A stretch of 64,000 nucleotides of DNA from Pseudohongiella sp. (GTDB taxonomy: Bacteria; Pseudomonadota; Gammaproteobacteria; Pseudomonadales; Pseudohongiellaceae), in the NCBI GenBank assembly GCA_030651695.1, contig JAUSCD010000022.1, positions 62,001-126,000 on the forward strand, given 5' to 3'. Under the pieces are notes generated by a model. It was given only the letters and a program-made list of their open reading frames with translations. It ran no database searches and was not told where the DNA came from. Both the position numbers and the translations under genes were made by a program. The stretch's first letter is position 1. The number at the start of each line of letters is the position of its first letter. Of the stretch, positions 1-64,000 are shown one piece after another.

Positions 1-332
1 GTGACAGTCTGGAAACAGTCTCTGAGAGTGCTCTGCGCGAGACAGGTCTGTACGCATGGACGTCAGTGAAGGCGCCGCGCGGGCTGCGGGAGAATATCCA
101 TCATGTCTGGATGCACAATGGCGCTGTGGTGGATCGCATTACACTTGATATTGAAGGCGGTGATTCAGGCTATCGTGCCTGGACGCACAAATTGAATTTT
201 CCGGCTAATGTGCTGGGTAACTGGCAGGTCAGAGTGATTACTGATTCCGGCCAGCTGATCGGACTGGTTCGTTTTGAAGTAGTTGCCAGCCCTGCCGCTC
301 TGATCAGCGCAATACCATCAGAGATATTGTAG
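1..332 (+). CDS. DUF2914 domain protein, C-terminal part (5' end outside window)
   Basis: The reading frame is open from the first bases of the window to the TAG at 330-332, so only the C-terminal ~110 residues are visible. They fit the DUF2914 pattern: a YAWTSVKAPRG strand, HHVWMHNG, an RITLDIEGG strand, the aromatic YRAWTHKL and a final GNWQVRVITDSGQ strand. The domain is a small beta-sandwich usually found at the C-terminus of envelope proteins; its function is not established. The start and any N-terminal membrane segment lie upstream. The last 29 bp overlap the convergent stress-protein gene. The family call is from remembered motifs. Confidence 0.75.
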   Translation, partial: DSLETVSESALRETGLYAWTSVKAPRGLRENIHHVWMHNGAVVDRITLDIEGGDSGYRAWTHKLNFPANVLGNWQVRVITDSGQLIGLVRFEVVASPAALISAIPSEIL

Positions 333-1182
333 TTTTACTGATCATGGCGGTCGTGGTGCTGCCAAGAATCAGATGACGTATACGCGAGTGTCCATAGGCG
401 CCCATGATCATCAGATCAATATTCTGCTGTTGCTGGTACTGAGTCAGCGCGATGTCCGCTTCACCGGCAACAATCGCGGTACTGGTTTCAAACCCGGCGT
501 TGGTCAATACGGCAACTGCTTCATCCAGCTGGGCTCGTGCTACATCAGTGTCTGCGCCAACCATCACCAGATGACAGGGAATACCCCTGAACAGCGGACT
601 GGCTGCGACCATGTGTACTCCTTTGCGCATGGTCAGGCTGCCGTCGTAGGCCATCATGATTTTTTGCGGTGGCGCAAAGGTCTGCTGCGCAATCAATACC
701 GGTTTGTGCAGTGCGCGAATCACGCTCTCAACATGGCTGCCAATGTGACCGTGTGAAGAGGCAGAACGCTGACCGCGTTTGCCGACCACCAGCATGCGGG
801 TTTCAGGCGCAAGTTCAACCAACGTATCGACCAGTTCACCATGACGCTGGCGCGTCTCGACATTCCGGACACCTTTGCTTTCGACGCGTTGCGCAGCGCC
901 CTGCAACATCAGTTTGCCTTGCTCCAGGGCAACACGTGCCCGTCTTTGATCCAGGTCCGCAAGTTCCTGCAGCAGGGCTTCCTGAGCGCCCAGCCCTATA
1001 CTGCCACTGAAATTCTGGGCCATACTGGTTTCATCTTTGTCCAGCACGTGCAGCAGACTCAGCGGCGCATTCATGCGTGCAACGCTCCAGGCGGCATAGT
1101 CACAGACAGACTCGGCATATTGAGAGTCATCGATACAGGCGATTACTTTGCCGGTCATTTCCGGAACAATAATTTCAGTCAT
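304..1182 (-). CDS. Tandem-domain universal stress protein (UspA family)
   Basis: A cytoplasmic protein of 292 residues made of two UspA domains (about 8-150 and 160-292). Each begins with a beta strand and an acidic nucleotide-contacting residue (VIACIDDS, IMMAYDGS). The second carries the classic ATP-binding pattern G-2x-G-9x-G-S/T in GAYGHSRIRHLILGST. The first has a related but looser form around GKRGQRSASSHG. The gene follows the SulP transporter gene by 43 bp on the same strand, so the two are probably co-transcribed. SulP-Usp pairing is common in marine bacteria and suggests nucleotide-responsive control of the transporter, which is inference. The final 29 bp overlap the convergent DUF2914 gene. 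Confidence 0.9.
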   Translation of the reverse strand: MTEIIVPEMTGKVIACIDDSQYAESVCDYAAWSVARMNAPLSLLHVLDKDETSMAQNFSGSIGLGAQEALLQELADLDQRRARVALEQGKLMLQGAAQRVESKGVRNVETRQRHGELVDTLVELAPETRMLVVGKRGQRSASSHGHIGSHVESVIRALHKPVLIAQQTFAPPQKIMMAYDGSLTMRKGVHMVAASPLFRGIPCHLVMVGADTDVARAQLDEAVAVLTNAGFETSTAIVAGEADIALTQYQQQQNIDLMIMGAYGHSRIRHLILGSTTTAMISKTTISLMVLR

Positions 1183-1225
1183 CAGCGGTGTTCCTTTATC
1201 TCGTTATTGTTTTTCTGTCTGAAGT

Positions 1226-2710
1226 TCAGTGGCCCATCAGGCGTTCAACGGCATCGGGTTTATCGTGTACAGCAAACCGGTCGACCAGTGTCGCACTGGC
1301 CTCGTTCAGGCCAATCAATTCAACATCGGCGCCATCACGACGGAACTTCAGGATGACTTTGTCGAGCGAACTGATGGCCGTAATGTCCCAGAAATGCGCA
1401 CGACTGAGATCGATAGTAACCTTGTCGATACCTTCTTTGAAGTCAAAACCGCCGATGAACTGATCTGCCGATGTAAAAAACACCTGACCAATCACAGTGT
1501 ACTGGCGATGCAGACCGTCTTCCGACAGGGTTGAGCCGATATACAGGATGTCGCCCACTTTACGTGCAAAAAACAGCGCACTCAGCAGCACACCCAGCAA
1601 CACCCCCAATGCCAGATTGTGAGTCATCACCACCACGGCGACTGTTGAAATCATTACTATGCTGGAGCTTTTCGGATTTGTGCGCAGATCCCTGACCGAG
1701 GACCAGCTGAAGGTGCCGATGGCTACCATGATCATTACTGCGACCAGTGCGGCCATCGGGATCTGACCGACCCATTCCCCCAGGAAAACTACCAATATCA
1801 GCAGCACGCTACCAGCAGTGAATGACGACAGGCGCCCGCGACCACCCGATTTTACGTTGATGACTGATTGCCCGATCATGGCGCAACCGGCCATGCCACC
1901 AATCAGGCCCGCGCCGATATTGGCAACACCCTGACCAACACATTCACGGTTTTTGTTGCTGGTTGAATCGGTCAGGTCATCGATGATGGTAGCTGTCATC
2001 ATCGATTCAAGCAGGCCTACAACAGCCAGCGTAGCGGCATAAGGGAAAATGATCTGCAGCGTTTCAAATGTCAGCGGTACATTGGGCAACAGGAACACTG
2101 GCAGGCTGTCGGGCAATTCGCCCATATCACCCACCGTGCGTACATCAAAACCAAAATACATCGCAATGCCCGTGAGTACCACAATACAAATCAAGGGTGA
2201 AGGCACAGCTTTGGTGATGTAGGGCAAACCGTAAATGATGGCGAGACCGCCAGCCAGAATGGCAAAGACCAGAGGGGTGGCGTTGTCTCCGGTGATCTCC
2301 GGCAGTTGCGCCAGGAAAATCAGGATAGCCAGAGCGTTTACAAAACCGGTCACAACAGAGCGCGAGACAAATCGCATCAGCAGACCAAGCTTGAATATAC
2401 CTGCGAAGATTTGTAATACGCCCGTCAACAGTGTGGCTGCCAGCAGATACTCAAGTCCGTGATCTCTGACCAGCGTCACCATTACCAGAGCCATGGCGCC
2501 GGTTGCTGCTGAAATCATGCCCGGACGGCCACCGACAATGGCTGTAATCACAGCGATACAGAACGAGGCGTAAAGTCCGACTTTAGGATCCACACCAGCG
2601 ATGATAGAGAAAGCAATTGCTTCAGGGATCAGGGCGAGTGCAACCACAAGACCTGCCAGCAGGTCGCCACGCACGTTGGACAACCAGCTTTGTTTATAGG
2701 CGTTTAACAT
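1226..2710 (-). CDS. SulP family anion transporter with STAS domain
   Basis: An inner-membrane transporter of 494 residues. The N-terminus has the SulP signature ([17 protein letters not shown], then [11 protein letters not shown]), followed by about ten to twelve hydrophobic segments up to residue ~390. The C-terminal ~100 residues form a cytoplasmic STAS domain ([21 protein letters not shown]). Family members exchange or co-transport bicarbonate, sulfate or other anions with Na+ or H+; the substrate cannot be read from the sequence. At 494 residues it belongs to the short SulP type. The adjacent UspA gene makes a likely two-gene operon. The start ATG at 2710 is the first in frame and precedes the SulP core directly. 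Confidence 0.9.
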
Positions 2711-2944
2711 ATCGGATTTCTCGGAAATAATACAAAAACAACGCGTTGACGCCGTAGTTCAGTAAGGCGTATGCGGGCAATAAATTTGTTTTTGTGAGCT
2801 AAATTTGGTTATTTAAATTCATGCGCAAACGACTTGATCAGGCAAGTGTTGCTCGGGCAGGGGGCATAACTCAGGGCGGACTTATCAGCCACATAATAAA
2901 AAATCCACAGATATTTGTGCGTTGCGCTCTGTGTCGGAGCGGGC

Positions 2945-3010
2945 AATCAAGGGTGTTTTTTAACAGGCGCGCAGTCTAACAGAGCATCGCCATGATTAAC
3001 ACCCTTGATT
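2945..3010. repeat. 13-bp perfect inverted repeat with 40-nt spacer
   Basis: AATCAAGGGTGTT at 2945-2957 is matched by its exact reverse complement at 2998-3010. It lies in the 373-bp gene-free stretch (2711-3083) between the SulP start and the end of the S15 hydrolase gene. The spacer has a short internal GGCG/CGCC pairing, so a branched hairpin is possible. There is no terminator-like T tract directly after either arm. The rest of the gap is AT-rich next to the SulP start and should hold its promoter, but I see no convincing -35/-10 pair. Confidence 0.5.
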
Positions 3011-3041
3011 TTCCTCAGTATTAATCCGGTGTTTTGCTTGT

Positions 3042-3068
3042 GCGGGCCCAGAGCAACTCAGGGCCCGC
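3042..3068 (-). terminator. GC-rich hairpin after the S15 hydrolase gene
   Basis: An 8-bp perfect stem, GCGGGCCC (3042-3049) with GGGCCCGC (3061-3068), and an 11-nt loop. It begins 15 bp beyond the stop codon of the minus-strand hydrolase gene. The downstream tract on that strand is A/C-rich (ACAAGCAAAAC) rather than U-rich, so it is a strong hairpin but not a textbook intrinsic terminator. Confidence 0.5.
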
Positions 3069-3083
3069 AAACAAATGCAGATT

Positions 3084-4748
3084 TTAAAGCGGCTCTGTGA
3101 CGATTGGCAGCACAATTGCCGAAGGGCGACTGCTGTCAAAGAAGATGGTGTTCTGCGCAGATTTTGCAGGAGCGCTCACATCATCCAGCGCTGCACCATT
3201 GTTCGGGTTTACTGCAAAACGCGGAGCGTTGCTTGAAGTCACATGCACACCAATACGATGTCCTTTCTCGAAAGTCTGCGCCGTGCTCCACATATTGATA
3301 ATCAGTTTTTCCACTGCACCCGGCGTCATCAGTTTTACATCTTCCGGGTTCTGGCCGTTGCGGAAACGTGCACGAATCGGATAATCCAGAATCAAAGCCT
3401 CGTATCCATCGGGATAAATATCGACCAGCTTGACTACAAAATCGGTATCCGGCGCATCCGTTGAAACAAACAGTTCCATGTCGATATGGCCGGCTACCAC
3501 CACATCGTTTTCAAGTACGGGTGTGGCAAAGCGCAGATAATCAGCACGTTGCCCAATGTCGCGCTGATCACGCGGGCCAACATCCGCGCCCAGGTTTTGG
3601 CCACCCATAGTGGGAACAGGATTGGCAGGATCAAAGGTGTAGGTTTTTGAAGCGTCTGCAAGCGACGGAGCAGATGTCGCCAGACTCATGTCGGGCTGCA
3701 GATAAAAACGGGTTTCCGTGGCGGCCGGCGGCCAGCTGTCCATGTGGATGACACGATTGTGCGGTGACACGGCACCTTTGCGCGCAGAACCCATCATATA
3801 AATGCTGACCGGTGGCTCATTCATGATGCCGTTGTCGATATCTTTCAGCCAGTAATCCCACCAGCGCATCTGTTGTTCGATGTCGCCATTGATCAGGCCG
3901 CCGCCCGGATACTCCAGATCACCCTGCAACATGCCGTGGCCAAAAGCACCCATAAAAAGTTTCTGTTTCCCACGAGCAGCCGGGTGTCCCTCATTCTGCA
4001 GGTACACAAAATTGAACAAAGAACCTTCGGCATAAATGTCATGCCAACCGCCAACGTTGTAGACAGGGATCTGAACGTTCTGACGGTGGAACAGGAAGTC
4101 AGTGGCACGCCATTGTTCATCCAGCACCGCGCGGGCGCGATAGGCGTTGATCATCTCTTCGCTGACACCCTGACCACGCAGCCAGCCACCGGAATGGCTT
4201 TCTTTAAACACGCCGCCTACAAATCGTGAACGGTAAAACAGGCTGTCAGGCGCCACGGTCACGTAAGCCGCTGTCAGATGAGGTGGTGCCGAGGCAGCGG
4301 CAAGATTGGAAGTAATACCGGGGGCAGAAGTGCCAAATATACCAATTTTGCCATTGCTGAAAGACTGGGCCGCTATCCACTCGACGGTGTCATAACCGTC
4401 TTCTATATCGGTTTCAAACGGGCGGTTTTCACCTTCGGAATCGTAACGGCCACGTACGTCCTGAGAGATCAGTGCATAACCACGACCGTTGTACATGGCA
4501 ACACTGTTGTCGACGCCGTCTTTGTCATAAGGGGTGCGGGTCAGCACCACAGCAAAGGGGCCATCACCTTCAGGCAGATAGATGTTGGTGGCCAGATTGA
4601 CACCATCGCGCATCGGCACCATGACAATCTGTTTGTTGGCAGGGGTGGTCTGTGCCCAGGCGCTGGTGGCGACAAGAGACAGCAGAAGAATTAATATCGA
4701 GCAGTACGTCGGCAAAGGTCTATTTGTGCTGCGAATTACAGGCATCAT
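3084..4748 (-). CDS. Secreted CocE/NonD family hydrolase (X-Pro dipeptidyl-peptidase S15 type)
   Basis: A 554-residue exported serine hydrolase. A signal peptide with a long hydrophobic core ends near Ala-Trp-Ala-Gln (~33). The alpha/beta-hydrolase domain has the family N-terminus (VPMRDGVNLATNIYLP), the nucleophile elbow GTSAPG (about residue 140), the acid region GGWHD and the catalytic His in FGHG. A cap region and a C-terminal jelly-roll domain (from ~360) follow, as in X-Pro dipeptidyl-peptidases, cocaine esterase and glutaryl-7-ACA acylase. It probably cleaves acyl or prolyl-peptide bonds in the periplasm or outside the cell; the substrate is unknown. It stands alone, 246 bp from the next gene. 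Confidence 0.88.
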   Translation of the reverse strand: MMPVIRSTNRPLPTYCSILILLLSLVATSAWAQTTPANKQIVMVPMRDGVNLATNIYLPEGDGPFAVVLTRTPYDKDGVDNSVAMYNGRGYALISQDVRGRYDSEGENRPFETDIEDGYDTVEWIAAQSFSNGKIGIFGTSAPGITSNLAAASAPPHLTAAYVTVAPDSLFYRSRFVGGVFKESHSGGWLRGQGVSEEMINAYRARAVLDEQWRATDFLFHRQNVQIPVYNVGGWHDIYAEGSLFNFVYLQNEGHPAARGKQKLFMGAFGHGMLQGDLEYPGGGLINGDIEQQMRWWDYWLKDIDNGIMNEPPVSIYMMGSARKGAVSPHNRVIHMDSWPPAATETRFYLQPDMSLATSAPSLADASKTYTFDPANPVPTMGGQNLGADVGPRDQRDIGQRADYLRFATPVLENDVVVAGHIDMELFVSTDAPDTDFVVKLVDIYPDGYEALILDYPIRARFRNGQNPEDVKLMTPGAVEKLIINMWSTAQTFEKGHRIGVHVTSSNAPRFAVNPNNGAALDDVSAPAKSAQNTIFFDSSRPSAIVLPIVTEPL

Positions 4749-4994
4749 TGTTGGCCCCTTTATTGTTATTTAACGTGCTTAGTAGGAACCAGATGCCCGT
4801 CAAAATCAAGAGCAGGCTGAAGGATGAGTGACCACACCATGTCAGAGCGTTGCTGCCAAAACGATTGCTGCAGGCCCATCAACTGGAATGTGTCGTGCTC
4901 TGTCTTGATGACCTCTACCTGACCCGGCACATGCTTGAAACCATGCCCGGGAGCGCCGATCTTGTGTTTGTTCTGGATAACAAGCACCGCATTG

Positions 4995-5816
4995 TCAGCG
5001 TTTGCGGAACAGCATTGTCAGACGATCACTCTCCCCGATAGTAAGATACTTTGCCTGATCAGCAGCAGGAACATCACGCAGATTCGGTGGCAGGTTCCAC
5101 ACCCCGCCCGGATGATCCTTGGTGTCGCCTGGATTGGCATTGATTTCCGAGCTGGCGACAAATTCAAAACCATACTCTTCCATGGTATCGATCAGAGTTT
5201 TTTCGTGGATGTAGCCATTGCCCGGTTCCCGATCGGGTTCCATGCGGTGGTCCACAACACCGACCATACCACCGTCTTTCAAGGCACTACGCCACGTCAT
5301 CAGCATATTCTCGGCGCCCCAGTTCAGCCAGTTATGCGCATTACGGAAGTCCAGAATAAAGTCGACGGTACCCGGCTCGGCAATCGTTGAAAGTTGTCGT
5401 GGATGAAGTTCTGCAATCTCAACGCGATCATAAAGATCAGGACGGGTGGCGAGCATGGCGTCGTAAGTGCTGTTCATCTGTTGCATCATTGCGCTGGATT
5501 CCGCCGAGCGTGGATAACCGGCAGCAATCAGTTTGCCGTGTTCACGCACGTACGGCGCAAGAATTTCTGTATACCAGCCGTTGCCGGGGAAAATTTCCAC
5601 AACGGTATGGTTCGGTTCAACACCAAAAAAGCTCAGCGTTTCCAACGGGTGACGGTAGTTGTCGCGCGCCTTGTTGACGTCAGAACGGTGCTCGCCCGCG
5701 ATGATGGCAGACAAAGCAGCTGAATCCTGTGCGTATGACTGGCTGACGGGTGCAAGCGAAACAATCGTCACGACACCGGCAACAGCGGCGGCATTTGCCA
5801 GAAAGGTTTTGATCAT
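4995..5816 (-). CDS. Exported class I SAM-dependent methyltransferase-like protein (COG4798 type)
   Basis: A 273-residue protein with an N-terminal signal peptide (hydrophobic core ~8-24, cleavage near SYAQ). The mature part resembles predicted methyltransferases of the COG4798 type. It has a conserved lead-in (EHRSDVNKARDNYRHP), a strand and glycine-rich motif I (VVEIFPGNGWYTEIL) and a motif IV-like region (FILDFRNAHNW). A signal peptide on a SAM-dependent fold is odd, because S-adenosylmethionine is not expected in the periplasm; this is nonetheless typical of this family. The 4749-4994 gap upstream of the hydrolase holds no gene I can support. Confidence 0.8.
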   Translation of the reverse strand: MIKTFLANAAAVAGVVTIVSLAPVSQSYAQDSAALSAIIAGEHRSDVNKARDNYRHPLETLSFFGVEPNHTVVEIFPGNGWYTEILAPYVREHGKLIAAGYPRSAESSAMMQQMNSTYDAMLATRPDLYDRVEIAELHPRQLSTIAEPGTVDFILDFRNAHNWLNWGAENMLMTWRSALKDGGMVGVVDHRMEPDREPGNGYIHEKTLIDTMEEYGFEFVASSEINANPGDTKDHPGGVWNLPPNLRDVPAADQAKYLTIGESDRLTMLFRKR

Positions 5817-5860
5817 GCGGATGACTCCTCAGATTTATTGTTAAGCGGGGTATACCATAT

Positions 5861-6475
5861 TTATGCCTGTCGTGAGCGATGAAACCATCGCCATAGTAAT
5901 ACCGCTGCCAGTTCGGTGAGAATCAATACCACCAGCACCTGTAGGGCAAGAGTTGAAGAATTGGCATCGGGTGCCACGTCTTCCGCAAAATGGCCCACTC
6001 CGATAAACAGGCAGTTCCACACCAGAATACCTGCCAGAGTCGCAAAGCTGAATGCTTTTGCATCGGCGCGGAACAATCCGGCAATTATTGGAGAAATCAG
6101 CCTTATGGTGGGTACCAGTTGCATGCCGAAAGCCAGGATGCGTTGATTGGCCCTGAACGACGTCACCGTCTTATCAACCCTTGATTGCGACAGTCCTATC
6201 ATGCGACCAACCCAGTACAGAAATCTGTAACTGCGCTCTTCGCTGAATGAAATGGCCATTGCGTAAAACGCGATACATCCCACAACGCTTCCCAGTACCG
6301 TGCCGGAGATGGCTTCCAGAACCGTCCAGTCACCATTGCCTGTTGCGATGCCTATTGCGACCAGAACTCCGTAGGAGGGCAGCACGGGTATAAAACGTTC
6401 GGCCAGGCCTAAGGCTAGCAGGCCGAAAATGCCGTATTCGGCGATCCAATCGATTAACGTGCCAAGCGGATCCAT
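5861..6475 (-). CDS. DedA family membrane protein
   Basis: An integral inner-membrane protein with several hydrophobic segments (the frame is open further upstream to 6538). It has the DedA/SNARE-associated features: an N-terminal re-entrant segment with a charged residue in the membrane (LALGLAERFIPVLPSYG), then FGMQLVPTIRLISPIIAGLFR, which corresponds to the conserved F-x-R-x(2)-P-x-R motif region, and a C-terminal GHFAED helix. The family is linked to lipid flipping and proton-motive-force maintenance. I chose the ATG at 6475, which gives the usual DedA N-terminus (MDPLGTL); starting at 6538 would add 21 unlikely residues. Neither start has a strong Shine-Dalgarno sequence. Confidence 0.8.
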   Translation of the reverse strand: MDPLGTLIDWIAEYGIFGLLALGLAERFIPVLPSYGVLVAIGIATGNGDWTVLEAISGTVLGSVVGCIAFYAMAISFSEERSYRFLYWVGRMIGLSQSRVDKTVTSFRANQRILAFGMQLVPTIRLISPIIAGLFRADAKAFSFATLAGILVWNCLFIGVGHFAEDVAPDANSSTLALQVLVVLILTELAAVLLWRWFHRSRQA

Positions 6476-6572
6476 TACAGGAAGTTCTCTGGTTTTGCGA
6501 CAGAAGATCAGGATGCTACCGTAAGGTCGTAACTGCATCCAGTGCCGTTAGTTTAATGGTGAGGTTACAGGC

Positions 6573-6601
6573 AAAAAAAACCCCGCGTAGCGGGGTTTTT
6601 T
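6573..6601 (-). terminator. Intrinsic terminator of the pilus operon
   Basis: A 6-bp stem CCCCGC/GCGGGG with a GTA loop (6581-6595), flanked by A8 on one side and T6 on the other, so it can act in both directions. It lies 20 bp beyond the stop codon of the minus-strand pilin gene, the last gene of the pilus operon. It also separates that gene from the DedA gene. Confidence 0.92.
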
Positions 6602-6620
6602 AGTCAGTCTGTACCTGCGA

Positions 6621-7304
6621 TTACATGCGGTAGCAGATAGAGTACATTTCGTTTTCAACATAGTTGGCAGCAGTTGCGCCAGGAGCTGTGTTAGCACCGG
6701 CAACACCCAGTGTTGAGCGGAATCGGCCTGTGGCCGGGTTGCCGTCGTCCAAACGAGTGTCCATTGCGATCGCTGCAGATCCTGGTACGTTGCTCATGCA
6801 AACCTTGTTGCCTGGCAGTCCGCCGGCGCCAGCTGGCTGAACCAGCGCACTGGTTACACCAATCAAACCACCAAAGGGGTTGCGTGGAAGAGCTTGCACG
6901 CCAGTCAGCAGTGGGTCACCTGAAATGAATCCCGCAGCACGCAGGTGTTGCCACATCAGCGCGCTCTCAATGGCAGCTGTCGGGGCAAATGTCTGAGCGG
7001 CAGTGCCTTCCAGAATACCGTTCTGGTTGCCACCAACGATAGTTGCCCAGTTGCCACCACGTGCTTGAATAGTTGCAGTCGGGCCGTCATCGCCAGGGAA
7101 ACGACCGTAACGGTCAACATACGAGTAAGCGCCTGCCATGGTGCCGTTGATGTCGTTGGTGGCTGCGCGTACGCGCGAATTCTCGATCAGCTGCTGGCCT
7201 TGCAGTACACCACCAATCAACAAGCCGATAATGACCAGTACGATTGCGATTTCGATCAGTGTAAAACCGCCCTGATTCTTTGACATGCCGGAAAAGTTTT
7301 TCAT
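6621..7304 (-). CDS. Type IV major pilin (MSHA-like)
   Basis: A 227-residue prepilin. A short leader (MKNFSGMSKNQGG) ends at a prepilin-peptidase site G/FTLIE, with Glu5 of the mature protein present, followed by the hydrophobic N-terminal helix (IAIVLVIIGLLIGGVLQG). The globular part is rich in Gly and Ala and has two Cys (VCMSN and SICYRM) placed like the disulfide loop of type IV pilins. It is the last gene of the pilus operon and the best candidate for the major subunit. It has its own sigma-70-like promoter directly upstream, which fits high, separate expression. No prepilin peptidase gene is in the window. Confidence 0.92.
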   Translation of the reverse strand: MKNFSGMSKNQGGFTLIEIAIVLVIIGLLIGGVLQGQQLIENSRVRAATNDINGTMAGAYSYVDRYGRFPGDDGPTATIQARGGNWATIVGGNQNGILEGTAAQTFAPTAAIESALMWQHLRAAGFISGDPLLTGVQALPRNPFGGLIGVTSALVQPAGAGGLPGNKVCMSNVPGSAAIAMDTRLDDGNPATGRFRSTLGVAGANTAPGATAANYVENEMYSICYRM

Positions 7305-7381
7305 ATCTCAATGCTCTTGGGTTATTTATAAGATCTGCGCAAGTGCCACAAAATGAAACGCGAATCTGTGCGCATGACGTC

Positions 7382-7410
7382 AATATAATGACAGGGGTCA
7401 GTGTTTACAA
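7382..7410 (-). promoter_or_regulatory. Sigma-70-like promoter of the pilin gene
   Basis: Read on the minus strand, TTGTAA (7405-7410, 4/6 to the -35 consensus) is followed after exactly 17 bp by TATATT (7382-7387, 5/6 to the -10 consensus). It lies about 78 bp upstream of the pilin ATG, in the 120-bp gap between the kinase and pilin genes. It would let the pilin be expressed apart from the upstream operon. Confidence 0.6.
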
Positions 7411-7424
7411 GATGTAGGTTTTTT

Positions 7425-8507
7425 TTACAGGTGTTCAGTTTGAGGTAAAAATAAACTGAATTTCAGTGGCTTGTCGGGTGATGCGGTCACCAACAGGCGG
7501 CCACCATTCTGATGCGCAGTCTGACGCGCCTGATAAAGACCAATCCCGCGACCTTTTCCGTGTTCGCTCCAGAATGGTTCAAACAGGCGTTCAGGCCAAG
7601 CGCAAGGAGTTCCGGTTTTATCCTCTATTTCTATCAGCGCTTCGTTTGTATGTTCTGTTATAGAAATCACCAACTGTGGGGGAGCGGCTGGCTGGCTTCT
7701 GGCCTGCGAGGCGTAATTGCCCAATAGGTTGTCAACAATAGAGTGCAGCGAGGGTTCGCCAATCTCGACCATGCAATCACCGGTCAATTCAGCCTGCAGC
7801 TCATGAGCAGCCAGAGACTGTTCAAGAAAGGTAGCAATGGATGTCTGCTTTTTACTGGAAATAACATTTTCCTGATTGAGTCTCTTCAGCATCAGTTGTG
7901 CCCGGTCTCTGAGTGCCGGCACGCTGCGTCTTAATGCGGATAACAACTGCGCATCCTGCCCTGGCACAGGGTTCAGCAGCTGTTCTGTAGCCAGACTTGT
8001 CAATTGCAGCATATTTTTTATGTCATGCTGAAGGAACACGGTCATCTTTGCCGCTTGACTGAATGTTGAGCGTACTGAGCCCAGTTTGATCCAGAGGTCC
8101 ATACGAAGCAGCAGGAAAAAACTCTCAGCCAGTGATCGGCTGAAGTATCGTCTTTCCCATCCGCTGCTTGCCGAGTACAAACTTATATTCAGGGATATCT
8201 CGTCAGCTTCAAAGTGTTGTTCCAGAACTTTTGAGGTGACAACACCGTGTTCTCCGCTGATGGTGGTGCCAAACCAGTTGAGACGCCAATTGATTCCGCT
8301 AAACCCGGCTGCCGACAAAATCGGCCAACATTGCCGCAAAAAGTCGGGCAAATCAAAATTCAGTGCCTCATTCAAACGTACAAGTTCGCGGCTCCGACCT
8401 GATTGCGCCCGCGCCTGATGCAGCAGCCACGCTGTTACGGCGAGAGTTGTGCCGCCAATCAGAATCAGATAGAGATAAAGATTAGTCAGGGTCACGTTGG
8501 ATACCAA
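7425..8507 (-). CDS. Membrane histidine kinase encoded in the pilus operon
   Basis: 360 residues. One N-terminal membrane helix (about 8-28, LYLYLILIGGTTLAVTAWLL) is followed by a cytoplasmic region of ~120 residues with no recognised sensor domain. A dimerisation/phosphoacceptor segment then has the H-box FLQHDIKNML, and the HATPase domain has an N-box (NLLGNYAS) and a G-box (GKGRGIGLYQA). The H-D-I-K-N form resembles PrsK/PrsR-type kinases rather than the usual H-E-L-R-T-P type. Its first 26 bp overlap the 3' end of the response-regulator gene, so the two are translationally coupled and almost certainly partners. With no large extracytoplasmic loop, it may sense a membrane or cytoplasmic signal. 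Confidence 0.88.
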   Translation of the reverse strand: MVSNVTLTNLYLYLILIGGTTLAVTAWLLHQARAQSGRSRELVRLNEALNFDLPDFLRQCWPILSAAGFSGINWRLNWFGTTISGEHGVVTSKVLEQHFEADEISLNISLYSASSGWERRYFSRSLAESFFLLLRMDLWIKLGSVRSTFSQAAKMTVFLQHDIKNMLQLTSLATEQLLNPVPGQDAQLLSALRRSVPALRDRAQLMLKRLNQENVISSKKQTSIATFLEQSLAAHELQAELTGDCMVEIGEPSLHSIVDNLLGNYASQARSQPAAPPQLVISITEHTNEALIEIEDKTGTPCAWPERLFEPFWSEHGKGRGIGLYQARQTAHQNGGRLLVTASPDKPLKFSLFLPQTEHL

Positions 8508-9108
8508 ATTTTTTCAGAAAGTAATAAATGCTTTCTCGTTTGATACCGAGTCGGGCCGCGCTTTTGTAAACGTTAAAATCGGTGTCTCTGAGTACCTGGC
8601 GTACCAGCTTTTCTTCTGCATCTTCGCGCACAGCCTTTAATCCGTCTGCAATTCGTGCGTTGATCTGCAAGCGGGTCATGCCGTCGTTTGCCATCGTGTG
8701 TTCCTGGCGAACAAATAAAAATGCGCGTTCAAGTGAGCGCAACAAATTTTCGAGCATTGCAGGTTTCGCAAGGAAATCAAAAGCGCCTTCGCGAATGGCG
8801 GCAAGGGCAGCGCTTTCTTCATCCTGCCCTGTAAGGACAATGATTTTTGATGCGCTGTCGAGCTGCTGTATATTCTGAATCAGAGCAATGCCTTCGTCTG
8901 TACAATGGGTCGCCGGCGGCAAACCCAGGTCCACAATCATGACTTTGATTTCGGAGTCCGTCTGTACTGCGGCAAGAGCAGACTTTCGGGAATCTGCTTC
9001 GGTCACTTCATAGCCGCGCATCTGCAAGGCACTGCTGAGCATAGTTCGCAGACCTTCATCATCTTCAACTATCAGCAACTTGCCCGGAAGAGAACCAGTG
9101 GGACTCAC
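8482..9108 (-). CDS. Response regulator with Fis-type HTH, no AAA+ domain
   Basis: 208 residues. The receiver domain (about 9-130) has all key residues: the acidic pair in VEDDEG, the phospho-acceptor Asp in VDLGLPP, Thr in LTGQ and Lys in LAKP. A linker leads to a C-terminal Fis-like helix-turn-helix (about 165-205, NVYKSAARLGIKRESIYYFLKK). There is no sigma-54 activation domain, so the layout is of the ActR/RegA type, not NtrC. It begins with an ATGA overlap on the preceding pseudopilin gene and overlaps the kinase gene. A likely target is the pilin promoter or the operon promoter, which is inference from position. Confidence 0.9.
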   Translation of the reverse strand: MSPTGSLPGKLLIVEDDEGLRTMLSSALQMRGYEVTEADSRKSALAAVQTDSEIKVMIVDLGLPPATHCTDEGIALIQNIQQLDSASKIIVLTGQDEESAALAAIREGAFDFLAKPAMLENLLRSLERAFLFVRQEHTMANDGMTRLQINARIADGLKAVREDAEEKLVRQVLRDTDFNVYKSAARLGIKRESIYYFLKKFGIQRDPD

Positions 9109-9878
9109 GGTAGTTTTCCGGCACTAATCATCCGGCTGAACAGGATATTGGGTGACAACCAAATGATCAGGTCATCAAATTGTGTTTCGTTATATAGCGT
9201 GCTGACGAAGTCGTTGTTCGCCGGTATCGGATAAGCGCCCATCGTTGTCCCCACATTTTCTGTTTCCTCCGCTGAGCTGAAGCTGGCCCAGTTGCTGCCC
9301 ATGGAGAGTACTATCGCCGGCACATTCGGCGCGGTAATATTGACCGGAGGAGGCCCGGGAAGGCATGGCGTTGCACTGCATACTCTCAGCCAGTTTGCGG
9401 CAACGGCGGCCTGATTGTTATATACGTGTCTGAGGCCGTTAACGCTTGCAAAGTCTCGTATCGGGGCAGCAAGGAGTTGACTGCTTGCAATTGCATAACG
9501 ATAAGGATTGCCCCAGCTGTCAGTTAATAAACCATCATTGTTGATTGCACCGGCTATGCCGAGCGTGGCAGCGGGCAGGAATCCCCGCGTAACCGTACAA
9601 TTGCCAACACCCAACGGCGCTGCTTCAGCTCCGGCAGAGGCATTGGTCGCAGGACAGGGCAAACGTCCATTGGCCTGAGCAAAACCGTAAAGTGCTTCTT
9701 CTATCTGTTTCAGTTTGGCGTTGGTGTCGGCCCGGCGTGTATTTTCGGTGGTTTGGCTGACAGCTGAAAGTAGTCCTCCCAACAATAACCCAAGAATCAT
9801 GAGCACAACCGCCATCTCGATCAGCGAGAAGCCTCGCTGTTGTGACAGCGTTGGTGGAGCTTTTCTATATGGATTCAT
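9105..9878 (-). CDS. Type IV pseudopilin (MSHA-like)
   Basis: About 258 residues. The leader ends at an RG/FSLIE prepilin cleavage site, with Glu5 present, followed by the hydrophobic helix (MAVVLMILGLLLGGLLS). The ~210-residue globular part has four Cys, including a CSATPC pair. I placed the start at 9878 because GGAG lies five bases before that ATG; the in-frame ATG at 9881 is too close to the GGAG, and one at 9896 would overlap the upstream stop codon. It is probably a minor or initiating subunit. The stop overlaps the response-regulator start (ATGA). Confidence 0.85.
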   Translation of the reverse strand: MNPYRKAPPTLSQQRGFSLIEMAVVLMILGLLLGGLLSAVSQTTENTRRADTNAKLKQIEEALYGFAQANGRLPCPATNASAGAEAAPLGVGNCTVTRGFLPAATLGIAGAINNDGLLTDSWGNPYRYAIASSQLLAAPIRDFASVNGLRHVYNNQAAVAANWLRVCSATPCLPGPPPVNITAPNVPAIVLSMGSNWASFSSAEETENVGTTMGAYPIPANNDFVSTLYNETQFDDLIIWLSPNILFSRMISAGKLP

Positions 9879-9889
9879 CATTTCTCCGC

Positions 9890-10843
9890 TTAACAACTTG
9901 AGACCGTACGCGTGATGCCGGGTTGGCCAAACGTCAGCGTGAAAACAATTGCACAGCTACTGAATTGTATTGTTGCCTCGTTAGAGTTTAAAAATGTGTA
10001 GCTGGTTACCGCTCCCCAGTTGTTGGTAGTAAACCACGTTGGGAGGCCCGGTGGTTGGGACATGGCCGCTGCAAAATCGGCGTCCGCCGGATAAGTGTGT
10101 GCGTTTGCAGGGTGATATGTATCCAACTGTGTTTTTATGTCTGCAACAACCCGGAGCGCCATCGCTGTCCGCATCTCGCTGCCTGAAATCGCAATAACAC
10201 GATCATTAAATTGTTGTGGCGGGGGCAGACTGCTGACAAAGGCAGGCCCGGTGACGTTAGTACTTTCCAGATAGTTGGCCGGATTATTCCTGACCGCGGC
10301 AGAGTTGGTGCGTGATTGGCCTGTCAACGCTTGGCCGGCGTGGATAACCACAGCTGCAATATCGCCGACTCCGTCAAAGCTTAATGTCCCGGCAGTAGTT
10401 GTGTTGACAATGCCTCCCGGCAGTAGTCTGAAACCAGGGCTCAATGCATACCAGAATTGGTCATCAGCGCCACCGCGGCTGCTGAATGTAAATTGGGTAT
10501 TGGGAATGCCGGTGGCCAGACGCCCGGGTGTGGTGTTATTGCATGTCGCGTCAGCAATTCCATCATTGTCACTGTCTTTGCAAGGTAACATGCCCGGGCC
10601 GGTTGTTGCGCCGGGCGAGCCCGGGTACAACATAGCGAACGAGAGTAATATCTCTTTAACCTCAGCCATTTCTGTTGAAATATTAGCCTCGCGGTCGAGT
10701 CCTGCGACGCTGTTATTCAGTGCGCGCAGTCCTACTGCTGCCGCTGCTGAAAAAAGCAGCACAAAAAAAACCAACAGAGCTGCGCCTGATTGTGACCGCA
10801 ATGTATGAAGAGTATCAGGCCGGAATCTACAGCGGAATTTCAT
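9890..10843 (-). CDS. PilX/MshP-like minor pilin with Asp-rich putative Ca-binding loop
   Basis: 317 residues. The short basic N-terminus runs into QSGAALLVFFVLLFSAAAA, the PilX/GspK-type hydrophobic helix (G-A-A-L-L in place of G/F-T-L-I-E). The mature domain contains CKDSDNDGIADATC, a D-x-D-x-D-G loop of the kind that binds calcium in thrombospondin type 3 repeats and dockerins, bracketed by two Cys. A further Cys pair is near the C-terminus. PilX-like proteins usually sit at the pilus tip or prime assembly. The start overlaps the upstream gene by 4 bp. The calcium role is inference. Confidence 0.75.
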   Translation of the reverse strand: MKFRCRFRPDTLHTLRSQSGAALLVFFVLLFSAAAAVGLRALNNSVAGLDREANISTEMAEVKEILLSFAMLYPGSPGATTGPGMLPCKDSDNDGIADATCNNTTPGRLATGIPNTQFTFSSRGGADDQFWYALSPGFRLLPGGIVNTTTAGTLSFDGVGDIAAVVIHAGQALTGQSRTNSAAVRNNPANYLESTNVTGPAFVSSLPPPQQFNDRVIAISGSEMRTAMALRVVADIKTQLDTYHPANAHTYPADADFAAAMSQPPGLPTWFTTNNWGAVTSYTFLNSNEATIQFSSCAIVFTLTFGQPGITRTVSSC

Positions 10844-11424
10844 GGCAGATTCTCCCGCAACACCCGCATGGTATTGATGATAGCAAGGGGCGATTCTGCA
10901 GAGACCGGTGCCGCGGCGGATTCTGTTCCATCAGCAGCTCGTGCAGGAGTGTTTTGAGTGTTCAGCTCAGCTTGCAAAAAAGGCCGGTTGCTGATGCTCC
11001 TGGCCCTGAGGTTGAGTTCCTGGCCGGGGCGGATCAGATAAACATCCTTACCGGATTTGATTTGCAACATGGTAACCGGACCCTGGCGCACCACCTCATA
11101 GCCCTCTGGTAAATCCCGCTGATCTACTGCCGCTCCATTCAACCAAAGCGTGACGTAACCGTCGCGTCGACTTACACTGCCTGCCAGATAAAGAAATAAA
11201 TCAGGGGGCAGCTCTGACACAGTCTCATCGCCGAGGGCGTCGGGTTGCGGGATCTGGATTTCTGTCATGCCCGCGATCATTTCTGCCCGCAGTCTGTCGA
11301 GCTGAGCGCGTTCCGCCGGCGTGCTGAAAAAGCGGCCTAATTCCGAGGATTGCCCCAGGCTATGATTGCTCCCGAATACGCCCACCAATATGCTCAGACT
11401 CAATGTCAGACCGGTCTTTTTCAT
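10840..11424 (-). CDS. MshK-like periplasmic pilus assembly protein
   Basis: 194 residues with a signal peptide (LTLSLSILVGVFG, cleavage near SLGQ). The central part is a small beta domain (LYLAGSVSRRDGYVTLWLNG, then GKDVYLIRPGQELNL) like the PilP/GspC homology region that links the inner-membrane complex to the secretin. The call rests mainly on size, the beta pattern (V-x-L-W-L-N-G; I-x-P-G-Q) and its place between the MshJ-like gene and the pseudopilin genes, which is the MSHA gene order. Start and stop overlap both neighbours by a few bases. Confidence 0.65.
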   Translation of the reverse strand: MKKTGLTLSLSILVGVFGSNHSLGQSSELGRFFSTPAERAQLDRLRAEMIAGMTEIQIPQPDALGDETVSELPPDLFLYLAGSVSRRDGYVTLWLNGAAVDQRDLPEGYEVVRQGPVTMLQIKSGKDVYLIRPGQELNLRARSISNRPFLQAELNTQNTPARAADGTESAAAPVSAESPLAIINTMRVLRENLP

Positions 11425-12077
11425 CAGAAGAAAAACCCCGTACTATCAGTTTCCGGTGCCAGGTCAATGCTGTACCAAACCAATGAACATTCTGTGTTTA
11501 TGTATTCGATCAGTGAAGAGAAACCGCCTGTTTGCGAGGACTGTTCCACCAGTTCACAACGTATTGGTTGAAATATGCTGTCTATACGACTTAGTTCAGA
11601 AAAGAATTTTACAAAATCACCTTCGTGCAGCAGTCCCGTGCTGAGCCTGATAACCGACGCGTTAAGCGCGAGAGCCTCTCCCGGCAGTGGATCATCAGGG
11701 CTGTATTCCAGACGAGCCTGGGCCTGACTTTCAATTTCAACAGTGAGCGGGAAGAAGTGAAGCGATTCGCGAATATTTGCGAACTTTTCTAATAACTCCA
11801 GCCTGTTTTCCTCTCTGAGCGCACCAGAAGACTCTGCCAGAAAATATCGATCGATGTAGCGGACAACAGTCTCCTCCTCCATAGAAATTTGCTCTATGGC
11901 AGTTTGCACTCTCTGCAGTTCCCGCGAGGTATTTGCCATGGCCTGAGTGCTCTGGCCAAGGATGATGTTGGCAACGAAATACATGGTGGCCGCCAGCACG
12001 AGGCAACATGCCAGCACCAGGCCCGGCACGCGTAACATCATCCAGTCATCATTAGTCAGTGGCAGCTTTATTTTCAT
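11424..12077 (-). CDS. MshJ/PilO-like inner-membrane pilus assembly protein
   Basis: 217 residues. A single transmembrane helix near the N-terminus (VLACCLVLAATMYFVANIILG, about 21-41) is followed by a predicted coiled coil (residues ~45-70) and a small alpha/beta periplasmic domain. This is the PilO/GspM/MshJ layout. With the MshI-like protein it should form the inner-membrane alignment complex around the assembly ATPase. It overlaps the MshI-like gene by 4 bp and the MshK-like gene by one base. Sequence identity is too weak to name from one motif, so position supports the call. Confidence 0.7.
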   Translation of the reverse strand: MKIKLPLTNDDWMMLRVPGLVLACCLVLAATMYFVANIILGQSTQAMANTSRELQRVQTAIEQISMEEETVVRYIDRYFLAESSGALREENRLELLEKFANIRESLHFFPLTVEIESQAQARLEYSPDDPLPGEALALNASVIRLSTGLLHEGDFVKFFSELSRIDSIFQPIRCELVEQSSQTGGFSSLIEYINTECSLVWYSIDLAPETDSTGFFF

Positions 12078-13654
12078 GGGCTGTCCGCCGCCGTCAACTC
12101 AAGAACAAAGGGAGCACGCAGGGTGTTGCCATCCAACGTGGTGGTTACGCTTCCGACAGTGCTGTCGTCCAGCGGCATGGTGAGCGGTGTTACCTTCATA
12201 CCACTTTCAGATTCGATTGCCCGCATCAAGGACAGTACCTCGGACTGGGCTACCTGATAACTGGTTGTGTTATCCACAAATCCCCGGATGCGTACGCTCA
12301 GCGCAGTTTGTTCGTTGATGACGGCATTAATAAACTGGACGTCATTTGATGTGGGAAGGCCTGACAGCTGTGCAATCAGGGCTGCTTCCCGTGCCTGATC
12401 GTTCATGTCGACACTCCACAGGAATTCCGCCAACCGGATACCTGTTGTTTCCTCAAGTGCGCGACTGACTGCAAGCATAATGTCCGATGGATTGCTGATC
12501 TGCCGCTGTACCGCATCATAAGCCTCCACGACTACAGCCATTGTATTTGATGGGATAGGCGTCTCAGGGAAACCTTCTCTGAGTTGCTCGTACTGAGATA
12601 AGAGGGGCTGAGTTTGTTGTCTCATCAAGTCAGTTCGCTCAAATTGATCAATAGCACGAAGCACCAACGGCATCGAATATACTGTGCCTGATAGAACCAG
12701 CCCAAAAGCGGCTGCAAACAGACCCACTCTTGCCTGATGCAGGTGAAAATAACGACGGGTCTTAAACGGAGCGTAGACGTTGGATAATTTTCCTTTACGA
12801 AGATCCTGCGCGAGTATCAGAAGCAGCGCGCTGTCTTTATCCTGAATACTTCTGTCTATCTTCGCCCGGGCGCTAAGCTCGAGTGTATTGATCAGCGAGT
12901 AAGTCAAAAGATCGGTTGTGCTGTCAATCAGAGAATCAAACTCCTCCGCCGACGTAAAAATAGTCACATCTACTGATTTGTCGTAGGGTACGAGCTTGAT
13001 GCGCTCGAGATACTTTCTGGTTTGGACAACCTGATCCTTCAGTTGCTCGGCTGTGATGCCGGTCTTTTCATTCAGTCGTGGTGAAAGACGACTGAACATC
13101 ACTTTGCCTTTGCTAAGGTAGGTCTGGCGAATGCCGGAATTGGTTTCAATGTTAACAATGATCTGGTGGTCAGCAATGATCTTTTGTTGATGCACAAACT
13201 GCTGAAGCAGATACGCAGGCGTACTGATGCCTTTTATAGCAATACGCGCATCCAGTATACGATCCACCCAGGGGGCCAGCAATTCTGGTTTTGTCAGTGC
13301 ACTGAACAGCGCGTTGTCATCGCGTCGGCCTGATTTTTCCCTTCCGGTTATTGTTGCGGTCCGGTACGGAGTTGAGCGGAATAGAAACTCAAGTTTCCGA
13401 CTCAATAAAGCCGTTCGATCAGTGCCTCGCACATGCGCAACACTCTCGTGTTTGAAGTCCTCCTCTATACAATCAGCCAGCAGAAAGAAAGCAGTGTTGG
13501 AGTCTCTGCTTAATTCGCCGTAGAAGCGCTCGAAACCACTTTCATCGGAACGGAAACTGTTACTGAAAAGCAGGGTTCTCTTGTGCCAGAAATACAACTC
13601 GGCACCGGCGCTGTGTATCAGAAGAACTCTCAAGTCTGGTTTATTTGCAGCCAC
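12074..13654 (-). CDS. MshI-like protein (PilM/PilN or GspL type)
   Basis: 526 residues. The N-terminal ~300 residues look like a degenerate actin-like cytoplasmic domain (GspL/PilM type). One membrane helix lies at about 320-340 (VGLFAAAFGLVLSGTVYSMPL). The periplasmic part has a coiled coil and a PilN/GspL ferredoxin-like domain (ALSVRIRGFVDNTTSYQVAQS), where paired positions resemble PilN. It would connect the cytoplasmic ATPase ring to PilO- and PilP-like partners. Compared with Vibrio MshI, the cytoplasmic and membrane parts are fused in one chain, as in GspL. Confidence 0.7.
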   Translation of the reverse strand: MAANKPDLRVLLIHSAGAELYFWHKRTLLFSNSFRSDESGFERFYGELSRDSNTAFFLLADCIEEDFKHESVAHVRGTDRTALLSRKLEFLFRSTPYRTATITGREKSGRRDDNALFSALTKPELLAPWVDRILDARIAIKGISTPAYLLQQFVHQQKIIADHQIIVNIETNSGIRQTYLSKGKVMFSRLSPRLNEKTGITAEQLKDQVVQTRKYLERIKLVPYDKSVDVTIFTSAEEFDSLIDSTTDLLTYSLINTLELSARAKIDRSIQDKDSALLLILAQDLRKGKLSNVYAPFKTRRYFHLHQARVGLFAAAFGLVLSGTVYSMPLVLRAIDQFERTDLMRQQTQPLLSQYEQLREGFPETPIPSNTMAVVVEAYDAVQRQISNPSDIMLAVSRALEETTGIRLAEFLWSVDMNDQAREAALIAQLSGLPTSNDVQFINAVINEQTALSVRIRGFVDNTTSYQVAQSEVLSLMRAIESESGMKVTPLTMPLDDSTVGSVTTTLDGNTLRAPFVLELTAADSP

Positions 13655-13662
13655 GGTAACCC

Positions 13663-14868
13663 TTAGACTTCGATATTGCTGATTGTGCTGTAAATGGGTC
13701 CAAGAACAGACATCATCACCCAGCCCAGAAGCAATCCAAGAACAACAGTCATGGCCGGCGATATCAGTGCCTGTACTTTTTCAATGGCATCTTTGATGTC
13801 CCTGTCAAAAAAGTAACTGACGTTCAGCAGCGCTTTGTCGAGCTCGCCAGTGGTCTCGCCTACTTTCATCATCCGGATAACCAGAGGCGGGAACAAGCCG
13901 GTGTTGTTAAAGCTATCGGCAATGGGCTCCCCTTGCTGAATTTCGTCGTGTGCCTGTGAGATAGCAGATTGAATAAGTTTGTTGTCAATAATGCCTTCTG
14001 CAATTTCAAGGCAGCGCAGGATAGGAATCCCGGCTGCGTACATCATTGCAAAGAAATTGGTGAAGCGGGACAACAGGATTTTTTGTAAAACCGGGCCTAC
14101 TTTCCACGCTCGCAGTTTAAATGTGTCTGCTTTGAAACGTGCGGTTTCATTATTGGCAATTAATACCTTCAAGCCGAAAAAGATTGCAGGTGGTCCCAGA
14201 ACACAAAGATACCAGTAGCTGACCATAAAGTTGGATGTTGCGATCAGAGCCCGCGTGTGCATGGGTAGCTCTTCACCCATCGACTCGATAAAGCTGACCA
14301 GTTGTGGGACCAGAAAAACCATCAGGAAAATGGTCACGCCGAGGACCGTAGTGCCGACGATCAACGGAGACATTAAAAGTTTTTTTGTGGATTTCTGGAG
14401 CTCATCCTGCCACTTGATGGTTTGCACCAGTGAGTCAAAGACCTTTGCAAGTTCACCGCTTGCTTCGCCGGCGCGGATAAGATTGACAAACAGATTGTCA
14501 AATATACGCGGGTGCTCAGCCAGCGCGTCCGACAGACTTTTACCGCTCTCTATCTCATCAACCAGGTTAGAAATAACCTCCCTGAATCTGGGGTGATCCA
14601 CACTGTCCCGCAGATCTTCCAGTCCTGCCAGTAATGGCACGCCTGCCCGGGTCAATTGCTCCATGTGGAAACAAAAGTTGATCAGATCAGATTTTTCAAT
14701 TTTTTTCTGGCCAACGCTGGCGCGCCGTTCTTCCGTGATACTGCAACGGATAAGATCCAGGCTCATGCGCGACAGGCGCTGCTCGAGATCAACCTCATTG
14801 GAGGCATCAAGGTTGCCTTGACGGATGATTCCATCTTTGGTCATGGCTTTGTACTTGTACAGATTCAT
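13663..14868 (-). CDS. Type IV pilus platform protein (PilC/GspF/MshG)
   Basis: 401 residues, the usual length for the polytopic platform protein. Two homologous T2SSF domains each have a conserved start: FCFHMEQLTRAGVPLLAGLE at about residue 66 and FTNFFAMMYAAGIPILRCLE at about 269. Three membrane helices are visible (VGTTVLGVTIFLMVFLVPQL; the YWYLCVLGPPAIFFGLKVL region; and the C-terminal AMTVVLGLLLGWVMMSVLG). It sits in the inner membrane and is turned by the assembly ATPase encoded directly upstream (4-bp gap). Confidence 0.92.
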   Translation of the reverse strand: MNLYKYKAMTKDGIIRQGNLDASNEVDLEQRLSRMSLDLIRCSITEERRASVGQKKIEKSDLINFCFHMEQLTRAGVPLLAGLEDLRDSVDHPRFREVISNLVDEIESGKSLSDALAEHPRIFDNLFVNLIRAGEASGELAKVFDSLVQTIKWQDELQKSTKKLLMSPLIVGTTVLGVTIFLMVFLVPQLVSFIESMGEELPMHTRALIATSNFMVSYWYLCVLGPPAIFFGLKVLIANNETARFKADTFKLRAWKVGPVLQKILLSRFTNFFAMMYAAGIPILRCLEIAEGIIDNKLIQSAISQAHDEIQQGEPIADSFNNTGLFPPLVIRMMKVGETTGELDKALLNVSYFFDRDIKDAIEKVQALISPAMTVVLGLLLGWVMMSVLGPIYSTISNIEV

Positions 14869-14872
14869 AGTG

Positions 14873-16579
14873 TCAGCCGCTTACTCTGTTGGTCAGATCC
14901 ACAACGCGGGAAATTTCTTCAAGACTGGTGGTGCCGTCAAGCACGCGTCGACAGGCATCATCTGCTATTTGTCGGAAACCCTGATTTTTGGCCAAAAGAA
15001 GCATTTCTCTCATGCTGGCTCTGCGGGCAATAAGCTCATCCATATCGCTATTGATTTTCAGAATTTCAATAACGGATGTGCGCCCCTTATAACCTTGATG
15101 GTCACACTTGTCGCAACCACCAGCTGAGTAAATCACGGTATTTGAATCGGGCTTTAGGCCCAGAAGGACTTTCTCGAAGTCGTTTGCCTCGGCGCCAACC
15201 TTGCAGTGTTTGCACAGCTTGCGAACCAGACGTTGTGCCACTACGCCTATCAGGTTGCCGGCGATTACATCAGGCAGAATACCAATATCCAGCAAACGTG
15301 GGATCGAGCCGATAGCAGAGTTTGTGTGCAACGTGGAGAAAACCTGGTGGCCAGTCATCGCTGCGCGTAACGCCATTTCCGCTGTGATGTGGTCCCGGAT
15401 CTCACCGACCAGAATTACGTCTGGGTCCTGACGCATCATGGAACGGATGCCTTCGCCAAAACCCATTTTTACCGATTCGTTTACTGATGATTGCCGGATC
15501 ATGGCCATCGGATATTCAACAGGATCCTCCATGGTCATGATGTTCACACCTTCGGTATTGATGTGACTCAAAATGGAATACAAGGTGGTTGTTTTACCAC
15601 TACCGGTTGGTCCGGTGACCAGGATAATACCCTCAGGACGTGCAAGCATCAGACGCAGAAGACTTAAGTTGTCTTCCGTCAGACCCAGCTTCTCCATCTC
15701 GACAATACCTTTTTTGCGATCGAGAATACGCAATACAAAGTTCTCGCCCCAGGTTGTCGGTTGTGAAGCGGAACGAAAGTCGATCTGACGGCCTACCAAT
15801 GACATCGATATGCGCCCGTCCTGCGGCGCGCGGGATTCAGCGATATTCATGTTGCTGATTACCTTGAGTCGCACAGCCATCGCCGGCCAGTAACTCTTGT
15901 GCAGGCTGCGAACCTGTCTGAGTACGCCGTCTATTCGGTATCGGATGCGCAGGAAGGCTTCTTCCGGCTCAAAGTGGATGTCGGACGCTTCGCGCTGAAC
16001 AGCATCGGCGAGCAGAGCATTGATCAGCCGCACCATAGGATGACTGTAAGCATCGTTGGTCATTTGCAGACTGTCAAAATCAACTTCGCCGGTTTCAATC
16101 TCCTGAAGAATGCCATCAATAGAAAGTTCGAACCCGTAAAACTGTTCAACAATTCTGACAATATCAGCTTCGCTACCCAAAACCGGGATGATCTTCAGGT
16201 CGCCGCCATTGGCAGCCATGATCTGGTCAAGGGCAACAATGTTAAAAGTGTCGGCCATTGCCAGCGTCAATTCGCGCGTGCTCTTGACATAAGACAGAGG
16301 CAGAACCGTATAACGTCTGGCGATGTCCTGCGGAACAATCTTGATGGACTCTGCATCAAGAACAGCACCGGTCAGATCAACGCTGCGTTGTCCGGTGTTT
16401 TCGCTAAGTGCATCACGCACAAGTGCGTCGGTGACAAAGCCAAGATCAATCAGCACTGCGCCCAGCGGTTTATTGGTAGTTTTCAGCTCATGTAAGGCGA
16501 TACGCAACTGATCTTCAGTAACAGCGCCACGCTCAAGCAGAACTTCGCCTAATTTTTTCTTAGGGGCCGTCGAGTTCAT
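14873..16579 (-). CDS. Pilus assembly ATPase (GspE/PilB/MshE) with divergent MshEN domain
   Basis: 568 residues. The N-terminal ~60 residues form an MshEN/GspE-N domain with two motifs (KLGEVLLERGAVTEDQL and PLGAVLIDLGFVTDALV). Usual c-di-GMP contacts are replaced: the Arg before LG is Lys in the first and Pro in the second, and the closing Gln is Leu and Asn. The catalytic core is complete: Walker A GPTGSGKTTT, an Asp box, Walker B VILVGEIRD, a His box, and a zinc tetracysteine CKHC...CDKC near 490. It powers pilus polymerisation in the cytoplasm. The start overlaps the end of the TPR gene by 4 bp. Confidence 0.93.
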   Translation of the reverse strand: MNSTAPKKKLGEVLLERGAVTEDQLRIALHELKTTNKPLGAVLIDLGFVTDALVRDALSENTGQRSVDLTGAVLDAESIKIVPQDIARRYTVLPLSYVKSTRELTLAMADTFNIVALDQIMAANGGDLKIIPVLGSEADIVRIVEQFYGFELSIDGILQEIETGEVDFDSLQMTNDAYSHPMVRLINALLADAVQREASDIHFEPEEAFLRIRYRIDGVLRQVRSLHKSYWPAMAVRLKVISNMNIAESRAPQDGRISMSLVGRQIDFRSASQPTTWGENFVLRILDRKKGIVEMEKLGLTEDNLSLLRLMLARPEGIILVTGPTGSGKTTTLYSILSHINTEGVNIMTMEDPVEYPMAMIRQSSVNESVKMGFGEGIRSMMRQDPDVILVGEIRDHITAEMALRAAMTGHQVFSTLHTNSAIGSIPRLLDIGILPDVIAGNLIGVVAQRLVRKLCKHCKVGAEANDFEKVLLGLKPDSNTVIYSAGGCDKCDHQGYKGRTSVIEILKINSDMDELIARRASMREMLLLAKNQGFRQIADDACRRVLDGTTSLEEISRVVDLTNRVSG

Positions 16580-18549
16580 GGTGAAGACCTTTCCAGTGCC
16601 TGCAATCGTCTGTGCAGGATCTGCATGTCAAATCCCGGCGGATGTTGTTCTGAGAGTGTGAGAGCTTCTTTATAAAAATTCAGTGCAGCCTGAGGCTGAT
16701 TGATGCGCTCAAGACTGATGGCGAGATTGAATGCGTAGTCAGGGTTGACCGGACCGGCGGCCTGGGTTCTTGTGGTAAGCAGTGCGTTGTAGTAAGCCTG
16801 TTGCGCATCGTGCCAGCGCTGTTGGCTGGCATACAGGTTTCCAAGGGAATAACTGATGGCTGCTATACCCGGATAGTCTGAAAGCAGTGCCTTGAGGTCT
16901 ATTTCCCGTTGCATGGGATCTGCACTGTTTGTGGTGTCTAGCAGACCAGTGCGCGCCAGCGGGTCGCGTGGATTCAAGGTGAGCAGCTTGGTGTAGGCTT
17001 GACGGGCGGTTGCCATATCACCTTGCTGTACAGCGCTGGCAGCAACACCCAATAATGCATCTCGGTTGTCGGGATCGCGTGCCAGTGATTGCTGATACAG
17101 GATTCTTGACGCTGCGTAGTCTCCCTGCTGATACGCTGACCATGCACTTAGCATTTGCATATCCGGATTACGCATAGGCTCGCTTCTGCTGATCTGCATG
17201 GGCGCCGGTGTCTGGATAATGGTGCTGGCTACAGTTGGCATCTGGGTCGGCGTTGACGTTGACGGTACGGGAGCCGTGGTAACCACTGGCTCAATGCGTG
17301 ACTGCTCGATCGGTGATTGATCTGCCGTCGCTTCAGCAACTGCTACAGGGGTTGCCACTGAGGTTTCGACGGGCACTTCAATTGCGGCGATCACCGGTGC
17401 CGCTGTGGCAACACTGATTTCAGCGACTTCAGGTTCTGCTAATGCGGGCTCTGGTGATTCTGTTTCTGATACAGGAGCCTGTTCGTTGTTGTCTGCAGCC
17501 AGTGCCTGCGCCTCCAGAGCCTGATAGGCACTGGCATCAAAATTGGCGGGCACATTGAACTGACTGCCGGAATTCATGAGAGTGGATACCCACAAGAATG
17601 CACCAATGCACACAATTGCCACCAGTGCTGCAACAGATGACCAGACAATCAAGCGCTTCCGGTCAGGGGTTTGTGCGCCAGCTTTGGCTGCAAACATTGC
17701 TCTTGCCGATTGCCGCGCCACATCACTCTTCCGGGCACCCCCGGCTTTATCAGCGCTCCTCGGTTCATCCGTGTATCTCTCCGGAATAACTTTCTCAATG
17801 ATGCGGCCGTCAGCGGATACGCCCGATTCAAGCCTGTCTGTCATGACGAAGGAGGGCGTCTGTACAACAGGATCGTCAGCCGCAGCTTTAACAGGCGCCT
17901 CTGGCTGGTGAATCTGCTGCGACACTTCCCTCATAAGGGCATCGGTCTGAGCTGGCGATTCTGATGCGTAAACATCATTGGTGCCAATTGACTCCTGGCT
18001 TGTTGTGCCAGGTGTTTCTGTTTGAGGCTCAAGGAGAAAATCCGGTAACGATTTTTCAACAGTCGCATCCGGCAAATCAACCAGTTTTATGGACGCAAAA
18101 ATATCCGCCTTACTAGCGCCAGTCTGTTCCACGGCTGGGGCAGGTTCCGGCGGCTCGACTATTGCTACTGCTGCGGCTGCAGATGCCGATATATCGGTGC
18201 TGTTTTCAGCGACGTCTTCACGCTCTGTACTCCTGAGCGGTTCATCAACATCAAGATGAAATCCAAGAGGGATATCAAGAGATCCTGAATTTTGAGGCGT
18301 TTGCGACACCGGATCTGACTGCTGGGTCTCAAGATCATCAAATCTGAAGTCGAGATCAGCATGGTGATCGCCGGTTTCGGATACAACCGATTCTTTTGCT
18401 GTATTTTCTTCTGCGGGAATTATGGGTAAAAAAGGCTCTGCAACCGGAGTCAGCTCAGGTTGTTGCGTCTCGGTTTCCCGTTCAGATTCTTGTGCAACAC
18501 GACGTTTGGCTTCTTCAGCTTTACGCAGTGCTTCCATCAATAAACTCAT
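16576..18549 (-). CDS. MshN-like TPR protein with long Ala/Glu/Pro-rich linkers
   Basis: 657 residues. A conserved N-terminal motif, MSLLMEALRKAEEAKR, is typical of MSHA-locus proteins. The next ~280 residues are low-complexity and acidic. One membrane helix lies at about 303-323 (LIVWSSVAALVAIVCIGAFLW), followed by another Pro/Ala/Glu-rich linker to ~450 and C-terminal tetratricopeptide repeats (about 455-655, including YAASRILYQQSLARDPDN and MATARQAYTKLLTLNPRDP). The TPR part is therefore periplasmic and probably scaffolds the secretin or pilus machinery. It lies 21 bp after the secretin stop codon. Confidence 0.85.
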   Translation of the reverse strand: MSLLMEALRKAEEAKRRVAQESERETETQQPELTPVAEPFLPIIPAEENTAKESVVSETGDHHADLDFRFDDLETQQSDPVSQTPQNSGSLDIPLGFHLDVDEPLRSTEREDVAENSTDISASAAAAVAIVEPPEPAPAVEQTGASKADIFASIKLVDLPDATVEKSLPDFLLEPQTETPGTTSQESIGTNDVYASESPAQTDALMREVSQQIHQPEAPVKAAADDPVVQTPSFVMTDRLESGVSADGRIIEKVIPERYTDEPRSADKAGGARKSDVARQSARAMFAAKAGAQTPDRKRLIVWSSVAALVAIVCIGAFLWVSTLMNSGSQFNVPANFDASAYQALEAQALAADNNEQAPVSETESPEPALAEPEVAEISVATAAPVIAAIEVPVETSVATPVAVAEATADQSPIEQSRIEPVVTTAPVPSTSTPTQMPTVASTIIQTPAPMQISRSEPMRNPDMQMLSAWSAYQQGDYAASRILYQQSLARDPDNRDALLGVAASAVQQGDMATARQAYTKLLTLNPRDPLARTGLLDTTNSADPMQREIDLKALLSDYPGIAAISYSLGNLYASQQRWHDAQQAYYNALLTTRTQAAGPVNPDYAFNLAISLERINQPQAALNFYKEALTLSEQHPPGFDMQILHRRLQALERSSP

Positions 18550-18570
18550 TTGATGCTGGCCTGCGGTTTG

Positions 18571-20202
18571 TTATCTGTTGCGCCTGGCTGACTGTTCAAC
18601 AGGCAGATTGCTGTAAAAATCACTGATTCCCGCCCCATTGGATGGCAGAAACTCACGATAATCGCGTAAATCTCCGTCCAAAGATGGCTGGCGAATAACC
18701 ACCGGGCGAATAAACACAATCAATTCAGTTTTACTGGCGCGGTCGTTGCGATAGCTGAACAAGTTTCGAATACCGGGCAGGCGTGACGCAACTGGCAAGC
18801 CAGCAGTGTTATTTTCCAGCGTGTCCTGCATCAGCCCGCCTAGCACTGCCACCTGGCCGCTGTAGACTTTAAGAATGGATTCAATTTCCCGAATCTGAAT
18901 TTCAGGAACCGCATTGACCACACCAGCATCAGCCAGCGCCGGATTAGGGTCATTCACAAAACGTACGATTCGCGAAATGGTAGGTCTGACATTCAATGTG
19001 ACCTGATCTCCGTCGCTGATTTGCGGAGTGACGCTCATCACGAAACCCACTGGCACAGTCTGGATCTGACTTGTATACAGCGCAGGTGTTGCTGGCGAAC
19101 TTAAAGTAGCGGGGAGGCCGGGTTCCACCTCGATGGTGAAATACACCCGGTTATCCACCACGCGAAGCATTGCGGCCTGATTGTTGAGTGCCATAATTTT
19201 TGGGCTGGATAATACGCGCAGATCACCAAATTCAGAGAGCATACGGATGGTGGCTGCAATCGCATCCGGGCCACTGCTGCGGTCGATGGTCAGCACCGAA
19301 GCGGGAGGGTCATTTAAATTGATGCCGGTTACGCTTTGCAGGAAATCGATTTGTCCGCTGTTCCTGCTGATGGTTGTCCAGTCTACGCCCGACTGATATC
19401 GGTCGCTTAATGAAACCTCCACCACGGTGGCTTCGATCAGCACCTGGGTCAGAGACCGGCTACGTACATTTTCAATATAAGCCGAAATGTCCTGGTGTTG
19501 CCTGCTGGTAGCGTTAACTGACAATAGGCCAGACTCCGCATTTGCAACGACTGCAGAGGCAGTTTCCCCTGTGGCATCGCCAGCCTCGCCCATCAGTGAG
19601 CGCACGTTGCTGATCAGTGTTGGCCAGAAATTGTTGCTGGAACTTTGTGACAGTGTCGCCGTTGAGTTGTTGGTCCCTGTCCCGCCGCCGCTGGCGCCGC
19701 CGACGTTTGCGATGGACGTTGCCACGTTAAGCCCGGTGCTGGCATCGCGGGCAACGTTGACATAGTCCACGCGATAGGTGCGCAGGAATGGGCTGTCCGG
19801 TTCGACAATCAGAGTGCTGTCGGCCTCTATGCGCCATCTGAAATCAACCTGACGGCTGATGCGCTCAATAATTTGCGGGAGTGTCTGATCGACAGCGTTG
19901 ATGCTCACCAGGCCCTGCACATTCGGGTGAACATCTATGTTCAAGCCTACATCTCTGGCCATCGCAAACAACAGTTCACGTACCGAGGTATCCTGCACAA
20001 CAACGGTGTAAAGCTCAGGGTTTGCCTGCGCTTGAGGCTGCGGTAGCAGCGGCGCAGGGCGGACCACATCAGGAATATCGTCTGTCTGAGTCGGGCCGGG
20101 AAGCAATATATGCCGGGCGTCCTGCGAGCTTTCAGGTAGAGAGGCACCGCAGGCAGCCAGCAGCAGATAACCCGAAAAAGTGAAAATCAGTTTGTTAGTC
20201 AT
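18571..20202 (-). CDS. Pilus secretin lipoprotein (MshL/PilQ/GspD)
   Basis: 543 residues. The lipobox LLAAC places the mature Cys at about residue 18, so it is an outer-membrane lipoprotein. An N-terminal STN-like domain (SVRELLFAMARDVGLNIDVHPN) precedes a linker with a Gly/Asn/Ser-rich loop. The C-terminal secretin domain has VLIEATVVEVSL, the VPVGFVMSVTPQISDGDQV strand region and the closing signature VAVLGGLMQDTLENNTAGLP with PGIRNLFSYR. It forms the outer-membrane pore for the pilus. It follows the AAA/SPOR gene by 3 bp. Confidence 0.93.
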   Translation of the reverse strand: MTNKLIFTFSGYLLLAACGASLPESSQDARHILLPGPTQTDDIPDVVRPAPLLPQPQAQANPELYTVVVQDTSVRELLFAMARDVGLNIDVHPNVQGLVSINAVDQTLPQIIERISRQVDFRWRIEADSTLIVEPDSPFLRTYRVDYVNVARDASTGLNVATSIANVGGASGGGTGTNNSTATLSQSSSNNFWPTLISNVRSLMGEAGDATGETASAVVANAESGLLSVNATSRQHQDISAYIENVRSRSLTQVLIEATVVEVSLSDRYQSGVDWTTISRNSGQIDFLQSVTGINLNDPPASVLTIDRSSGPDAIAATIRMLSEFGDLRVLSSPKIMALNNQAAMLRVVDNRVYFTIEVEPGLPATLSSPATPALYTSQIQTVPVGFVMSVTPQISDGDQVTLNVRPTISRIVRFVNDPNPALADAGVVNAVPEIQIREIESILKVYSGQVAVLGGLMQDTLENNTAGLPVASRLPGIRNLFSYRNDRASKTELIVFIRPVVIRQPSLDGDLRDYREFLPSNGAGISDFYSNLPVEQSARRNR

Positions 20203-20205
20203 GCG

Positions 20206-21837
20206 TCAACTCCTTGCCGACACGCATTGCAGGCGGTTGATATTCTGAACAAAAGGCTGATTATTACGAATTGTTAACGGCAGTAGCGAAACGCTGGCGC
20301 GCGCATCATCAACGTTCGGGTAGTGCCCATAGATAATCCGCCACAGTAACCCGTCCTGACTTTCAGTGAGACAGACATACGTGTCAGCAATCAGGCCTGA
20401 GCGCTCAAGCTGGTTGAGGGTACTGACTACAAACGGTGTCTGATCTGAGCTGATCGTAAGCAGCTGTAAAGTATATGAGCCAATGCCGCCGCTTTCTCTA
20501 AGAGTGCTAAAAGCGTCGGCTCGTGCAGTCACAATCTCCGGGTAGGCAACATTCGATGATCTGGATTGATTGGTGCCTGCTTGAGGGAGAACTTCAGCTA
20601 ATACAACAGGTTCTGATTGTGGCGTAATCGTCTGCTGAGTAATTTGTGCCGACTCAGCAGGTAATTCCATCTCAGCCACGCCAGGCGCAGTCGATTCCGG
20701 GCCGCTGGTAGTAGTTGCGAACTCCGGTTCCGCTGCCGCTGCCTCACTTGCAGGTTCTGCTGCAGGCGATTCTGCAGTTACCTCAAGACCTGCGTCGGGT
20801 ATCACAGTTGCAGTAAGCACAGCTGCCGGGCCGGAAGCGGGCGAGGTTGGTACTGGTAAACTGGCAACTGCATCCTCGCGGAGTCCTCCAGCCGGCCGGG
20901 AGACAAGCAGCCAGCTCAGGATGCCAATAATCAGCAGCAGCGACACCACCGCAAGCGCCCATGGTGATATGCGTGTTGGAGTTTGATAGTCGCTGTCTTT
21001 GATTGCTGCCTTCACATGCTGAATCTGCACCGTAGGCTCCAGCTGGTTGCCCAGCGAGCGTGGCCGGGTTGAAGTGGCAGACTCTGAGTAGGCGGCCAGC
21101 ATGGCTTTATCCGCCAGAATATTGATACGTCTGGTCAGGCCGCCAGAGGCTTTGGCAATGAGTTTTTCAGCTGCCTTGCTGAATATTTGTGGGGCAGGGC
21201 AGCCTGCAGCCTGCAACCTGTGCCGGAGGTAGTCGCTGACTTCATCGGCAGTCAGCGGGCTCAGGTAGAAACTGTGTGTGATGCGTTCGCGCAGCTGTCT
21301 GATATTTTTATCTTGCAGATTCTTGTCCAGCTCTGGCTGGCCAAACAGGATAATTTGCATCAGCTTGTGCTGGTGTGTCTCCAGATTGCTGAACAGTCGG
21401 ATTTCTTCCAGCGTGTCCAGCGGCATGCTTTGCGCTTCTTCAATGATGACAAGCACGCTCCGGTTGGCGGCGTGCTGTTCCAGAAGATGGCTTTGCAGTT
21501 TTTGCATCAGAACCAGGCGGGGAGTTTCCTGGTCAACATTCAGTTTTAGCTCGAACGCCACAGCGTACAGAATGTCATGAGGGGTCAGTTTGGGGTTGGC
21601 CAGATAGACCACTTCCACAGTATCTGGCAGACGCTGCTCAAGCATGCGGCACAACATGGTTTTTCCGCTGCCGACCTCGCCTACTACTTTCAGAATACCT
21701 TCACCTGATTGAATGGCGTATAACAACGCCTCCAGAACGACGCCGCGACCATGTGCGCCGCCTGTAAAAAACAGGGCCGGATCGGGTGTGATTCTGAACG
21801 GTGGGCGTTCAAGTGAGTAGTATTCCAGATACACCAA
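20206..21837 (-). CDS. MshM/ExeA-like AAA ATPase with C-terminal SPOR domain
   Basis: 543 residues, first gene of the pilus operon. The cytoplasmic AAA domain starts with the family motif YYSLERPPFRITPDP, then Walker A VGEVGSGKT and Walker B VLVIIEEAQ. A membrane helix lies at about 292-312, followed by an Ala/Glu/Pro linker and a C-terminal SPOR-like domain (about 450-535, SYTLQLLTISSDQTPF). SPOR domains bind denuded septal peptidoglycan, so it may seat the secretin in the cell wall as ExeA does. The start is GTG with GGAAG seven bases upstream. Confidence 0.87.
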   Translation of the reverse strand: MVYLEYYSLERPPFRITPDPALFFTGGAHGRGVVLEALLYAIQSGEGILKVVGEVGSGKTMLCRMLEQRLPDTVEVVYLANPKLTPHDILYAVAFELKLNVDQETPRLVLMQKLQSHLLEQHAANRSVLVIIEEAQSMPLDTLEEIRLFSNLETHQHKLMQIILFGQPELDKNLQDKNIRQLRERITHSFYLSPLTADEVSDYLRHRLQAAGCPAPQIFSKAAEKLIAKASGGLTRRINILADKAMLAAYSESATSTRPRSLGNQLEPTVQIQHVKAAIKDSDYQTPTRISPWALAVVSLLLIIGILSWLLVSRPAGGLREDAVASLPVPTSPASGPAAVLTATVIPDAGLEVTAESPAAEPASEAAAAEPEFATTTSGPESTAPGVAEMELPAESAQITQQTITPQSEPVVLAEVLPQAGTNQSRSSNVAYPEIVTARADAFSTLRESGGIGSYTLQLLTISSDQTPFVVSTLNQLERSGLIADTYVCLTESQDGLLWRIIYGHYPNVDDARASVSLLPLTIRNNQPFVQNINRLQCVSARS

Positions 21838-21887
21838 AAAACTTCCTAATTATAGATACTTGCGAAAACTACCTTAAGTTATGGATT

Positions 21888-21916
21888 ACTTTAATGCTGA
21901 GCACTGTAACAAGCAA
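21888..21916 (-). promoter_or_regulatory. Candidate promoter of the pilus operon
   Basis: On the minus strand, TTGCTT (21911-21916) and TAAAGT (21888-21893) are separated by exactly 17 bp, about 50 bp upstream of the GTG start of the first pilus gene. Each box is a moderate match. A perfect TATAAT also occurs at 21849-21854, but it touches the ribosome-binding site and would give an almost leaderless message. I see no clear terminator between this point and the upstream repeat-protein gene (157-bp gap). Confidence 0.4.
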
Positions 21917-21994
21917 GGAATTTATGGTGTTAGCCCGGGTTGAAATGGGGAAGAATTCATTGTGAAACAGTTGCTTCTGGCACCAGGCTCAAGT

Positions 21995-24859
21995 TTATTG
22001 AGCCTGCAAAACAAAGTTGGCACTGATGTTGCGCCGGGTGGTGCTGCTACCAACAACTGTTGTTTTTGATAACTGAACGGAGAAGCTCACACTGCTGCCG
22101 TTGCGAACAATATTGAATATATTGCTGCTGTCAGGACCCTGGATCTCGCCGGAGAGCAAACTGGTAGCCAGGGGCAGCAAAGCACTATCGCTCAATTGCG
22201 CTGAGCTATAAGCTTCTGTTTTTGTTATGTTAATTTGGCGATTGACAGTAGTCATGCCGGCAATCAGAACGCTTGTCGTACCAGTCACCCGGATAGAATA
22301 CGGTGTGGTGCTGTCTGCCGGACCAAGTTCTGACTGCCATTGGTTGCTCAGAGAAACCACAGTCCCGGCATAGAAATCGAGGGCGCCAAAGTCGCCGCCA
22401 CGGAAATAAGCCCGCCCGCCAACCACTGTGATTGAGATGCCCGTTGCAGGGTAATGCCTGACTAACGCCCCGGCCGCGTTGCGGGTGCTGTTACTGATAC
22501 TTGTTGGGAAATATTCACCATAACGTCGCTCGGCGAGCGCAAAAAAGTTGGTGCTCTGTAGAACAGTGGCGGGATCAGGTGCTGCCGCCGAGCAAACGGT
22601 TTCCCCGCTTATGCGTGAGCCGGTCAAGGAGCCCAGGGAGTTGCCGGTGCTACTGCTCAGCGCCAGAACCAGCGGTCCTGCGCTTGGCTGAGACAAGTCC
22701 AGGTAGGCCTCAAACCCGCTCTGGGTGTTGCTCCAGTGTGCAACGCTGCTTGAGCTGAAGCTGCTGCGGGGGTTGGTGCTGAACTCGTTGTTCAGGCACA
22801 GATCCCCGGCAGATGAAATTACCATGCGCACTTCGGAGTTATTGCTGAAGGGGGCAAATGGGTTGGCACCACTGACAATCATGCTGTAGGTGCCGGGCAG
22901 GGGGGAAGGGATCACGGCTGGCTGGTCGGTCGGGCTTGCGCGCAGTTCTCCAATAAGATTGCCCACGGTTCCTACAAAATAGTCGCCGCTACCGAACTCC
23001 CCACCGCGTACGAACACCTCATTGAGCGACACGCTGACAGTGACGCCGGTTTCGGGGTAGTAACGACTGAGCGCGCCACCGGTAGCCCGGGTCGTGCTGC
23101 CTGCCCGGGTACTGAGCAAATCGGGATACCTGCGTTCTGCCAGCAGAAGCAATTCATTGATCGTGTCAATTTCCAGAGCGCTCATCTGAGGTAGCGGGCA
23201 TGTTGCTGCCTGGCTGACGCGCTGTCCCGCCAGTGTCGCCAGATTCTCTCCGCGAGTAGAAATCAGGGTTATTGCGGCAGTGCCTGCTTCGTCGCTCAAA
23301 GTCATGTAGGCATTTATGCCAGCCTGAATGTTGGTCCAGCTGATATCACTTGGTGATGCACGCAGAGAGGTCGGATTGTTGAGGGTGATGTTGTCTATGC
23401 AAAGAGCGCCGCTGGCGGCAATCACCAGCCTGATGCGCGTGTTGTTTGGCAACTGGAAGAACGGGTTGGCGCCGCTGACCAACACGTCGTAAGTGCCCAC
23501 CAGCGTTGCTGCAGGCACAAAATCACGGGTAGATTCACGCAGCATAATAAAAACCTGGTTCAGGGTGCCCAACGCCGGCTCCGAGAAATTTGGCGTGCCG
23601 TTACCGGCGTAAACCATTCCGTTGCTTACGGCAATGAATACATTGGTGACCGGATAGTAACGATAGGTGTAATCAGCTGTGCGCTGGGTGCTGACGGTAG
23701 GGCCAAATGTGATGTATTCGGGATAGAGCTGTTCTGCGAGTTCAAATAGCCGCTCAATCTGATCCATGATCTGGGTGTCCGGATGTGCCGGAGTCACTAT
23801 CTGGCAGATGGCATCAAGGGATGTTCTGTCTCCGGCCAGCTCGCCAAGGCGCAAATTCGTGCTGCCGTAGACCTGCAATAGCCCCTCTGCGGCATCAGTT
23901 GTTGTCAGATCGAGCCTGTAATTGACACCCGCTACATCGTCGTACCACACCGCTGTATTGGTATCGTTGCTCAGGAACACAGGTTTGCTGAGTGTTCGCC
24001 CGTTACTCATACACAGTTGTCCGGATGCATTAATGGCGTATATGTACTCCGCCCCGTCGGGGATTGTGGAAAATGGCTGGGTGTCGGACATTTCGGTGCG
24101 ATAGGTACCCACAAAAAATACACCTACGCTCGCCGGGCGTGTGATGTTGCTGATAGTCGTGCTCAGGTTCTGAAAGCTGCCAACAGATCTGTACTCGGAG
24201 CTGTATTGGCCTCCTCGCGCATACACCTGCCCGCCACTGACTGCCAGATAAGTGGATGTACTGTCGTAATATCTGAATGTATAAATGCCGGACCGCTGAG
24301 TAAACGTAAACGATCCTGCCGGGAACAATGCCGGGTAGGCCGTTTCTGCACTGGTAAAAAAGGTTTCAATCTGGGCACTTGTCGGATCTGTGCTGGCGCC
24401 ACAACTGCCTGTTGTGGCGCTATAGTCGCCCGGTGCTGCCAGAGTGAAAACGCCAAACAACTGTGCAGCCGTGTTCAGAAACTGGATATTCTGAAAGGTA
24501 TAGTTTTCTACATCAGGATCCGGATCGCTATCGGTGACCCTAAAATAAAACCGCGAATTAGCCAGGTCATTGCGCCACTCCAGAGCCAGATCAGGCGCAG
24601 TCCTGAGCGTGGCACCTGTCAGACTCAGGTCATTAGTACAAAGCCGTCCGTTTTCTGCAAGAATAAAATTGACAACGTCCCCTGTTGAGCGCGGATTGTT
24701 ATCAGGCGCACCAGGGTCTGCGGTGAATGTCAGGCGGTAGGTGCCTTGTGGAATGTCAGCAAGGATTGCCGCCACGGTTGTCTGCGCCGACGCGGGCAGA
24801 GCAGACATCAATAGCACGAATGCGGCGCTTAAAATTGATAAGGGGCGGGCATTAATCAT
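21995..24859 (-). CDS. Secreted protein of four tandem ~200-residue modules, next to the pilus operon
   Basis: 954 residues with a signal peptide (cleavage near PASAQ, residue ~26). The mature chain is four copies of one module beginning at residues 39, 251, 455 and 656, plus a ~115-residue Ser/Thr-rich tail. Each module has: GTY...NPF; a strand ending in G-x-LC; a W-containing strand; a second Cys; an AE-x-x-YP helix; RYYP-x-T (RHYP in the fourth); and V-x-GG or RGG with an aromatic-rich strand. Each module keeps two Cys, probably a disulfide. The AE..YP / YRYYP.TG part occurs in uncharacterised proteobacterial surface proteins. I know no assigned function; a cell-surface or pilus-associated adhesin is inference. 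It is 157 bp upstream of the pilus operon. Confidence 0.75.
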   Translation of the reverse strand: MINARPLSILSAAFVLLMSALPASAQTTVAAILADIPQGTYRLTFTADPGAPDNNPRSTGDVVNFILAENGRLCTNDLSLTGATLRTAPDLALEWRNDLANSRFYFRVTDSDPDPDVENYTFQNIQFLNTAAQLFGVFTLAAPGDYSATTGSCGASTDPTSAQIETFFTSAETAYPALFPAGSFTFTQRSGIYTFRYYDSTSTYLAVSGGQVYARGGQYSSEYRSVGSFQNLSTTISNITRPASVGVFFVGTYRTEMSDTQPFSTIPDGAEYIYAINASGQLCMSNGRTLSKPVFLSNDTNTAVWYDDVAGVNYRLDLTTTDAAEGLLQVYGSTNLRLGELAGDRTSLDAICQIVTPAHPDTQIMDQIERLFELAEQLYPEYITFGPTVSTQRTADYTYRYYPVTNVFIAVSNGMVYAGNGTPNFSEPALGTLNQVFIMLRESTRDFVPAATLVGTYDVLVSGANPFFQLPNNTRIRLVIAASGALCIDNITLNNPTSLRASPSDISWTNIQAGINAYMTLSDEAGTAAITLISTRGENLATLAGQRVSQAATCPLPQMSALEIDTINELLLLAERRYPDLLSTRAGSTTRATGGALSRYYPETGVTVSVSLNEVFVRGGEFGSGDYFVGTVGNLIGELRASPTDQPAVIPSPLPGTYSMIVSGANPFAPFSNNSEVRMVISSAGDLCLNNEFSTNPRSSFSSSSVAHWSNTQSGFEAYLDLSQPSAGPLVLALSSSTGNSLGSLTGSRISGETVCSAAAPDPATVLQSTNFFALAERRYGEYFPTSISNSTRNAAGALVRHYPATGISITVVGGRAYFRGGDFGALDFYAGTVVSLSNQWQSELGPADSTTPYSIRVTGTTSVLIAGMTTVNRQINITKTEAYSSAQLSDSALLPLATSLLSGEIQGPDSSNIFNIVRNGSSVSFSVQLSKTTVVGSSTTRRNISANFVLQAQ

Positions 24860-24907
24860 CGCACTTTTCCTGAGTACTGCGTTTTACGGCTCAATGCTGC
24901 GTGTCAA

Positions 24908-24981
24908 TGGAGCGGGTGAAGGGAATCGAACCCTCGTCACTTGGTTGGGAACCAAGAGCTCTGCCATTGAGCTACACCCGC
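24908..24981 (-). tRNA. tRNA-Gly (anticodon CCC), CCA end encoded
   Basis: A complete cloverleaf on the minus strand: acceptor stem GCGGGTG/CACCCGC, D arm GCTCAATGGCAGAGC, anticodon stem CTTGG/CCAAG with loop TTCCCAA (anticodon CCC), and T arm GAGGGTTCGATTCCCTT. U is the discriminator and CCA is encoded at 24908-24910. It closely resembles the E. coli Gly-CCC tRNA. It lies 17 bp beyond the stop of the coumarate ligase gene. No integrase gene or duplicated tRNA end is nearby. Confidence 0.96.
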
Positions 24982-24998
24982 CTCTCAGCGCCGACACG

Positions 24999-26288
24999 CT
25001 ACCTCAGGCCGGATGTTTTGTCGATACCAACATCCGTTTTGAGGGCAGGGAAACCGCTGCGATAGACGCCGATCACAGCGTCGTATTGTTTTATGTTCCA
25101 TGTTACAGACTTGCTCAGTATCCCGCGCGGAAGTTCGTCTGCCACCACCACAGAAGCCGGTGCCGGGATGTCGCCCAGGTTTTGTTCAAGCCAGCGCGAA
25201 AATCCCAGGCACCAATGCTGGAGATTCCCGGGCTCTTTCCTGAGAGCCAGAAAGTAATCCAGCCGCAAGTTATTGTCTTGTGGTTCGTGCAGAACTTTTG
25301 CAGCCTCAACGTCCGGATGCTTCGTGAGTTCTTCTGCCAGTGTGTCCAGATCAATATTGTGACCGGCAATTTGAATGACTCTGTCTGTGCGTCCGCACAC
25401 GGTAATGCTGCCATCTGCAGCAATTTCTATTTTGTCCTGTAACAGATGTTGCTCATCAGTGATCGATGAAACGGCCGTCGTTTGCTGATGCAATTGATTC
25501 AGCTGCCACCAGGGCAGTAGTGTAAAACCGCTGTTACTGACAGTTCGCCACGCAAGCCCCGCTGTTTCCGAGCTGCCATAGATTTCTGCCATGGTTGCCG
25601 CAGGATATCTGGACCGGAAAAAATCCGCAGTAGCAGCTGGCAATGCGGCAGTCGAGCTGATGCCAACAAAATGATCGGGCAGCTGGATATCGAGTTCCAT
25701 CAGCAACTGCCAGGTGTCCGGTATCGCAACAATCATATCGTGGTCTTTCAGTTGCCGGGCCCAGCTTGTCGGCAGCGTGTCGTCAGTGTCTATAAATATA
25801 CACGGCACCTTATTCTCGGCAGGTAGCAAAATGCCCCAGATAAATCCGTAAATATGATGACTGGGCACAACGCAGACGGTGCGTCTGAAAACAGGCAGGG
25901 CACGCACAAAATACTCGGCTTCGGCGAGCAATTTGCCTGACTGGTGGCGGTGAAGTTTAGGGCCTGATGTGGACCCTGAGGAATAGAATCCCATTTCCTG
26001 ATCATTGATCTGACGGCTGCGTCTGGCAACGTCGCACCAGCCTTTGGCTGAGCGACGGGCCAGCAGAAGATCGGACAATCCGGTTCGGTCCAGGCCCATA
26101 CACGCTGCAAACCGGCTGGCCAACTGAACCATATCAAGCGATGAAAACCCGAAGCTGCGCGGATCGGATAATAGATCTAAGGGGTCTGTTTGTTGATCGG
26201 ACAGCAGGGAGTTCACGCCACGTCTTCTCAGAGCGTCGCGCAAAAAATCGCGCAGCCATTGCTCAAGTCCTTCCTTCTGCCACCACAT
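24999..26288 (-). CDS. pcl: 4-coumarate-CoA ligase of the photoactive-yellow-protein activation type
   Basis: 429 residues, an ANL-superfamily adenylating enzyme that should activate p-coumarate for attachment to PYP. The adenylation motifs are present: phosphate loop YSSGSTSGPK (about 102), YGSSETAG (about 246), and the hinge/acceptor motif GRTDRVIQIAGHNID (about 317). The first ~75 residues include FGFSSLDMVQLASRF, which looks like a carrier-protein-like helix pair. The short size and the directly adjacent PYP gene (13-bp gap from the PYP stop) match the specialised PYP ligase family rather than plant-type 4CL. No tyrosine ammonia-lyase is in the window. Confidence 0.85.
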   Translation of the reverse strand: MWWQKEGLEQWLRDFLRDALRRRGVNSLLSDQQTDPLDLLSDPRSFGFSSLDMVQLASRFAACMGLDRTGLSDLLLARRSAKGWCDVARRSRQINDQEMGFYSSGSTSGPKLHRHQSGKLLAEAEYFVRALPVFRRTVCVVPSHHIYGFIWGILLPAENKVPCIFIDTDDTLPTSWARQLKDHDMIVAIPDTWQLLMELDIQLPDHFVGISSTAALPAATADFFRSRYPAATMAEIYGSSETAGLAWRTVSNSGFTLLPWWQLNQLHQQTTAVSSITDEQHLLQDKIEIAADGSITVCGRTDRVIQIAGHNIDLDTLAEELTKHPDVEAAKVLHEPQDNNLRLDYFLALRKEPGNLQHWCLGFSRWLEQNLGDIPAPASVVVADELPRGILSKSVTWNIKQYDAVIGVYRSGFPALKTDVGIDKTSGLR

Positions 26289-26301
26289 AAGAACAATCCG
26301 T

Positions 26302-26682
26302 CTACAGGCGTTTTACGAATATCCAGTAGCTGCCTCCAACCAGTGCGGGCTTCATGTGCACCTTCACTTTGGTCGGGGACATCAGGTAGTCAAACGTGTA
26401 CTCCATCATCACACTGCCGCGCTCTTTCACAACTTTGTCAAATGCGCCTTTGAACTTGGGGGTATTGGTGCAGGGAGCGACGTCGGTGAAAAAGTTTTTA
26501 CCTATCACCTGCGAAGGTGCTCGCCCTGTAATGGCGCCTTCGGCTTCGTTGTACTGCAGAATCGTGCCGGTTGGATCCAGCTGGATTGCGCCGAAAGCCA
26601 GCTGGTCGATTTCCGAATTGCTCATTTTAGCGAGGCGGTTGTCGATATCGTTTGAACCAAAATCAATCACTTCGAGGGACAT
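26302..26682 (-). CDS. pyp: Photoactive yellow protein
   Basis: A 126-residue PAS-fold blue-light receptor. Its sequence follows Halorhodospira PYP closely ([64 protein letters not shown]). The chromophore Cys lies in DVAPCTNTP (Cys71 here, Cys69 in the reference). The chromophore-pocket residues Tyr42, Glu46, Thr50 and Arg52 are conserved as Tyr44, Glu48, Thr52 and Arg54. I start at the ATG at 26682 because GGAG stands six bases upstream; the frame extends four codons further to 26694. It is co-directional with the ligase that loads its p-coumaroyl chromophore. Confidence 0.96.
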
Positions 26683-26799
26683 GTGTAACTCCAAAAGCCA
26701 GGTTCGGCACGGATGCGCTGGACAAGGATAAATGTGCGGAATATACGAAGCTGCCGTCTGATCAGATCAGCCTTAGTGACAGGCAGACCGGGGTGAGAT

Positions 26800-27975
26800 C
26801 TATATTACCGGTGAAATAGGCACGTTCTGTCCGGATGACTCAATAGCGGAGTCCTCCGGGGCATTGCGAGTCTGACGCAGGGAGCTGGGGTTTCGGATAG
26901 CGTATTGTGTCATCCAGCGCAGCCCCATGAGCTGAGACTGGTTCAACAGCAGGGGATTCATCTGGCCGCGCAGGCGGTTCATGGCGCGCACGGCCTGCTC
27001 ATAACCAAACCGGTAAGAAATTTCATACCACATGTGTGCTGTTGCCAGATCCTGCTCGGTGCCCAGTCCATCAGCGTAAATCCGTCCCAGGAAAAACTGC
27101 GCAGTGGAGTCGCCACGATGGGCCGAACGGCTGAACCAGTAGCGGGCCTGTTCAAAGTCGCGCGGAACATCTGTGTTTTCAGCAGATGCGTAAATCATTC
27201 CCAGCTGGGTCTGGGCATCGCGCAGCCCCAGCCCGGCAGCCATCTCAAAATAGTCGCGTGCTTTTGCCATGCTGCGTTCAGTGCCACGACCTGAGGCGTA
27301 CATCAATGCAGCATTATATTGTGCGTCCACGCTGCCGTTGTCGGCAGCCATGCTGAACCAGGTCAATGCAACCGTGGGGTTGGGTTCTGTGCCCAGCCCA
27401 CTCATATGCATTACGCCGAGGTTGTACTGGGAATCCCTATGCCCCTGACGAGCGGATTCCTGGTACCAGCGCATGGCTTCCGGTAAGTTCTCGCGCATAC
27501 CCTGGCCATAAAAATTCATGGTGCCAACGGCATACTGACCATCCGCACTGCCGTTTTCGGCCGCTTGCAGGTACCAGTAATACGCTTCACGGTAGTCCTG
27601 GGCTACGCCTTCGCCACGGTCATACATCAGGCCAAGGTTAAACTGAGCCTGTGTCACCCCTTGCTGCGCTGACAGGGCATACAGCTGCATTGCATGTTCA
27701 AAATCCTGCTCAATGCCGATGCCCTGATGGTACATGAGGCCAAGATTGAACTGTGCCAGGGCGTGGCCGAGCATGGCGCCCTGGGTGAAATTTTCAAATG
27801 CGGCAGGATAATCACGTGTTTCAAAGGCCCGCAGACCGATTTCCACATCGTAGTTCTGCCTGTTGTCTTGCGAATGAGCAAAGGCCGGCACCAGCAGCAA
27901 GGTGAGCAGAAGCACACGCAGGAGTTGCAGCAGCTGTTTGATCGTTGAAATTATCGGGCATTTGAAAGTATTCAT
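26800..27975 (-). CDS. Secreted Sel1-repeat protein
   Basis: 391 residues from the ATG at 27975, chosen because a signal peptide follows directly (LLRVLLLTLLLVPAFAHSQ); the longer frame to 28176 would run into the divergent transporter gene. The mature part is a run of about eight Sel1-like repeats of ~36 residues (for example AQFNLGLMYDRGEGVAQDYREA and SQYNLGVMHMSGLGTEPN), forming a TPR-like solenoid used for protein-protein contacts. Function is unknown; periplasmic scaffolds of this type often serve envelope regulation. A promoter region shared with the divergent AbgT gene lies at 27976-28148. Confidence 0.87.
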   Translation of the reverse strand: MNTFKCPIISTIKQLLQLLRVLLLTLLLVPAFAHSQDNRQNYDVEIGLRAFETRDYPAAFENFTQGAMLGHALAQFNLGLMYHQGIGIEQDFEHAMQLYALSAQQGVTQAQFNLGLMYDRGEGVAQDYREAYYWYLQAAENGSADGQYAVGTMNFYGQGMRENLPEAMRWYQESARQGHRDSQYNLGVMHMSGLGTEPNPTVALTWFSMAADNGSVDAQYNAALMYASGRGTERSMAKARDYFEMAAGLGLRDAQTQLGMIYASAENTDVPRDFEQARYWFSRSAHRGDSTAQFFLGRIYADGLGTEQDLATAHMWYEISYRFGYEQAVRAMNRLRGQMNPLLLNQSQLMGLRWMTQYAIRNPSSLRQTRNAPEDSAIESSGQNVPISPVI

Positions 27976-28148
27976 GCCGCCGATTGTAGCGCGCCGAAGT
28001 ACGGGCCGCCAGACCACATTCGCTGAAGCGAATTGGCTCACACCCCCAGGGGCCGCACCTGGTGCCTGGATCCGGGTTGACAGCGCCTGCTCAGTGGTCA
28101 CAATGGATGCAGTTCCCAATAAAAAAACACATCCCAAGCGAGAATCTG

Positions 28149-29717
28149 ATGGATAACGGAATGCCTGAGACAGCAAAAAGGCGCGGCTGGTTTACACGTT
28201 TTCTCGATACCGTTGAGTGGCTGGGTAACCTGCTGCCGCATCCGGTGACACTGTTTGCCATGCTGGCGTTTCTGATGATCCTGTTGTCAGGCCTGTTTGG
28301 CGCCATGGGGGTGTCGGTTCCTGATCCCCGTCCGTCTGCCGCTGAAGGTGCAACCATTGAGGCGGTGAGTCTGATGAATGCTGCAGGTCTGCGCCGCATA
28401 TTGGAGAATCTGGTCTCGAACTTTGTCAACTTTGCTCCGCTCGGCGTGGTGTTGGTTGCCATGCTTGGGGTTGGCATTGCTGAAAAATCCGGCCTGTTGT
28501 CTGCGGTCGTGCGTGGCATTGTATTGAATGCGCCCAGACATGTTGTGACCATCGCCATTGTGTTTGCGGGTGTCATTTCCAATACCGCTTCCGAAATGGG
28601 ATACGTGGTGCTGGTGCCGCTTGCAGGGGCTATTTTTCTGGCGCTGGGTCGTCATCCTCTGGCGGGGATGGCGGCTGCGTTTGCAGGAGTCTCCGGTGGA
28701 TACAGTGCCAATCTGTTAATTGGGACTATCGACCCCCTGTTGGCCGGCATCACCCAGGAGGCCGCTCGCCTGATTGACCCGACATACGAAGTGTATGCAA
28801 CCGCCAATTGGTATTTTATGGCGGCCAGCACGTTCATGATTACTGCAGTCGGATCGGCAGTCACCATTTATATCGTGGAACCAAAACTCGGCAGCTACGA
28901 CGCTTCGGACGCTGATCCCTCTGTGCTTGATAACCGTATGATGGAAAATATCACGCCGGCCGAACGGAAAGGTTTGTCGGTAGCGGGCCTTGTTGCGCTC
29001 GCGGTATTTGCCTTGATGGCTGTGCTGGCGCTGCCGGAAACCGCACCGTTGCGCGATCCTGTTGATGGCAGTTCCGGTCCGTTTTTTCGCAGCATTGTTG
29101 CTTTCATTTTTTTGTTCTTTCTGGCGACCGGTTTTGCCTATGGACGGGTGACCGGATCCATGCGTAATGATCGCGACGTGATTGATGGTATGGCTTCTGC
29201 CATATCAACACTCGGGCTTTATGTTGTGCTGGTGTTTTTTGCCGCCCAGTTTGTAGCGTTTTTCGGATGGACAAATCTCGGCATCATCACGGCGGTCACC
29301 GGCGCGGATTTCCTGATCAGTGCTCAACTGACCGGCCCGGTGGTGTTCCTGTTTTTTATCATCATGTGTTGTTTTGTCAATCTGATGCTGGGATCGGCAT
29401 CAGCGCAATGGGCGGTGACTGCACCAATTTTTGTTCCCATGCTGATGTTGGTAGGTTATGCCCCGGAGTTGATCCAGGCTGCCTACCGCATCGGCGATTC
29501 AACCACCAATATCATCACACCGATGATGAGTTATTTTGGCCTGATACTGGCCTGGGCCACTCGCTATAACCGACGGATCGGCATAGGTACCATGATCGCC
29601 ACCATGCTGCCTTACTCGATATTCTTTTTTATCTTCTGGGTGGCGCTGTTTTACATCTGGGTTTTTGTGCTGGGTCTGCCGGTGGGGCCGGGCGCGGAAA
29701 CGTACTACATGAACTGA
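28149..29717 (+). CDS. AbgT family transporter
   Basis: 522 residues from the ATG at 28149, with about a dozen hydrophobic segments. It has the AbgT N-terminus (TVEWLGNLLPHPVTLFAMLAF), an early amphipathic loop, and the C-terminal RIGDSTTNIITPMMSYFGL region typical of the family. AbgT proteins import p-aminobenzoyl-glutamate or export sulfonamide-like compounds using the proton gradient. I started at 28149 because the frame further upstream to 28062 lies in the divergent promoter region. It is a single-gene unit. An 8-bp inverted repeat follows 60 bp downstream. Confidence 0.9.
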   Translation: MDNGMPETAKRRGWFTRFLDTVEWLGNLLPHPVTLFAMLAFLMILLSGLFGAMGVSVPDPRPSAAEGATIEAVSLMNAAGLRRILENLVSNFVNFAPLGVVLVAMLGVGIAEKSGLLSAVVRGIVLNAPRHVVTIAIVFAGVISNTASEMGYVVLVPLAGAIFLALGRHPLAGMAAAFAGVSGGYSANLLIGTIDPLLAGITQEAARLIDPTYEVYATANWYFMAASTFMITAVGSAVTIYIVEPKLGSYDASDADPSVLDNRMMENITPAERKGLSVAGLVALAVFALMAVLALPETAPLRDPVDGSSGPFFRSIVAFIFLFFLATGFAYGRVTGSMRNDRDVIDGMASAISTLGLYVVLVFFAAQFVAFFGWTNLGIITAVTGADFLISAQLTGPVVFLFFIIMCCFVNLMLGSASAQWAVTAPIFVPMLMLVGYAPELIQAAYRIGDSTTNIITPMMSYFGLILAWATRYNRRIGIGTMIATMLPYSIFFFIFWVALFYIWVFVLGLPVGPGAETYYMN

Positions 29718-29777
29718 CAAGCGGGACTCGCGCGATAAATCGAGTCAGACCTGGTACTCCTTTCATCAGTGCTCCTG

Positions 29778-29803
29778 TGTGACGGCGGCGTGAATCCGTC
29801 ACA
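29778..29803. repeat. 8-bp inverted repeat TGTGACGG/CCGTCACA
   Basis: A perfect 8-bp inverted repeat (29778-29785 and 29796-29803) with a 10-nt spacer, between the AbgT stop and the TonB receptor start. Its right arm is also the first of the Pho-box-like units. It has no U tract, so it is not a clear terminator. It may be an added half-site of the regulatory region. Confidence 0.45.
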
Positions 29804-29850
29804 TAACTGTCATCTTGCGTTCATCAAGCTGTCAAATAACCTTCATAAAA
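29796..29850 (+). promoter_or_regulatory. Pho-box-like array of five 11-bp units upstream of the TonB receptor
   Basis: Five consecutive 11-bp units start at 29796, 29807, 29818, 29829 and 29840. Their 7-bp heads are CCGTCAC, CTGTCAT, CGTTCAT, CTGTCAA and CCTTCAT, each followed by 4 mostly A/T-rich bases. PhoB binds head-to-tail 11-bp units with CTGTCAT heads and AT-rich tails, so this is an extended PhoB site. It ends 62 bp before the receptor ATG. The genes that follow are phosphate uptake genes, which supports the call. Confidence 0.8.
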
Positions 29851-29912
29851 TCGTCTCCAGAGTGTCACAACAACCGACACCGAACCCACATATCTGAGCT
29901 TGGAGCCGATTA

Positions 29913-32714
29913 ATGTCCTCACTATCAAGATTCCGTAAGAAAATTCTGCCTCTTATGGTCCGCACTGCTGTGCCTGCCATTGCATTGATGTTTGCTGCTG
30001 AAACTTTCGCGCAGACCGGCGTGGTTGCCGGACGTGTTGAAGACCGTGCCGGCTCTGCCCTGCCGGGCGCCCAGATCACTATTCAGGAACTGAACATTCG
30101 TGGTGTCACCAATACACAAGGCGAATTCACACTGGGTAGCCTGCCAGCCGGCACTTACACGGTTGTGATCGACTATCTGGGCTATGAGTCAACGCGCCAG
30201 AGCATTACGGTAGCTGACGGTCAGCGCGCCAACATTTCCCTGGCATTGCGACAGGCCGGTATTGCTGAAGAGATCATCGTGCGGGCATCGCCCATCGTGG
30301 ACAGTCAGGCGCGCGCACTTAACCAGCAACGTATGGCGGACAACGTCAGCAACGTGATTTCGTCTGATGCGATTGGTCGATTCCCGGATTCGAATATTGC
30401 AGAAGCACTGCAGCGCGCTCCTGGTGTCGGCATTCAGCGTGACCAGGGTGAAGGTCGTTACATTAACGTACGTGGTGCCCCGGCAGAGTTCTCCGCAGTT
30501 GCCATCAATGGCATCAGTATGCCAGCGCCGGATCCCTTTACCCGTGCCGTAGACCTTGACACCATCCCGTCTGACATCGTCAGCCAGATTGAAGTATCCA
30601 AGACTCTGCGTCCTGATCAGGATGCTGACTCAATTGCCGGTGCTGTCAACATCGTAACGCGTTCACCGTTTGATTCGCGTGGTCCGCAGCTGCGTGGTTC
30701 AGCAGGCATGAGCGACAACGAATACGGCAAAAACGATACACGTGGCTCTTTGCAGGCGAGTAACCTGTTTGGCAGCGAGCAGCAGTTTGGTGCGCTGGTG
30801 TCTTTGAGCTACTCCAAAACCCGTCGCCAGGTTGATAACGTCGAAAACGTGTGGACCGTAGTGAATCGTCCTGAGGGCGGTGAAAGACTGAGCCTGATCG
30901 AAACGCTGTTCAAAGACTACGACACCCGCCGTGAGCGCGTGGCTGCGACCACATCACTGGAGTGGCGCCCGACTGACACAGACAGCTATTATATGCGCGG
31001 CTCCTGGGCACGTTTCACCGATGATGAGTTCCGTAACCGCACTGACATCCTGTGGGAAGAGGGCACTCTGCAACCAGGTTCTACAGATCTTTCCGGTACC
31101 TATAACTCGGTGCGTCTGCAGAAGCAGTTCCGTCACCGTGTACAACAAAACGACATTACCTCACTGGCAGTAGGCGGTGATCACGAATTGAGCAATTACG
31201 CCATCGACTACTCATTGTCCGTGTCGCGCGCCAAACAAAGTTACCCGAATCGTGATGAGCTGTTGCTGCGGTCCAGTCTGCGTCCGAATGTAAGCTATGA
31301 TTTCTCACAGGATTCCAACAACCCGTCCTACTCGGTATTTAACACCGGGGATCTGCAGCGGGTTGATCGCATGGCTTTCCGCGAAAATACCTTCCGCTGG
31401 AACACCGGCGTTGAGGACGAAGTCAGTGTACAGACCAACATCGAAATGCCGGGCATGCTGTTCAGCCAGCCAACAACGTTTAAATACGGTGTGAAATTCC
31501 GTGGCCGTGAGAAAGATCACGATGAGGAGCGTTACCGTGACCGTCGTGCCGGATCCGCACCAACCCAGCCACTGCTGACCTTCCTGAGCTCGGAGCCTTC
31601 AGCGAATTACGGCTATGATTTGGGATTCAAGATGGATCCTGTGGTTGTAAAAGCTTATCTCGATGGCGCCAGAGCAAACTCTTTGTCGCAGCGCCGTATC
31701 CCGCAATCCATCACCGCAGACTACAGTGTTGAAGAAGACATCTATGCAGCTTACGGCTCTGCACGGGTTGAGTACGACAACGCGGAACTGTTGTTGGGCC
31801 TGCGTATGGAGCGCACCCAGCAGGATTCAAGCTCGCCTTCTTTTAATGAAGTGACCGGTGCAATCGGTGAGCGCACTGCCGGCACCAGTTATACCGAATT
31901 CTTCCCAGGCGCTACACTGCGTTACAGCTTCAGTGAAAATCTGATTGGCCGTGCTGCGATTACGCGTTCCATTTCACGCCCGAATTTCCTGCAGACAGTG
32001 CCGCGTCTGGTAGAGAATGATGCATCAGCAGTGCTGCGTGTATCTGCTGGTAACCCAGATCTGAAGCCAACGTTGACAAACAACCTGGATCTGATGCTGG
32101 AATACTACGTCGAACCATTGGGTCTGATTTCTGGTGGTCTGTTCTACAAGGACTTGTCTGACTACCGCTATGAGCTGACGCTGAATGGCAATTTTGAAGG
32201 CCAGGCCGCTCTGATCACACGCCCTGAGAATGCGCCTGATGGCCGTATCCTTGGTGCAGAAGTGAACTGGCAGCAGCAGCTGACTATGCTGCCAGGTTTC
32301 TGGTCAAACTTTGGTGTATTTGCCAACTACACCTATACCGATGCGCACATGAAACTGGGGCGCACCTACAATGGTCGCAGCCGCTTTGCACTGCCGGGTC
32401 AGTCAGATCACACGTACAATCTGTCCGCGTTTTATGAGGCGGATGGTCTGAGTGTGCGTTTGTCTTACACTGATCGAAGTGATTATCTTGATGCAATTGA
32501 TGCCGATGATGGCCGTCTGGATCTGTTCTGGGAAGGTCGCTCACAGCTGGACCTGACCGCAAGTTATGCCGTGACGGATAATTTTGAAGTGTTCTTCGAA
32601 GGCAAAAACCTCAGTGACACGTCTGGTGCGCGTTACTACGGCTCACGTGAACGTACTTACGAGTACGAAAAGTTCGGCTCCCTGTATTTCCTGGGTGCGC
32701 GCTTTAACTTCTGA
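29913..32714 (+). CDS. TonB-dependent outer-membrane receptor, probably phosphate-regulated
   Basis: 933 residues. A signal peptide (cleavage near ETFAQ, ~34) is followed by a carboxypeptidase-regulatory-like beta domain (about 37-110, VVAGRVEDRAGSALPGAQI ... YLGYE), a TonB-box-like stretch EEIIVRAS, a plug domain (about 140-255, SNIAEALQRAPGV and INVRGAPAEFS) and a 22-strand barrel ending in GARFNF with the terminal aromatic residue. It should import a large or scarce substrate across the outer membrane. The Pho-like array upstream suggests a phosphorus-containing substrate, such as organophosphate or nucleic-acid fragments; this is inference. GGAG stands seven bases before the ATG. A strong terminator follows. 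Confidence 0.9.
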   Translation: MSSLSRFRKKILPLMVRTAVPAIALMFAAETFAQTGVVAGRVEDRAGSALPGAQITIQELNIRGVTNTQGEFTLGSLPAGTYTVVIDYLGYESTRQSITVADGQRANISLALRQAGIAEEIIVRASPIVDSQARALNQQRMADNVSNVISSDAIGRFPDSNIAEALQRAPGVGIQRDQGEGRYINVRGAPAEFSAVAINGISMPAPDPFTRAVDLDTIPSDIVSQIEVSKTLRPDQDADSIAGAVNIVTRSPFDSRGPQLRGSAGMSDNEYGKNDTRGSLQASNLFGSEQQFGALVSLSYSKTRRQVDNVENVWTVVNRPEGGERLSLIETLFKDYDTRRERVAATTSLEWRPTDTDSYYMRGSWARFTDDEFRNRTDILWEEGTLQPGSTDLSGTYNSVRLQKQFRHRVQQNDITSLAVGGDHELSNYAIDYSLSVSRAKQSYPNRDELLLRSSLRPNVSYDFSQDSNNPSYSVFNTGDLQRVDRMAFRENTFRWNTGVEDEVSVQTNIEMPGMLFSQPTTFKYGVKFRGREKDHDEERYRDRRAGSAPTQPLLTFLSSEPSANYGYDLGFKMDPVVVKAYLDGARANSLSQRRIPQSITADYSVEEDIYAAYGSARVEYDNAELLLGLRMERTQQDSSSPSFNEVTGAIGERTAGTSYTEFFPGATLRYSFSENLIGRAAITRSISRPNFLQTVPRLVENDASAVLRVSAGNPDLKPTLTNNLDLMLEYYVEPLGLISGGLFYKDLSDYRYELTLNGNFEGQAALITRPENAPDGRILGAEVNWQQQLTMLPGFWSNFGVFANYTYTDAHMKLGRTYNGRSRFALPGQSDHTYNLSAFYEADGLSVRLSYTDRSDYLDAIDADDGRLDLFWEGRSQLDLTASYAVTDNFEVFFEGKNLSDTSGARYYGSRERTYEYEKFGSLYFLGARFNF

Positions 32715-32734
32715 TTTAACGTAGGGCTCTGGAC

Positions 32735-32775
32735 AAAACCGCCGGCATCTCGCGATGACCGGCGGTTTTGTTTTT
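32735..32775 (+). terminator. Intrinsic terminator after the TonB receptor
   Basis: An 11-bp perfect stem, AAAACCGCCGG (32735-32745) with CCGGCGGTTTT (32759-32769), a 13-nt loop and a T-rich tail, starting 20 bp after the stop codon. Confidence 0.93.
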
Positions 32776-32828
32776 CCGGATATGCCATTTGTGAGTTGTG
32801 AAGTTGCCAGTAAGTACTTGATGAGGCG

Positions 32829-32850
32829 TTTTCATAACAATGTCACATTC
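32829..32850 (+). promoter_or_regulatory. Partial Pho-box-like site upstream of the Na/Pi cotransporter
   Basis: Two adjacent 11-bp units with heads TTTTCAT (32829) and ATGTCAC (32840) and A/T-rich tails, about 46 bp upstream of the GTG start of the cotransporter gene. The match is weaker than the array at 29796-29850 but has the same 11-bp phasing. Confidence 0.45.
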
Positions 32851-32895
32851 TTCAAGAATAGTGTGTTACTCAAATAATAAATTCAGGGATCTATC

Positions 32896-34071
32896 GTGTC
32901 AGGGGCCTCCGGAACATCTTCATCGCTTCATGAATTACCTGCTGGAGAGATGGGTAATCACCATCGCTGGTTGTCCTGGCTCACAGTGCTGGGTCTGGTT
33001 TATCTGTTGTTGGCGGCAGTGGGCGGTATCGGAGATGGTTTTAAAGCCGCTGCCGGCGAAAATGCGCGTGAGCTGTTTGCGTTTGCTTCCAATCCGCTGA
33101 TAGCACTTGTTGTTGGTCTGGTGGCTACTGCGCTGATTCAGAGTTCGAGCACCGTGACGTCCATCATCGTTGGTCTGGTGGCGGGCGGTTTGCCACTGAG
33201 CATAGCAATTCCCATGGTGATGGGCGCCAACATCGGCACCTCATTGACCAGTACACTGGTGAGTCTGGGCCATGTGCGTAATGGCGAGGAGTTTCGTAAA
33301 GCATTTGCGGCTGCAACAGTTCATGACAGCTTCAATCTTTGCGCGGTGGCATTGCTTTTGCCGATAGAGATCCTGTTTCGGCCCATGGAACGTTTATCCG
33401 CCGCGCTTGCGCAATTGTTGTATTCAGATGCCAGCATGAGCATGAGTGATGTGAACTTCATGAAGACTTTGCTGGCTCCGGCCTCTCAGGGGTTGCATCT
33501 GCTGACGTCGTGGCTGCCAGGCATTAGCGCGGGCATTGCGCTGATTGTTATTGGTATCAGTCTCATTCTGTTTGTGGTCTCCAGAATCGGCAAAATACTG
33601 CGCACTTTGTTGGTAGGTAAGGCCAAAGACATCATGCATGCTGCGGTAGGTAAGGGGCCAATTGCCGGTATGGCCTCGGGTACAGCAATTACTGTCCTGG
33701 TTCAGTCGTCCTCAACGACCACCGCGCTGATTGTTCCACTGGCAGGTACCGGAGTGTTCAGTATTCGCCAGATATATCCTTTTACTTTGGGCGCAAACAT
33801 AGGCACAACCATCACTGCGCTGTTGGCGGCAACAGCAATCCACGGCCCGATGGCGGTGACAGCGCTGACTATCGCGTTGGTGCATCTGTTTTTTAATCTG
33901 TTTGCCATTGCCCTCATATACGGCATCCCGGTGACACGTAACATTCCCATATACATGGCGGAAACCCTTGCTGAGCTGGCGCAGCGTAACAAACTCTACG
34001 TCATTGGCTATATCGTCGGTGTGTTTTTCCTGATCCCTTTGTTGCTTATAGCCATGAGCAGACTGTTCTGA
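32896..34071 (+). CDS. Na/phosphate cotransporter (NptA/SLC34-like)
   Basis: 391 residues with about eight to nine hydrophobic segments and the internal inverted repeat typical of the family. Each half has a QSSST motif (ALIQSSSTVTS at ~82; VLVQSSSTTTAL at ~268) followed by GANIGT (about 110 and 298). This is the short bacterial form, without the C-terminal PhoU domain of NptA/YjbB-type proteins. It imports inorganic phosphate with Na+ through the inner membrane. The start is GTG with AGGGA five bases upstream. It is followed closely by the coiled-coil and PstS-like genes on the same strand. Confidence 0.92.
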   Translation: MSGASGTSSSLHELPAGEMGNHHRWLSWLTVLGLVYLLLAAVGGIGDGFKAAAGENARELFAFASNPLIALVVGLVATALIQSSSTVTSIIVGLVAGGLPLSIAIPMVMGANIGTSLTSTLVSLGHVRNGEEFRKAFAAATVHDSFNLCAVALLLPIEILFRPMERLSAALAQLLYSDASMSMSDVNFMKTLLAPASQGLHLLTSWLPGISAGIALIVIGISLILFVVSRIGKILRTLLVGKAKDIMHAAVGKGPIAGMASGTAITVLVQSSSTTTALIVPLAGTGVFSIRQIYPFTLGANIGTTITALLAATAIHGPMAVTALTIALVHLFFNLFAIALIYGIPVTRNIPIYMAETLAELAQRNKLYVIGYIVGVFFLIPLLLIAMSRLF

Positions 34072-34096
34072 ATCACGGGCGACTATCGGAGGACAT

Positions 34097-34315
34097 ATGA
34101 CTGGTTTGAATCGGCAAGAGAAAGAGCAGAGGATTGTTGAGTTGCGGGAAGCTCTCACTCGTCTGGAAGCAGAACTAAAGAAGGAAATGGAATTTGAACA
34201 GCATGAGGCGATTGATCATCTTGAGGAGCATTTCAAGGCAGTCGAAGTAAAACTAAACAACCTGAAGACGTTCTGGTCAACGCTCAAGTCTGAGTGGCGA
34301 AGTACCAATTCATGA
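34097..34315 (+). CDS. Small coiled-coil protein between phosphate transport genes
   Basis: 72 residues, highly charged, with heptad-like Leu/Ile spacing over most of its length (RIVELREALTRLEAELKKEM). No membrane segment and no recognised domain. A strong Shine-Dalgarno sequence (GGAGG) precedes the ATG by four bases, and the gene fits the 266-bp gap between the cotransporter and the PstS-like gene, so it is very probably real. It could be a separate replacement for the regulatory coiled-coil (PhoU-like) part missing from the cotransporter, but that is speculation. Confidence 0.75.
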   Translation: MTGLNRQEKEQRIVELREALTRLEAELKKEMEFEQHEAIDHLEEHFKAVEVKLNNLKTFWSTLKSEWRSTNS

Positions 34316-34337
34316 ATGCTTGTGAGGCGCTTTTCTC

Positions 34338-35294
34338 ATGATCTCCAGATTGCTATTGATTCCGCTTGCTTCTGCGTTGCTGGCCTGTTCGCCTGGTATT
34401 GACTCCGTAGATGAGGGACTCGTTGACCTTATCATCGATGGCTCCAGTACTGTCTACCCAATAATGATGCAAGCGGCACGTTTGTATGCCAGCGCTGACC
34501 CTGATGCCAGCATAGCGGTCAGTTTTTCAGGGACCACAGCCGGCTTCAGGCGTTTTTGCGACGGAGAAATCCATATCAGTGCCGCGTCCCGGGAAATGGA
34601 TGCCAGCGAAATATCCGCATGTGCCGACAGCAATGTTGAGTATGAGCGTTTTGATCTTGGAACCGATGCCATTGCACTGGTGACTCACCCACGTAATGGA
34701 TGGTTAAGCAGCATCACTTTGGATGAACTACGTCTGATGTGGTCTCTCGCCTCTGAAGGGGAAATCAGCAAATGGCGCGATGTAAATGCTTCATGGCCTG
34801 ATACAAGTCTGAATCTGTATGGCCGCGGCCAGGACTCCGGAACCTATGATTATTTTACGTCCCAGGTGACCGGACAAGTGCGTAGCAGCCGAATGGATTA
34901 TGCTGCCAGCGAAGATGAGGAATGGTTGGCAGCCGAAATCGCTGCTGACCAGAACGCCTTCGGATTTTTTGGGTTGGGTGCCTACCATCGGCATTGGGAT
35001 GTGCTCCGACTGGTTGCGCTGGACGCTGGCAGTGGATCGGTGTACCCATCTCTGGAAACCGCTTCAGCCGGGACCTATCAGCCGCTGACACGCCCACTGT
35101 TTTTGTATGTCAGGTCCGACGTTCTGGGGCATGAAACTGCAGACTCAAAACCCGCTACGCACTTCCTGCATCATCTGTTCTCAAACATCGGCAGCTGGAT
35201 GCACTTTACCGGATACCTGCCACTGAGCAATCAGAATTATCAGGATAGTGTGCGTCGGCTGGACGGGTATTTTTCTCCGGCGAATCAACTGTAA
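34338..35294 (+). CDS. PstS-like phosphate-binding lipoprotein
   Basis: 318 residues. The lipobox SALLAC puts the lipidated Cys at about residue 17. The mature part has the phosphate-binding PstS signatures: DGSSTVYP, SGTTAGF, SAASREM and GQDSGTYDYF. It is a type 2 periplasmic binding protein anchored to a membrane. No pstC, pstA or pstB follows, so it either supplies a transporter encoded elsewhere or serves the receptor/cotransporter genes upstream. Its place at the end of the Pho-like gene group supports a role in phosphate scavenging. Confidence 0.9.
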   Translation: MISRLLLIPLASALLACSPGIDSVDEGLVDLIIDGSSTVYPIMMQAARLYASADPDASIAVSFSGTTAGFRRFCDGEIHISAASREMDASEISACADSNVEYERFDLGTDAIALVTHPRNGWLSSITLDELRLMWSLASEGEISKWRDVNASWPDTSLNLYGRGQDSGTYDYFTSQVTGQVRSSRMDYAASEDEEWLAAEIAADQNAFGFFGLGAYHRHWDVLRLVALDAGSGSVYPSLETASAGTYQPLTRPLFLYVRSDVLGHETADSKPATHFLHHLFSNIGSWMHFTGYLPLSNQNYQDSVRRLDGYFSPANQL

Positions 35295-35451
35295 TCAGGT
35301 TCTTGTCTGGTTTTATAACCAGATATTTCGTTGGCATTCACAATTCTGTTACAGCTCGCGGATAGAATTAAAACAGATCGATAAAAAGCGATTCATTTTA
35401 TTGGTTGTAAGGTTATTTTTTGATTTGTAGTAGGTAGAGTCTCCCCTTGTG

Positions 35452-35489
35452 AGCCGGTAGCTGGTTTTTTGACTGGTGCCGGCTTTTTT
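35452..35489 (+). terminator. Hairpin with T tract after the phosphate genes
   Basis: A 6-bp stem AGCCGG/CCGGCT (35452-35457 with 35479-35484) closes a 21-nt loop and is followed by a run of T (35484-35489). It lies 158 bp after the PstS-like stop and just before the convergent FMN reductase gene ends. The long loop lowers confidence. Confidence 0.5.
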
Positions 35490-35501
35490 ACAGGGTTGGT
35501 G

Positions 35502-36161
35502 TCAGGGCGCATTGCGCTGTGACGGATCACGCGTAAAGTTCCTGATCATTGTGTGCGGATCCACTGCGCTGCGTTGTTTTTTTGTTGCCTCCGCCCACCA
35601 GAATAATTGCAGAAATGCCCGGCTGAGATAGTCGTGCCAGCGATCACCGTCAACGTCTTCAAGCGGCGACCCATCTTCAGCAAAAACCTCCTGCGCTTTT
35701 GGCACATGAACCATGGCCGATACCGGCAGACAACCCAGCTCGGAGAGAAACGTGCGCATGCCCAGCGCCGCACGCATGCCTCCCCATTGACCCGCAGAGT
35801 AGGTGACAATGGCACTCGGCTTGTAAGAGTACAAAGAGCTGCCAAAGTGGTTTAACAGATGCGCCAGAGCCGGACTCATGGAGTGGTTGTACTCAGGGCT
35901 CACCATGATGTACCCATCCGCGGATGCAATTTTTTTCGCCAATGTATCCAGTTGCTCAGGCACTTCACTTTTTACATACGCAAAGTGCGGTTTGAAAGCT
36001 TCGCCCAACTGATAGTCCAGCGGATCAATCAGCTCCACTTCATGTTCTGGAAATTGACGCTGCAAACATGCCATGCAGGCTCGCGCTACCCGGAGCCCCA
36101 GGCGTGCGGGTTTGGGTGGGGTACTGTCTCTGATGGTGCCAAGGAAGATCAGGATTTTCAT
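35502..36161 (-). CDS. NAD(P)H-dependent FMN reductase family protein
   Basis: 219 residues from the ATG at 36161, the natural flavodoxin-fold start (KILIFLGTIRDSTPP); the frame is open a further 40 codons upstream without family features. The FMN_red signatures are PEYNHSMSPALAHLLNHFG (about 94-112) and TYSAGQWGGMRAALGMR. Such enzymes reduce FMN, azo dyes, quinones or chromate with NAD(P)H in the cytoplasm. The C-terminal ~40 residues beyond the fold are an extension. It is a single gene, convergent with the PstS-like gene. Confidence 0.88.
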   Translation of the reverse strand: MKILIFLGTIRDSTPPKPARLGLRVARACMACLQRQFPEHEVELIDPLDYQLGEAFKPHFAYVKSEVPEQLDTLAKKIASADGYIMVSPEYNHSMSPALAHLLNHFGSSLYSYKPSAIVTYSAGQWGGMRAALGMRTFLSELGCLPVSAMVHVPKAQEVFAEDGSPLEDVDGDRWHDYLSRAFLQLFWWAEATKKQRSAVDPHTMIRNFTRDPSQRNAP

Positions 36162-36210
36162 AGTTGGGTTTCTTGAGTGGGTGAAATTCCATGAGACTGA
36201 CGTTAAGAGA

Positions 36211-36495
36211 TCAAGTCCGTTGTTTGAGTGATGAATAGATTCTGTTTTTCTCGGGCTTGCCGACAGCAAGTACATAAACAATCAACTCGCCATCTACCAC
36301 CTCATATGCCAATCGGTATCCTGCCGAGCGAAGTTTGATTTTGTAAACCGAGTCATATCCACTCAACTTGTCCGCAGGCATTCTCGGATTTTCCAGTCTT
36401 TCCGCCAGCTTCTTTTTAAACTGGCTTTTGACAGGGGCTCCAGGTTTTTCCCACTCCTTGAGAGCAACAGGAAGGAAACGTAACTTATAGGTCAT
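36211..36495 (-). CDS. RelE/ParE-family toxin
   Basis: 94 residues with the RelE fold pattern: an N-terminal YKLRFLPVALKEWEK, a basic helix (KSQFKKKLAERLENP), the core YKIKLRSAGYRLAYEV and the C-terminal LIVYVLAVGKPEKNRIY. The basic residues that act on mRNA at the ribosome in RelE-type toxins are present (Arg in LRSAGYR, Lys near the C-terminus). It starts inside the end of the antitoxin gene (11-bp overlap), the standard antitoxin-first order, and appears intact. Confidence 0.9.
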   Translation of the reverse strand: MTYKLRFLPVALKEWEKPGAPVKSQFKKKLAERLENPRMPADKLSGYDSVYKIKLRSAGYRLAYEVVDGELIVYVLAVGKPEKNRIYSSLKQRT

Positions 36496-36736
36496 CCAGT
36501 GATACCGTTACGGCGTTGTCTTTATCGCCGCGGCGTTCTTCCACCAGCTTTGCCAGTTCATAGTCCTCTATCGTCTCCATAAGTGCCTCATAGGTAGCGG
36601 CAGGAATGAGGTAGGCAGCGGGCTTGTTATGGTTTAAAACGGCAATAGGCGAACCACTTGCCTGGGCAATCAATGCTGATGGGTTTTTCTTTAGTTCTGA
36701 AATGCTTACAGAAAAATCTGCCAGTACCTGACGCAT
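36485..36736 (-). CDS. Phd/YefM-family antitoxin
   Basis: 83 residues. The N-terminal half has the Phd/YefM DNA-binding fold (ADFSVSISELKKNPSALI, then SPIAVLNHNKPAAYLIPA) and the acidic C-terminal tail binds the toxin. A GAGG sequence lies five bases before the ATG. It should neutralise the RelE-like toxin and repress the shared promoter; AT-rich sequence upstream (36737-36775) could hold the operator, but I see no unambiguous palindrome. Confidence 0.88.
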   Translation of the reverse strand: MRQVLADFSVSISELKKNPSALIAQASGSPIAVLNHNKPAAYLIPAATYEALMETIEDYELAKLVEERRGDKDNAVTVSLDDL

Positions 36737-36801
36737 AACTACCTCAATTAAGTGCCATATTGTGGTCTTATATTAGCCCGTAAGCAGGCCTCTCACCAGC
36801 T

Positions 36802-37107
36802 TCATGGCGCCCAGGCAATCAATCCCGCCATCGCTGCGAGGAAGAATCCGGCGCCCAGGCTCCAGAGAATCACAGAGTGAGACATGCTCCAGCCTCTGGT
36901 GCGCCGGGGAACCGCACCGATTATGACAGGCACCATTCCGCACACGGTGGCTCCCGCAGCTGTGCGCAGTGCTCCTGGCATAAATGTCTGGTTCAGGGCT
37001 TCGGATAACAAAATCCGGGGAGAGAGGATTCGCCAGCCGAGCAGCTCCAGGTAAATTGCGATTGCAAACACAATGACCAGGGCCAGCAGGTGTTTTTTAT
37101 AGTTCAC
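36802..37107 (-). CDS. Small inner-membrane protein of unknown function
   Basis: 101 residues with three hydrophobic stretches (about 6-24, 48-66 and 79-99) separated by short basic loops (PRRTRG). No family recognised. Its start overlaps the end of the DUF4336 gene by 11 bp, so the two are probably translated together and may act together. Confidence 0.6.
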   Translation of the reverse strand: MNYKKHLLALVIVFAIAIYLELLGWRILSPRILLSEALNQTFMPGALRTAAGATVCGMVPVIIGAVPRRTRGWSMSHSVILWSLGAGFFLAAMAGLIAWAP

Positions 37108-37882
37108 GCAGAGCCACCTTCAGTTTTTCAGCTGCCTGTTTGCCAATGATTTCATCATGCGCGACGATGATCCGCTGACAAGGCAGGGACAACAAGGGTC
37201 GTACCGATCGACGCAGCGCATGTTTATCTTTTATCGCCAGTTTCATTGTTCTGGACATTGCGAGCCTGTTATAAACACCAAGAACTTTTGCGACAAATGC
37301 CGACAGCCCGCGGTTGTTCTGCGAAAAACAAAATAATAGATCAGTCAGGATCAGTGTACCTGTGGCGGCATGGAACCAGACTGTTTCGTTGAGTATTGGC
37401 AGCCCGTCAATAAAAAAACCCTGCAGCTCGTCGCCCCACGGAGCATCATCTGGTATCAGCGGGTACCCGGCCAGATCTGGGCGTTTGGATTCAAGGCCGG
37501 GTGCGATAAATCCTGCTGCCGACGGGTATGCAGCGAGAAACGCAGGAAAGTAGAGATGGTGGCTTTTGTTCGGTGCAATCACACAGCGGACATTGCCAAT
37601 ATTGGAGAGCGTAGCGATCAACTCTGGCGTGGGTGTAACAGGGGAGTGGACCCACAGAGAGCCATCGCGCAGCCGTACAACTGTCATGCGGGTCGTGATT
37701 GAAATCGGGCCGAACTTCAGTGCTTGTCGGGCGTGCCAGATCGAGTCAGGAACAATCGTTTCGAGCACATTCGTTTCGAGTGATGTTGAGTTGCTGACCA
37801 TGTTGAAATCCATGCGTGCCGCCTGACTCCCGTGCATCGGAGTTGCCCCGCGGAGGTCAGTATATTTTCCATCCTTGTTCAT
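37097..37882 (-). CDS. DUF4336 domain protein (metallo-beta-lactamase-like fold)
   Basis: About 261 residues from the ATG at 37882, which has AGGA eight bases upstream; an upstream frame to 37981 and a later ATG at 37801 are alternatives. The core has the DUF4336 pattern: MTVVRLRDGSLWVHSP, an Asn-Lys-Ser-His-His (PNKSHHLYFPAF) that replaces the usual H-x-H metal motif, and FHAATGTLILTDLLF with a downstream HDE (IVAHDEII). The family is related to MBL-fold hydrolases but often lacks a full metal site. Reaction unknown. It is divergent from the lysoplasmalogenase gene and overlaps the small membrane protein gene. Confidence 0.75.
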   Translation of the reverse strand: MNKDGKYTDLRGATPMHGSQAARMDFNMVSNSTSLETNVLETIVPDSIWHARQALKFGPISITTRMTVVRLRDGSLWVHSPVTPTPELIATLSNIGNVRCVIAPNKSHHLYFPAFLAAYPSAAGFIAPGLESKRPDLAGYPLIPDDAPWGDELQGFFIDGLPILNETVWFHAATGTLILTDLLFCFSQNNRGLSAFVAKVLGVYNRLAMSRTMKLAIKDKHALRRSVRPLLSLPCQRIIVAHDEIIGKQAAEKLKVALREL

Positions 37883-37984
37883 TGATAGCATCCTGTGCTC
37901 ATAGAAGTGACTACTGGCTGGTGATTCAACAAGAGAACAGGTGTATGTTCTCATGGTCATCAAATAATAAGAGTACATCAAGAC

Positions 37985-38686
37985 ATGACAGAAAATTCCT
38001 CTGCTTCAGTGTTACCTCCAGGCTCAACCGCAGGCAAAGCAACTTCACTCATCCCGCCGCTGTGGCTGGCGGCATTCGCTGGCTTCAGCGTCCTGTACAT
38101 CGCGCTGCCTGGTCTCATCCCGTCGGATTGGCGCTGGTTCTTCAAAATCATACCGATTGCCTTGCTGCTGCAACTGGCGCTGAGCAGAACCGAAGGCAAA
38201 ACCCGCACACTGTTGGGTCTGGGTCTGGTGCTGTCTGCAATCGGAGATGTGTTGCTGGCGCTGGATGGTCTTTTTGTGCAGGGACTGGCAGCGTTTCTGC
38301 TGGCGCAAGTCACGTACACAGTTCTGTTTCTGACGCAGTTCAGCTGGCAACCACGCCGCCTGCCGTGGGCAGCATTTATTGTGGTATACGCTTTGGTTTG
38401 CACACTGTTCATTGTGCCCGGGGCGGGCGATATGAAGCTGCCGGTGACTGCATACATGATCGCCATCAGTGCAATGGCCATTGCGGCTGGCTTCAGGAGA
38501 GATCAGCAGTTTCTATGGGTAGCCATGGGCGCATTGATTTTTATGGTCAGCGACACACTGATTGCTGTCGGCCGGTTTGTGACGCCGTTTGAGTATTCCG
38601 GTATTGCGGTGATGAGTACTTATTACCTAGCCCAGCTGTTGATTTGTGTGGGGATTGCAAGGCACAGCAAGCGGTCGCCAGCCTGA
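37985..38686 (+). CDS. Lysoplasmalogenase family membrane protein (YhhN/TMEM86)
   Basis: 233 residues with about eight hydrophobic helices. YhhN family motifs are present: KIIPIALLLQLAL, LSAIGDVLLAL, AFLLAQVTYTVLF, AYMIAISAMA and GALIFMVSDTLIAVGRF, the last holding the conserved Ser-Asp and the Arg-Phe. Family members hydrolyse the vinyl-ether bond of lysoplasmalogens or act on related lipids in the inner membrane. The gene is divergent from the DUF4336 gene. The 298-bp stretch after it (38687-38984) holds a 15-bp tandem repeat and a small hairpin (GCATTC/GAATGC, 38955-38971) next to the following gene's ribosome-binding site. Confidence 0.88.
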   Translation: MTENSSASVLPPGSTAGKATSLIPPLWLAAFAGFSVLYIALPGLIPSDWRWFFKIIPIALLLQLALSRTEGKTRTLLGLGLVLSAIGDVLLALDGLFVQGLAAFLLAQVTYTVLFLTQFSWQPRRLPWAAFIVVYALVCTLFIVPGAGDMKLPVTAYMIAISAMAIAAGFRRDQQFLWVAMGALIFMVSDTLIAVGRFVTPFEYSGIAVMSTYYLAQLLICVGIARHSKRSPA

Positions 38687-38752
38687 TACGCTGAGGAAAG
38701 CTGCTCTTCATCAGCTCTCTATTTGCCCGCGTCTGCAACCGCTCATGCTCCA

Positions 38753-38797
38753 CCACTTCCTGCTAAACCACTTCCTGCTAAACCACTTCCTGCCACA
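38753..38797. repeat. Three tandem copies of a 15-bp unit
   Basis: CCACTTCCTGCTAAA repeats at 38753-38767 and 38768-38782; the third copy (38783-38797) ends CCACA instead of CTAAA. It lies in non-coding DNA between the lysoplasmalogenase gene and the envelope-stress cassette. Confidence 0.85.
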
Positions 38798-38984
38798 CCA
38801 CACTCATGCTCTGCGATTCTGATGTTTTACCACTCTCAGGTGTTGCAACCGCCCGGGTCGTGTGCCACCGAACCGAAGGCACAGGTTATGTTCTGTAAAG
38901 TCGTTGACGGTGCACTGAAAACTAAACAAACAGTGAAAATGTTCATCAACGGCAGCATTCAGAAAGAATGCCGAGGAGAGTGCA

Positions 38985-39506
38985 GTGACAACATCGAACT
39001 CGGATCCTGACATCCGGAATATGAAGCGCGAAGCAGGCGCGATGGCCAATGAAAAAGCTGAAACCGTCCAGCATCAGATCGCGGATGGAGCAGATGCTTT
39101 GTCGGATGCCATCGACGCAGCCGCATCAAATCTCGACGAGCATGATCGCGAAGGTCTGGCGCGTTATGCGCGCACACTGAGCAGCAACATTTCGGATATG
39201 GCCGGGCAGCTGGAGCGTCGAAGCGTCGATGAACTGGCCACGGATGCCAAGCAGCTGGCCAGAAATAATCCCGCCCTGTTTATGCTCGGAAGCATAGCAG
39301 TGGGCTTCGGCTTGTCGCGATTCTTCAAGGCAAGCGCGGAACATGATCACCAGAACGGCAACAAAGCACGGCGCACAGACTCGTCACGGGATTATGGCAT
39401 CCCGGAAGGCGGGCCGGTGCGACAATCCATGACGGCAAGACCCGGAACATCAAATGCCGGGCTGGATAGCGACGGAGGATCAGACTATGACGCAACAATA
39501 CGATGA
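38985..39506 (+). CDS. DUF883/nutrient-deprivation-type membrane-anchored protein
   Basis: 173 residues. An amphipathic, Ala/Asp/Glu-rich helical region (about 20-95) is followed by a short C-terminal membrane segment (NPALFMLGSIAVGFGLSRFFKAS), as in DUF883/ElaB-like and nutrient-deprivation-induced proteins, and then a charged, disordered tail. The start is GTG with GGAG six bases upstream. It is the first of three overlapping genes that recur together in proteobacteria and are linked to envelope stress or stationary phase. The stop overlaps the next start by 20 bp. Confidence 0.7.
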   Translation: MTTSNSDPDIRNMKREAGAMANEKAETVQHQIADGADALSDAIDAAASNLDEHDREGLARYARTLSSNISDMAGQLERRSVDELATDAKQLARNNPALFMLGSIAVGFGLSRFFKASAEHDHQNGNKARRTDSSRDYGIPEGGPVRQSMTARPGTSNAGLDSDGGSDYDATIR

Positions 39507-39918
39507 AGAGCGTTTCGCAGCGGCAGGCCGCGAACAACGTAGCGCAGAATCCATTCCCGATCTGATCAGGGATCTCGCCACGGACCTGTCTTTGCTGGTT
39601 GGTAAGGAAATCCAATTGGCAAAATCTGAGGTACGGGAAACTGTCGCTGAAGTGCAAACAGGCGTGGGTGCGATTGCGACGGGTGCAGTCATCGCGATGG
39701 CAGGGCTGGTAATACTGCTCCTGAGTGCAGTGTACGGCCTCAGCAATATCTTTGAACCATGGCTCGCAGCGCTGATTGTGGGTGCCGCCGCACTGCTGCT
39801 GGGATTCCTGATGGTCCAGGGGGCCAGGAAAAAAATCAGCGAGACTTCCGTTTTGCCGGAGCGCACCGTGGAGTCTGTCAAAAAAGACACCAGCACATTA
39901 AAGAGGGCTTCCCGATGA
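39487..39918 (+). CDS. Phage-holin-family (DUF1469-type) membrane protein
   Basis: 143 residues from the ATG at 39487, which has GGAGG eight bases upstream. An N-terminal amphipathic helix (SIPDLIRDLATDLSLLVGKEIQLAKSE is the conserved part) precedes two membrane helices (about 58-80 and 88-108). Despite the name, family members are chromosomal, act in envelope homeostasis and are not lysis proteins. The stop overlaps the next start (ATGA). Confidence 0.82.
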   Translation: MTQQYDEERFAAAGREQRSAESIPDLIRDLATDLSLLVGKEIQLAKSEVRETVAEVQTGVGAIATGAVIAMAGLVILLLSAVYGLSNIFEPWLAALIVGAAALLLGFLMVQGARKKISETSVLPERTVESVKKDTSTLKRASR

Positions 39919-40550
39919 GCACATCAGTCGATCCCAACTACAATGAATTTCGTGGCGACTTAGGCAACCACGACAGCAAAAACGACAGCAAAAACGACGA
40001 GCACAAAAGCCCTGAACAACTGGAGCGAGAAGTCGAGCTGGCCCGTGCCCGTTTGACCAGAACTGCCAGCGAGTTGTCTCACAGGCTTTCACCCGGAGAG
40101 CTCATCGATCAGGCACTCGACATGGCGCGCGAGCACGGCGGTGAGTTCGGTCGTAATCTGGGGGCGCAGGTGAAGAGCAACCCTTTGCCGATGATACTCA
40201 CCGGTATTGGCATATCCTGGCTGATGATGTCTTCCGGTAGAACTGGCGCCTCCGCTGCACACACGCGGGCGAAAGCTGCTGAGTTGGGCCACAACATGCA
40301 TGATGCCACTGATCACATGAAGGAGTCTGTGCACGATATCCGCGAAAGTCTGACCAAATTTTATCGCGACGAGCCATTGCTGGCGGGTAGTCTGGGTGTT
40401 GCTATCGGCGCTGCCTTGGGCGCGCTGGTGCCGCCAACGGAGTTCGAGGACGAGACCTTCGGAAAAGCACGCGATCATAGTCTCGAGGCCGCGAAGTCCG
40501 CAGCAGTGAAAAAATTCGATGAGGCGAGAGACTCTACGCAGTCGCAGTAG
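39915..40550 (+). CDS. DUF3618 domain protein
   Basis: 211 residues from the ATG at 39915, which overlaps the previous stop codon (ATGA) and has GAGGG upstream. After an Asn/Asp/Lys-rich lead (with two SKND repeats) comes the DUF3618 signature SPEQLEREVELARARLTRT, then two short hydrophobic segments (PLPMILTGIGISWLMM and LAGSLGVAIGAALGALV). It is probably peripheral or membrane-anchored and completes the three-gene cassette. Function unknown. Confidence 0.8.
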   Translation: MSTSVDPNYNEFRGDLGNHDSKNDSKNDEHKSPEQLEREVELARARLTRTASELSHRLSPGELIDQALDMAREHGGEFGRNLGAQVKSNPLPMILTGIGISWLMMSSGRTGASAAHTRAKAAELGHNMHDATDHMKESVHDIRESLTKFYRDEPLLAGSLGVAIGAALGALVPPTEFEDETFGKARDHSLEAAKSAAVKKFDEARDSTQSQ

Positions 40551-40727
40551 GGTAACAACGCTTCATTCGGTTACGCGACCGCAATACCATCGGGCTATTG
40601 GCAGCAACTTACAGAGTTGCGGTCAATAGCCCTTGTCATTCCTATGTGCACACTCAAGCTGATCACTGTTGACGCCCTACTGTCCCGAGTCGTACGATGG
40701 CCTTCTTACGCGGCAGTCGATGTAATT

Positions 40728-42425
40728 ATGGATAGTAGCTACAAGCAGAGCATGATTGATAACATGCCATCGGGCTATTTTGTGACCGACGTCACACAAA
40801 GCATTCAATTTGCCAATCGCTATGCATTATCTCATCTCGGCTATGAAAATCTCCTGCAAAGGCCACTGTCAGAGATACTGACCCGCGCCTCCTGCATTCT
40901 GTTTGAAAGTTACGTATCGCCTTTACTGGTCAGGGAGGGGGTTTGTAACGAAATTCAGCTGTCGTTAAAAACCGCTAGCGGCGAAAAACTGCCTGTGGTA
41001 CTCAACGCGCGCAGAGAAGAATCTGACGGAGAAGTTCACTGGACCTTTATTGGCGCCACTCAGAGGGACAAGTTGTTTCACGAACTTGTCCAGGCAAGAA
41101 ATCTGCTGGAAGAGAAAAACCGTCTGCTGGAGGCCCGCACAGTCACCGATGATCTGACCGGCTTGGCCAATCGATTGTCCGTAACACAGTATCTGACCGA
41201 GCACCTGAAAAATGCTCGCGTCCGGCAGACTCAGATTGTTGTGGTATTTATCGATCTGGACGGCTTCAAGGCGATCAATGACAGTCACGGCCATTTAGTG
41301 GGAGACCAGGTACTTAAAGCGGTAGGGCAGCGCCTTGCAGGCAGTTTGCGTACCTCGGATCTGGTGGCCCGTTATGGCGGAGACGAGTTTGTGGTGCTGC
41401 TTGAGCACGGCACGGGTGAGTCAAAAAAGAATGAGCGCATGATTCTTCGTCTGCTGCAAAAGCTGCGGACACCTTTTCAGATCAACGGCCAGATGCTGTC
41501 GTTATCGGCCAGTGCGGGTGCAACTGTGTATCCGCAACCGGGTGCCGTTGAGCCTGAACAGTTGATCCGGCAAGCCGATCAGGCGATGTACAAATCCAAG
41601 CTTGCCGGCAAGGATCAGGTCAGCTGGTTTGACCCGCAGTGGGAGGCAACTCAGAGAACCTACCACGAACTCATTTCCCAAATGCGCGCAGGTATTAAAC
41701 AAGATCAGTTTGTTTTGCATTACCAGCCAAAAATCAATCTGCTCACCGGCGCCGTTGTTGGCGCAGAAGCGTTGATACGATGGCAGCATCCGGAGAGAGG
41801 GATGTTAATGCCCATGGATTTTTTGCCGCACATAGACAGTCATCACATCGAGCAGGAATTGGGTGACTGGGTCATCGACTCAGCGCTGCGGCAGATCGGG
41901 AACTGGCGTGCGCGCGGCTTGCTGCTACCCGTCAGTGTCAATGTGTCGGCCTATTACCTGATGTCTGAGAAATTCCTCGACCGGCTGCTGGCGCTGTTAC
42001 ACAACTATCCCGGCGTGCCTGCCTCGCAACTGGAGCTTGAACTGTTGGAAAGTAGTGCGATTGACGACAGCAGAAACATTTCCAGTATTGCAGGCGTTTG
42101 CCAGCGTATGGGGATAAAAATCGCTCTCGATGATTTTGGTACCGGATATTCGACACTGTCTCATCTTCGGAATTTGTCGGTTGATGTATTAAAAATTGAC
42201 CGGAGTTATGTGCAGGATATGTTAACCAACCCAAGCAATGTCGCGATCATCAGAGGCATCATCGGTTTTGCGAAGGCGTTTAACTGTCTGATTATCGCCG
42301 AAGGCATTGAAACCGATGAGCAATTAAACGCGCTTGTAAATCTTGGTTGTCACTATGGCCAGGGTTATTACATTGCAAGGCCGATGCCCGCAGAGTCAAT
42401 CGAATCCTGGATAGCCGCACGATAG
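40728..42425 (+). CDS. PAS-GGDEF-EAL c-di-GMP signalling protein
   Basis: 565 residues from the ATG at 40728; the frame extends to 40617 but those residues look non-coding. An N-terminal PAS domain (about 8-120, MPSGYFVTDVTQSIQFANR) leads by a coiled coil to a GGDEF domain with intact YGGDEF and an RxxD inhibitory site (RTSD) five residues before it, then an EAL domain with EALIRW, ELELLES, DDFGTGYS, LKIDRSYV, AEGIET and QGYYIARPM. Both domains keep their catalytic residues, so it could make and break c-di-GMP. No membrane segment is seen. The gene directly upstream of an RsbQ-like hydrolase (16-bp gap) suggests the hydrolase feeds a small ligand to this PAS domain. Confidence 0.92.
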   Translation: MDSSYKQSMIDNMPSGYFVTDVTQSIQFANRYALSHLGYENLLQRPLSEILTRASCILFESYVSPLLVREGVCNEIQLSLKTASGEKLPVVLNARREESDGEVHWTFIGATQRDKLFHELVQARNLLEEKNRLLEARTVTDDLTGLANRLSVTQYLTEHLKNARVRQTQIVVVFIDLDGFKAINDSHGHLVGDQVLKAVGQRLAGSLRTSDLVARYGGDEFVVLLEHGTGESKKNERMILRLLQKLRTPFQINGQMLSLSASAGATVYPQPGAVEPEQLIRQADQAMYKSKLAGKDQVSWFDPQWEATQRTYHELISQMRAGIKQDQFVLHYQPKINLLTGAVVGAEALIRWQHPERGMLMPMDFLPHIDSHHIEQELGDWVIDSALRQIGNWRARGLLLPVSVNVSAYYLMSEKFLDRLLALLHNYPGVPASQLELELLESSAIDDSRNISSIAGVCQRMGIKIALDDFGTGYSTLSHLRNLSVDVLKIDRSYVQDMLTNPSNVAIIRGIIGFAKAFNCLIIAEGIETDEQLNALVNLGCHYGQGYYIARPMPAESIESWIAAR

Positions 42426-42441
42426 CGTTTTGGAGTCAACT

Positions 42442-43245
42442 ATGAGCGATTACAGCATTAAGGCGCGCAACAACGTCAAAATTATTGGCAGTGGAGAGCA
42501 TGTGCTTATGCTCGCCCACGGATTTGGCTGTGATCAGAACATGTGGCGCGCACTGGCAGACAAAATGGGAAATGACTACACCATCATCCTGTTTGATTAT
42601 GTTGGTTGCGGGCAGTCCGATTTCGCGGCATTTAACGCAAACCGTTACACCACACTGGATGGTTATGCCAGTGACATTACCGACATTCTCAGCGAGCTCA
42701 ATCTGTCTGACGTGACGCTGATTGGTCATTCAGTCAGCTCAATGATTGGAATGCTGGCCGCCATCAAGGCGCCAGATCGCATCTGTAAGCTGGTGATGGT
42801 ATGTCCGTCGCCCTATTACATGAATGATCTGCCGGGATACGCTGGTGGTTTCGAGCGCGATGATCTTGAAGAACTGATCGACATGATGGATAAAAACTAC
42901 ATCGGCTGGGCGAACTACCTCGCACCGCTGGTCATGGGCGGGCGCGCTGACCAGAGTGATGTCGAAAACCTGACCAGCAGCTTTTGCTCAACCGATCCGC
43001 GCGCCGCAAAAACGTTTGCAAGGGCCACGTTTTTTTCTGACTACAGGGATATTCTTGCCAACTGCCCGGTGCCTACCCTGGTGCTTCAGAGCCTGGCGGA
43101 CTCGTTAGTACCGGTGAATGTAGGGGAGTTTGTTGCCGGGCGACTGCCACAGGCAACTCTCAGAATCCTGGATACGCAGGGACATTGTGTGCATATGACG
43201 GATCCTGAGTTGACCGGGGCGGAGATTCGCGGGTTTCTTGGTTAA
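42442..43245 (+). CDS. RsbQ/KAI2-like alpha/beta hydrolase
   Basis: 267 residues from the ATG at 42442, with GGAG six bases upstream. The N-terminus (YSIKARNNVKIIGSGEHVLMLAHGFGCDQNMW) follows RsbQ of Bacillus. The nucleophile is in GHSVSSMIG (about Ser97), the acid in SLADSLVP and the His in TQGHCVHM. RsbQ delivers a small hydrophobic ligand or product to a partner PAS domain. Here the partner should be the PAS-GGDEF-EAL protein encoded immediately upstream. The stop overlaps the convergent DUF5916 gene by 4 bp. Confidence 0.9.
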   Translation: MSDYSIKARNNVKIIGSGEHVLMLAHGFGCDQNMWRALADKMGNDYTIILFDYVGCGQSDFAAFNANRYTTLDGYASDITDILSELNLSDVTLIGHSVSSMIGMLAAIKAPDRICKLVMVCPSPYYMNDLPGYAGGFERDDLEELIDMMDKNYIGWANYLAPLVMGGRADQSDVENLTSSFCSTDPRAAKTFARATFFSDYRDILANCPVPTLVLQSLADSLVPVNVGEFVAGRLPQATLRILDTQGHCVHMTDPELTGAEIRGFLG

Positions 43246-45551
43246 AAACGCAGCGTGTAATTCACCTTCACCGCGCCACCACGTGACAGTGTCGAAAACC
43301 GGCTGTCGCTCAGCGGGCCATCGTCATACAACCAGTTGTGACTCCAGACCAGGAAGATGTCATTGCCGGGTTGTACGATCCAGCGCATACGCGCGTAAAC
43401 GCCGACCACATCCGACAGATCATCGTATTGCACGTTGCCGGTAATGGCAGTCCAGGGACTCAGATTCCAGGCCCAGGACAGGCGCACCAGATTGGTGTCA
43501 AAGTCGCCTTGCGGCAATGACACATCGTTGTGTTGAAAATTGGCGGTCAGCGAGACGCCGCGGCGTGAGCGGATGGTGCCGGACAGGTCGATGCTGTTGC
43601 GATCCCCACCCCAGAACTCGGAGCGGCCAAATTCAGCACTGCCAGACAGCATACGACGGCCTGCAGTGGTGAAGCTGGCAGACCATTTATCAGAATGGTA
43701 GTCGCCGGGCTGGACACGAATGGCGTCATCACCACGGCCAAAAATTGTGAACACGCGGTCAAGACGTTCAAAGTTGCGACCAACTTCCAGCGCCACGCGG
43801 TCGCCGCTTTCAAAGTTCAGTTGCAGCGGTTTGATATTGATATTACGCGTCAGCAGACGGTTGTCCAGGTCAGTCAGGTACTCGAAATATATCTGGTGTT
43901 CGGTCTGACGCACCAGCCCCCAGCTCTGAGGGCGTGGAGCGATGGTCAATGTTGGCTGATGCCGGCGGAAACCCCGTCGCTCGACAAAACCCACGGCCGG
44001 ATCCCACTGTTCACCGAATTCACGATGTGATGAATGCACGCGAATCAGGTCGTTGGGGAAAGACCAGCGCAAGCCGCGCGAGCGTCGCTCGGAGGCAGTC
44101 AGATCACCACCGTTTACCGGGTCGGTGTGGTGAACCATAAAACCTTCGATCTGGGCGTTGTACTTGCCGAGAAATTGCGAGGTATAGAAGTCAAAGTCGG
44201 CGCCCAAGGTGTGTCGGTCAGACAGGGGACCATTGCCGAGGCCGGGAATGTCATCCGAGGCTCTGCGGGTATAAATCATGCCTACGTGTGACTGCTGAAA
44301 CAGACGACGTTTCACGCGCGCAACCGTAAAGTCCTCAGAGGCCCAGGGGCGGAATGAGCCATCACCGTTTTCCAGCATGGTATCGCCGGTACGTACCTGG
44401 TAAACGCCCAGTTCGTAATCTCCTACCTGACCACCCAGACGTGCGCCGAAGTCAATCGGCACTTCCTGACCTTCTACCAGGCCAATGCGCCGGCTGAAAA
44501 ACGGATCGGCCCAATTGAAAGAGAACACCCCGGAGCCTTCCAGAAAAAACTCGCGCTGCTCAGGAAAACGCAGCGGAAAACGCGTGAGGTTGACCTGACG
44601 ATTGTCCACTTCAACTTCAGCAAAATCCGTGTTCAAGGTCAGCGCGCCGCGCAGCGAGGGTGTCAGCGAATAGGTAATATCAATGCCGGTTTTGACTTCA
44701 CTGCCACGGTTGGCGCCCGCAGCCGGGCCGCTGTTGGTGGCGGCATTCACAAAAGGTTTGAGCTCGATGCCCCGGCCCTGACTGATGCCAGTGAGGCCGC
44801 GCAGCTGTCCGGTATAAATCGGACGGAACAGCCCCTCGGTACGACGCCAGCCATTCCACAGAATCTCTTCGTTATACCGCCGGATTGTACGCTGGAAGTT
44901 AATGCCCCAGGCATCCAGTGCAGGGTCAAAGTTGAGTGTTGAAAAGGGGATGCGTATTTCCACCGACCAGCCATCGGACTGGATGGCAGTTCTGATGTTC
45001 CAGATGCCGTTCCAGCGCTTGTTGAATCCACCGCCGCCCTCAATCAGGCCATCACCCAGCAGCCCGGCCGGATTGGTCTCAAAGAAATAACCAGTGCGGT
45101 TGTCATCAAAGGTACTGATGATCCACATAAAGCGGTCATCGGTGCCAAGCCCGGCGTCGCGCTGTAACTGGTACGCAAGGATGCCGGCAGGATCAGAGTC
45201 GTAAAGCATGGCGCCGATATACAGGGCCTGGTCGTCATACATGATACGGATTTCAGTAGGCTCACTTGGTACTCCGCCTTCGACCGGCTCCTGCTGACGG
45301 AACTCAGTGATGGGCTGTGCCAGTGCCCAGACTTCCTCGTCCAGAAAACCGTCAAGCTGCACCTCTATGCCAGCAGGTATGCGGTATGCCTGTATGCTGG
45401 GGCGGGCGTCAGTGGTGACTGTTGTGTTTTGTGCGATGTTCTGTGAGACGTTCTGTGAGACGTTCTGTGCAAGGCCGGATGGCGATATGAGTGCAAATGT
45501 CAGCATCAGGAGCGCGGGTGAAAATCGGGTGCTGAATTGATGTCTGAACAT
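43242..45551 (-). CDS. DUF5916 / carbohydrate-binding family 9-like outer-membrane protein
   Basis: 769 residues from the ATG at 45551, with GGAGG four bases upstream. A signal peptide (cleavage near GLAQN) is followed by a CBM9-like beta-sandwich (about 55-230, EVQLDGFLDEEVWALAQPI, ALYIGAMLYDSDP, GWSVEIRIPFSTL) and a DUF5916 domain that forms an outer-membrane-like beta barrel ending in NYTLRF with the terminal Phe. A 12-bp tandem repeat (GTTCTGTGAGAC, three copies, 45438-45473) encodes an NVSQ-like repeat just after the signal peptide. The function of the family is unknown; it is common in bacteria that degrade polymers. Confidence 0.87.
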   Translation of the reverse strand: MFRHQFSTRFSPALLMLTFALISPSGLAQNVSQNVSQNIAQNTTVTTDARPSIQAYRIPAGIEVQLDGFLDEEVWALAQPITEFRQQEPVEGGVPSEPTEIRIMYDDQALYIGAMLYDSDPAGILAYQLQRDAGLGTDDRFMWIISTFDDNRTGYFFETNPAGLLGDGLIEGGGGFNKRWNGIWNIRTAIQSDGWSVEIRIPFSTLNFDPALDAWGINFQRTIRRYNEEILWNGWRRTEGLFRPIYTGQLRGLTGISQGRGIELKPFVNAATNSGPAAGANRGSEVKTGIDITYSLTPSLRGALTLNTDFAEVEVDNRQVNLTRFPLRFPEQREFFLEGSGVFSFNWADPFFSRRIGLVEGQEVPIDFGARLGGQVGDYELGVYQVRTGDTMLENGDGSFRPWASEDFTVARVKRRLFQQSHVGMIYTRRASDDIPGLGNGPLSDRHTLGADFDFYTSQFLGKYNAQIEGFMVHHTDPVNGGDLTASERRSRGLRWSFPNDLIRVHSSHREFGEQWDPAVGFVERRGFRRHQPTLTIAPRPQSWGLVRQTEHQIYFEYLTDLDNRLLTRNINIKPLQLNFESGDRVALEVGRNFERLDRVFTIFGRGDDAIRVQPGDYHSDKWSASFTTAGRRMLSGSAEFGRSEFWGGDRNSIDLSGTIRSRRGVSLTANFQHNDVSLPQGDFDTNLVRLSWAWNLSPWTAITGNVQYDDLSDVVGVYARMRWIVQPGNDIFLVWSHNWLYDDGPLSDSRFSTLSRGGAVKVNYTLRF

Positions 45552-45819
45552 TATTCCTCCAAGCTTATTATTACTTTGTTGTGCCATGGCCTCTACAGGT
45601 CATGCCTTGCTGATTGGCTGCGAAACGCTGCCTGTTTTGCGGGTGCTGCTTTAACCCGCTGAATAGTAATCAAAAATAGCGCAGTAAATGCTGGCCTGAG
45701 AATATATCTCATTCGGGGAGTACGCCCAAGCGATATTCGACCGGCATAGTTGTTCGAAAATTGCGAATGGTTGGATATTTTATGGCCTGCCGGAGGCGCC
45801 GGTTGAGTTCTGAGTTGCG

Positions 45820-46566
45820 TTAGAAATTCTGCTCCATAACCAATCTGAAACCAATGTCGCGCGCAGGTCTGACCGACAGCTGAGCAGTCCGCGTCCAGAA
45901 TACAAGCTGCGACGCGTCAACGTCCCACGAGCCGCCCCGTACCACGCCAACGCTACAATGAATGCCATTAACATTTTTATCACTGTCGCCGTAAAAGCAA
46001 TCAGCAGTCCATTGCCACACATTGCCATGCAAGTCGTAAAGGCCAAGAGCATTGGGCTCAAAACTAGCCACAGGAGCAGTTTTTACCCCGTCCCATGCAC
46101 TGCCACAATTTCTGCAATTGGCTCTATTCTGTCCCGGCCCGGTGCCCCAGCTATAGTGGAATCCAAACTCAGTGCCGAACTTTGCGGCATATTCCCATTC
46201 AGCATCTGTCGGCAGACGATACTTCTTTCCTGTTTTGTCACTAAGCCAGTTCGCATAGTCGAAGGCATCAAACCAATTGACATCTATGACCGGTCTGTCG
46301 CGGCGGCCGAATCCAACATCATGTCGCGCGACTCGCCCGGTCTCCCGGGTAAACACATCATATTCTGCGAAGGTGATTGTGGTCCGGCTCATCAGAAAGC
46401 CATCAAGGCATACCTTGCGTAATGGGTTTGCATTATCCCCCATCAGCAAGGTGCCGATCTCCGCACACCCCGCCGGCACCTGAACCATTTCCGGTTCAAT
46501 CTGTGCGATTGCGCTTGATGTAAAAAATGGAGCAGCAACTATTGTGAGCACTGGAACTCTGGGCAT
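45820..46566 (-). CDS. Exported formylglycine-generating-enzyme-like (SUMF1) protein
   Basis: 248 residues with a signal peptide (cleavage near AIAQ, ~22). The FGE-sulfatase fold is clear: MVQVPAGC near the N-terminus, YRLPTDAEWEYAA (about 120), GLYDLHGNVWQWTADC (about 170), VRGGSWDVD and a closing IGFRLV. Many members are not true formylglycine enzymes; several Cys are present (CRNC, HCSV) but I cannot place a copper-binding pair with confidence. Periplasmic members modify or bind other proteins. It is a single gene. The 45588-45819 and 46567-46724 gaps hold no supported gene. Confidence 0.87.
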   Translation of the reverse strand: MPRVPVLTIVAAPFFTSSAIAQIEPEMVQVPAGCAEIGTLLMGDNANPLRKVCLDGFLMSRTTITFAEYDVFTRETGRVARHDVGFGRRDRPVIDVNWFDAFDYANWLSDKTGKKYRLPTDAEWEYAAKFGTEFGFHYSWGTGPGQNRANCRNCGSAWDGVKTAPVASFEPNALGLYDLHGNVWQWTADCFYGDSDKNVNGIHCSVGVVRGGSWDVDASQLVFWTRTAQLSVRPARDIGFRLVMEQNF

Positions 46567-46724
46567 GGGTTACCTCGCGAGACCGTATTCTGGAATGCCA
46601 TGACCCAACCATAGTTCAATCCCGGGACAGGCTCAAGTTTGTGCATCCATGGCCTCTTTCGTGGGAACTCAACCATGAAATAAATCATCCATTTTTTAGT
46701 CTGATGCCAGGATAGTGGCTAGTA

Positions 46725-47292
46725 TGGTTTTCCCGCTTTACTGGCATTCTGATGACGATGGCATGTGGGTGATTCGCGGACGGTTGACACCACTTGTTGA
46801 TGGGAATCCCAACGGCACGCAAGCCCAGTCTGATCAGAATAATGGTAAAAAAACGTTTCCGCGGAAACGTTTTCGCATTTACAGCAACCGCCGGGGTGGC
46901 AAGAAAAAACACCAGACACCTTCCCGCAGAAACGCGCCGACGCGCACCATTGCAGTATCGAACACGGACCTTTCCTGCCCCCGGAGAACCTGGTATTGCT
47001 GTGCCGGCGTCATCACCGGCTGGTGCATGAGCTGGGTTATGAAGACATCAATCACAAAGCCGGGCCGCACCGTGGGCAGATTGAGTTCCGTCGGCCGGAC
47101 AGCGAGGTTTTACCCGAGGCGCTGTATCCCCAATTCGCGAAGCATAAGGCAGAAGAAGAAAACCTGGCCATCGAACGCCAACAGCAACGCACGGGTCTGA
47201 ATATCGATGAGTTCACAGCCATCACCCGATGGCAGGGGGAGCGCATGGACTATGTAATGGCGATGGAAGGCGTGATGGGTTCGGCTGCGTGA
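46725..47292 (+). pseudogene. Decayed copy of the DUF222/HNH endonuclease gene
   Basis: Pieces of the intact gene at 55399-57048 appear here in order but with frameshifts and deletions. 46725-46795 matches the DDDGMLVIRGRLTP region in one frame. 46850-46873 is the same 24-bp palindrome. 46911-46945 matches the DNA encoding the TFPQKRADA region. From 46950 the frame reads SIEHGPFL fused straight to PENLVLLCRRHHRLVHE and on to the C-terminus. The first ~170 residues, much of the middle and the HNH core Cys/His motif before LENLV are gone. The C-terminal ~100 residues remain open in frame from 46996. It cannot make a working nuclease. Confidence 0.85.
46850..46873. repeat. 24-bp perfect palindrome inside the HNH pseudogene
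   Basis: A perfect palindrome with half-site AAAACGTTTCCG, centred on CCGCGG. The identical 24 bp recur at 56180-56203 in the intact gene. Confidence 0.9.
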
Positions 47293-47437
47293 CAGGTGCG
47301 TCCGTCCGGCGCAGAAGAAGTTACATTTTTAGAGGAGGCGTACTGAGTTGTATCCCTTGCATCTATGTATGATGAAGGCACGCGTGGGCTATACAACATC
47401 CGTTCACAGTCCTGAAGACCGTACAAAGGAGATGACA

Positions 47438-47524
47438 ATGTTAAGATTCCTGAGTAGCGCAGTAGGCATTATTTTTATTATCGGCCTGGTCGTCGTCATC
47501 GGGTTTTTTGCGCTGATATTCTAA
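47438..47524 (+). CDS. 28-residue single-helix membrane protein
   Basis: A very short frame starting at ATG 47438 with AAAGGAG seven bases upstream, an excellent ribosome-binding site. It encodes one hydrophobic helix (VGIIFIIGLVVVIGFFALIF) after a short MLRFLSS head. The good start signal, consistent hydrophobicity and TAA stop suggest a real small membrane protein. It lies between the HNH pseudogene and the HxlR remnant. No relative recognised. Confidence 0.55.
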   Translation: MLRFLSSAVGIIFIIGLVVVIGFFALIF

Positions 47525-47544
47525 GCCGGCCCCTAATATATCCG

Positions 47545-47748
47545 CTATTGCATGGCCGTGGCCGTGGCCGTGGCCGTGGCGGGCAGGCTGTCCCTGTGCT
47601 CCGCCAAAACCAGCAACGCCCCCAGCGCCGGACACAAGGCCTGGCCCCACTCAGTCAGCCGGTAGCCCACTTCGGGTGGCACATTCGGATAGACTGTGCG
47701 GATCATAATGCCGCCCGCTTCCGGTTGTCGCGTCACATTGCCTGGCAT
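47545..47748 (-). pseudogene. C-terminal remnant of an HxlR-family regulator
   Basis: The 67-codon frame contains IRTVYPNVPPEVGYRLTEWG, the winged-helix wing and third helix typical of HxlR regulators, and continues to ALLVLAEHRD. The first ~55 residues of a normal HxlR protein, including most of the recognition helices, are missing. The end has run into a hexanucleotide repeat that encodes ATATATA. It is therefore a truncated, decaying gene. Confidence 0.75.
47553..47580. repeat. Hexanucleotide repeat (TGGCCG)n
   Basis: About 4.7 uninterrupted copies of TGGCCG at the 3' end of the HxlR remnant. Perfect short repeats like this are prone to slippage. Confidence 0.9.
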
Positions 47749-47764
47749 GCTGCTACTTACCCCA

Positions 47765-47839
47765 AGTTGAACCAGCTAAAAGTTAAACCGGCTAAAGTTG
47801 AACCGGCCAGAGTTGAACCGGCTACATTTAAACCAGCTC
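47765..47839. repeat. Five tandem copies of a 15-bp unit
   Basis: Units start at 47765, 47780, 47795, 47810 and 47825, with a form close to AAGTTGAACCGGCTA and 1-5 changes per copy. They lie upstream of the second TonB receptor in non-coding DNA. Because the period is 15 and the unit has no stop codon in one frame, that frame stays open and gives the receptor a false N-terminal extension. Confidence 0.85.
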
Positions 47840-47956
47840 AGGCCTCCGGGTTCTGATCCGGCTTCCACACTCCAGCGACATTTCAGTCACATCCACACTG
47901 CTACCCTCCGGGCGTTTCATCAAATAAATACAGCCGATTTTTGGAGGGCTAGCAGT

Positions 47957-50362
47957 ATGAGCAGGCAATTGAGCAATACGGGCAGGCATTTGACACGGGG
48001 TTCGTGGTTGATTCTGTTGGCACTCATGATTGGCTTTCCACTTGCCGCCCACGCCGCCGAGGCGCCCGGCGCGCTGACTGTGATTGTCAGAGATCAGATT
48101 ACCAACCGGCCACTCGCAGACGCGCAGATCACCCTCACGGCGCGGGACACCAATGCCACGCGAACGGTAGCAACCGACGCACAAGGTCGCATCGTTGTTG
48201 AACAGCTCGACCCCGGTCTCTACGCGGTGAACGTGGCCAGAGGCGGGTTCGCTTCGTCTTACGAACCCAGTGTCCGCGTGGAAACGCGCAAAAATCTTCA
48301 GATTGAATTCGAGCTCAGAGAACAGGCGATTGAAGAAGTGGTAGTTCGGGCACGGCAGGCTGATGCATTTTCATCAGCGTCCAGCACCTATCTCGATAGG
48401 GAGGCGTTACGAAGTGCGGTTGGCGGCGGCGCAGATCCGCTGCTCTCACTCGATGGTTTGCCGGGCCTGGCATCCACCGGTGAATTCGCGGCTTTCAGCG
48501 TACGCGGCCGTGGCCCGAGAGATAATTTGATATTTGTTGATGACTTTCCCTTCGATAAAGTGGTGCACTTTGATGCGACCTTGGGTGAAGACGAAGATGT
48601 CGGGGGTGGCGGCCGATTCTCAATTTTTGCACCGAACGTGATCGACGGTGCAGAGTTTTCCCCGGGTGGCTGGGGTCCGGCTTATGGCGGCCGGGCTGCA
48701 TCGCTGTTGAATCTGGAAGTTGCTGGTGGCAATCCAAGCCCTTCAGCGAGTCTGCGCATCGATCTGGCTGGTTTTGAAGTGGGTTATGACGGTCCAGCCG
48801 GACTCACTGAGGACTCTACTTTGCTCGTATCGGCCCGACGGCTGGATTTCGGTAGTTTTTTTGAAACGATCGAAGAGCTGGACATTGGGGAGCCTGTGTT
48901 AAGAGACGTCATCGTCAAGTCGGCCATACCCATCAACCAGAACCACACCCTGGAAATTCTGCTGATGGATACCCATGAGGACTATACCCGCGGCGTGACT
49001 CACGTTTTTGAGTCGCCCGATTTCGAAGATGCGGCATTGCTGGATTTTAAACAGGACAGTGATTTGTATGGTCTGACATTACGATCATTGATCGGTGAAA
49101 AAGCTGTGTGGACCAACAAGGTTTACTACCGCATGAGCGACAAGATCAGTTCAGAGGGTGAAGCATTTCCGGATCTCGTACCGGCAGGATCACCCGCATC
49201 CAGTTTTCCGGTGCGTGAAGACATTATTACCATCCGTGAAGATGAGACTGAGACGGGCTGGCGCAGCGACTTCAGGACAGTGAATCAATGGGGCGTGTTC
49301 AGTGCCGGTACTCAGGTAACACAAATTGAACTGAACTACGACACCGTGCTGGATGGCGACTGGAACCGTTATATTTACGACACAAATAATTTCAGACCAG
49401 ACCCCAGTCAGCGTTATATTGTGCTCACGCCCGCCAGAATAAATTCGTCACTGAGTCAGAAAGAAACCAATTATGCCGGCTATCTCGATCAGGTTTTTCA
49501 GCGCGGCAACTGGGATATCCGCACAGGCCTGCGCTTCGAACGCGACGGCCTTGCAGACCAGAGCTTCGCTGCGCCCCGGTTCAGCGTCAATTGGCGGCCG
49601 GATAGTACAATACGGTATTTCGCAACGGCAGGACTGTTTCATCAGTCGCCACGGTTTTTAGACATTGCCGCTAACACGGCGAACAAACTTCAGAACGAAG
49701 AAATCACGCACGGCAGTGTCGGCTTTCAATACTTCCCGAACAACCGCTGGTCGGTGCTTACTGAAACCTATTATCAAAATCTCGACAAGCTGGTGGTACA
49801 CCTTGATCGAACCAGCGGTACCTTTGCAAACATTGGTGATGGCACATCATACGGCGTTGATATTGTGACAAACGGTACCATTCGCGAAGGCATTTACGCG
49901 ACCGCCACCTACTCGTACAACGATGCTGAAGTTGACCAGAAAGACGGTCGCGGCGCCGTAGCAGCCGAATTCAGTCGCAAACATGTTGCTACCCTCGGCC
50001 TGACCTGGGAAATCAGCAGCCGCTGGAAAGTAGCCGGGCGCTACAAATATCTTTCCGGCCGGCCAGACAATAACTTTATTATTCACTCAGATGTGTTGGG
50101 CGCCGGACAACCCCTGCGCTACTCGAAAGAGATTACCGAGCGTAATGTTGGTCGCAAAGACAGTTACAGTCTGATTAACGTTCGTGCTGACTATCGTCGC
50201 TCATTTGGTCCCATTGATTTGACAGCATTTCTGGATGTCATCAACGTGACTGCGGCGTCGTCGACCGACAGCAATGAGTTTGACTATCGCCGGGGTGTGG
50301 TGGTGAAAGACTCTAACGAAGCCGAGCCGCTGATTGGTCTGCGCCTGGATTATGCCTGGTAA
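47957..50362 (+). CDS. TonB-dependent receptor with carboxypeptidase-regulatory-like domain
   Basis: 801 residues from the ATG at 47957, which has GGAGGG eight bases upstream and is followed by a signal peptide (LILLALMIGFPLAAHA). A carboxypeptidase-regulatory-like domain (about 36-115, LTVIVRDQITNRPLADAQI) precedes a TonB-box-like EEVVVRAR, a plug domain (about 135-235, FSVRGRGPRDNLIFVDDFP) and a barrel ending in LRLDYAW. The stop codon lies inside the first unit of a 13-bp tandem repeat. It is followed by a two-component system on the same strand that may control it. Substrate unknown. Confidence 0.9.
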   Translation: MSRQLSNTGRHLTRGSWLILLALMIGFPLAAHAAEAPGALTVIVRDQITNRPLADAQITLTARDTNATRTVATDAQGRIVVEQLDPGLYAVNVARGGFASSYEPSVRVETRKNLQIEFELREQAIEEVVVRARQADAFSSASSTYLDREALRSAVGGGADPLLSLDGLPGLASTGEFAAFSVRGRGPRDNLIFVDDFPFDKVVHFDATLGEDEDVGGGGRFSIFAPNVIDGAEFSPGGWGPAYGGRAASLLNLEVAGGNPSPSASLRIDLAGFEVGYDGPAGLTEDSTLLVSARRLDFGSFFETIEELDIGEPVLRDVIVKSAIPINQNHTLEILLMDTHEDYTRGVTHVFESPDFEDAALLDFKQDSDLYGLTLRSLIGEKAVWTNKVYYRMSDKISSEGEAFPDLVPAGSPASSFPVREDIITIREDETETGWRSDFRTVNQWGVFSAGTQVTQIELNYDTVLDGDWNRYIYDTNNFRPDPSQRYIVLTPARINSSLSQKETNYAGYLDQVFQRGNWDIRTGLRFERDGLADQSFAAPRFSVNWRPDSTIRYFATAGLFHQSPRFLDIAANTANKLQNEEITHGSVGFQYFPNNRWSVLTETYYQNLDKLVVHLDRTSGTFANIGDGTSYGVDIVTNGTIREGIYATATYSYNDAEVDQKDGRGAVAAEFSRKHVATLGLTWEISSRWKVAGRYKYLSGRPDNNFIIHSDVLGAGQPLRYSKEITERNVGRKDSYSLINVRADYRRSFGPIDLTAFLDVINVTAASSTDSNEFDYRRGVVVKDSNEAEPLIGLRLDYAW

Positions 50363-50442
50363 TACGGCCTGGTAATACGGCATGGTAAAACAGCTTGGCA
50401 ATACGGCCTGGTATCACGCCATTAATACGGCTAGGCAATACT
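50354..50442. repeat. 13-bp tandem repeat starting on the receptor stop codon
   Basis: The unit GCCTGGTAATACG is repeated exactly at 50354 and 50367, then in diverged form at 50380, 50393, 50406 and 50430. The first copy contains the receptor's last codons and its TAA stop, so the whole array derives from the 3' end of the gene. Confidence 0.85.
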
Positions 50443-50500
50443 CCGGGCAACTGGATTAAGCTTGGGGACTGGATTACACCTGTAAAGAGGAAAGCAGCAG

Positions 50501-51235
50501 ATGGAAAGTGCAATTGCAGCGGTGCCGGTCAGAGCATTGATTGTCGAAGACAACCGCGACATTTGCGCGAACATCGCCATGTATCTTGAAAAGCATGGTT
50601 ACGTGCTGGATTTTGCCTACACCGGTAAAAGCGCGATGCACTTGGCCTTGGCCCATGTGTTCGACGTCATTGTTCTGGACCTGATGCTGCCGGGCATGGA
50701 TGGCCTGAGTTTCTGCCAAAAGCTGCGGGAGGATGCCAACATACAAACGCCCGTGCTGATGCTGACGGCAAGAGACACCCTAGACGACAAACTGAAGGGA
50801 TTCGAGGCGGGAGCCGACGACTATCTGGTCAAGCCATTTGCGCTACAGGAGCTGCATGCACGACTTCAGGCGCTGTACAAACGCAGTCACCAAAAAACCG
50901 AGAAACTGCTGACGGTGGGTGATCTGACGCTGAACAGGTCGACGCGGCAAGTGCATCGCGCCGGGCGGCGCGTCGATCTCCATCCTGCCGGCATGAAGCT
51001 GCTTCAGCGACTGATGGAAGCGGCACCGTCTGTTGTAGCCCGCGATGATCTCGAGGCATTGTTGTGGGCTGACGAACGTCCCGATGGTGATGCACTGCGC
51101 TCGCACTTGTACAAACTACGGCAGGCTATCGACACGCCGTTTGAAAGCTCGCTGATTCATACCGTGCATCGCATCGGGTATCGAATTGCAGAGGCTAGTA
51201 TTGCAGAAGCTACTATTTCAAAGGACGGTCAGTAA
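50501..51235 (+). CDS. OmpR-family response regulator
   Basis: 244 residues. The receiver domain (about 10-125) has the acidic pair (VEDNRD), the phospho-acceptor in VLDLMLPGMDG, Thr in LTARD and Lys in LVKPF. The C-terminal winged-helix domain (about 137-230) has LTVGDLTLNRSTRQV, DLEALLWADE and HTVHRIGYRI, with the transactivation-loop and wing pattern of OmpR/PhoB proteins. The stop overlaps the kinase start by one base, so the pair is translationally coupled. Confidence 0.93.
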   Translation: MESAIAAVPVRALIVEDNRDICANIAMYLEKHGYVLDFAYTGKSAMHLALAHVFDVIVLDLMLPGMDGLSFCQKLREDANIQTPVLMLTARDTLDDKLKGFEAGADDYLVKPFALQELHARLQALYKRSHQKTEKLLTVGDLTLNRSTRQVHRAGRRVDLHPAGMKLLQRLMEAAPSVVARDDLEALLWADERPDGDALRSHLYKLRQAIDTPFESSLIHTVHRIGYRIAEASIAEATISKDGQ

Positions 51236-52467
51236 TGTACCGGCACAGTTTGCGCAAGCGTGTCGCTATTGCATTTGCTTTGTGCGTGGCTGCACTCAGC
51301 GTGGCCTGGGGATTCGCATTTTTCGCCGCGATCAGGTTGAGTGAAGACCGTGTGGTTGTGAATCAACTACAACACGCCGCTGAAAGCTATCCCGCAGTGA
51401 CGTCGAACATTCGCGGATACGATGAGATTGACAGTTTGCCGGAATCACTCCTGGAATGGGCATATACCAATCCCGCTGAGGGCTTGTACGAATTCATTCC
51501 CGACGAGTTACATGTCGCCGTTATAGCTGCCGACAATGAACTGAAACGCGCCTTTGTGGTTTTTGATGTTGCCGGAATTGAGGCGGCGTCGTCAGAGGAT
51601 TGGTGGTGGCTGCTGCTTATCACCGGTGTTGTCGGTTCGCTCGGTGCACTGGGTTTTGGGCTCGGCGTTATAGTGATGCGCAGAGCGGTTGCCCCTGTTG
51701 TGCAGCTCGCCAACGTGGTGGCGAACATCGATCTGGAACATCTGTCCGCCGGCGATCACAAACGCATAGAGTCGGCACGCTTCGGCGATGATGAAGTTGG
51801 CGTGCTCGCCGCGACCATTGAGAAAACGCTTGAGCGTATCAGCGCATTTATTGCGAGGGAGCGATACTTTACCGGTTCAGCCAGCCATGAGCTGCGCACG
51901 CCGATCACGGTGATCACTGGCGCGCTTGAACTGCTGGAACAGAGTGATCTGTCAGAGGCCGACGTGCAGTTGGTCGATCGCGTGAGGCGTGCCACGCTCG
52001 ACATGAAAACCACTATTGAAATGTTCCTGTGCCTCGCGCGCGAAACCGACGACGGCTTGTATGACGAGCAGTTTTTTGTGATGCCGCTGGTAAGCCGGGC
52101 GATTGATCAGCAGCGTTATTTGCTGGGTGGCAAGTTAGTCAATGTTGATATCGACGAAGTTGCCAAACCCAGCGTTCACGGACATCCACAGGCTTTTTCT
52201 ATCGCGGTCAGTAATCTGGTGCGCAATGCGTTCGAGCACACCCGCGACGGGCAGGGCCCGATCACGATTCTGGTCAAAGAGTATGAGCTGCTTGTCACCA
52301 ATGAACTAAGCAGTGACTCGGATGCGCGACACACGCCGACAGAGGGGGCGTCATCTCAAGGCTATGGTCTGGGTCTGGGTATTGTGCAACGGCTGTGTGA
52401 GCGCAATGGCTGGACGTTTTCGCTGCACGTTGATGAGGCGCGTATTGCGGCTCGGCTTTCGTGGTGA
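51235..52467 (+). CDS. Membrane sensor histidine kinase
   Basis: 410 residues. Two membrane helices (about 11-33 and 122-145) bracket a periplasmic sensor region of ~90 residues. A HAMP-like segment follows, then the dimerisation domain with SASHELRTPITVI (His about 222) and a HATPase domain with NLVRNAFEHTRDG and GLGLGIVQRLC. It should phosphorylate the adjacent OmpR-type regulator. The 3' end overlaps a 13-bp direct repeat (52455-52467 and 52485-52497) that duplicates the stop region. Confidence 0.92.
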   Translation: MYRHSLRKRVAIAFALCVAALSVAWGFAFFAAIRLSEDRVVVNQLQHAAESYPAVTSNIRGYDEIDSLPESLLEWAYTNPAEGLYEFIPDELHVAVIAADNELKRAFVVFDVAGIEAASSEDWWWLLLITGVVGSLGALGFGLGVIVMRRAVAPVVQLANVVANIDLEHLSAGDHKRIESARFGDDEVGVLAATIEKTLERISAFIARERYFTGSASHELRTPITVITGALELLEQSDLSEADVQLVDRVRRATLDMKTTIEMFLCLARETDDGLYDEQFFVMPLVSRAIDQQRYLLGGKLVNVDIDEVAKPSVHGHPQAFSIAVSNLVRNAFEHTRDGQGPITILVKEYELLVTNELSSDSDARHTPTEGASSQGYGLGLGIVQRLCERNGWTFSLHVDEARIAARLSW

Positions 52468-52584
52468 CGACTTTTCAGGTGACCGCTTTCGTGGTGAAGA
52501 TGTGGTCCAGTCACAACATTTTTACGTATTGTTTCCATTTTCAGAAACATCGTTAGATAGCAAGCAAACCGGAGTAGAGTTTAA

Positions 52585-53412
52585 TTGAAAAAGATTACAA
52601 GTTTACTGTTAGCAGTTTCCATACAGGCACTCTTATCTCAGACTGCATTGGCACAGAACGAAAACACAGCGTTGGTGCCCTTGCCCTCTATTGACGACTT
52701 CACCCGGGGCAATGACGGTTGGGCCTTCGGGCTGGGCTTGGGTGTTGAATACGAAACTGCCTACGAAGGCTCGGATGAGTTCGGCTTCGAAGCCCAGCCT
52801 GCGGGTGCGGTGCAGTGGCGCCGGGGTGATGATATTTTCTACTTTGTGGGTGAAGCGCTGGGTTGGCGTGGTCTTCGTTCTGACATCTGGTTATTCGATG
52901 CTGCCGTGGCCTTCGAAGAAGGGCGTGAAGAAGGTGATTCAGATGACGGTCGTCTGATTGGACTTGGTAATACAGAAGAGAGTACTCAACTCGTGCTGCA
53001 AGCGCGTCGTGCGTTTGATGCCGATTGGCGCTATTGGCTGGATGGTCGCGTGGTAACCAGCGATAACGGCAGTCTGGGTATTTTTGGAGTAGGACGCCGC
53101 TTTGGCGAGCGAACCGACGGAAGCGGTTCTGAAATTGGTATCGTTGCGGTTTATCACGATAGCGATCGTGCCAATACAGATTTTGGTATCAACGCACGGC
53201 AGTCAGCTGCATCGGGACTGAATCAAACCGTGCTGGGTGGAGGATTCCGCTCCGTTGGCATCAATTATACGTATCGTAATTACATCAACCAAAACTGGCA
53301 GATTTTCGGTGAGGTGCTTTATGAGCATTTTGGCAGCGACATCAGACGCAGCCCGATTGCGCGCAGCAACTATGAAGCGGAAGTAGGCGTTGGGTTTATT
53401 TACGTGTTCTAA
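52585..53412 (+). CDS. MipA/OmpV family outer-membrane protein
   Basis: 275 residues with a TTG start (GGAG ten bases upstream). A signal peptide (LLAVSIQALLSQTALAQN) is followed by the MipA/OmpV barrel: WAFGLGLGVEYETAYEGSDEF near the start, an acidic loop (EEGREEGDSDDG), and a final aromatic strand VGVGFIYVF. MipA-type proteins are often controlled by an adjacent two-component system, as here (117-bp gap). They contribute to outer-membrane permeability or act as scaffolds for murein hydrolases. A second possible reading is that the real start lies further downstream, but the signal peptide argues against that. Confidence 0.88.
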   Translation: MKKITSLLLAVSIQALLSQTALAQNENTALVPLPSIDDFTRGNDGWAFGLGLGVEYETAYEGSDEFGFEAQPAGAVQWRRGDDIFYFVGEALGWRGLRSDIWLFDAAVAFEEGREEGDSDDGRLIGLGNTEESTQLVLQARRAFDADWRYWLDGRVVTSDNGSLGIFGVGRRFGERTDGSGSEIGIVAVYHDSDRANTDFGINARQSAASGLNQTVLGGGFRSVGINYTYRNYINQNWQIFGEVLYEHFGSDIRRSPIARSNYEAEVGVGFIYVF

Positions 53413-53460
53413 GATGCACAAAGATTTGTTTGCCGGGCCGGTTCGTTCAGGAACACCGCC

Positions 53461-54384
53461 ATGAACAAAGTCAGTACAGATATTCAAGACAGTCGCTTGC
53501 AGCGCCTGAGTGCCTTCACCACCCACGCTGACGGTGGTAACCCGGCCGGCGTCTGGATCGACGATGAATTGCCGGATACCTCAACCATGCAGGCGATCGC
53601 CAAAGCCGTGGGTTATTCCGAAACGGCTTTTGTGGCGCCCAAACACGGTTATGAAAAACAGATCCGTTATTTCAGCCCCTTGGGCGAAGTGGCTTTTTGC
53701 GGGCATGCGACCATTGCCACCGGCGTTGCCCTTGGTCAGATGGGCGGTCAGAGGGGTGGTGAGAGGAGCGGTGAGCGAGGCGGTCGGGCGGTCGGTGAGG
53801 CTGAAGGTCTAGGGCGTTACACGCTGAGCACCCAAGCTGGCGACGTCATGTTACAAGTCAGCGTGCTGAATGGTGCCGTGCGCGCAACCTTAACCTCTGT
53901 GCTGCCACAACAGAAAGAAATTGAACCTGCCGTTCTGCAACAGGTGCTGCAACTGCTGAATTGGGATGCCTCAGAGCTGGATTTGAGGATTCCGCCAACA
54001 CTCGCATTTGCGGGCGCCTGGCACCTGGTCATTGCAGCCAGCTCCAAAGCCCGGCTCGATCAGCTCCAATACGACTTTGACGGTCTAAAAGCGCTGATGG
54101 ACTCTCATCAGCTCACCACGCTACAACTTGTCTGGCAACAATCGGACGCAGTGTTCCACGCGCGCAATCCCTTTCCCGTGGGTGGCGTTGTCGAAGATCC
54201 CGCGACCGGTGCTGCCGCCGCTGCGCTGGGTGGCTACTTGCGCGACGCCGGACTGATGACGGCACCGTTCAGTTTTGACATTCGCCAGGGTGAAGTGATG
54301 GGCCGGCCGAGTCTGTTGCGGGTTGATGTTCCGGTGGAGGGTGGGGTGGATGTTAGTGGAGGGGCGGTGGTGATTGATGGTTAG
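53461..54384 (+). CDS. PhzF family isomerase with a low-complexity insertion
   Basis: 307 residues. PhzF signatures are present: GGNPAGVWID (about 25), GYSETAFV with the catalytic Glu (about 53), FCGHATIATG (about 79) and EDPATGAAAAALGGYL (about 245). Family members isomerise small metabolites; most are of unknown substrate. Residues ~93-116 (53741-53810) are a Gly/Arg/Glu-rich repeat (GGQRGGERSGERGG) inserted where most relatives have a short loop, which fits a recent simple-repeat expansion. There are no phenazine genes nearby. Confidence 0.9.
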   Translation: MNKVSTDIQDSRLQRLSAFTTHADGGNPAGVWIDDELPDTSTMQAIAKAVGYSETAFVAPKHGYEKQIRYFSPLGEVAFCGHATIATGVALGQMGGQRGGERSGERGGRAVGEAEGLGRYTLSTQAGDVMLQVSVLNGAVRATLTSVLPQQKEIEPAVLQQVLQLLNWDASELDLRIPPTLAFAGAWHLVIAASSKARLDQLQYDFDGLKALMDSHQLTTLQLVWQQSDAVFHARNPFPVGGVVEDPATGAAAAALGGYLRDAGLMTAPFSFDIRQGEVMGRPSLLRVDVPVEGGVDVSGGAVVIDG

Positions 54385-54391
54385 TTGCGGG

Positions 54392-54466
54392 TCAGATCCT
54401 GTGGTGGAAATCCTTTACCTGCCTGATATCCTCCATGGCGGACTGCAGGAAACGAACCGGCTTCAA
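54392..54466 (-). pseudogene. Truncated RelE/ParE toxin (first 24 codons)
   Basis: A TTG at 54464-54466 overlaps the antitoxin stop codon, as expected for a toxin in this family. The frame encodes MKPVRFLQSAMEDIRQ-VKDF, a typical N-terminal strand and helix of RelE/ParE toxins, then stops at TGA 54392-54394 after 24 codons. Everything beyond is the convergent PhzF gene. The toxin has lost about 75% of its length and cannot work. Confidence 0.65.
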
Positions 54467-54702
54467 CGATCATCAGCCTTAAGCTTGGCAAATACTTCAT
54501 CAGCCTGTATCGACTGCTCATCGTCATTGAGATATGCCAGATACCGCGCATTTGCTTCGGAGATCCAAGCCCGCTCTACTTTCTGCGGATCCATACCCTG
54601 CCTTTCTTCGATGCTGTCTAAAAGGTGTAACGCCAGCCGGACCCTCTCGTCCCTTGAGAGGGAAAGTGCTTCTGATTCAATGCGTTGAGCTGAAGTGGCC
54701 AT
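54463..54702 (-). CDS. Orphan addiction-module antitoxin (TIGR02574 type)
   Basis: 79 residues with the pattern of the addiction-module component family: ALSLSRDERVRLALHLLDSIEE, then VERAWISEANARYLAYL and an acidic QADEVFAKL tail. It normally precedes a RelE/ParE toxin. Here only a 24-codon toxin stub follows, so it is an orphan antitoxin. The promoter and operator upstream still look intact. Confidence 0.85.
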   Translation of the reverse strand: MATSAQRIESEALSLSRDERVRLALHLLDSIEERQGMDPQKVERAWISEANARYLAYLNDDEQSIQADEVFAKLKADDR

Positions 54703-54706
54703 GACA

Positions 54707-54770
54707 ATGTCCTAAGTTGAATTACGACTTACTGTATTATTATAGGACATGTAAATATAGGACATGTAAA
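54707..54770 (-). promoter_or_regulatory. Antitoxin promoter with three operator half-sites
   Basis: A perfect TATAAT (54739-54744 on the minus strand) lies 37 bp upstream of the antitoxin ATG. ATGTCCTA at 54707-54714 and its inverted form TAGGACAT at 54743-54750 and 54758-54765 flank and overlap it. The last two belong to a perfect 15-bp direct repeat (TATAGGACATGTAAA, 54741-54755 and 54756-54770). This is the layout of an autoregulated toxin-antitoxin operator. Confidence 0.6.
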
Positions 54771-54792
54771 TGAAGCTGCGCCTCTCAATGCT

Positions 54793-55221
54793 TCAGGATA
54801 TATCGAATTTCCATTCATCCAATTCCTCCCATAGTTGTTCAAGAGAACGCGCCAATTTCAGATCCCTGTCGGAAATCTGATCCTCCAGGTCGAAAGTCGA
54901 TAGCCAGACTTCGACTCGTTTGTACATGTTTTCCCATCTTGGATGATGATCCTGAGCTGAGACAATACGTGTTGCGGCTGCGGACATAAATTGGAACGCG
55001 GCTTCAAATGTTTTGAACTCATAAATTCTATGTAATTCTCTCCTGCCTTTTCCTTCTGCGCCGTGTTCAATTATTTCCCACTGCTTCAGATCAGAAAGCA
55101 AAAGATTCTCTTCTTTTTTTGTGGCTTTTTTTGGTGGATCACCTATTCGCGGTATAGATTTTCCAGTCACTTGAATCCCCTTGATCTGTACCCGGATGAT
55201 GCCTGCCGGGCATTCTCCCAC
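54793..55221 (-). CDS. Pterin-4a-carbinolamine dehydratase-like protein with altered active site
   Basis: 142 residues. From about residue 43 it follows the PCD/DCoH fold: LKQWEII, then RIYEFKTFEAAFQFMSA, HHPRWENMYKRVEVWLSTFD and ISDRDLKLARSLE. Of the three active-site His of PCD, two are in the HHP motif; the third, usually in L-x-T-H-D, is Phe here (LSTFD). Catalysis of 4a-hydroxytetrahydropterin dehydration may therefore be weak or lost. The ATG at 55221 gives an N-terminal extension; a GTG at 55170 with AAGGGG six bases upstream is a credible alternative. No phenylalanine hydroxylase gene is nearby. Confidence 0.75.
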   Translation of the reverse strand: MGECPAGIIRVQIKGIQVTGKSIPRIGDPPKKATKKEENLLLSDLKQWEIIEHGAEGKGRRELHRIYEFKTFEAAFQFMSAAATRIVSAQDHHPRWENMYKRVEVWLSTFDLEDQISDRDLKLARSLEQLWEELDEWKFDIS

Positions 55222-55324
55222 TTCTTGCGCTGGTGCGGTATAACAAACATAAGTACAAGATAAGTCAGCGCAACAAAGGCGGGCAGCAAGGTCAGCCTGA
55301 GTTCGGTTATAAAAACTAAATTAA

Positions 55325-55353
55325 TAGATAATACAGAACGATAGGGCTACAAT
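55325..55353 (+). promoter_or_regulatory. Promoter of the HNH endonuclease gene
   Basis: TAGATA (55325-55330) and TACAAT (55348-55353) with a 17-bp spacer, matching the -35 and -10 consensus at 4/6 and 5/6. The -10 box touches the LexA-like site directly downstream. Confidence 0.5.
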
Positions 55354-55372
55354 ACTGTATATACAGACAGTA
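55353..55372. promoter_or_regulatory. LexA (SOS) box upstream of the HNH endonuclease gene
   Basis: The 20-bp site TACTG-N10-CAGTA matches 18 of 20 positions of the E. coli-type LexA consensus, with an inner perfect dyad CTGTATATACAG. It overlaps the transcription start region and ends 26 bp before the GTG start. LexA bound here would block the promoter until DNA damage. Confidence 0.75.
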
Positions 55373-55398
55373 TAAATTCCTCATTTGGGAGCCCTCCA

Positions 55399-57048
55399 GT
55401 GAAAGCAACTATTCCCGTTTCAGCATCTGCGCAAAAAGTTTTTGCGGATACTCAAAACCCGCACTTCCCCCCTGCGTTAGTCACTACGGATATCCCCGCT
55501 GACAACGACGCGCTGATCGCTGCCATCACTCGCCTGGCTGGTCATATCAACGCGGCCCAGCATCGGTTTTTGAAATTGCTGGCAGCACTTGTTGAGCGCG
55601 AGGCATGGGGTGATGGTGGTGCTATCAAGTCGCCGGCGCACTGGCTCAATTATTATTGCGGCATTGATCTCGGCGCCGCACGGGAGAAGGTGCGTGTCGC
55701 AAAATGTCTGGCGCAATTACCACAAATTGATGAAGCGTTTGCCAGCGGCGCGATCAGTTATTCCAAGGTGCGTGCTATGACCCGCAGCGCCACGCCGCAG
55801 AATGAAGCGTTCCTGCTGAACATAGCCCGTCATGGTACAGCCCATCATGTTGAGATGCTGGTTCGCAAACATCAACGTGTACAACGTCTGGTGCAGGCTG
55901 ATGATGGTCTGAAAGAAAACAATAACGTGGATGAAGCAGCCGCCCAGTTCGCCGGGCGGGAGCTGCACTGGCATTATGACGATGATGGCATGCTGGTGAT
56001 TCGCGGGCGGTTGACTCCCGAGGATGGCGCGCTGCTTATCAAAGCCATTGACGGCGCCTTTGCCGAGCTGTTTCCACCCAGTGCAAACAGCAATACACAA
56101 GTGGCTGGTGACCAGAAAAAAGATCATAAAAGCGTTTCAGCGGAAACGTTTTATTCAAGTCAGAATCAGGAGCTCCAAAAAAACGTTTCCGCGGAAACGT
56201 TTTCTGAATTACGCAGAGAGTCTGGTACGCAAGAAGTACCGGGTTCACCAGAAATAGCTGATGCACAAGAAGCATCTGAGGCTCAAGAAAAAGCAGAGGA
56301 CACCTTTCCGCAAAAACGCGCCGACGCACTCATGCTGTTAGTTGAACAGAGCCTCCAGTACAACGGAAGCGACATGGCACATCTTTCATCAGGGGCTCCG
56401 CGGTCTCAACTCACCCCGCCCCAGCGCTACCAGATGATCATTCACATCGAAAAGGATTCTCTCATGTCCGGTGCTCCTCACCTCTGCAGTATCGAGCACG
56501 GCCCTTTCCTGTCACCGGCCAGCGCCCGTCGACTGGCATGCGATACCTCGCTGCTCTCGGTGCTGGAAGATGATCAGGGTAATGTACTCAATGTCGGCCG
56601 CAAGACGCGCACTGTGTCACCGGCGCTGCGGCGCGCGCTCACCATTCGCGATCACTGTTGTCGTTTCCCCGGCTGCACCGAGTCTCGTTTTGTCGACGCA
56701 CACCACATCCATCACTGGTGCGATGGCGGCGAGACCAAACTGGAGAATCTGGTGTTGCTGTGCCGGCGTCATCATCGACTGGTGCACGAGCAGGCTTATG
56801 AAATCATCAATCATGGAATGAGCCGACATCGAGCGCATATTGAGTTTCGTCGGCCGGATCGCGAGATCCTGCCGGAGGCGCTTTATCCGCAATTCGCGGG
56901 AAACCAAACACAGGAAGAAAGTCTTGAAATCGAACGTCAACATCAGCGTATGGGTTTGGACATTGATGAGCTCACAGCCGTCACCCGTTGGCAGGGGGAG
57001 CGGATGGATTATTCTATGGCGATAGAAGGGATGGGCTCGGGTTTGTGA
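55399..57048 (+). CDS. DUF222 / HNH endonuclease (13E12-repeat type)
   Basis: 549 residues. The start is GTG with GGGAG seven bases upstream. A DUF222 N-terminal helical region (about 30-200, ALVEREAWGDGGAIKSPAHWLNYY, KVRVAKCLAQLPQIDEAFASG) is followed by a variable Glu/Ala-rich segment (about 215-310) and a C-terminal HNH domain with CRFPGC, DAHHIHHW and LENLVLLCRRHHRLVHE (about 420-465), which has the full Cys/His metal site. The variable part contains two copies of a palindrome that encode SAETF. The gene is probably DNA-damage-induced through the LexA box. A deleted paralogue lies at 46725-47292. Confidence 0.9.
   Translation: MKATIPVSASAQKVFADTQNPHFPPALVTTDIPADNDALIAAITRLAGHINAAQHRFLKLLAALVEREAWGDGGAIKSPAHWLNYYCGIDLGAAREKVRVAKCLAQLPQIDEAFASGAISYSKVRAMTRSATPQNEAFLLNIARHGTAHHVEMLVRKHQRVQRLVQADDGLKENNNVDEAAAQFAGRELHWHYDDDGMLVIRGRLTPEDGALLIKAIDGAFAELFPPSANSNTQVAGDQKKDHKSVSAETFYSSQNQELQKNVSAETFSELRRESGTQEVPGSPEIADAQEASEAQEKAEDTFPQKRADALMLLVEQSLQYNGSDMAHLSSGAPRSQLTPPQRYQMIIHIEKDSLMSGAPHLCSIEHGPFLSPASARRLACDTSLLSVLEDDQGNVLNVGRKTRTVSPALRRALTIRDHCCRFPGCTESRFVDAHHIHHWCDGGETKLENLVLLCRRHHRLVHEQAYEIINHGMSRHRAHIEFRRPDREILPEALYPQFAGNQTQEESLEIERQHQRMGLDIDELTAVTRWQGERMDYSMAIEGMGSGL
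56128..56203. repeat. Two palindromic copies inside the HNH gene
   Basis: A diverged copy of the palindrome lies at about 56128-56153 and a perfect 24-bp copy at 56180-56203 (half-site AAAACGTTTCCG). Both are in frame and encode VSAETF. The perfect copy is identical to the one in the pseudogene at 46850-46873. Confidence 0.85.
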
Positions 57049-57215
57049 GTCGACTGGTATAAGCTCCGCCCAATACAGCAGCTGACGCATTCGTTTCAGC
57101 CGACGCGATTTCCAGTGCGCTATAACAACTGGTGAGGGTTGATGTGTATCAAAAATGTCATCGCTTTATTATGACAAAGTGGCATTCTGGAAGTCTGTGT
57201 ACTCGGAGCTCACCC

Positions 57216-58070
57216 ATGCAGATCGGTCTACATTCGACAGAAGACGACGTGGTGCCGACTTCCGCTATCATCGCCTTTCTCATCATCACGTTTTCCATTA
57301 CCTGGGGATTGATCGGGTTCTATATTTTGGCTCCGGATGTGGCCGCCACGACCTTTGGGGAGATCAGCGGATCGCATCCGTTCTTCTTCCTCGGCACCTG
57401 GTCGCCGGCGATCGCTGCCTTTGCGCTCGTGTCTCTTTATTCTGGCGTCTCCGGCATCAAATCATTTCTGTCCCGGTTGCTGCTGTGGCGGTGTTCTACG
57501 GGCTGGGTAGCTTTCATTGTGATCTTTCTGCCCCTGGTTTTTGTGGCAGGCTCCCTCATAAAAGGCGGTCCACTCCTGGCGCCACTGCCGCCCGAGGGGC
57601 CAGGTCCCGTCGTGGCGGTATTGTTCATGATGCTGATGTTGGGCCCCATCGAAGAATTCGGCTGGCGCGGCGTGATGCAGCCTCTGCTTCAGCGCCACAT
57701 GGCGCCGATCTGGGCAGGCCTGATCATCGGCGCGACATGGGGGTTCTGGCATCTGCCGGCCTTCTTTCTCTCCAGCACCGTTTATGCCAACTGGAACTTC
57801 CTCCCTTTCTTCATCGGCAACGTGACATTGGCGGTTCTGGTCACGCCGATTTTTAACAGTACCCGAGGCAGCCTGCTCTGGCCCATGTTGTTTCACTGGC
57901 AACTCATCAACCCGTTCTGGCCCGACGCGCAGCCCTGGGACACGATCATCCTCGTCGTCGTGGCTATCATTGTCGTGTGGTGGAATCGAGACACGATGTT
58001 TACCCGCCAGGACTCGGTGACCGGGATAGTGCCAATGAGACACGCTCTTCCCTCCATGGCCGCGGAGTAA
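57216..58070 (+). CDS. CPBP family intramembrane metalloprotease
   Basis: 284 residues from the ATG at 57216, which has GGAG seven bases upstream; the longer frame to 57132 adds residues with no family features. About eight membrane helices carry the CPBP (CAAX/Abi) motifs: EEFGWRG (about 151), ATWGFWHLPAFF (about 185) and LFHWQLIN (about 238). Family members cleave prenylated or other membrane proteins; in bacteria many protect against self-made bacteriocins. First gene of a tight four-gene operon (next gene 4 bp away). Confidence 0.9.
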   Translation: MQIGLHSTEDDVVPTSAIIAFLIITFSITWGLIGFYILAPDVAATTFGEISGSHPFFFLGTWSPAIAAFALVSLYSGVSGIKSFLSRLLLWRCSTGWVAFIVIFLPLVFVAGSLIKGGPLLAPLPPEGPGPVVAVLFMMLMLGPIEEFGWRGVMQPLLQRHMAPIWAGLIIGATWGFWHLPAFFLSSTVYANWNFLPFFIGNVTLAVLVTPIFNSTRGSLLWPMLFHWQLINPFWPDAQPWDTIILVVVAIIVVWWNRDTMFTRQDSVTGIVPMRHALPSMAAE

Positions 58071-58074
58071 AGGT

Positions 58075-59244
58075 ATGCGAAGCATCTTCATAGCAGCGTC
58101 CATCGTTGCCATCGTGAGTACCGTCACGCAGGCAACAGCGCAAGACTATTTTGGTCTTGACGCGCGGCTGGAAGCAACGCTCGCAGACTTTCATGCACGC
58201 TACAACTTTCCGGGTGCAACCGCGGCGATCGCCTTACCAGACGGAACCGTGGTAACTGCAGCGACCGGCCTTGCCGATCTGGAGAACAACCTCACCATGA
58301 CGCCTGAGACGCCGATGCTGGCAGCGAGCATTGGCAAGACTTTTGTCGCGGCAACAGTGTTGGCGCTGGAGAGCGAGGGACGTCTGGCACGTACTGATCT
58401 TCTGGCTGCACATCTTGGTGACCGACATTGGTTTGCTTCACTGCCCAACGCTCGGACCATCACCATCGGACACCTGCTGCAGCACAGCGCGGGACTGCCC
58501 GACCACATCCAACTGCCCGAGTTCAAATTCTGGTGGTCGCGTATGGCAACCAGCGATGTCATGGTCGATTACGAAGAGCTCGTAGGTTTGGTGACCGGCA
58601 AGGCACCCTTGTTCGAGGCCGGCACTGGCTGGTCCTATAGCGACACCGGCTACCTCCTTCTCGGGCTTGTCATAGAAAAAGTCTCGGGTGCGCCATGGAC
58701 CGACAACGTGCGAGAGCGCTTTCTCGGTCCGCTCAAACTTTCCGGCACTTTACCGTCGGATCGCCGCATTCTTCCGGGTCTCGCCGTCGGCTATGTTGCG
58801 CCGGACAACCCATTCAGTCTGCCGGAGCGAACAGCAGATGCCGGAGGTCTACTCCTGTGGGATCCGGCCGTCGAAGGCGCGGGTGGCGGGTTGGCCTCTA
58901 CGTCGCATGACCTGGCGCTTTGGGGGCACCTTCTGTTCGGCGGAGAGGCGATGGCGGTGCCGTATCTCGACCGTTTGCTTGAAGGCGTACCTGTGTCGCC
59001 CGAGGTGTCAGGCGTCCTCTACGGCGCCGGCGTCGCGATCTACTCCGATACACCGCGAGGAGTTGTCTACGGCCACGGTGGCTGGATCCCCGGCTATGTC
59101 TCGAGCCTGCGCCATTATGCCGACCATGGCGTGACAGTTGTATTCCAGATCAACACTGACAGGGGTTTCCTTGATAATTCGAGCGATCTGGTGCCGGCTT
59201 TGGAAGCAGCACTCGCCGACCTAGCAATCGAGGCTGCACAGTGA
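58075..59244 (+). CDS. Exported serine hydrolase (class C beta-lactamase-like)
   Basis: 389 residues with a signal peptide (cleavage near ATAQ, ~23). The beta-lactamase-related catalytic Ser-x-x-Lys is SIGK (about 94-97). The second motif is YSDTG (YxD rather than the usual YxN), and HGGW stands for the KTG-type third motif. It acts in the periplasm or outside the cell on D-amino acid peptides or esters; the exact substrate is unknown. It lies 4 bp after the CPBP protease gene and overlaps the next start (GTGA). Confidence 0.88.
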   Translation: MRSIFIAASIVAIVSTVTQATAQDYFGLDARLEATLADFHARYNFPGATAAIALPDGTVVTAATGLADLENNLTMTPETPMLAASIGKTFVAATVLALESEGRLARTDLLAAHLGDRHWFASLPNARTITIGHLLQHSAGLPDHIQLPEFKFWWSRMATSDVMVDYEELVGLVTGKAPLFEAGTGWSYSDTGYLLLGLVIEKVSGAPWTDNVRERFLGPLKLSGTLPSDRRILPGLAVGYVAPDNPFSLPERTADAGGLLLWDPAVEGAGGGLASTSHDLALWGHLLFGGEAMAVPYLDRLLEGVPVSPEVSGVLYGAGVAIYSDTPRGVVYGHGGWIPGYVSSLRHYADHGVTVVFQINTDRGFLDNSSDLVPALEAALADLAIEAAQ

Positions 59245-60194
59245 TCTCCCGGCGCACGCTGTTAACTTGCCTCGGCGGCCTGGCACTTGGGGCCGGGGCT
59301 TGGGGTACGGGTGCCTATCGAGCCACGATGGCGGCGGCAGAAGCACGCATCATCAAGCGTAGCAGCATCTTTCAATCAAGCGCGGGGGCACTCGAATACG
59401 CGGTTGCAGGGTCCGGGCCGCCGCTAATGATGATCCACGGCACGGGCGGCGGTTTCGATCAGGGGCTGCTCTTTGCTCATGGTCTTATCGAGGCGGGGTT
59501 CCAGGTCATTGCGCCTTCGCGCTTTGGCTATCTGCGCAGCGCCTTCCCTGAGGATGCTTCACCCGCGCACCAGGCGGATGTGCTCGCGGAATTACTCGAC
59601 TATCTCGAGATTGACCAGCTTGCCGTGGCGGGAGGCTCGGCGGGAGCGCTGACAGCAGCAGAATTCGCACTGCGTCATCCGGAGCGTTGTTCGCATCTCG
59701 TCCTCATCGTGCCGGCATCCAACCTGACGGGCCGGGATCCTGTGGAATTCACCGCATTGCAGAGCGCGGTGGTTGAGCGTGTGCTGAACTCTGACGTATG
59801 GTTCTGGTCATTCGCGACACTGGCGCCGCAGACACTACTGCGCACGCTGCTCGCAACCGATCCGGGTCTTTTGGCCAGGGTTTCCCCCGAAGAGCGGCGC
59901 CGGGCCGATTTGATCCGCGAGGGCTTGATGCCCATCAGCCAGAAGACTCAGGGATTGCGCGCCGACGGCTTCTGGGCAGGAGCACCCACGACCACCGCGT
60001 TCGAGAACATCGCCATGCCAACGCTTATCGTGTCGTGCGAAGATGACCTCTTCGGCACAGCTGAAACTGCGCGACTTCTCGACACCCGGATACCTGACAC
60101 GCGCCTTGTTGTCTTTCCCGACGGCGGGCACATCTGGCTTGGTCACGACGCCGAGCTGACCCGGGAAATTAGTGAATTCATCACGGCGGTGTGA
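59241..60194 (+). CDS. Alpha/beta hydrolase with Tat-like N-terminus
   Basis: 317 residues from the GTG that overlaps the previous stop codon. The N-terminus MISRRTLLTCLGGLALGAG looks like a twin-arginine signal (RRTLL) and hydrophobic core. The hydrolase core has MIHGTGGGFDQ (oxyanion region), the nucleophile elbow GGSAGAL (about Ser134), the acid near SCEDDLFG and His in GGHIW. It is probably a periplasmic esterase or peptidase of the S33 group. Third gene in the four-gene operon. Confidence 0.87.
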   Translation: MISRRTLLTCLGGLALGAGAWGTGAYRATMAAAEARIIKRSSIFQSSAGALEYAVAGSGPPLMMIHGTGGGFDQGLLFAHGLIEAGFQVIAPSRFGYLRSAFPEDASPAHQADVLAELLDYLEIDQLAVAGGSAGALTAAEFALRHPERCSHLVLIVPASNLTGRDPVEFTALQSAVVERVLNSDVWFWSFATLAPQTLLRTLLATDPGLLARVSPEERRRADLIREGLMPISQKTQGLRADGFWAGAPTTTAFENIAMPTLIVSCEDDLFGTAETARLLDTRIPDTRLVVFPDGGHIWLGHDAELTREISEFITAV

Positions 60195-60204
60195 GGTGCG
60201 TACA

Positions 60205-61293
60205 ATGATGATGGCTTTTCTTCTGCTCTTCATTGCCCTGGCCGCGGGCACCGCATACTTGTTCATCATCAGCCCTGGCCGCCCAGCACCGCTGCGCGAT
60301 GCCTCAGGCCACACCATCCCGGGAAGCCTGTCAGAGCGCGTGACCGTCGAAATTGGCGGCATTCCCCAGAGCATGTTCATCCAGAGTGTCGACCCTGCTA
60401 ACCCCGTGCTGCTTTTCCTGCATGGCGGCCCGGGGATGACGGAATTCTTCATGGAGGACGATTATCCAACCGGGCTCGAACGTCATTTCACCATGGTCTG
60501 GTGGGAACAGCGCGGGGCCGGTATGTCGTTCTCGGCCCGTATTCCGCCCCAGACCATGACGCTTTCGCAGATGATCAACGATACGGTGGAGGTTGCCGAT
60601 TACCTGCGGGACCGTTTCGGGCAGGACCGGATACTGTTGCTTGGCCATTCCTGGGGCGCCTATCTCGGGATCCAGGTCGCAGCAGCCGCTCCCGAGCGTT
60701 TCCTCGCCTATGTCAGCATGGCGCAGATAGCCCACCAGCTCCGTTCCGAGGTGCTTGCCCGTGATTACATGCTGGAGGCCTATCGCGCGCGCGGCGACGA
60801 GGCGATGGTGCGCAGACTCGAAGCCGCGCCAGTAAGTATGGAAGAGGGTCTGTCGCCGGGCTGGATGCGTCTGCGAGACCGCGCCATGCACGGGATAGGC
60901 GTCGGGCACACACGCGACATCTCGTCGGTCATCACGGGCATCTTTCTGCCAGTCTGGCGAGTGCGCGCCTACACCATCAGGGACAAGATCAATATCTGGC
61001 GGGGCAAGCTGTGGTCCCGGCCTTTCTTCTGGGAAGATTTACTGAGAGATGACCTGACCGCGCGGCTGACCGAGTTCGATCTGCCGGTTTATTTCCTGGT
61101 CGGTCGCCATGACTACACGGCGAATTCGGCGCTGTCCCGCGTCTATTTCGACGCGATCACGGCGCCGGTCAAGGGGTTTTATCTTTTTGAAAATTCTGCG
61201 CACAGTCCGCTGTTCGAGGAACCCGAACAAGCAACGGAGATTCTATTGAGCGACGTCATGAACGGGTCAAATGCGTTGGCTGATGCCCGTTGA
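60205..61293 (+). CDS. Proline-iminopeptidase-like alpha/beta hydrolase (S33)
   Basis: 362 residues from the ATG at 60205 (GAGGTG six bases upstream), with an N-terminal membrane anchor or signal (MAFLLLFIALAAGTAYLFII). Peptidase S33 motifs are clear: HGGPGMT (oxyanion hole), WWEQRGAGMS, the nucleophile GHSWGAYLG, Asp in GRHDYT and His in NSAHSPLF. Such enzymes remove N-terminal proline or act on small amides and esters. Last gene of the hydrolase operon. Together, these four products look like an envelope-associated degradation or detoxification set; that is inference. Confidence 0.88.
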   Translation: MMMAFLLLFIALAAGTAYLFIISPGRPAPLRDASGHTIPGSLSERVTVEIGGIPQSMFIQSVDPANPVLLFLHGGPGMTEFFMEDDYPTGLERHFTMVWWEQRGAGMSFSARIPPQTMTLSQMINDTVEVADYLRDRFGQDRILLLGHSWGAYLGIQVAAAAPERFLAYVSMAQIAHQLRSEVLARDYMLEAYRARGDEAMVRRLEAAPVSMEEGLSPGWMRLRDRAMHGIGVGHTRDISSVITGIFLPVWRVRAYTIRDKINIWRGKLWSRPFFWEDLLRDDLTARLTEFDLPVYFLVGRHDYTANSALSRVYFDAITAPVKGFYLFENSAHSPLFEEPEQATEILLSDVMNGSNALADAR

Positions 61294-61340
61294 ATCTCAA
61301 GCACCTACCGGCCCCGCTATTCCTCCAATGATGGCTGAAA

Positions 61341-62186
61341 TCATTCATGTGGAAATTCCACAGCCGTCACATCGGCCACAAAAAAAGGAAAATACTGATC
61401 GGTGGCAAAATGATTTCCTGCTTCCACATGCGTCGGCAGGCGAAATCCCTGAAAGTACCGGAACTCGGAAAGATACCCGCCGAACGGTTGCAGCCGATGC
61501 TGCTTCTCCGGATTGGCATTGCTCCAGCGCTCAAAACGGACCTGTGTCGGCTGACCATCGGCCGCCACGGTCAGATCCACAGACTGAGACAGGCCCCGAT
61601 AGTTGATTGTTACCCGGGCGATATCAGGCCCCAGGCCCTCCCAGGTAATACCAGGTCCAGGAAGCAGCGCCGCCGGTGTCCAGAAGACTGCCTCAGCCAC
61701 ATAGCGGCCGAACGCTGAAAGGGTATGATCAGGGTTCCCTCCCAGGTGGGCGACTGGCAGCAAACCCATTAGCCAGAACCGAGTCCAGCAATGGCTGTCT
61801 GACCCGGACAGCCTTATCAAGCCTTGCCGCGCACGCATTTTCCAGACGAATCCGTCAGGCATGGCCAGGACTTGAGTAGCCGTAAAATCCAGATAGTTGG
61901 GCTTGTCCTTGTTGCCCATCCCGAAACGCCCTGCCATGGTAATGCGGGCCACCGACCAGAGCGGCGTGCCCGGTTTAATCGTGTACAAGAAATAGCGCCG
62001 CGCCGGTTCCGGCAGGTGAGCGACCATATCGGCCGTCAAGATTGGTGGTTGCGACGACTGGCTGGCCGTCAGCGCATGCATGGCCTTGAGGTCAGCCCGG
62101 TGATCCAGCAGCCGCCAGCCCAGCAGCGCCAAAACTGTCAAAATGAGCAACACAATCGCAAAAGTCATCGCAGTCATCGCAGTCAT
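61341..62186 (-). CDS. DUF6544 (DUF6920-like) membrane-anchored protein
   Basis: 281 residues. A membrane helix lies at about 8-25, then LPEPARRYFLYTIKPGTPLW, WKMRARQGLIRLSGSD and RFERWSNANPEKQHRLQPFGGYLSE, the pattern of this uncharacterised family. The N-terminus MTAMTAMTF is encoded by 9-bp tandem repeats (62164-62187), so the true start may be any of three ATGs. The start overlaps the nitroreductase stop (ATGA), making a two-gene operon. Confidence 0.75.
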   Translation of the reverse strand: MTAMTAMTFAIVLLILTVLALLGWRLLDHRADLKAMHALTASQSSQPPILTADMVAHLPEPARRYFLYTIKPGTPLWSVARITMAGRFGMGNKDKPNYLDFTATQVLAMPDGFVWKMRARQGLIRLSGSDSHCWTRFWLMGLLPVAHLGGNPDHTLSAFGRYVAEAVFWTPAALLPGPGITWEGLGPDIARVTINYRGLSQSVDLTVAADGQPTQVRFERWSNANPEKQHRLQPFGGYLSEFRYFQGFRLPTHVEAGNHFATDQYFPFFVADVTAVEFPHE

Positions 62187-63190
62187 CTCAGAACGTCCTC
62201 AACCGGCCGCCGGTAAGATCGCGGCATCTCTGGGCCACGACCAATCCTCACGATAAAGTCTGGGCGGCGGTCACCAATGCCGATTGCGCGTGCAAATTCA
62301 ACACGCAGTTTTGCGACTTCTACGGGTTGGTTAATAAACGCTGTCCGCAGACCGAGGGCGGTAGCCTGGAGGGCGAGGCGCTGGTAACAGCGGCCAGCTT
62401 CAATCCAGTGCTGAATGTCATCTGCCTGTGAATATATTACAGCGATGGCTGATGAACTGGAGATGTGTCGACGATCTTTCCTGTTCTGGTTTTTGGCAGA
62501 AAACGCCCGCTTCATCGCAAGTTGTCCCAGCCATCGGGGAGCGTCGGGGTTGCCCATAGCAGGGCCGTAGAGTCCATCACCCGATAGTCCAGCCTCTTTA
62601 GCGTTGAACCTGATCCACGACTTTAGTTCACGAGCCCAGGCCGGATCAGCAAACTGGGCGTCGTTGCCCCTTGCGACAAAATCTGCAACAAGGTTTTTCT
62701 GATCGGCGCTGGTCAGCAGAAGCATCAACACGCCGTCACCATGACCAGCCGCCTGAAGCTGGTCCATTTCGTTGCTCATCAGCGGAACCCCGTCATACGC
62801 TGACCGGCTGCATTGGCGCAGGGGAATCGCGTCGAAAAGAGCTGACCGCGCGGCCGCCGCTTCTTCAAAGTCAATCTGCACCCCTGATGTCGAGGCATCG
62901 AATCGACAGCGGGCCGCAAGCCCAGCGGCTTGCGCTGCAAGCAGCAAGTTCTCGGCGGCGCATCCCAGGCTGGCGTAAAGGTGGTGATCATCCGGATCGA
63001 CTGCAGGGCACCGTCTCGACAGATCAGGAAGGATCTGTATCCGGTTGGATTCAAGTTTGAATAGCCAGGGTTGTGTATTGTGACTGGACGCCGCGAGCGT
63101 AGCGTAACGAACCAGTTCTCTGTAATCGTATGCTGAGGCCTCGAGCTTATTGTGACAGCTAGTCTCGTTGACCTTATCAGCATAGCTCAT
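62183..63190 (-). CDS. Acg-like nitroreductase family protein
   Basis: 335 residues. The nitroreductase fold is divided in two halves as in Mycobacterium Acg-type proteins. The N-terminal motif is ASSHNTQPWLFKL (about 33), with LYASLGCAAENLLLAAQAAGL at about 73 and the C-terminal CYQRLALQATALGLRTAFINQPVEV. It should bind FMN; many members sequester it rather than reduce nitro compounds. GGAG stands six bases before the ATG. It is co-transcribed with the DUF6544 gene. Confidence 0.87.
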   Translation of the reverse strand: MSYADKVNETSCHNKLEASAYDYRELVRYATLAASSHNTQPWLFKLESNRIQILPDLSRRCPAVDPDDHHLYASLGCAAENLLLAAQAAGLAARCRFDASTSGVQIDFEEAAAARSALFDAIPLRQCSRSAYDGVPLMSNEMDQLQAAGHGDGVLMLLLTSADQKNLVADFVARGNDAQFADPAWARELKSWIRFNAKEAGLSGDGLYGPAMGNPDAPRWLGQLAMKRAFSAKNQNRKDRRHISSSSAIAVIYSQADDIQHWIEAGRCYQRLALQATALGLRTAFINQPVEVAKLRVEFARAIGIGDRRPDFIVRIGRGPEMPRSYRRPVEDVLR

Positions 63191-63325
63191 GGCACACTCC
63201 GGGTTCGAATCAGCAAAACACAGAATACCCTTTGCTCATCCTTTACTGTTGAGGTAAATCAAAAGGGGAGAGAAGATTATCGAGGGGGGGTTAGCTGCCG
63301 CTTTGTCTGGCTCTGTTTGTCATGC

Positions 63326-64000
63326 TCACGTTTCAAGTCTTTTCTGTTTGATACGTTTGCCCTCTTGAACCATCTTCGCGAAATCCCGACCCTGAGATCG
63401 TTTTTCAGCCAATGTGACTGTTGCCAACGTGTTCTCACGCATCAGCTTTCTGTAATTGGCGAGCCTCCGGTCATCAAGCTTTTGCTCTTGTATCGCTCTG
63501 AGCACAGCGCATCCCGGCTCAGTTTCGTGTCCGCAGTCAGCAAACCGGCATTGTTTTGCCAGTAATTGAATATCCTCAAAAACTGCGCCAAGTGACTGAT
63601 CAAGCTCTGCAACCCTGAGTTCCCGCATGCCCGGAACATCGATCAGAAGCCCGCCAGTGGGCAGGATGTGTAATTCGCGATGGGTTGTTGTATGACGCCC
63701 TTTCTTGTCCTGCTCACGAATTTCACTGGTCGCGGCCAATGTGTGCCCCGCCAGTGTATTCAGAAGAGTCGATTTGCCAACGCCTGAGGAACCCACGAGA
63801 GCGACCGTAGTAGTGCGGTCAATCCAGGCACGGACTCCGTCGAGACTATCCGGATCAAGCGCATTGGCCATTTCAACCGGAACCCCAGCCTGCACGCTGC
63901 GAGCACGTTGAACAAAATTACCCGCGTCGCCAGCCAGGTCGGTTTTGGTAAGAACGATGACGGGCATCGCGCCGGCCTCAGCGCACAAGGCAAGATACCG
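63326..64000 (-). CDS. rsgA: Ribosome biogenesis GTPase RsgA, C-terminal part (5' end outside window)
   Basis: The last ~224 residues of RsgA; the frame runs off the right edge of the window. The GTPase domain is circularly permuted as expected: G4 TKTD comes first, then G1 GSSGVGKST, and G3 DVPGMRE. The C-terminal zinc domain has the Cys/His pattern CRFADCGHETEPGCAV. RsgA helps mature the 30S ribosomal subunit. The 135-bp gap to the nitroreductase start holds no visible gene. Confidence 0.95.
   Translation of the reverse strand, partial: RYLALCAEAGAMPVIVLTKTDLAGDAGNFVQRARSVQAGVPVEMANALDPDSLDGVRAWIDRTTTVALVGSSGVGKSTLLNTLAGHTLAATSEIREQDKKGRHTTTHRELHILPTGGLLIDVPGMRELRVAELDQSLGAVFEDIQLLAKQCRFADCGHETEPGCAVLRAIQEQKLDDRRLANYRKLMRENTLATVTLAEKRSQGRDFAKMVQEGKRIKQKRLET

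Follow-up and report, generated by a model that had tools for sequence, protein, structure and literature searches.

Photoactive yellow protein (PYP) is a model photoreceptor, and the accessible part of PMC12826048 draws the delivery of its p-coumarate chromophore to the receiving cysteine as a transfer from free coumaroyl-CoA. For the operon of Halorhodospira halophila, the same part of that paper describes the activities of the ligase and the lyase and the attachment to Cys69. It also reports a tyrosine ammonia-lyase (TAL) in 5% of 113 pyp operons, with a TAL encoded elsewhere or the uptake of p-coumarate suggested as the source; histidine or phenylalanine lyases are suggested in the available portion of PMC9664959. 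The locus analyzed here lies in a window of 64,000 nucleotides, the whole stretch of DNA studied, from a genome of Pseudohongiella, a genus for which a literature search found no paper joining its name and 'photoactive yellow'. Here a pyp gene is followed on the minus strand by a ligase gene that starts 13 nt after the pyp stop (Table 1).

Table 1. The pyp-ligase locus and its boundaries, in window coordinates
Feature	Positions	Strand	Basis and remarks
tRNA-Gly(CCC), bounding the pyp-ligase pair on its downstream side	24908..24981	-	also downstream of the ligase in L001-L006
PYP-type p-coumarate ligase (P0002), 429 aa	24999..26288	-	best family TIGR02372, 200.1 bits, below cut-off; tree; Lys393 invariant
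Adenylation domain of ligase, residues 96-429, P-loop YSSGSTSGPK	24999..26003	-	PF00501 match, residues 101-249 to profile 168-329
Carrier-protein-like domain of ligase N-terminus, residues 1-95, Ser50 codon 26139-26141	26004..26288	-	profile match against 200 shuffles; AlphaFold; Foldseek
Photoactive yellow protein (pyp, P0001), 126 aa	26302..26682	-	TIGR02373 above cut-off; 66% identity to H. halophila PYP, pocket residues retained
Sel1-repeat protein, conserved upstream neighbor, signal-like N-terminus (by eye)	26800..27975	-	PF08238, 215 bits

The earlier note had recognized a complete PYP with Cys71, Tyr44, Glu48, Thr52 and Arg54, and this is borne out by a score of 180.9 bits against the TIGR02373 equivalog profile (cut-off 143.05) and by the presence of all five residues, which correspond to C69, Y42, E46, T50 and R52 of H. 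halophila (Cys71 codon at 26470-26472). The nearest solved chains are also photoactive yellow proteins (best E 1.1e-50). The completeness stood but the extent did not: position 26694 is an upstream TTG of the mechanically called open reading frame, and the gene starts at the ATG at 26682. The chromophore cysteine and the pocket residues are fixed in 11/11 PYPs of Pseudohongiella, and dN/dS is 0.029-0.062 in 7/7 pairs. Binding of p-coumarate, absorption near 446 nm and a photocycle are predicted. Identity to the relatives in loci L001-L008 is 83-89% for PYP and 45-53% for the ligase. The protein is as sparse as had been claimed, with two of 397 genomes of the phylum (each at least 90% complete) passing the PYP cut-off, one of them the window's own; the PYP tree, in which few forks are supported, is little guide to its origin.

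Within the genus, PYP occurs in 11/15 genomes (that of the window included). In the window and in all of L001-L008, the gene directly behind pyp is the ligase. The window and 7/7 long loci also have the Sel1-repeat gene ahead of this pair, and the tRNA-Gly is absent behind the ligase in L007 and L008. In the PYP-less genomes G020, G025 and G018, the tRNA-Gly follows the Sel1 gene at about 90, 330 and 440 nt, respectively, and neither pyp nor the ligase was found between the two; G018 and G020 are incomplete (85 and 72%), with the locus itself present in both, and in G018 the Sel1 gene is interrupted by a stop codon. At this site, pyp and ligase are present or absent together. The fourth PYP-less genome, G027, has neither the tRNA nor pyp at its Sel1 site. 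The Sel1-repeat protein was considered as a PYP-specific partner and rejected, because its gene is found in 15/15 genus genomes, four of them without PYP, and is a core gene of the genus. An AbgT-family transporter gene (28062-29717; PF03806, 675 bits) adjoins the Sel1 gene in the window; none of the genes in the seven long related loci matched it. In another genus of the family (G034:C337, L106:1444-2706), the contig ends, behind a Sel1 gene, in a segment that is 80% identical to PYP residues 49-94, so that the linkage may predate the genus.

Several further observations concern pyp and pyp-like genes in other loci. From just before pyp through most of the gene (L003:1201-1600), L003 is 61-84% identical to L002 per 100 bp, against 91-100% elsewhere over 3.1 kb in all. 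The corresponding dS is 0.88 for PYP and 0.09 for the ligase, and the trees place the L003 PYP with L001 (98/84) but the L003 ligase with L002 (100/100). It appears that the pyp allele alone was replaced in L003, an assembly chimera of the bin being the alternative; L007 and L008 show a weaker version of the discordance (dS 0.46 vs 0.18). There is also a divergent PYP-like class (L054:12003-12398, L057, L058, L059 and L080; also L041 in G028) with 25-29% identity to P0001 and a retained cysteine; the five members that were aligned have Leu at the site of H. halophila residue 52. Plasmid-borne members adjoin diguanylate cyclase and EAL genes and mostly also a PYP-type ligase, and several members are annotated 'phosphonate transporter'. 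Two tandem PYP-like matches lie upstream of the ligase in L009 (6702-7504), which comes from a Comamonadaceae bin where PF00221 found nothing.

The gene beside pyp had been called a PYP-type ligase, a claim that is upheld by the larger of two trees and by its best curated family, which is by far TIGR02372 (4-coumarate--CoA ligase; residues 37-389 matched), at a score below the cut-off of 334.7 bits. Three other genus members (185-216 bits) and four PYP-linked ligases from outside the genus (L010, L012, L054 and L014; 182-294 bits) also fall below it. The Indioceanicola gene annotated as pcl exceeds it with 343 bits, and seven of the compared ligases (L082-L087 and L053) lie above. The larger tree places the ligase inside a 34-row PYP-type group (97/92), with four outgroup rows outside (two short ligases from plasmids and two further ligases from the window's genome). 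In a smaller tree, which also held the outgroup rows L081a and L081b (excluded from the larger one because their branches are long), the PYP ligases were not recovered as a single group. On the larger tree, a placement with general ligases is not favored. Lys393 is invariant in 14/14 aligned rows and the other invariant columns of that alignment are also kept in P0002; nine of the 11 genus members have lost the last P-loop Lys, which survives, in the alignment, in P0002 and L006. Values of dN/dS of 0.12-0.38 in the six pairs, of seven, with estimable dS (near-saturated in one of the six) indicate that the ligase is under purifying selection, and activity on p-coumarate is predicted by analogy with characterized enzymes. 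A decaying system, in which the ligase is failing and PYP would serve as an apo PAS domain or hold another ligand, would fit the fast-evolving ligase core, the changed P-loop and the lack of a lyase in 8/11 PYP-bearing genomes of the genus. It is quite improbable given the cysteine and pocket fixed in 11/11, the purifying selection on the ligase and the joint absence of both genes at this site in three PYP-less species.

Most of the usual N-terminal ANL subdomain is missing from the adenylation domain, and the structural matches of the full-length model are adenylate-forming enzymes (Foldseek). The first 95 residues, in a region that the TIGR02372 profile itself already covers, hold the motif FGFSSLD (residues 46-52) and had been described in the earlier note as carrier-protein-like. 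This likeness is supported by a controlled profile comparison, by AlphaFold and Foldseek, and by sub-threshold PP-binding matches in relatives, the absolute scores being weak. The segment is not, however, peculiar to this protein: its serine, Ser50, is invariant in 34/34 PYP-type ligases compared (11 of the genus and 23 others), including sequences at 24% overall identity. On these alignments, the carrier-like domain is a trait of the whole PYP-type ligase family and not of this protein alone. No description of a carrier domain in a PYP ligase was found in the titles and abstract openings searched, which covered few subscription papers and do not thereby prove novelty, and the available part of PMC3992019 describes none in this type of ligase.

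The interesting question posed by this N-terminus is whether Ser50 bears a phosphopantetheine arm. The domain may be a working carrier, with p-coumarate loaded in cis onto phosphopantetheine at Ser50 and passed by the arm to Cys71, CoA not being the main acceptor in vivo, a reading that we regard as possible though less than probable. Alternatively, and with a probability that we would place only slightly short of even, the domain descends from a carrier but carries nothing, replacing the missing ANL subdomain or docking PYP, with p-coumaroyl-CoA as the donor. The invariant serine argues for a working carrier and against a non-carrying descendant, because a purely structural domain would have no obvious use for it. 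The residue after it is Leu in 32 and Ile in 2 of the 34 ligases, and the Asp before it, which completes a D-S-L motif, is present in 22/23 ligases outside the genus, again as in a working carrier. Within the genus it is present in 0/11, having been replaced by Ser (seven), Asn (two), Ala or Thr; P0002 retains the Ser and Leu with Ser in place of Asp. This loss counts against a working carrier and in favor of a non-carrying descendant, and because of it the earlier suggestion that the segment could hold the activated coumarate is unproven. Conversely, 4/11 carrier domains encoded in the window's genome also lack the motif Asp, and two of them have Ser there (GGSSL and VSSL), a point for a working carrier. 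The same genome contains giant NRPS/PKS-like open frames (G000:C35:157974-191894; 2508-4329 aa) with eight PP-binding matches and a ninth in a small frame, implying that it has a phosphopantetheinyl transferase.

A profile of the 34 ligase N-termini matches one of the genome's 11 carrier domains with a score of 27.4 (probability 61%, E 8e-5) and with the serine motifs aligned; the best of 200 column shuffles reaches 16.5. A 25-sequence profile scores 25.8, against a shuffle maximum of 14.9 and 9.8 when reversed, and the genus alone, the remaining ligases alone and P0002 alone score 23.6, 24.0 and 18.3. When the three D-S-L columns are masked, the score drops to 13.7, inside the shuffle range, and thus the sequence signal depends on the motif. 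Pfam PP-binding (PF00550) was matched by 10/31 N-termini scanned (2/14, 2/8 and 6/9), including 6/7 ligases above the TIGR02372 cut-off (the exception being L053), which favors a working carrier. Against it, every match is below the gathering score (best relative 18.5 vs 20.8 bits), P0002 has none, and TetR_C_43 also matched 2/14 N-termini, more weakly (best E 0.055).

Predicted alone from a 14-row alignment, the domain (pLDDT 86, pTM 0.78) forms helices at residues 5-23, 50-63, 71-77 and 81-95, and Ser50 begins helix II, as in carriers. The model's 18 PDB matches are individually non-significant (Foldseek E 1.9-9.8), and carrier proteins make up nine of them (2cq8, 9a4c, 8jfh_F, 6m01_B, 2n5h, 3ejb_A, 5h9h_B, 9ka7_C and 6tg5, some chains being assigned by length), with no adenylate-forming chain among the 18 (6m01_B judged by length). 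The model makes a four-helix carrier-like fold fairly well supported, and the fold, the position of the serine and the carriers among the matches are points for a working carrier, while the high E-values and the masked-motif score count against it. The weak absolute scores and the collapse under masking could also mean that the segment is an eroded ANL N-terminal subdomain whose carrier likeness arose by chance; this is very improbable, given the margins over the shuffled and reversed profiles and the composition of the structural matches. Chance likeness in general is unlikely after the shuffles, although the masked-motif control was poor.

The constraint on domain and core is inverted in the genus. 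In 55/55 pairs within the genus, the N-terminus is more identical than the adenylation core (mean 64% vs 47%), while among the 23 other PYP ligases this holds for 14/253 pairs (27% vs 37%), the pairs sharing ancestry and hence being non-independent; of seven pairs tried for dN/dS, five gave estimates for both parts, and in 5/5 of these the N-terminus has the lower value. The genus pattern agrees with a working carrier, the pattern outside the genus does not, and strong conservation beside a very conserved PYP would also suit a non-carrying descendant that docks it. We read the domain as a carrier or docking module whose sequence is kept matched to PYP as the core diverges, though a relaxed demand on the adenylation core could produce the same inversion. 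Published work also bears on the choice, as the accessible text of PMC12826048 has CoA as the acceptor, counting against a working carrier, and reports that the H. halophila enzyme is active as a CoA ligase, in keeping with a domain that carries nothing. A more general proposal, which we consider somewhat unlikely, is that PYP 'CoA ligases' are carrier-adenylation enzymes that graft p-coumarate from their own arm without release of coumaroyl-CoA, the Pseudohongiella carrier being constrained together with PYP, its core drifting and its chromophore scavenged.

The absence of a tyrosine ammonia-lyase gene from the window, already remarked on, was confirmed and can be extended to the whole genome (G000; 3.86 Mb, 100% complete), where a search with the aromatic/MIO ammonia-lyase profile PF00221 gave 0 matches. 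The profile is likewise unmatched in seven more of the 11 PYP-bearing genomes of the genus, giving 8/11 in all (G000, G015, G016, G019, G021, G023, G024 and G026), while G017, G022 and G028 have one match each. Two of these three lyases carry a His-Leu selectivity motif (HHL), which we take to mark tyrosine lyases, and the third TFHG; in G017 and G028 the lyase gene and pyp are on different contigs. Beyond the genus, 13/15 genomes with a PYP-type ligase have a PF00221 match, the two without being the metagenome bins G009 and G011. The lyase is of the HL type in 8/15, and, leaving aside the partial match of G013, the other matched genomes have other motifs. In the order of G445, an HL-type lyase lies 8.5-10.9 kb from the ligase in 6/7 genomes found.

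With most genus genomes lacking a detectable MIO lyase, uptake is the likeliest source, and p-coumarate is probably imported from outside. Of the two explanations raised in the accessible text of PMC12826048, a TAL elsewhere or uptake, the 8/11 genomes without an MIO lyase favor the latter. Synthesis inside the cell by an enzyme unrelated to the MIO lyases is unlikely: the strong conservation of PYP in genomes without a lyase does call for a reliable source, but no candidate was found, and the sole marker tried, ApeI (PF22818), is absent in 15/15 genus genomes, with a weak control in which the E. coli match itself fell below the cut-off. That absence excludes an aryl-polyene route to a p-coumaroyl thioester only for clusters with this marker.

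Taken as a whole, the locus is to us rather probably a two-gene blue-light-sensor cassette in which the ligase attaches scavenged p-coumarate to apo-PYP. p-Coumarate would be taken up from outside, for example from dissolved plant or algal phenolics, and the ligase, judging by characterized relatives, would adenylate it with ATP. The N-terminal domain would serve as a conserved contact or carrier unit and deliver the activated acid to PYP, and a thioester on Cys71, again by analogy with characterized relatives, would yield the yellow photosensor. The PYP score above its cut-off, the paired genes, retained pocket, purifying selection, joint absence at the site, predicted carrier-like fold, lack of an MIO lyase and published activities of the H. 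halophila operon all speak for this cassette; the sub-cut-off TIGR02372 score, the P-loop Lys lost in 9/11 genus members and the D-S-L Asp lost in 11/11 count against it.

The gene pair itself is ordinary, PYP and ligase being of known kinds; what stands above the ordinary is the carrier-headed ligase family together with the lack of a detectable lyase genome-wide. Like the H. halophila operon, the locus has a PYP with the same pocket residues and a ligase directly downstream, but it has no TAL in the operon and a ligase far from canonical. With the TIGR02372 ligases of other PYP loci (L082-L087 and L053), it shares an architecture of carrier-like N-terminus with invariant Ser and short adenylation domain, and it differs in the lost Asp, in an N-terminus more conserved than the core and in scores of 185-216 bits (four genus members scored). 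Aryl-polyene and flexirubin-type ligases (L078, in a carrier/ketosynthase/lyase cluster, and FlxY, which activates p-coumarate) are likewise short ANL ligases beside an aromatic ammonia-lyase; unlike the ligase here, L078 has an N-terminus that is longer (P-loop at residue 140) and shows no such motif by eye, and the larger tree sets it apart from the PYP-ligase group. The EntE-EntB aryl-carrier fusion similarly combines adenylation and aryl-carrier modules and heads the Foldseek matches of the full-length model, which include many plain CoA ligases; that search lacks aligned ranges and does not indicate which part matches EntB. In EntE-EntB and other adenylation/carrier pairs the carrier follows the adenylation domain, whereas here the carrier-like domain precedes it, in place of the N-terminal ANL subdomain. 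With its serine invariant in all 34 ligases, such a domain offers a direct and testable alternative to delivery by free coumaroyl-CoA, one that could matter for engineered PYP.
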